DNA from: Candidatus Tectimicrobiota bacterium
GTDB lineage: Bacteria; JACPSX01
Reading direction: 5' to 3'
NCBI GenBank assembly: GCA_016193065.1
Contig: JACPSX010000207.1
Location: 1-17,297, forward strand
Length of the DNA stretch: 17,297 bases
Each line of letters opens with the position of its first letter. Position 1 is the first letter of the stretch. Of the stretch, positions 1-17,297 are shown piece by piece. The position numbers were made by a program, and so were the translations under genes. The notes below the pieces were generated by a model that saw only the letters and a program-made list of their open reading frames with translations, was not told the origin of the DNA and searched no databases.

Positions 1-12
1 ACTCACCTCTTT
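1..12 (-). promoter_or_regulatory. Possible ribosome binding site of a gene beyond the left edge
   Basis: Read on the minus strand, these bases include AGAGGTGA. This is a plausible Shine-Dalgarno sequence placed just after the stop codon of the CoA-transferase remnant. It suggests that another minus-strand gene of the same transcription unit begins immediately outside the window. The start codon itself is not visible, so this is only an indication. Confidence 0.35.
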
Positions 13-22
13 GGGACGGTTT

Positions 23-1181
23 TCAAATGACACCCGCTTGCTTGAGAATCGTCAGATCCTCGTGTCTGAGACCGAGCTCCCCTCCATAGATCTCAAGATT
101 GTGCTCTCCGATCCGCGGTGCCCTGCAGCGGGGAGTGAAACTGCCCTGCGTGAAAAGGGCCGCCGGCCCCGGATAAGTGATCTCGCGTCCCAGCTCGGGA
201 TGAGGGAGCGTCACCCAAAAGTTCCTGGCCGCCAGTTGGGGATCGTTGAAGATGTCCTCCGGGGTCTGGACCGGGTAGCCGAGCATGCTCCGTTCTATGA
301 CGCCCGCGAAGTATTCCGCTTTGGTCAAGGTCTTAAGAAACTCTCCGGCAGGCTTCTCGATGGCGTCGATCTGTTCCTGGGTCGCGGTCGCGATGTCGAA
401 CTTGTCCCAATCAATCTCCTTTAGGTGAGCGGGGGCCATCCCCTTGCTGTCCATCCATTTCACCATCTCCCGGTTCGTCTTGCCGGTGAGGGTCGTCCCG
501 GTTCAGGTCCCAGCAGGCCGGCGCGTGCGCCAGTGAGGAGAGGGTGCTCGCCTGGGCGGAAACATCCACGTGCTGGCCTTCGCCGCTCAGCTCGCGCTCA
601 TAGTGAGCCATCAGGGTCCCCGCTGCCGCGTGCATCCCGGTCCACATGGGCGATTGGGGCAGAGAAATCCTCAGGGGCGGTCCATTTCTTTCCCCCGACA
701 ACGACATGGCACCCGATGTGGCCATGATTTCGATGTCGTGAGCTTTATAACCGCTATAGGGTCCGGACTGGCCAAAAGGGGTAATGGAGGTAAGGACGAG
801 CCGGGGGGTTTCCTGCTTCAGGACCTCATAGCCGAGGCCCCAGCCTGCCAGCGTCCCCGGAGGGAAAGATTCAAGGACGAAATCCGCTTTTCTGACCAGT
901 CGCTTGAAAAGTTCCTGACCCGTTTTCTCAGTGATATTGAGCGTAATCCCCCGCTTGCTCGTATTGTACGCAAACCAGTAGAGGCTCTTTTCCGGATCGA
1001 GCACGCCGTCCACGAACGGCCCGATGCTCCGGGAAGGATCACCGCCGGGGGGCTCCACCTTGATCACATCGGCCCCCATATCCCCCAGAATCTTTCCGCA
1101 CAGAAAACCCAGGTCATCGGTGAGATCAAGAACCCGATAAGGAGCTAAGATCCCCTCGGGCTGGTTCGGAACCTTATCCAT
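23..1181 (-). pseudogene. Class III (CaiB/BaiF) CoA-transferase, broken by frameshift and probable internal deletion
   Basis: Family III CoA-transferases move CoA between acyl donors and carboxylic acids through an aspartyl-CoA thioester. The first part (1181 to about 498) shows the family N-terminus, VLDLTDDLGFLCGKILGDMG, then ADVIKVEPPGGD, and a candidate catalytic Asp149 in KAHDIEIMATSGAM. The C-terminal part (to 23) continues in another frame with EGMA-type sequence, HPELGREITYPG and a terminal IGEHNLEIYGGELGL. The frame changes just after WDLNR (about 497), where the correct continuation is TLTGKTNREMVKWMDSKGMA. From memory of relatives, some 40 residues including a WPCKDG-type motif normally lie between these two blocks, so an internal deletion is likely as well as the frame change. 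The joined product would be about 386 residues, against roughly 420 expected. The start at 1181 is chosen for its AGAGGAGAG sequence and the family N-terminus. An assembly error cannot be excluded. Confidence 0.8.
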
Positions 1182-1239
1182 CTCCTGGCTCTCCTCTGCC
1201 AGAATCCTTCCTGCCTGCGGCCGGAATGCCGGCACAAGA

Positions 1240-1267
1240 AAGAGGCAGGGCCCTCTCCCTGCCTCTT
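1240..1267 (-). terminator. Hairpin terminator after the ubiD-family gene
   Basis: An 11-bp perfect stem (1240-1250 pairing with 1257-1267, AAGAGGCAGGG/CCCTGCCTCTT) has a 6-nt loop. On the minus strand it is followed by TCTTGTG, and on the plus strand by TTCTTATC. It sits 24 nt past the UbiD stop codon and about 60 nt before the CoA-transferase start, so it should stop or attenuate transcription between the two genes. The T-tract is short, so termination may be partial. Confidence 0.65.
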
Positions 1268-1290
1268 TTCTTATCTGCTCTGAAATTCCA

Positions 1291-2844
1291 CTAGAATCCC
1301 GTCTTGGCCAGATACTTGCTGTATTCGGTCATCCCCTCTTTGGCCTTTTCAATCTGCTGCTTGCTGAACCACTTGTTCAGATCCACCGCATCGATGGGGT
1401 ACGGGGGCCTCTCAAAAGCATCCCTGTACTGGAACGGGACGGTGGCGTCGACAGCCATCCCGCCAGCGAAGCGGATGTTTGTCTGTGTCCAATCCCGGTC
1501 TCCCGCCGAGCTTCTCTCCGCGGGCTGGAAGGTCTGGCCAAATCCGCCCTGGCAAACCGCCTGGATGCTGAAAGGAGTCGTGCGCGTCACCAGAGCCCAC
1601 ATGACGTCCTCCACGTTGTAAATATCGATGTCCGTATCGACCGCAATGGTCATCCTCATTCCTAAGGAAGAGGAGAGAGCCGCGGAGAGAATGTTGCGCT
1701 GCAAGCCTTCGTCTCGCTGGCGCCTCTTCTTGATTTGGAAAATCGCTCCACCCCAATCGGTCATGGCCATAGGAATGTGGATATCCACACAGAGACCGGG
1801 GCTGATCCGGTCCGCAAGCTCCAAAAAGCAGGCTTCCCGCATCATCACATCGATGTAATGGTCGTCAAACCCGTGGACGATGAGCGGGTAATAGATCGGC
1901 TTCTCGGCCCTGTGAGTGATGGCAGTGACGACGAACTTATAGGTCCGGTAGGCCTTCCCCATATAGCCGGCCCACTCGGGATGGAACGGGAAGACCCCCT
2001 GCTTGCCGGTCCTTTCGGCCTCCTCGCTCTCCCAGACTTTCTGGGTCGTATCCAGATACCCCTCGATGACATACTCGGCCTGGGCAATCGAATAGGCATC
2101 CACGGTGCGAGCCTTGACAATCTCAATCGGAGAGCCCTGCATGGCTCCCGCCACACCCAGCTCATCCGAGCCCTTGTGCAGGATCATATAGAGGAACCCC
2201 GCTCCGGCCATCAAGGTGCAGGCAGGCGGAACCCCCATATTGATCGTCATGGGGATCGGCTCTTTGCGGTACCACTCGGTGGCGATCATATCCGTGTGGG
2301 AACCCGGAGAGATCTGGAAGCTGGAGAAATTGGGACCGCGGAAGTGCATGCGGTTGTAGCTGATGTGTGTCCCGCCCCAGAAGTATTTCCCCGTGACCAG
2401 GGTATTTCCCCCGCCCAGTGTGCGCCCGGGATCCTTCCTCGTGTGGGAGATCATCGGGATCACCTTCCAGGCATCTATATCCTTGTCGATGACCACTTCC
2501 TGGCAGGGGGCATCCTTGACCACTTTGGGAGGCAACGGGTGCCGCAAGGCCTCGACGCACTTGAACTTGAATTTCCTGGGATCCTCGACTCCGAATAGGC
2601 GGGACACCCGTTCTTCGTTGGCAAACAAGTTGGTGAACAAGCGGCCGTTCGGGTAACCTTTTACCTTTTGGAACAGAAGGGATTTTCCTCCGTCCAGATG
2701 CTTTTGAATCGCAGCCATCTCCAGGGCAGGATCAATCTCTACTTCCGTCTCTATCAGCTCGCCCGCATCCCGCAAATATTCAATGGTGCTCCGTAGCGAA
2801 GTGAAATCTTTCACCGCTACTGCGGTTCCGCCGTCTTTTGCCAT
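1291..2844 (-). CDS. UbiD-family decarboxylase/carboxylase (prenylated-FMN dependent)
   Basis: UbiD-family enzymes reversibly decarboxylate aromatic or unsaturated acids using prenylated FMN, which is made by UbiX from FMN and a dimethylallyl phosphate. The product is 517 residues, the usual family length. Visible family features are an N-terminal domain with GRLFTNLFANEERV; GGNTLVTGKYFWGGTH and YNRMHFRG (Arg165 in the place of the conserved cofactor-side Arg); MTINMGVPPACTLMAG; and AQAEYVIEG (Glu257, Glu261), where the acidic catalytic residues are expected. The start at 2844 is preceded by AAAGGAGGAG at ideal spacing; the longer reading from 2901 has no such site. The gene is downstream of a candidate promoter at 3043-3073 and upstream of a terminator and a broken CoA-transferase. 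That context suggests an aryl-CoA or aromatic acid substrate, but the substrate cannot be read from the sequence. No ubiX is in the window. Confidence 0.88.
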   Translation of the reverse strand: MAKDGGTAVAVKDFTSLRSTIEYLRDAGELIETEVEIDPALEMAAIQKHLDGGKSLLFQKVKGYPNGRLFTNLFANEERVSRLFGVEDPRKFKFKCVEALRHPLPPKVVKDAPCQEVVIDKDIDAWKVIPMISHTRKDPGRTLGGGNTLVTGKYFWGGTHISYNRMHFRGPNFSSFQISPGSHTDMIATEWYRKEPIPMTINMGVPPACTLMAGAGFLYMILHKGSDELGVAGAMQGSPIEIVKARTVDAYSIAQAEYVIEGYLDTTQKVWESEEAERTGKQGVFPFHPEWAGYMGKAYRTYKFVVTAITHRAEKPIYYPLIVHGFDDHYIDVMMREACFLELADRISPGLCVDIHIPMAMTDWGGAIFQIKKRRQRDEGLQRNILSAALSSSLGMRMTIAVDTDIDIYNVEDVMWALVTRTTPFSIQAVCQGGFGQTFQPAERSSAGDRDWTQTNIRFAGGMAVDATVPFQYRDAFERPPYPIDAVDLNKWFSKQQIEKAKEGMTEYSKYLAKTGF

Positions 2845-3042
2845 GTGATTCTCCTCCTTTAGGAAATCCCAATCCGGATATAACACAGCCAGGGGACTCA
2901 CGCAAAACCCGACCCCCCCGGGAAATTGTGCGCTTGGAACCGGGTTTGATGTTCGCAGGCTGAGTTCGGATTGCGGTAGTTTAGTCTACTTCTACTCCCT
3001 AACCCAGCGGAAGATCCCTGGCCTGAAGGTATTTGCCGAGCG

Positions 3043-3073
3043 ACTTTAACACGCAGCCCGACCCCCCTGTCAA
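3043..3073 (-). promoter_or_regulatory. Candidate sigma-70-like promoter for the ubiD-family gene
   Basis: On the minus strand a perfect TTGACA (3073-3068) is followed, 18-19 nt later, by TTAAAGT (3049-3043) as the -10. The spacing is slightly long and the -10 is weak, but the -35 is exact and lies between the FYDLN stop and the ubiD-family start. It would leave a leader of about 190 nt (2845-3036). That leader contains no ORF or obvious riboswitch; CAAACCCG/CGGGTTTG-like pairing near 2900-2950 is the only structure I noticed. Confidence 0.4.
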
Positions 3074-3100
3074 GCGCAAAAATTCACTCGCACGGACGAC

Positions 3101-3448
3101 TCACTCTTCGTCATCGTAAACTTCTTCTTCCTCCGGAAGAGGGCCCTCCAGATCTTCAATTGTTGCGCCTCCAAGATCTTCTTCGAGAAATTCCCCCTCC
3201 GCAAGGTCCGCTTCTTCTTCATATCCAATCTCATCGCCGGGAGGCGGGAGGACATCCAGTTCCTCTTCCTCGATCTCAACAGGTCTGCGGGCGCTGCGCG
3301 CGGCCGCCGCCTTCAATTCGTCATGGCGGGCCGACTTCTGGTTCGCGTTGCAGCGCGGGCAGACCGGTTCCGGGCGGCCGAGATCGTAAAACTTGCAGGC
3401 GCATTTAAAGCAGGTGTGTTTCTTGCCAAGTACCGGCTCTTTTGCCAT
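3101..3448 (-). CDS. FYDLN_acid family (TIGR02300-like) small zinc-ribbon protein with acidic tail
   Basis: The 115-residue product has an N-terminal zinc-ribbon-like block, with Cys13-x2-Cys16, Cys18 and Cys30-x2-Cys33 around the signature KFYDLGRPEPVCPRC. After a short basic linker (KAAAARSARR) the second half is very rich in Glu and Asp and ends EEEEVYDDEE. This is the diagnostic layout of the FYDLN_acid family, whose function is unknown. A soluble cytoplasmic role is inferred from the lack of a signal peptide or membrane segment. The start at 3448 (MAKEPVLGKKHTC) fits the family; a TTG nine bases upstream has a worse ribosome site. The gene has its own promoter (3494-3522), so it appears to be expressed independently of hyuAB upstream. 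Confidence 0.85.
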   Translation of the reverse strand: MAKEPVLGKKHTCFKCACKFYDLGRPEPVCPRCNANQKSARHDELKAAAARSARRPVEIEEEELDVLPPPGDEIGYEEEADLAEGEFLEEDLGGATIEDLEGPLPEEEEVYDDEE

Positions 3449-3493
3449 TCTTCCCAAACCTCACTGCTGGCATCCCAGCAAAAATGCAAGTCA

Positions 3494-3522
3494 CTTTTAG
3501 AGACCCTTTTCAAAAATGTCAA
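3494..3522 (-). promoter_or_regulatory. Sigma-70-like promoter of the FYDLN gene
   Basis: On the minus strand, TTGACA (3522-3517) is followed by a 17-nt spacer and TAAAAG (3499-3494). An A/T-rich stretch (TTTATAAAAAGC) lies just upstream like an UP element. The predicted start near 3487 gives a leader of about 40 nt ending at the ATG at 3448. The -35 match and the spacing are ideal. Confidence 0.65.
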
Positions 3523-3583
3523 CAGCTTTTTATAAACAATCTCTCAAAGGGTTACCCGCTGTCCGGCAGGGTCCTGGGGGAAT

Positions 3584-5194
3584 TTACGGGGCCCCGCCTG
3601 ATCCGCACCCACTTCGTGGGTACCCGCGCTTTGCGGGTGTCCCGTAGCCGCCCCCTCCCGGGGTAGAAATCGAGATTCGATCTCCCCTGGCGGTGCAAAA
3701 GGTCACTTTGCCGGGCAGGGGCTCCACTCTTCCTTCCCGGGTGAGAAGATTCTCCCCGGGTTTCCCGGGATACCCCCCCTGAAGTCCATAGGGGGCAAAC
3801 TTCCTGCGTTCCGAGAGAATGGACACTGTGGCCGGCGTCAAACACTCTATTTCCCGGATGATTCCGTCCCCGCCTCTCCGGCTCCCGGCCCCTCCGGACC
3901 CCCTCCGTAATCCGTACCGGAGCACCCGCAAGGGAAACGACAATTCCAAGGCTTCCACCGGAGTATTCATGGTATTCGTCATATGGGTGTGAACCCCATC
4001 CAGCCCGTCTCGATCCGGGCGGGCCCCCATTCCCCCAGCGATGGTCTCATAGTAGGTAAAAGGCTCTCCTGTCTGCGGGTCCACCCCTCCCACGACCAGG
4101 CTGCTCATGCTTCCGCAACTGGCGGCCGGTATGCGCTCCGCTATAGCCTGGGCCAGAGCCCCCAAAAGAACATCCACAATCCGCTGGGAAGTTTCGGTAT
4201 TACCGGCTCCCACGGCAGCCGGGTAGACCGCGTTGACGACCGACCCCCGGGGAGCCCGGATTTCGATCGGAGACAGGACACCTGAGTTACTCGGTAGACG
4301 TGGATCACTTAATGAACGAAAGACGTAGAAAACTGCTGCCACCGTGACCGCCAATACCGCATTGACCGGCCCCTGACACTGGGGATCAGAGCCCGTGAAA
4401 TCGACCGCGGCCTTCTCACCAGCAATGGTGATCTGGACGGCGATTCGAACGGGCTCCTCGGAAATCCCGTCATCGTCCAAATAATCAGTAAAGGAGTAAA
4501 CCCCGTCCGGAATCTCCCGGATCATGGCCCGGGTCATCCGTCCCGAATACTCGAGCAGAGAAACCATCGCCTCGCAGGTCAGCTCGACCCCTTCTTTACG
4601 GAGGAGTTCCGACAGCCGGCGTTGCCCGGTGTAATTCGCGGCCACCTGCGCCATCAAATCCCCCCGGCGCTCCTCCGGAGTCCGCACGTTGGCCAGGATC
4701 AGGCGCAGGAGATGCTCATCGACCTCCCCTGCGCGGCAGATCCGCAGGGGGGGCAACCGCAGCCCTTCCTGAAAGATTTCCCGGGCTGTGGACAGCGATC
4801 CGGGAGCCATGCCTCCCACATCAGCGTGATGGGCCCGGTTCGCGACAAACCCGACCAGCCGGTCTGCGGCGGCCGAAAAGACCGGAGCCACCAGGGTTAG
4901 ATCGGGGAGATGGGTGCCGCCGCGGTACGGATCGTTGAGCAGGACCATGTCCCCTGGTTCCCACGCGGGCATGGACTCCAGCGCGCTTTGTACGGACATC
5001 GGCATAGAACCCAGGTGCACGGGGAGATGGGAGGCCTGCTCCACCATGCGCCCCTGGGAGTCGAACAGGGCGCAAGAATAATCCCGCCGCTCCTTTATAT
5101 TCGGGGAAAACGCGCTGCGGCACAGGGCTACCCCCATCTCCTCAGCAATAGCGCTGAAGCGGTGCCGAAAAATTTCCAGCCTGACGGGATCCAT
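3584..5194 (-). CDS. hyuB: Hydantoinase/oxoprolinase B-type subunit (HyuB family)
   Basis: HyuB-type subunits pair with HyuA to open or carboxylate small substrates with ATP (N-methylhydantoin, 5-oxoproline, acetone and acetophenone carboxylases). The product is 536 residues, typical for HyuB. It shows the family start MDPVRLEIFRHRF, then DYSCALFDSQGRM (39-50), LPVHLGSMP (58-65), NDPYRGGTHLPDLT (87-100) and NRAHHADVGGMAPGS (119-133), and near the end a glycine-rich STPGGGGYG. The start at 5194 (ATG after GGAGAG) is preferred to the TTG at 5203. It follows hyuA by only 21 nt, so the two are surely cotranscribed. The last ~20 residues after GGGGYGTP are encoded by two palindromes and look like an acquired tail. 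No small third subunit of the acetone-carboxylase kind is adjacent, so a hydantoinase or oxoprolinase-like role is more likely; the substrate is unknown. Confidence 0.88.
   Translation of the reverse strand: MDPVRLEIFRHRFSAIAEEMGVALCRSAFSPNIKERRDYSCALFDSQGRMVEQASHLPVHLGSMPMSVQSALESMPAWEPGDMVLLNDPYRGGTHLPDLTLVAPVFSAAADRLVGFVANRAHHADVGGMAPGSLSTAREIFQEGLRLPPLRICRAGEVDEHLLRLILANVRTPEERRGDLMAQVAANYTGQRRLSELLRKEGVELTCEAMVSLLEYSGRMTRAMIREIPDGVYSFTDYLDDDGISEEPVRIAVQITIAGEKAAVDFTGSDPQCQGPVNAVLAVTVAAVFYVFRSLSDPRLPSNSGVLSPIEIRAPRGSVVNAVYPAAVGAGNTETSQRIVDVLLGALAQAIAERIPAASCGSMSSLVVGGVDPQTGEPFTYYETIAGGMGARPDRDGLDGVHTHMTNTMNTPVEALELSFPLRVLRYGLRRGSGGAGSRRGGDGIIREIECLTPATVSILSERRKFAPYGLQGGYPGKPGENLLTREGRVEPLPGKVTFCTARGDRISISTPGGGGYGTPAKRGYPRSGCGSGGAP
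3607..3640 (-). repeat. Double palindrome at the 3' end of hyuB
   Basis: Two adjoining hairpins lie inside the last codons of hyuB: ACCCAC-TTC-GTGGGT (3607-3621) and ACCCGC-GCTTT-GCGGGT (3622-3638). The second, read on the minus strand as ACACCCGCAAAGCG followed by CGGGTACCC, recurs almost unchanged at 7578-7598 in the non-coding region upstream of ispH. This points to a dispersed palindromic element that has landed in the end of the reading frame, or a terminator-like fold. Confidence 0.6.
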
Positions 5195-5215
5195 TCTCTC
5201 CAAACCCGCGCCTAT

Positions 5216-7189
5216 CTATAAACTCACCACGAGGTTGCCGTACTCGTCCACACAGGCCGAGAACCCGGGCGGGAGAAAAGTCGTGGCGCTAAACTCCACC
5301 ACCAGAGCAGGACCCGAGATCTCATGGCCCCATCTGAGTTTGTCCCGATCGAAGACCGCAGCCATAAATCGCTCCCCGCCGTAAACCAGATCCTGGCTGC
5401 AGGCGAGGGCCGAAGAGGAATCCGTTTCGCACCGTTCTCCCTTTGGCCAAACGGGCCTCGGAACCGTTCCAGAGGCCCTCACCCTCAGGTTCACCACCTC
5501 CACCGGACGCCGGGGATCCGAGTGCCCGTACGCCTGCCGGTGGGCCTGGTGGAAGTCGGCAAGGACTGTCGGGCCAAAGGGCAGCATCAGCTCATAGGAC
5601 TGCCCGGCATAGCGCAGATCCACAAAACATTCAAGGAGCCTGTTCTCAAAGGGGATTTCCTCCTCTGCCAGCTCCCGGTCCCCTTTTTCCAACAAGGGAG
5701 AAAACAGGCCGCCAATTTCCTCCAGGTCCCCCTCGCTTAGGGGCCTTAGAACCGAGAGCGAAGTGTCCCGGACCACGTCCGCCATGAGCATGCCCAGTGC
5801 AGAGAGAACTCCCGGGTACTTGGGGATCAAAACCCGCGGAATCGCCAGAAACCGGGCCAGCTCGCAGGCGTGCAGGCCCCCCGCTCCTCCAAAGCTCACC
5901 AGGGTAAACTCCTTGGGATCGTGCCCTTTCTCCACCGACCCGACCCGTATGGCACGCTCCATGGTGGCATTGGCGACCGCCAGGACCCCCTCGGCTGCCT
6001 GTAAAGGGGTCATGTGCAGCGCCTGAGCCAGCTCTTCAAATGGGGCTTCGAGGCGGGCCGGATACAAGGGGAACTGTCCGCCCAGCAAAGAATGACGAAA
6101 CAGCCGGCCCAACAGGAGATGGGCATCGGTCACCGTAAGACGGCAGCCGCGGCCATAACACACCGGCCCTGGATCAGCGCCTGCGCTTTCCGGCCCCACC
6201 GCCAGGCCGCCTGCCCGATCGACCCGCGCGATGGATCCACCTCCGGCCCCGACGCTGTGGATGGCGAGCATTGGCATGCGGACCGGATATCCGGCGATTT
6301 CCGCCTCGCTCGTGAAGGGAGCCTTTCCGGGACACAGTGAGACATCCGTGGAGGTGCCCCCCATATCAAAGGAAATGATCCGGTCAAATCCGGCCCTCCG
6401 GGCCACGGCCAGGGCTCCCACTACCCCGCCCGCCGGTCCCGAAAGCAGAGTATGAACTGGAGCTCTTTGCGCCGCCGCAAGGGACATGGAGCCCCCATTG
6501 GACTGCATGACCCGCAGACGACCGGGGGCGATCCCGTCCTCCAGGCGATCCAGGTAGCGGGCCATGACCGGCATCACGTATGCGTTCATGACCGTGGTCG
6601 AGCAACGCTCGTACTCCCGGTATTCGGGGACGACCTCGCTGGACGGGGAGCACGGGAAGCCTGCACCCCTCAGGAGTACAGCCACCCGGTTCTCATGCTC
6701 CGGGCGAAGGAAGGAAAAGAGCAAGCAGATCGCCACCGATTCCACCCCCTGCCGCCGCAGTTCTTCCACCAGATTCTGGACCTCCCGCGGATCCAACGGG
6801 GACAGAATTTCTCCCCGGGCCGAGACCCGTTCCCGGACCCCGAACCGGCGGCTGGCGGGCACCAAAACAGGACGCCGTTCCACGGAAAAGTTGTAGATTT
6901 CGCGCCGGATCTGGCGGCCAATCTCAAGCACGTCCTCGAAGCCGGCCGTCGTGATCAGTGCCGTACGTGCCCCTTTTCCTTCCAGCACTGCATTGGTGGC
7001 CACCGTAGAACCATGGACCCCGGACCAGGGAAGTTCTCCAACACATTTCCGGATCCCCTGCCCAATTGCCTCCTCGGGAGCCGACGGAGTCGAGGGAACT
7101 TTATGGATCCTCACGCTCCCGTCCGGGGCCAGGAAGACAAAGTCCGTAAAGGTCCCTCCCGTGTCAATCCCCGCCAGCAATCGTTCCAT
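5216..7189 (-). CDS. hyuA: Hydantoinase/oxoprolinase A-type subunit (HyuA family)
   Basis: HyuA is the ATP-binding subunit of hydantoinase, 5-oxoprolinase and acetone-carboxylase type enzymes; it phosphorylates or activates the substrate that HyuB then processes. The product is 657 residues, of normal length. It has the N-terminal phosphate-binding loop GIDTGGTFTDFVF (7-19), GSTVATNAVLEGKGA (60-74), a conserved QSNGGSMSL (229-237), LLSGPAGGVVGA (248-259), a second nucleotide-binding block SFDMGGTSTDVSL (273-285) and the following VGAGGGSIA and ESAGADPGPVCYG segments. The start at 7189 has AGGAG at 6-nt spacing. A promoter is visible at 7224-7251. hyuB follows after 21 nt, as is usual for this pair. 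No transporter or regulator adjoins it to indicate the substrate. Confidence 0.9.
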   Translation of the reverse strand: MERLLAGIDTGGTFTDFVFLAPDGSVRIHKVPSTPSAPEEAIGQGIRKCVGELPWSGVHGSTVATNAVLEGKGARTALITTAGFEDVLEIGRQIRREIYNFSVERRPVLVPASRRFGVRERVSARGEILSPLDPREVQNLVEELRRQGVESVAICLLFSFLRPEHENRVAVLLRGAGFPCSPSSEVVPEYREYERCSTTVMNAYVMPVMARYLDRLEDGIAPGRLRVMQSNGGSMSLAAAQRAPVHTLLSGPAGGVVGALAVARRAGFDRIISFDMGGTSTDVSLCPGKAPFTSEAEIAGYPVRMPMLAIHSVGAGGGSIARVDRAGGLAVGPESAGADPGPVCYGRGCRLTVTDAHLLLGRLFRHSLLGGQFPLYPARLEAPFEELAQALHMTPLQAAEGVLAVANATMERAIRVGSVEKGHDPKEFTLVSFGGAGGLHACELARFLAIPRVLIPKYPGVLSALGMLMADVVRDTSLSVLRPLSEGDLEEIGGLFSPLLEKGDRELAEEEIPFENRLLECFVDLRYAGQSYELMLPFGPTVLADFHQAHRQAYGHSDPRRPVEVVNLRVRASGTVPRPVWPKGERCETDSSSALACSQDLVYGGERFMAAVFDRDKLRWGHEISGPALVVEFSATTFLPPGFSACVDEYGNLVVSL

Positions 7190-7223
7190 TGCGCTCTCCT
7201 GCTTGACCGAATCCTCGCACGGT

Positions 7224-7251
7224 ATCTTAGGATCTGACCGCGCAAAGTCAA
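7224..7251 (-). promoter_or_regulatory. Sigma-70-like promoter of hyuAB
   Basis: On the minus strand, TTGACT (7251-7246), a 16-nt spacer and TAAGAT (7229-7224) precede hyuA. The predicted transcript starts near 7217 with a leader of about 28 nt. It fits the position of the first gene of the unit. Confidence 0.6.
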
Positions 7252-7270
7252 GCCGGGCTTAAAAGAGCGT

Positions 7271-7350
7271 TCAGTAATCAGCTACCAGCTGTCAGCCCGG
7301 GAAATTCAAGGCCTCCCAACCTCCTCCGGGTGTCAAGCTGATAGCTGAGT
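7271..7350. repeat. Inverted pair of AGCTGA-type repeats
   Basis: TCAGTAATCAGCTACCAGCT (from 7271) and CAAGCTGATAGCTGAGT (from 7334) are near reverse complements of each other (TGACAGCTGGTAGCTGAT against TGTCAAGCTGATAGCTGA). Related copies occur at about 7649-7662, 7801-7828, 9683-9715 and 17194-17221, always outside genes. They are degenerate, so recent movement is not implied. Confidence 0.5.
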
Positions 7351-7399
7351 CCGCCCACCCCCAGTTTGCCTAAGAATGAAGAATTGCTACCCCCATGAA

Positions 7400-7521
7400 C
7401 TCCTCGGGGTGCCCCCTTGGGCTCACGAAGCGCTTGCGATGAGACATTTGCCGGCTGAATCGAGAGAGGTGTTCGCCTCGCAACCGCTTAGATCGCCTGC
7501 GGGGGCAACCCCTCGGAGGAG
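7400..7521. repeat. Long imperfect inverted repeat, about 122 bp, non-coding
   Basis: The outer arms are CTCCTCGGGGTGCCCCC (7400-7416) and GGGGGCAACCCCTCGGAGGA (7501-7520), with a small bulge. Nested inside are AAGCGCTTGCGA (7428-7439) and TCGCAACCGCTT (7478-7489), which pair at 11 of 12 positions. The loop is about 7440-7477. The nested pairing implies one folded unit, either a MITE-like element or a structured RNA. Small ORFs crossing it on both strands show no recognisable protein and are treated as spurious. Confidence 0.55.
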
Positions 7522-7529
7522 AGAGCACC

Positions 7530-7770
7530 AAGGGGACTGTCCTTCCTGCCCTGAGCGCAACTGCCGGGAGCAGCGCAACACCCGCAAAGCGGGTACCCGC
7601 ACCGGGAGCGGCCAGGGATGGGAAACCGCGCAGCTAGACTTGCTGGCAGATAGCTGAAAACTTATCGTGGCGGTAGCGGAGGGCTCCGGGTACCCGTCCT
7701 GGGTGTGGGCGCCCCGAGAAGGGTCGCTGCGGGAGGCGTGGAGCGAAGGGCAGGAAAACAGTCCCTTTGC
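7530..7770. repeat. MITE-like element with terminal inverted repeats, about 240 bp
   Basis: The left end AAGGGGACTGTCCTTCCTGC (from 7530) is matched by the reverse complement of the right end, AAAGGGACTGTTTTCCTGCC (from 7769 leftwards), with a few mismatches. Similarity between the arms continues inward through CCGGGAGCAGCG/CTCCCGCAGCG to ACACCC...GGGTACCCG (7578-7599 against 7688-7706). The whole block could fold into one long hairpin. There is no transposase. It carries an AGCTGA-type repeat in its centre and the palindrome shared with the end of hyuB. A clear target-site duplication is not visible. Confidence 0.55.
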
Positions 7771-7800
7771 TATGGATTCGCCAAAACTGGGGGTGGGCAA

Positions 7801-7828
7801 GGATAGCTGACCGCTGAAAGCTGAATGC
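7801..7828. repeat. AGCTGA-type repeat
   Basis: GGATAGCTGACCGCTGAAAG and the following CTGAATGC form a run of seven-base-like units (AGCTGA, CGCTGAA, AGCTGAA) of the same kind as those at 7271-7350 and 17194-17221. It lies just upstream of the ispH promoter. Confidence 0.45.
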
Positions 7829-7851
7829 TCTCTTCAATGACCGCTCTCCTC

Positions 7852-7880
7852 TTGACAGAACTAATGGTTCCCGTTATCGT
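7852..7880 (+). promoter_or_regulatory. Sigma-70-like promoter of the ispH fusion gene
   Basis: TTGACA (7852-7857), a 17-nt spacer and TATCGT (7875-7880) give a good promoter with a predicted start near 7887. This leaves a leader of about 40 nt to the GTG at 7929. The upstream ATG at 7896 would have only a 9-nt leader and a poor ribosome site, which supports the GTG start. Confidence 0.65.
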
Positions 7881-7928
7881 AGAGAAGATTGATCGATGAT
7901 TTCCATCCGTGAGAGGGGGAAACTCCTG

Positions 7929-9671
7929 GTGAAAAAGGTCATCGCAAAGGAAGGGGCCGGTTACTGCATGGGGGTGCGCAGGGCGATGAACATCGTCCTG
8001 GACGCCGCCAACAAAGAAGAGAAATCCGTCACGACCTTTGGACCCATCATCCATAACCCCCAGGCCGTAGAGATCCTTAATTCCAAAGACGTAAGAGTTG
8101 TCAACCAGGTCTCCGAGCTCAAGTCAAACGGCACCGTCATTGTCCGGGCCCATGGAATTGGCCCCGACGTGCGCCAGGAGCTCAAATCCACAGGGCTTAC
8201 CATTCGCGATGCCACCTGCCCCCTGGTCAGCAAGGTTCACTCCTCCATCCGGCGCTACCTGAAGCGCGGGCACCACCTGATCATTGTCGGAGAGGAAAAG
8301 CACCCCGAGGTGATTGGGCACCTCGGCTTTGCCCGCGGGCAGGGGAGCGTGATCAGCAGAATCGAAGACGTCGAGAAGCTGCCTGATTTCAAAAAGGTCT
8401 GCGTCGTTTCCCAAACCACCTTTGACGAGGAGTACTTCCTGCAAATTGCAGACGCCCTAAGAAAACGTTATCCGGTCTGCGAGGTGGTCAACACAATATG
8501 CTTCGAGACCTTGAACCGCCAGAGGGAGGTCCGGGAGATGGCCCAGAAGGTCGATGCCATGGTGGTCATCGGCGGCAAAAACAGCGGCAATACCCGGCGC
8601 CTGGCTCAGATTTCCGAGTCTTACGGAATCCCTGCTTTCTTCGTCGAGACCGAGAAAGAGATCAACCTGGACGAGCTCGAAAAGTTTGAGAGTGTCGGCA
8701 TCACAGCCGGCGCATCGACACCCAACTGGCTTATCCAGAAAGTCATTGATCACATCGATGCCCTCGAGCACCGTCACGAGCCTCTCTGGATGCAGGGGCT
8801 GAGGCGAATGACGACCACCCTCTTCCGTCTCAGCTTCTTCGTCGCTCTGGGCGCCGCCCTTCTTACCCACGGAGCCGCATTGCTCCAGGGGATCCAACCC
8901 AAGCCCGTCTACCCCCTCATAGCCATCCTCTACACACTTTCCATGTTCATCTTAAACCGCTGCCTGGATAAGGAGGCGGATAAATTCAACGAGCCCGGCC
9001 GCACAGAGTTTTACGAGCGGCACGGGCGGTCCCTGCTGGGAGCCGGCCTGGCCGCCGGCATCACTGCCCTGGCTCTGGCTTTCCCTCTAGGACCCCTTCC
9101 CTTTCTGTGTCTGCTGATCTTTAGCCTGGCGGGGGTTCTCTACAGTGTAAGGCTCATTCCGCCGCGCTGGCAGGATGTGCTTCACATACGGCGGCCCAAG
9201 GATATACCGGCTTCGAAGAGCTTTTTCATTCCGATCGCCTGCGCCGTGGTGATGGTCTTTATCCCCTATCTGAGTTCGGATTCCGGAGCACTGCCGGCAA
9301 CCCTGGCCACGAGTCTTTTCGTCTTCACGGTTGTTTTCCTGCGCACGGCTCTGCTGGACATGAGCGACATCGAGCGGGACCGGATCGCAGGCAGCGAAAT
9401 CCTGACCATGCTCATCGAAAAGCCGGCGACCCTCAGGCTGCTCTGGGGCATGCTCGGGTTCATGGCTGCCGTCGTCACGGGGCTCGCCCTGGCCGGTTGG
9501 TTATCCCTTCTCGCAGTTGCCATGCTGGCGGCTCTGGGATATTCCGCTTTGAGCCTCTACCTTTACCAGCGCAAGGTGGTTTTCAACGGCCTCACATTTC
9601 TCCTCATAGTGGACGGCAACCTGATCGTAGCAGGTCTTCTGGCCTATCTAGGGTCCCTATTGCTGGCCTAA
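7929..9671 (+). CDS. ispH: IspH (HMBPP reductase) fused to a UbiA-like membrane prenyltransferase domain
   Basis: Residues 1-280 are a complete IspH, which reduces HMBPP to IPP and DMAPP with a [4Fe-4S] cluster. They show Cys13 (GYCMGVRRA), His42, His75 (RAHGIG), Cys97 (ATCPLV), His125 and Glu127 (EKHPEVIGH), SQTT, Cys191 (NTICFET), KNSGNT and GASTPNW. Normal IspH ends here at about 280-315 residues. Residues 290-580 add about nine hydrophobic helices with the two aspartate motifs of UbiA prenyltransferases: N343-x3-D347-x3-D351 (NRCLDKEADKFN) and D477-x2-D480-x3-D484 (DMSDIERD), plus the linking RRPKDIPASKSF segment. The protein is thus predicted to be membrane-anchored, with IspH in the cytoplasm. 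GTG at 7929 is chosen for its GAGGGGGA site and the MKKVIAKEGAGYC start; ATG at 7896 is the alternative. The substrate of the UbiA part is unknown. Confidence 0.88.
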   Translation: MKKVIAKEGAGYCMGVRRAMNIVLDAANKEEKSVTTFGPIIHNPQAVEILNSKDVRVVNQVSELKSNGTVIVRAHGIGPDVRQELKSTGLTIRDATCPLVSKVHSSIRRYLKRGHHLIIVGEEKHPEVIGHLGFARGQGSVISRIEDVEKLPDFKKVCVVSQTTFDEEYFLQIADALRKRYPVCEVVNTICFETLNRQREVREMAQKVDAMVVIGGKNSGNTRRLAQISESYGIPAFFVETEKEINLDELEKFESVGITAGASTPNWLIQKVIDHIDALEHRHEPLWMQGLRRMTTTLFRLSFFVALGAALLTHGAALLQGIQPKPVYPLIAILYTLSMFILNRCLDKEADKFNEPGRTEFYERHGRSLLGAGLAAGITALALAFPLGPLPFLCLLIFSLAGVLYSVRLIPPRWQDVLHIRRPKDIPASKSFFIPIACAVVMVFIPYLSSDSGALPATLATSLFVFTVVFLRTALLDMSDIERDRIAGSEILTMLIEKPATLRLLWGMLGFMAAVVTGLALAGWLSLLAVAMLAALGYSALSLYLYQRKVVFNGLTFLLIVDGNLIVAGLLAYLGSLLLA

Positions 9672-9682
9672 GAGCTAAAATA

Positions 9683-9715
9683 GCCTTCAGCTGAACGCTT
9701 TCCAGCTTCAGGCTT
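9683..9715 (+). repeat. Stem-loop after ispH, built from AGCTGA-type repeat
   Basis: AGCCTTCAGCTG (9683-9694) pairs with CAGCTTCAGGCT (9704-9715) at 10 of 12 positions around a 9-nt loop, just past the ispH stop. There is no T-run, so it is a weak terminator at best. It touches the -35 of the next gene's promoter. It belongs to the same repeat family as 7271-7350. Confidence 0.45.
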
Positions 9716-9742
9716 GATGCCAGCCCGCGCAGGCGTATAATC
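9715..9742 (+). promoter_or_regulatory. Sigma-70-like promoter of the crotonase gene
   Basis: TTGATG (9715-9720), a 16-nt spacer and a perfect TATAAT (9737-9742) precede the crotonase start by about 50 nt. A second TATAAT lies at 9745-9750, so the start point may vary. Confidence 0.55.
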
Positions 9743-9794
9743 GTATAATAAGCTCTAACGCTCCCCGTCCATTACCCCGAAGCGGAGGAATCCA

Positions 9795-10595
9795 ATGCCA
9801 TACGATACAATCCTCTGGGAAATGAAAAACAACGTGGCTCAGATCACCCTGAACCGGCCGGACCAGCTCAATGCCCTCAACATCCCCATGTGCCGGGAAG
9901 TGATGTCCGCTCTGGAGATCTGCCAGTCGGATCCCCAAGTGCGGTGTGTGACCGTGACGGGGGCCGGGCGCGCTTTTTGCTTCGGTGGCGACGTGAAGCT
10001 CATGCTGGAGTCAGTGCAGAGAGGCGACTCAGAAGGGGAGCGCTTCTTGCGGGAGCTGGTCTTTTACCTGCACGGCATGATTTCCGCGATCCGGCGTCTG
10101 GAAAAACCGGTCGTCGGAGCGGTAAACGGTGTGGCCAGCGGGGCTGGTTTCAGCCTCGCCCTGGCCTGCGATTTGGTCCTGGCTTCCGACGCGGCGCGAT
10201 TCAACCAGGCATATGTGAAGATCGGGCTTTCCGTGGACGGCGGATCCAGCTACTTCCTGCCCAGACATCTGGGTATGAAAAAAGCCGCGGAGCTGTTCTT
10301 CACGGGGGATATGATCGACGCGGCCAAGGCTTTCGAGCTGGGCATCGTAAACCGGGTGGTGCCCGCGGATGAACTGAACCGAGCCGCATTCGATCTCGCC
10401 TCGCGATTGGCGGAGGGCGCAACCCTGGCCATGGGGCGCACCAAAATGCTGCTCAACTCCTGCTTTCACGAAAGCCTGGAGAGCCAGATGGAGATCGAGC
10501 GGCAACTCATCAGACAGAGCACGCGGAGCCAGGACTTCGCCGAAGGAATCCGTGCCTTTGCCGAGAAGCGCAGCCCCAAATTCCAGTCCCGTTAG
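9795..10595 (+). CDS. Crotonase-family enoyl-CoA hydratase/isomerase (PaaG-like)
   Basis: Crotonases act on acyl-CoA thioesters through an oxyanion hole. The 266-residue product has the usual length and the family blocks ITLNRPDQLNALN (17-29), AGRAFCFGGDVKLM (57-70), NGVASGAGFSLALACDLVLA (111-130) and GLSVDGGSSYFLPRHLG (144-160). The two glutamates of true enoyl-CoA hydratases are absent: Ser120 replaces the first, and the second position (about 140) is Tyr or Val. Asp148 in GLSVDGG is kept, as in PaaG-type isomerases, so double-bond isomerisation or related chemistry is more likely than plain hydration. GGAGGA sits 6 nt before the ATG. The gene has its own promoter and stands alone between ispH and the phosphoribosyltransferase. 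The substrate cannot be told. Confidence 0.88.
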   Translation: MPYDTILWEMKNNVAQITLNRPDQLNALNIPMCREVMSALEICQSDPQVRCVTVTGAGRAFCFGGDVKLMLESVQRGDSEGERFLRELVFYLHGMISAIRRLEKPVVGAVNGVASGAGFSLALACDLVLASDAARFNQAYVKIGLSVDGGSSYFLPRHLGMKKAAELFFTGDMIDAAKAFELGIVNRVVPADELNRAAFDLASRLAEGATLAMGRTKMLLNSCFHESLESQMEIERQLIRQSTRSQDFAEGIRAFAEKRSPKFQSR

Positions 10596-10779
10596 CCCCG
10601 ATCCGGAAAAAGATTCAGGAAGGAGTGCGCAGACTGGCACTCATCCATGACATGGAGGATTCGGTAGTTAGATTCATAAGCCCGCAAGCGCACAGTGGGA
10701 CCGCGGGGCATGTGAGGTTATTTGGCTCCTCCCGAGCCTTTCAGGGAGCCTTCGCATTGGTCAAAATTTCGGATCGGGG
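10596..10779. repeat. Gene-free spacer bounded by 10-bp inverted repeats
   Basis: CCCCGATCCG (10596-10605) begins one base after the crotonase stop, and its exact reverse complement CGGATCGGGG (10770-10779) ends 15 nt before the next start. Inside, GGCTC (10724-10728) can pair either with GAGCC at 10734-10738 or, as GGCTCC, with GGAGCC at 10745-10750, giving two mutually exclusive small hairpins. No ORF or convincing promoter is seen. It may be coincidence, a small element, or a folded leader. Confidence 0.35.
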
Positions 10780-10794
10780 TTAGGAGGACAGGCC

Positions 10795-12066
10795 ATGGAG
10801 TTAAAGAAACGGCTGGAGCCCTGGGTATTCAAGGTCCCCATCGACAAAATCCGGGCCGGTTATTACACCGACAAGTACTTCCTCCGGGTAAGCGAGATCC
10901 TCGAAAAGGAAAATCACAACCCCCGGGTCATGTACCAGTTTTTTGTCCGGGAGCCGGTGGTGGTGGTGGGGATCGACGAAGCCATAGCGATCCTCAAATT
11001 CTGCACCGGCTACTATTCGGACCGGGAGGCCGCCGATCGCCTCTACAAGCGACTCCGGGAGGTGCAATACAACCTCTACCGGCTAACGGACCAGGGGCCC
11101 GAGGAGACCATTGCGGGCCTCCACGTGGAGAGGGCCCGGATCCGGCAGGAATTGAACCGGCTCTGGGTGAACTGCTGGAACCAGATCCGGGTGCGGGCTC
11201 TGTTTGACGGAGATCGAGTCGAACCATGGGAGCCCCTCATGATCATCGAGGGCCCCCAGCAATACTTCGCCTATCTGGAAACCGTCTTGCTCGGGGTCAT
11301 CGCCCGTCCCACCGCCACTGCCACCGCCACCGCGGAAGTGGTCGGGGCAGCCCAGGGCAAGCCGATCCTGTTTTTTCCAGCCCGCTTCGACCACTTCTGG
11401 GTGCAAGCGACGGACGGGTACGCAGCCATGAAGGCCGGAGCCTTCGGGGTCAGCACGGATGCCAACGCGGATTACTGGGGAGACGTGGGGGTCGGGACGA
11501 TCCCCCACTGCCTGATCGCCGCTTACGGCGGCTCCACTGTGGAAGCCTCCCTGGCCTTCGACCGGCAGATCGAGGACAGCGTAAACCGGGTCGTTCTGGT
11601 GGATTGGGACAACGATTGCATCGGGACCACCCTGCAGGTGATCAACGCCCTTTACGACAAGCATTGGGGAGTCACCCCGCGGGATCTGAAAAAGGCCGTG
11701 GGCCCGGGAAAGCACAAGATCTGGGGGATTCGCTTCGACACTTCCGGGAACCTGCGCGATAAGTCGGTGGCCCCACACGACGAACACAGTTTGGGAGTCT
11801 GTCCGGAGCTCGTGCACAAGGCCCGGGAGGTTTTTGACGCCCACGGGCTTCAGGATCTGAAGATCGTCGCCTCCGGAGGATTCAACGCCGCCAGGATCGA
11901 GCTGTTTGAGAAACTCCAGGTCCCGGTCGATTCCTACGGCGTCGGCTCAAGCTTGCTGCAAAAAAAAATCGACGTCACCGCCGATGTGGTGGAGGTGGAT
12001 GGCAAGCCCTGCGCCAAGGTCGGTCGCAAAAAAGGAGATCTCAGCCGGCTTGCCCCGGTCGATTAG
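10795..12066 (+). CDS. Nicotinate phosphoribosyltransferase family protein
   Basis: This family joins nicotinic acid to PRPP to make nicotinate mononucleotide for NAD salvage. The 423-residue product has the N-terminal YYTDKYFLR (23-31), the central FFPARFDHFWVQATDGYAAM (193-212), GAFGVSTDANADYWG (216-229), GVGTIPHCLIAAYGG (232-246) with His238 at the likely phosphorylated-histidine position, and IRFDTSGNLRDKS (312-324). It ends with a VASGGF-type phosphate-binding segment and YGVGSSL. AGGAGGA precedes the ATG at good spacing. One oddity is an alternating Thr-Ala run at 173-180 (RPTATATATAEVV), coded by ACC/GCC repeats, where relatives have more varied sequence. The gene is not next to other NAD genes. 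A salvage role is assigned from the family alone. Confidence 0.85.
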   Translation: MELKKRLEPWVFKVPIDKIRAGYYTDKYFLRVSEILEKENHNPRVMYQFFVREPVVVVGIDEAIAILKFCTGYYSDREAADRLYKRLREVQYNLYRLTDQGPEETIAGLHVERARIRQELNRLWVNCWNQIRVRALFDGDRVEPWEPLMIIEGPQQYFAYLETVLLGVIARPTATATATAEVVGAAQGKPILFFPARFDHFWVQATDGYAAMKAGAFGVSTDANADYWGDVGVGTIPHCLIAAYGGSTVEASLAFDRQIEDSVNRVVLVDWDNDCIGTTLQVINALYDKHWGVTPRDLKKAVGPGKHKIWGIRFDTSGNLRDKSVAPHDEHSLGVCPELVHKAREVFDAHGLQDLKIVASGGFNAARIELFEKLQVPVDSYGVGSSLLQKKIDVTADVVEVDGKPCAKVGRKKGDLSRLAPVD

Positions 12067-12099
12067 TCCCCGGACGGTCTAGATCTCTGATCCGAGGTG

Positions 12100-12285
12100 C
12101 TAGTGCGGTTCCAACTATCTTGCCCTGAGAGAGCGGCTAACGTGCCGGGCCAAGGAACGAGCATAACGAGGCGCGAGCCCAGAGCCGACTGAGGCGTACT
12201 AAGGAAGTACGCCGCAGGGAGAGCGAGGGATCGCGCCCAGGACGGGCACCCGGAAGTTAGGCGAAGTTCATTGGACCGGCACTAG
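12100..12285. mobile_element. Non-autonomous element (MITE-like), 186 bp, with terminal inverted repeats
   Basis: The ends CTAGTGCGGTTCCAA (12100-12114) and TTGGACCGGCACTAG (12271-12285) are inverted repeats matching at 13 of 15 positions. The interior is a near-palindrome: TAAC (from about 12139) against GTTA, CCGGG against CCCGG, GGCGCGA against TCGCGCC, closed by a perfect hairpin GGCGTACT-AAGGA-AGTACGCC (12192-12212). There is no ORF. The right end overlaps the stop codon of the rrf2-family gene. GTTAGGC near the right end also resembles the outer core site of integron attC sites, a weaker alternative reading. Confidence 0.65.
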
Positions 12286-12725
12286 GGCTGGGAGAGAAAC
12301 AGAGGGGAAGGCAAGTCCAGGCGCTGCATCTCCATCAGCCCCGCGATCGTGGTCTTGTCCAGGATATCGGTGATCTGGCGGTGGATCTCCAACCAGACCG
12401 GCTGCAGAGGGCAGTCGGAGCGGCGTACACACAGTTGGGGCTCCACGAGGCACTCGCTTAACCGCATGGGCCCCTCGATCACCTCCAGGATCTCCCGCAC
12501 CGTGATCGTTTCCGGAGAACGGGCCAGGGTGAAACCTCCTCTGGCGCCGCGCACAGAACGGATGATGTTCACTCGGGAGAGCTGCTGGAAAATCTTGGCG
12601 AGGAAGCTCTGGGGAATGTCCTGGGAGGTGGCGATCTCGCTCAACAACACCACCTTGCCCGGAGGCTGCTTGGCCAGGTAGAAGACTCCCAGAATCCCGT
12701 ACTCTCCCCCCCGGGTCAGTTGCAT
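12282..12725 (-). CDS. Rrf2/IscR-type iron-sulfur transcriptional regulator
   Basis: Rrf2 proteins are small winged-helix dimers that sense iron-sulfur status, nitric oxide or redox. The 147-residue product starts MQLTRGGEYGILGVFYLA, has a DNA-recognition region SQDIPQSFLAKIFQQLS (34-50), the wing VRGARGGFTLARSP (58-71) and a dimer helix with three cysteines, Cys92-x6-Cys99-x5-Cys105. That spacing is close to the cluster-binding sites of IscR and its relatives, so a bound Fe-S cluster is likely. The ATG at 12725 is preferred because GGGGGGA sits 2 nt upstream and the family begins there; a TTG at 12752 is the longer option. It is divergent from dapF with its own promoter. No isc or suf genes adjoin, so its targets are unknown. 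The stop codon lies in the end of the neighbouring mobile element, but the length is normal. Confidence 0.88.
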   Translation of the reverse strand: MQLTRGGEYGILGVFYLAKQPPGKVVLLSEIATSQDIPQSFLAKIFQQLSRVNIIRSVRGARGGFTLARSPETITVREILEVIEGPMRLSECLVEPQLCVRRSDCPLQPVWLEIHRQITDILDKTTIAGLMEMQRLDLPSPLFLSQP

Positions 12726-12770
12726 ATTCCCCCCATACGAAGAAGTCGACAAAGGTGAGGTCTGCCTTCA

Positions 12771-12799
12771 TTAATAGCGGACGTGTCCCCCCATGTCAA
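12771..12799 (-). promoter_or_regulatory. Sigma-70-like promoter of the rrf2-family gene
   Basis: On the minus strand, TTGACA (12799-12794), a 17-nt spacer and TATTAA (12776-12771) predict a start near 12764 and a leader of about 40 nt. It is a strong match. Rrf2-type regulators commonly repress their own promoter. Confidence 0.65.
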
Positions 12800-12830
12800 T
12801 GGCCTGAGCCCTTCAATAAAGAGCATTCAG

Positions 12831-12849
12831 CGCGCTTTCCGAAGGCGCG
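12831..12849. promoter_or_regulatory. Possible operator: 19-bp dyad between divergent promoters
   Basis: CGCGCTTTCCGAAGGCGCG is a dyad with eight Watson-Crick pairs and one G-T wobble around a single central base. It ends one base before the dapF -35 and lies about 30 bp upstream of the rrf2 -35. This is a reasonable place for a regulator to act on both genes. Its binding protein is unknown; the adjacent Rrf2 protein is the first candidate. Confidence 0.4.
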
Positions 12850-12877
12850 TTGACTTGACCCGTCCGGCGTATATAAT
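12850..12877 (+). promoter_or_regulatory. Sigma-70-like promoter of the dapF operon
   Basis: TTGACT (12850-12855), a 16-nt spacer and a perfect TATAAT (12872-12877) predict a start near 12884 and a leader of about 44 nt to the dapF ATG. It is the strongest plus-strand promoter match in the window. Confidence 0.75.
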
Positions 12878-12927
12878 GGGGGCAGCGATTCGCGCCGGGA
12901 TCTTATCCACCCAGAAAGGATCCGCAA

Positions 12928-13758
12928 ATGAAGTTCACGAAAATGCACGGCGCCGGCAACGACTACATTTTTATCGATTGTCTGCAGGAAAACGTCACGG
13001 ATCCGGCCAATCTGGCCCGGGCCATGAGTGATCGCCACTTCGGGATCGGCGGAGACGGGATCATTCTCATCATGCCAGCGGAGAGCGCCGATTTCCGCAT
13101 GCGCATCTTCAACGCCGACGGCAGTGAAGCAGAAAATTGCGGCAACGGCATCCGCTGCGTGGCCAAATACGTCTACGACCGCGGCTATACCACAAAGACG
13201 GCGATCCGGATCGACACTCTGGCGGGCATCTTGCCGATCACCCTGCACGTGAACGGCCGCAAGGTGAAAGCGGCCACCGTCGATATGGGGTGCCCCCGCC
13301 TCGAGCGCCGCGAGATTCCCATGGCGGGTCCGGAAGGGCAAGTCATCGGCGAAGAAATCGAGGCGGACAAGAAGAAGTTCAAGGTCACCGCCGTCTCCAT
13401 GGGAAATCCGCACTGCGTGATTTTCGTCGACAAGGTCAATGACTTTGAGGTCGGCTTCTACGGACCCTTGATCGAGAACCACCCAGTTTTCCCCAGCCGG
13501 ACCAACGTGGAATTTGTCGAGATTTTAAACCGCAGCGAGGTCTCCCAGCGCACCTGGGAGAGAGGTTCAGGGGAGACCATGGCCTGCGGCACGGGTGCTT
13601 CAGCCACCGCGGTCGCCGGCGTTCTAAACGGCAGGACGGACCGCCGGGTCACCATCCACTTGCGAGGGGGAGATCTGAACTTGGAATGGGCTGAAGACAA
13701 CCACGTCTACATGACAGGTCCTGCCGTCGAAGTGTTCAGCGGAGAATGGCTAGGGTGA
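12928..13758 (+). CDS. dapF: Diaminopimelate epimerase
   Basis: DapF converts LL- to meso-diaminopimelate in the cytoplasm, supplying lysine and the peptidoglycan cross-link. The 276-residue product has the normal length. Both catalytic cysteines are present: Cys71 in AENCGNGIRC and Cys220 in ETMACGTGASA. Other family blocks are KMHGAGNDYIFID (5-17), FGIGGDGII (38-46), MGNPHCVIF (158-166) and RTNVEFVE (191-198). The start follows AAAGGA with 7-nt spacing and lies behind a strong promoter. It is the first gene of an operon with the methyltransferase, helicase and DUF554 genes. No other lysine gene is in the window. Confidence 0.96.
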   Translation: MKFTKMHGAGNDYIFIDCLQENVTDPANLARAMSDRHFGIGGDGIILIMPAESADFRMRIFNADGSEAENCGNGIRCVAKYVYDRGYTTKTAIRIDTLAGILPITLHVNGRKVKAATVDMGCPRLERREIPMAGPEGQVIGEEIEADKKKFKVTAVSMGNPHCVIFVDKVNDFEVGFYGPLIENHPVFPSRTNVEFVEILNRSEVSQRTWERGSGETMACGTGASATAVAGVLNGRTDRRVTIHLRGGDLNLEWAEDNHVYMTGPAVEVFSGEWLG

Positions 13759-14495
13759 AGGATAATTCTGTCGATTTCCTTACCCCCCACTACAATCGGG
13801 ACCTACCGCTTCTCTTGCCCCGCTTCGACGAGATGCGGGATATCGTTGTCCAGATGATCCCCTACGACCGGGACTTCCCCCTCACCTTCCTCGACCTGGG
13901 AGCCGGCAGCGGCAGCCTCACAGCGGCGATTCTCGAGCAGTACCCCAACTCAAAGGCGATCTGCGTGGCCCCATCCGAGCAGGCTCTGACCTGCGCCCGG
14001 GAATGCCTGGCCCCCTTTCCAGAGCGCGTCAACTATCACACAGAAGACCTGAACGACTACGAAGCCCTGGAGTCGATCCACGATCCCCTTCACCTGGCCA
14101 TCTCGATCCTGGTGCTCCACCAACTCCCTCACCCCCGCAAACGGTCTCTGTTTGCCGAGATCTTCGTCAAGCTGGCCCTCGGGGGAGCCCTGATCGTTGC
14201 GGACGAGATCCTGTCCCCTTCCGATCACCTGCAGCGCTTCTATTACAAACGCTGGGACCTCCACGTCCAGGAGCAACTGAAGGCGGGGCGGCTGTCGGCG
14301 GAAACGGAGAGCCGGTGGGGGGAGTTTGTGCGGGAAAACCTCGGTGAGTCAAGCTTTCCCGCCCAGCCAGGCAGCCACCATCGCGCCGGTATGGGAATCC
14401 AGATGAAGTGGCTGGTGGAGCTGGGTTACCGGGAAGTCGACTGCTACTGGAAATACCATCACTGGTCCATCTTCGGCGGTTTCAGGACGGCGTGA
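13755..14495 (+). CDS. Class I SAM-dependent methyltransferase, substrate unknown
   Basis: The 246-residue product has a Rossmann-type SAM site: motif I LTFLDLGAGSGSLTAAIL (about 43-60), an acidic turn near AICVAPSEQAL, HTEDLNDYE, and LAISILVLHQL, followed by LALGGALIVADEI. The C-terminal half contains a helical insert and ends YWKYHHWSIFGGFRTA, a pattern seen in small-molecule and CmoA-like methyltransferases. I cannot assign the substrate. The start is uncertain by three codons. GTG at 13755 overlaps the dapF stop as GTGA and has GGAG 10 nt upstream; ATG at 13746 has GGAG only one base away and is less likely. It is translationally coupled to dapF and lies 7 nt before the helicase gene. Confidence 0.8.
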   Translation: MKDNSVDFLTPHYNRDLPLLLPRFDEMRDIVVQMIPYDRDFPLTFLDLGAGSGSLTAAILEQYPNSKAICVAPSEQALTCARECLAPFPERVNYHTEDLNDYEALESIHDPLHLAISILVLHQLPHPRKRSLFAEIFVKLALGGALIVADEILSPSDHLQRFYYKRWDLHVQEQLKAGRLSAETESRWGEFVRENLGESSFPAQPGSHHRAGMGIQMKWLVELGYREVDCYWKYHHWSIFGGFRTA

Positions 14496-14502
14496 GGAAG
14501 CG

Positions 14503-16494
14503 ATGAGAACCTACCGGCTCCGCCACGATCCGGGCTCTCCCCCGCTCTCCCCGACCATCGACTACGGCGCGGCCCTCAACGAGAGCCAGATGAAAGCGGT
14601 GGAGACCCTGGAAGGCCCGGTGCTGGTGGTGGCAGGAGCCGGGACGGGGAAGACCCGCACCCTCGTCTACCGGGTGGCCCGCCTCGTGGACCGCGGGATA
14701 CCCCCCGAGCAGATCCTCCTGCTGACCTTCACCCGCAGGGCCGCGGAAGAGATGCTGCGCCGGGCCAGCGCTCTTATCGACGGCCGCTGTGACCGTGTCC
14801 AGGGGGGGACCTTTCACTCGGTCGCCTACCTGATCCTGAGGAAGTACGGCCAACTTCTCGGTTACCCTCCTGCGTTCACGATCATGGACCGCAGCGACGC
14901 GGAGGACGTCATCCAGCTCCTGCGCGGGCGCCTGGGTTTGAGCGACAAGGAAAAGAGATTCCCCCGCAAGACGACTCTGGCGGACATGCTGAGCAAATCC
15001 GTGAACCGGCAAGAACCACTGGAGTCCACCCTGAACCGCGAATACCCCCATTTTTTCCACTACCTCGACGACCTGGTCCGGCTCCAGGAAGAATACACCT
15101 CCTTCAAGAGGGAGAAGGCTCTGCTGGATTACGATGATCTCCTGGTCCAATTGACGGAGCTGCTGAGCCGGCATGAAGACGTGCGGGAGAGGCTCTCCCA
15201 GAGGTACCGCTACATTTTGGTGGATGAATACCAGGACACGAACAAGATCCAGTCTGCGATCATCCGGCTTCTTGCCTTCCATCACGACAACGTCATGGTC
15301 GTGGGGGACGACGCCCAGAGCATCTACTCCTTCCGGGGCGCGAACTTCCGCAACATCATGGACTTCCCGCAGCACTTTCCGGGGACCCGGATCATCCCCC
15401 TGGAGGAAAACTACCGCAGCACCCCCGCCATCCTGGAGTTCACCAACGCCGTCATCGAGGGCGCCCGGGAAAAATACACGAAGCATCTCTTCAGCCGCAA
15501 GCCGCACGGGGAGCGCCCGGCCCTGGTGCAGACCCGGGAGGAAAGAGAGCAGTCCCGGTTCGTCTGCCAAAAAGTTCTCGAGCTCCGCGAGGAAGGAGTG
15601 CCCCTGGGGGATATGGCCGTTCTGTTCCGCTCCAGTTTCCATTCCTTCGACCTGGAGATCGAACTGGGACACCGGAGCATCCCTTTCGTCAAACGGGGAG
15701 GGCTGCAGTTCATCGAGACCTCCCACGTCAAAGACACCATGGCTCATCTCCGGGTCCTGCTGAACCCCGCGGATTCCGTAAGCTGGCACCGCATCCTTCA
15801 GCTCATCGAGGGGATCGGCCCCCGCCATTGTCTGGCCATCACCGACAGGATCCAGCAAACCCCGGAGGATCCGGTCTCCTCTCTGCGCTCCTATCCGGCT
15901 CCGACCCGCTCCCGGGCCGGCCTCTCCCGGCTGTGCGATCTCTTGAGCGATCTCTGGAGGAACTCCTCTCCGCCCAGCGAGCTCCTCTCCCTTCTCCTCT
16001 ACTACTACGAGCCGATCCTGCAGGAAAAATTCGATAACTTTCCCAAAAGGGCCAGGGACCTGGAACACCTCGTAGCCATGAGCCAGCGCTACCGGACACT
16101 GGAGGCGTTCCTGGCCGATGTGGCTCTCGAGCCACCCACCGAGAGTGTCTCCGGCATGACTCCTGAAGACCAGGATGACGAGAAGCTCATCCTCTCGACG
16201 ATCCACTCGGCCAAGGGGCTCGAGTGGCATACGGTCTTCATCCTGTGGGCCGTGGACGGAAAATTCCCCTCTCCCCACTCCCTGCATCGGGAGGAAGACC
16301 TGGAAGAGGAGAGGCGTCTCATGTACGTGGCCTCAACGCGGGCCAGCCGGAACCTGTTTATCCTTTTCCCCCTGCACATGTACGATCATGCCTTCGGCCA
16401 CACCCTGGCCCAGCCCTCTGTTTTCCTGCGGGAGCTGCCCAGCGATCTGGTCGATTTCTGGACCACACAAGATGACGACAGCTCTATACTCTGA
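14503..16494 (+). CDS. UvrD/Rep/PcrA-type superfamily 1 DNA helicase
   Basis: This is an ATP-driven 3'-5' helicase of the repair and replication-restart group. The 663-residue product contains the motifs in order: LNESQMKAVE (Q motif, 25-34), Walker A VVAGAGTGKTRTL (42-54), TFTRRAAEEM (about 76-85), Walker B LVDEYQDTN (about 238-246), VVGDDAQSIYSFRGA (about 266-280), LEENYRST (about 301-308), STIHSAKGLEWHTVF (about 566-580) and MYVASTRASRNL (about 607-618). It is a little shorter than E. coli UvrD (720) and lacks that protein's C-terminal tail, so which subgroup it belongs to is open. GAGGAAGCG precedes the ATG. It is cotranscribed with dapF and the methyltransferase. A large antisense ORF across it is a composition artefact. 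Confidence 0.93.
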   Translation: MRTYRLRHDPGSPPLSPTIDYGAALNESQMKAVETLEGPVLVVAGAGTGKTRTLVYRVARLVDRGIPPEQILLLTFTRRAAEEMLRRASALIDGRCDRVQGGTFHSVAYLILRKYGQLLGYPPAFTIMDRSDAEDVIQLLRGRLGLSDKEKRFPRKTTLADMLSKSVNRQEPLESTLNREYPHFFHYLDDLVRLQEEYTSFKREKALLDYDDLLVQLTELLSRHEDVRERLSQRYRYILVDEYQDTNKIQSAIIRLLAFHHDNVMVVGDDAQSIYSFRGANFRNIMDFPQHFPGTRIIPLEENYRSTPAILEFTNAVIEGAREKYTKHLFSRKPHGERPALVQTREEREQSRFVCQKVLELREEGVPLGDMAVLFRSSFHSFDLEIELGHRSIPFVKRGGLQFIETSHVKDTMAHLRVLLNPADSVSWHRILQLIEGIGPRHCLAITDRIQQTPEDPVSSLRSYPAPTRSRAGLSRLCDLLSDLWRNSSPPSELLSLLLYYYEPILQEKFDNFPKRARDLEHLVAMSQRYRTLEAFLADVALEPPTESVSGMTPEDQDDEKLILSTIHSAKGLEWHTVFILWAVDGKFPSPHSLHREEDLEEERRLMYVASTRASRNLFILFPLHMYDHAFGHTLAQPSVFLRELPSDLVDFWTTQDDDSSIL

Positions 16495-16510
16495 GCCGGA
16501 GTAGAATTCC

Positions 16511-17188
16511 ATGACCGGAACCCTCGTCAATGTGGTCGCCGTCCTGGTGGGCAGCAGCGTGGGGATGGCGATCGGAAAGCGGATCCCCGAAGGGCTCAAG
16601 AAAGGCATTATTTCCGGCCTGGGGCTGGCCACGCTCCTGATCGGCATTCAGATGGCGCTGAAAACCGGCAACATCCTGATCCCCATCGCCAGCATCGTTC
16701 TGGGCGGCCTGGTTGGAGAACTTCTGCAAATCGAAACCTTCCTGGAGCAACTGGCGGAGCGGCTGCGCGGCTACAGCCGCTCGGGGTCCAGCACGTTTGT
16801 AACCGGATTCATCACCGCGAGCCTGGTTTTCTGCGTGGGTTCCATGACCATCGTGGGCTCTCTCCAGGAAGGGATCAACGGGGATTCCACGCTGTTAATT
16901 ACAAAGTCCCTCATGGACGGCACTGCCTCCATCGCCTTTGCCTCCACCCTGGGGATCGGAGTTGCCTTCTCCGCTCTCACCGTCCTCATCGTACAGGGCT
17001 CGCTCACCCTCCTGGGACAGAATCTGGCCTTCCTTCTCAGCGGATCCCTGCTCAACGAGATGACCGCCGCCGGAGGACTCATGATCATCGGCATCGGCTT
17101 CCTGCTCCTGGACATCAAGAAGCTGAAGATCGCCAACTTTCTCCCGGCTCTGATCATTGCCCCGGCCCTGGCCTGGCTTTTCCCCTGA
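16511..17188 (+). CDS. DUF554 family integral membrane protein
   Basis: The 225-residue product is almost entirely hydrophobic, with about six to seven membrane segments (roughly 4-21, 33-49, 54-71, 97-118, 141-161, 186-200 and 208-224). The family signature is present: VNVVAVLVGSSVGM near the start, and FCVGSMTIVGSLQEGINGDS (107-126) followed by KSLMDGTASIAFAS (132-145). DUF554 proteins (YqgA/YdfK) have no established function; a transport role is often supposed. The ATG follows GGAG at 10-nt spacing and lies 16 nt after the helicase stop, so it is probably the last gene of the operon. No clear terminator follows. Confidence 0.88.
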   Translation: MTGTLVNVVAVLVGSSVGMAIGKRIPEGLKKGIISGLGLATLLIGIQMALKTGNILIPIASIVLGGLVGELLQIETFLEQLAERLRGYSRSGSSTFVTGFITASLVFCVGSMTIVGSLQEGINGDSTLLITKSLMDGTASIAFASTLGIGVAFSALTVLIVQGSLTLLGQNLAFLLSGSLLNEMTAAGGLMIIGIGFLLLDIKKLKIANFLPALIIAPALAWLFP

Positions 17189-17193
17189 GAGCC

Positions 17194-17221
17194 ATCAGCG
17201 ATCAGCTTTCAGCAATCAGAT
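17194..17221. repeat. AGCTGA-type repeat after the DUF554 gene
   Basis: CATCAGCGATCAGCTTTCAG and the following CAATCAGAT are a run of roughly seven-base units (ATCAGCG, ATCAGCT, TTCAGCA). This is the reverse complement type of the repeats at 7334-7350 and 7801-7828, in the same position just past a stop codon as the copy after ispH. Confidence 0.5.
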
Positions 17222-17259
17222 CTCCCGATCCCTCTCCCCCCCGAGACTGTGTCATAAAT

Positions 17260-17292
17260 CCGTTCATGGTTCGACAGGCTCACCACGAACGG
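17260..17292. repeat. REP-like palindrome at the right edge
   Basis: CCGTTCATGGT (17260-17270) and ACCACGAACGG (17282-17292) pair along 11 positions (one G-U type) around the loop TCGACAGGCTC. Sequences of the form GTTCGACAGGCTCACC in such hairpins are, from memory, widely dispersed in bacterial genomes. The unit may continue beyond the window. Confidence 0.6.
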
Positions 17293-17297
17293 ACAAG

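Follow-up and report, generated by a model that had tools for sequence, protein, structure and literature searches.

IspH-UbiA fusions beyond sulfate-reducing bacteria: a member from Candidatus Tectimicrobiota and the erosion of the first aspartate-rich motif across the family

The fusion and its described relatives

The closest described counterparts of the locus considered here are the IspH-UbiA proteins of Rao, O'Dowd, Li, Wang and Oldfield (Chem Sci 2015; PMC4746011), who reported 47 of them, primarily from Desulfobacterales and 'all in sulfate-reducing bacteria', classed the membrane part as PT_UbiA_5, noted two DXXXD repeats in it and proposed that IspH provides a local supply of IPP and DMAPP. 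A full-length active IspH-UbiA could not be expressed and no activity of the UbiA half was reported in that study (PMC4746011); a literature search for functional work after 2015 recovered one citation and nothing further. The IspH-RPS1 fusions of Firmicutes likewise have a large C-terminal extension on IspH in one frame, but their partner is ribosomal protein S1 and no membrane domain is present. Stand-alone UbiA proteins of the DGGGP-synthase/chlorophyll-synthase type (7bpu, 6m31; ApUbiA 4od5; AfUbiA 4tq3) share with the protein studied here the UbiA fold (Z 16-20) and the NxxxDxxxD...NEPxR and DxxDxxxDxxxG motifs; however, the solved stand-alone structures show 12-16% identity to it, and most of its fused relatives lack the first Asp-rich motif. 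A further UbiA-fold protein, UBIAD1, is linked to an enzyme central to isoprenoid synthesis, HMG-CoA reductase, for which its role as a GGPP sensor is established (PMC9314443); the likeness is, however, one of analogy alone, the two being separate eukaryotic proteins of the mevalonate pathway with regulation by degradation.

The window, which is the whole stretch of 17,297 nucleotides analyzed here (contig JACPSX010000207.1 of assembly GCA_016193065.1, Candidatus Tectimicrobiota bacterium), encodes a member of this published family, with a complete IspH and a C-terminal UbiA domain in one frame (Table 1). It agrees with the proteins of Rao et al. in domain order, size, intact IspH cysteines and a UbiA domain of about nine helices. 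The initial annotation, made from the sequence alone, had recognized the fusion but knew of no characterized UbiA fusion; the type had been in print since 2015 (PMC4746011), and what is new here is the pattern of active-site erosion together with a wider taxonomic range. The frame was checked for a stop or a frameshift separating the two domains and was found to be open throughout its 580 codons. An alternative in-frame ATG is possible at 7896; homologs start at the GTG position. The gene has a promoter-like site and a ribosome-binding stretch of its own and runs divergently from the hydantoinase A/B genes; no Rfam family was found in the window. That the fusion is an artifact of assembly or frameshifting, an idea to which a split CaiB gene elsewhere in the window (23-1235) might lend itself, is vanishingly improbable, since genomes from many families, independent of one another and some of them complete, show the same architecture, and the literature describes it as well.

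Table 1. Features of the ispH-ubiA locus, in window coordinates
Feature	Position	Strand	Remarks
Sigma-70-like promoter candidate TTGACA-17-TATCGT	7852..7880	+	10/12 match; consensus scan alone
Likely ribosome-binding site gagaggggga	7911..7920	+	purine-rich, just 5' of GTG; inferred from sequence
ispH-ubiA fusion gene	7929..9671	+	580 aa; GTG start; stop 9669-9671
IspH (LytB) domain	7938..8756	+	residues 4-276; Pfam LYTB E 1.2e-92
UbiA-fold membrane domain	8784..9668	+	residues 286-580; Pfam core 330-545
First Asp-rich motif NRCLDKEAD	8955..8981	+	N343, D347, D351; intact here
IPASK loop, I426-K430	9204..9218	+	family consensus IPGSK; Lys kept in 79/85
Second Asp-rich motif DMSDIERDRIAGS	9357..9395	+	D477, D480, D484, G488

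Sequence profile analysis of the first half recovered a complete LYTB domain (310.5 bits, cut-off 24.5) and the NCBIfam IspH model TIGR00216 (299 bits, cut-off 187.85), and a phmmer search against solved structures returned IspH entries. The [4Fe-4S] ligands C13, C97 and C191, which the initial annotation had pointed out, are invariant in all 85 aligned fusions, as are the catalytic-type residues H42, H75, H125, E127, T164, S219, N221 and S263. This half is predicted to convert HMBPP to IPP and DMAPP, with which the MEP pathway ends. No IspH other than the fusion was detected in the genome of this bacterium, and the presence of DXR in the same genome implies that the MEP pathway is used.

The second half scored 48.6 bits with the Pfam UbiA model (E 8.3e-13; curated cut-off 34.2), in line with the UbiA similarity originally claimed for it; the phmmer search against solved structures gave no significant match for this half because it is too divergent for that search. 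An AlphaFold model of the fusion, built from 30 fusions, was confident (mean pLDDT 89.6, pTM 0.82) and matched IspH and UbiA crystal structures separately: residues 2-280 align with the IspH of E. coli at a Z of 34.6, while residues 300-578 align with the Aeropyrum pernix UbiA (4od4_A) over 257 residues with a Z of 19.9 and an rmsd of 3.0. Foldseek matched the fold of the UbiA half to structures of UbiA enzymes in which GPP or DMAPP is bound, and the UBIAD1 structure 8djk_B is also among the fold matches (Z 16.2). From residue 286 onward the model contains about nine long helices, consistent with the nine hydrophobic segments counted previously, and both the N343/D347/D351 and the D477/D480/D484 motifs are present, so that the anatomy first given for the fusion is correct in every stated detail. 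The nearest free relatives of the UbiA half (L136, L140) carry NxxxDxxxD...INxPxR motifs; judging by the motif, the half and these relatives appear to be of the DGGGP-synthase/chlorophyll-synthase type.

Distribution of the family and loss of the first Asp-rich motif

A profile made from six fusions was run against a broad sample of 386 bacterial genomes and recovered full-length fusions in 29 of them, from 24 families and including the genome of the window. In a named collection the best 80 loci came from Desulfobacterota, Nitrospinota, Nitrospirota, anammox-order Planctomycetota (Brocadia, Scalindua and Jettenia), a Deferribacteres MAG and a Chitinivibrionales MAG, and the carriers include the complete genomes of Brocadia pituitae and Desulfoluna limicola. 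The same two-domain order is therefore seen in dozens of independent genomes from several phyla, a range wider than that of the sulfate reducers to which the family had been assigned. In 26 of 28 carriers, that of the window among them, the fusion is the sole IspH, while two Nitrospirota (G066, G067; L176, L177) hold both a fused and a free form. The free IspH proteins of these two cluster with each other and with unfused IspH, and were possibly acquired from outside. On a tree of 144 IspH domains the fused and free states required 4 changes as against 32 in shuffles, the simple reading of which is one or a few origins of the fusion followed by some losses; one free IspH is nested among the fusions (L181/L193), with no UbiA remnant nearby. 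Each of the 45 carrier genomes that were checked has a further UbiA-family protein, so that none of them has the fused half as its sole UbiA.

In an alignment of 85 fusions the two Asp-rich motifs had very different fates. N343 is kept in 78 members, but Asp occupies position 347 in 29 and position 351 in 36; both acids are present in seven fusions, including the window protein, and neither in 27. The second motif is preserved to a far greater degree (D477 in 73/85, D480 in 62/85, D484 in 81/85, G488 in 83/85), and W438 (84/85), P446 (83/85) and the same G488 are among the positions of the UbiA half that rank with catalytic residues in their conservation. A loose version of the first motif was matched by 13 of the 85 fusions, whereas 39 matched it among 40 free UbiA proteins taken as a control from these carrier genomes (Fisher p = 6e-20, in a test that ignores shared ancestry). 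Mapped onto the tree of IspH domains, the acid at 347 changed 16 times and that at 351 seven times, as against a single change at D484. One shortened fusion of 503 residues (L192; G098:C13) is without the whole region of the first motif, retains the second, and is missed by the Pfam UbiA model.

Judged by these residues, most members of the family do not look like standard prenyltransferases, and the two-motif description of Rao et al. holds for some members, including the window protein, and not for the family as a whole. As the first motif is usually lost, the standard transferase reaction is unlikely to be the reason for which the fusion has been conserved; the erosion pattern thus argues against plain prenyl transfer as its conserved job.

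Potential functions of the UbiA half

The reading favored here, with a probability of roughly 0.55, is that the UbiA fold, still able to bind a ligand of the prenyl or diphosphate kind, tethers a housekeeping IspH to the membrane, and that this, and not ordinary Mg-dependent transfer, is the function conserved across the family. A membrane location is predicted from the joining of IspH to a UbiA-fold domain; with the C-terminus of IspH permanently attached in this way, IPP and DMAPP would be made at the cytoplasmic membrane surface, which might account for the fusion. The membrane half would descend from a prenyltransferase with an N-x3-D-x3-D...N(E/D)PxR motif, and would have kept K430, R472, D477-D484 and G488, which make up one lobe of the diphosphate site, while the first Asp-rich lobe was lost in most lineages. 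The initial annotation had proposed that IPP/DMAPP production is tethered next to a prenyl-transfer reaction, with possible channeling of DMAPP into it; the membrane position is supported by the UbiA fold, whereas channeling into prenyl transfer is disfavored by the usual loss of the first motif. Counting against this reading, the strict retention of D484, G488 and the ET motif is not obviously required by tethering alone, and the intact motifs of the window protein fit a working transferase. With both motifs kept, this protein, like the minority of members that share them, may still transfer prenyl groups, and its contrast with Brocadia-type members, in which the first motif is lost, is an informative one.

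A UbiA half that is an active prenyltransferase, fed with locally made IPP/DMAPP, as in the proposals of the initial annotation and of Rao et al., or with longer prenyl diphosphates made next to it, and perhaps serving as the quinone prenyltransferase of the host, is a rather unlikely alternative. Apart from the intact motifs of the window protein, the fold matches to ligand-bound UbiA enzymes (GPP or DMAPP) speak for it, as does the gene content of the host, which has a UbiE-type methyltransferase (217 bits) and yet, as its only other UbiA-family protein, a CtaB encoded beside CtaA. The carriers of Rao et al. also hold separate UbiA/MenA genes. No separate quinone prenyltransferase was found in the host assembly, but this assembly is 86% complete, so that one may be missing from it, and in nearly all other carriers full-length UbiA-family proteins are encoded apart from the fusion, many of them with MqnP- or MenA-like motifs. 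UbiA enzymes of this group take C15-C20+ donors and not the C5 unit made by IspH, a mismatch in donor size that adds to the erosion of the first motif in about 85-92% of the family. Moreover, no acceptor-pathway gene is among the 40 most recurrent neighbor groups of the 80-odd fusion loci, which are housekeeping by appearance. That the fused half makes the quinone in this species would be compatible with the host gene content but is not strongly supported by it.

The selective loss of the first motif, with strict retention of the second and of K430 and R472, might alternatively point to a sensor, in which a long prenyl diphosphate bound in the half-eroded site would tune IspH up or down in the manner of UBIAD1. 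The role of the latter as GGPP sensor for HMG-CoA reductase (PMC9314443) offers a precedent, and 8djk_B is recovered among the fold matches. However, ligand binding and allostery are here purely hypothetical, the UBIAD1 match goes no further than the common UbiA fold, and UBIAD1, a protein separate from its target, works through protein degradation; a sensor of this kind is accordingly held to be unlikely. A more elaborate form of the idea, in which a former prenyltransferase has become, across several phyla, a half-site domain for sensing or retaining prenyl diphosphates that sets both where and how fast IspH works, is decidedly doubtful. If it were true, the fusion would be a prokaryotic MEP-pathway counterpart of the action of UBIAD1 on HMG-CoA reductase, and sensing of prenyl diphosphates by the UbiA half would give anaerobes and anammox bacteria a feedback point on their MEP pathway.

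The tree could also be taken to indicate a decaying passenger kept by history, with anchoring as its only function, in that the positions of the first motif change repeatedly, a shortened version exists in L192, and the nested free IspH without a UbiA remnant nearby suggests that the half can be lost. Against this, the half is at full length in nearly all members from several phyla, with W438, G488 and P446 near-invariant, and the passenger reading has little probability beside a tethering domain with a retained ligand site.

Host genome and gene neighborhood

Besides the enzymes already mentioned, the host encodes two polyprenyl synthases, one of which adjoins an apparent isopentenyl-diphosphate isomerase. 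The CtaA/CtaB pair (heme A) suggests that a strictly anaerobic, sulfate-reducing life is improbable for this bacterium. Futalosine menaquinone genes were considered on account of two PF02621 matches, but these are transporter-like binding proteins by eye.

By eye, the recurrent neighbors of the fusions include likenesses to ParA/ParB, a small DUF3842-like protein, PlsY, NYN/YacP, DXS and TlyA. The initial annotation had remarked that the UbiD-family enzyme of the window ultimately needs dimethylallyl phosphate for its cofactor, though it claimed no direct link. None was found: the gene for this enzyme is on the other strand at a distance of about 5 kb, and the 40 neighbor groups that recur most often at the 80-odd fusion loci showed no evident UbiD-like group. 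The decarboxylase itself (1291-2901, minus strand) has VdcC as its nearest NCBIfam model, at 185 bits and below the cut-off, and adjoins a CaiB gene and a hydantoinase A/B pair, with which it possibly forms a cluster for the degradation of aromatic compounds or cyclic amides. The CaiB gene (CoA-transferase family III; 23-1235, minus strand) is split over two frames, with 411-1235 matching profile positions 3-220 and 23-466 matching 273-366, and so carries a frameshift, be it real or an assembly error.

Downstream of the fusion, 10795-12066 (plus strand) encodes a nicotinate phosphoribosyltransferase-like protein of 423 residues, which falls below every NCBIfam cut-off and has more than 120 N-terminal residues preceding the match. 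Further on, a frame of 601 codons (14482-16287, minus strand) with no Pfam match lies antisense to a UvrD-type helicase gene (14503-16494, plus strand) and is probably a by-product of the high-G+C coding sequence.
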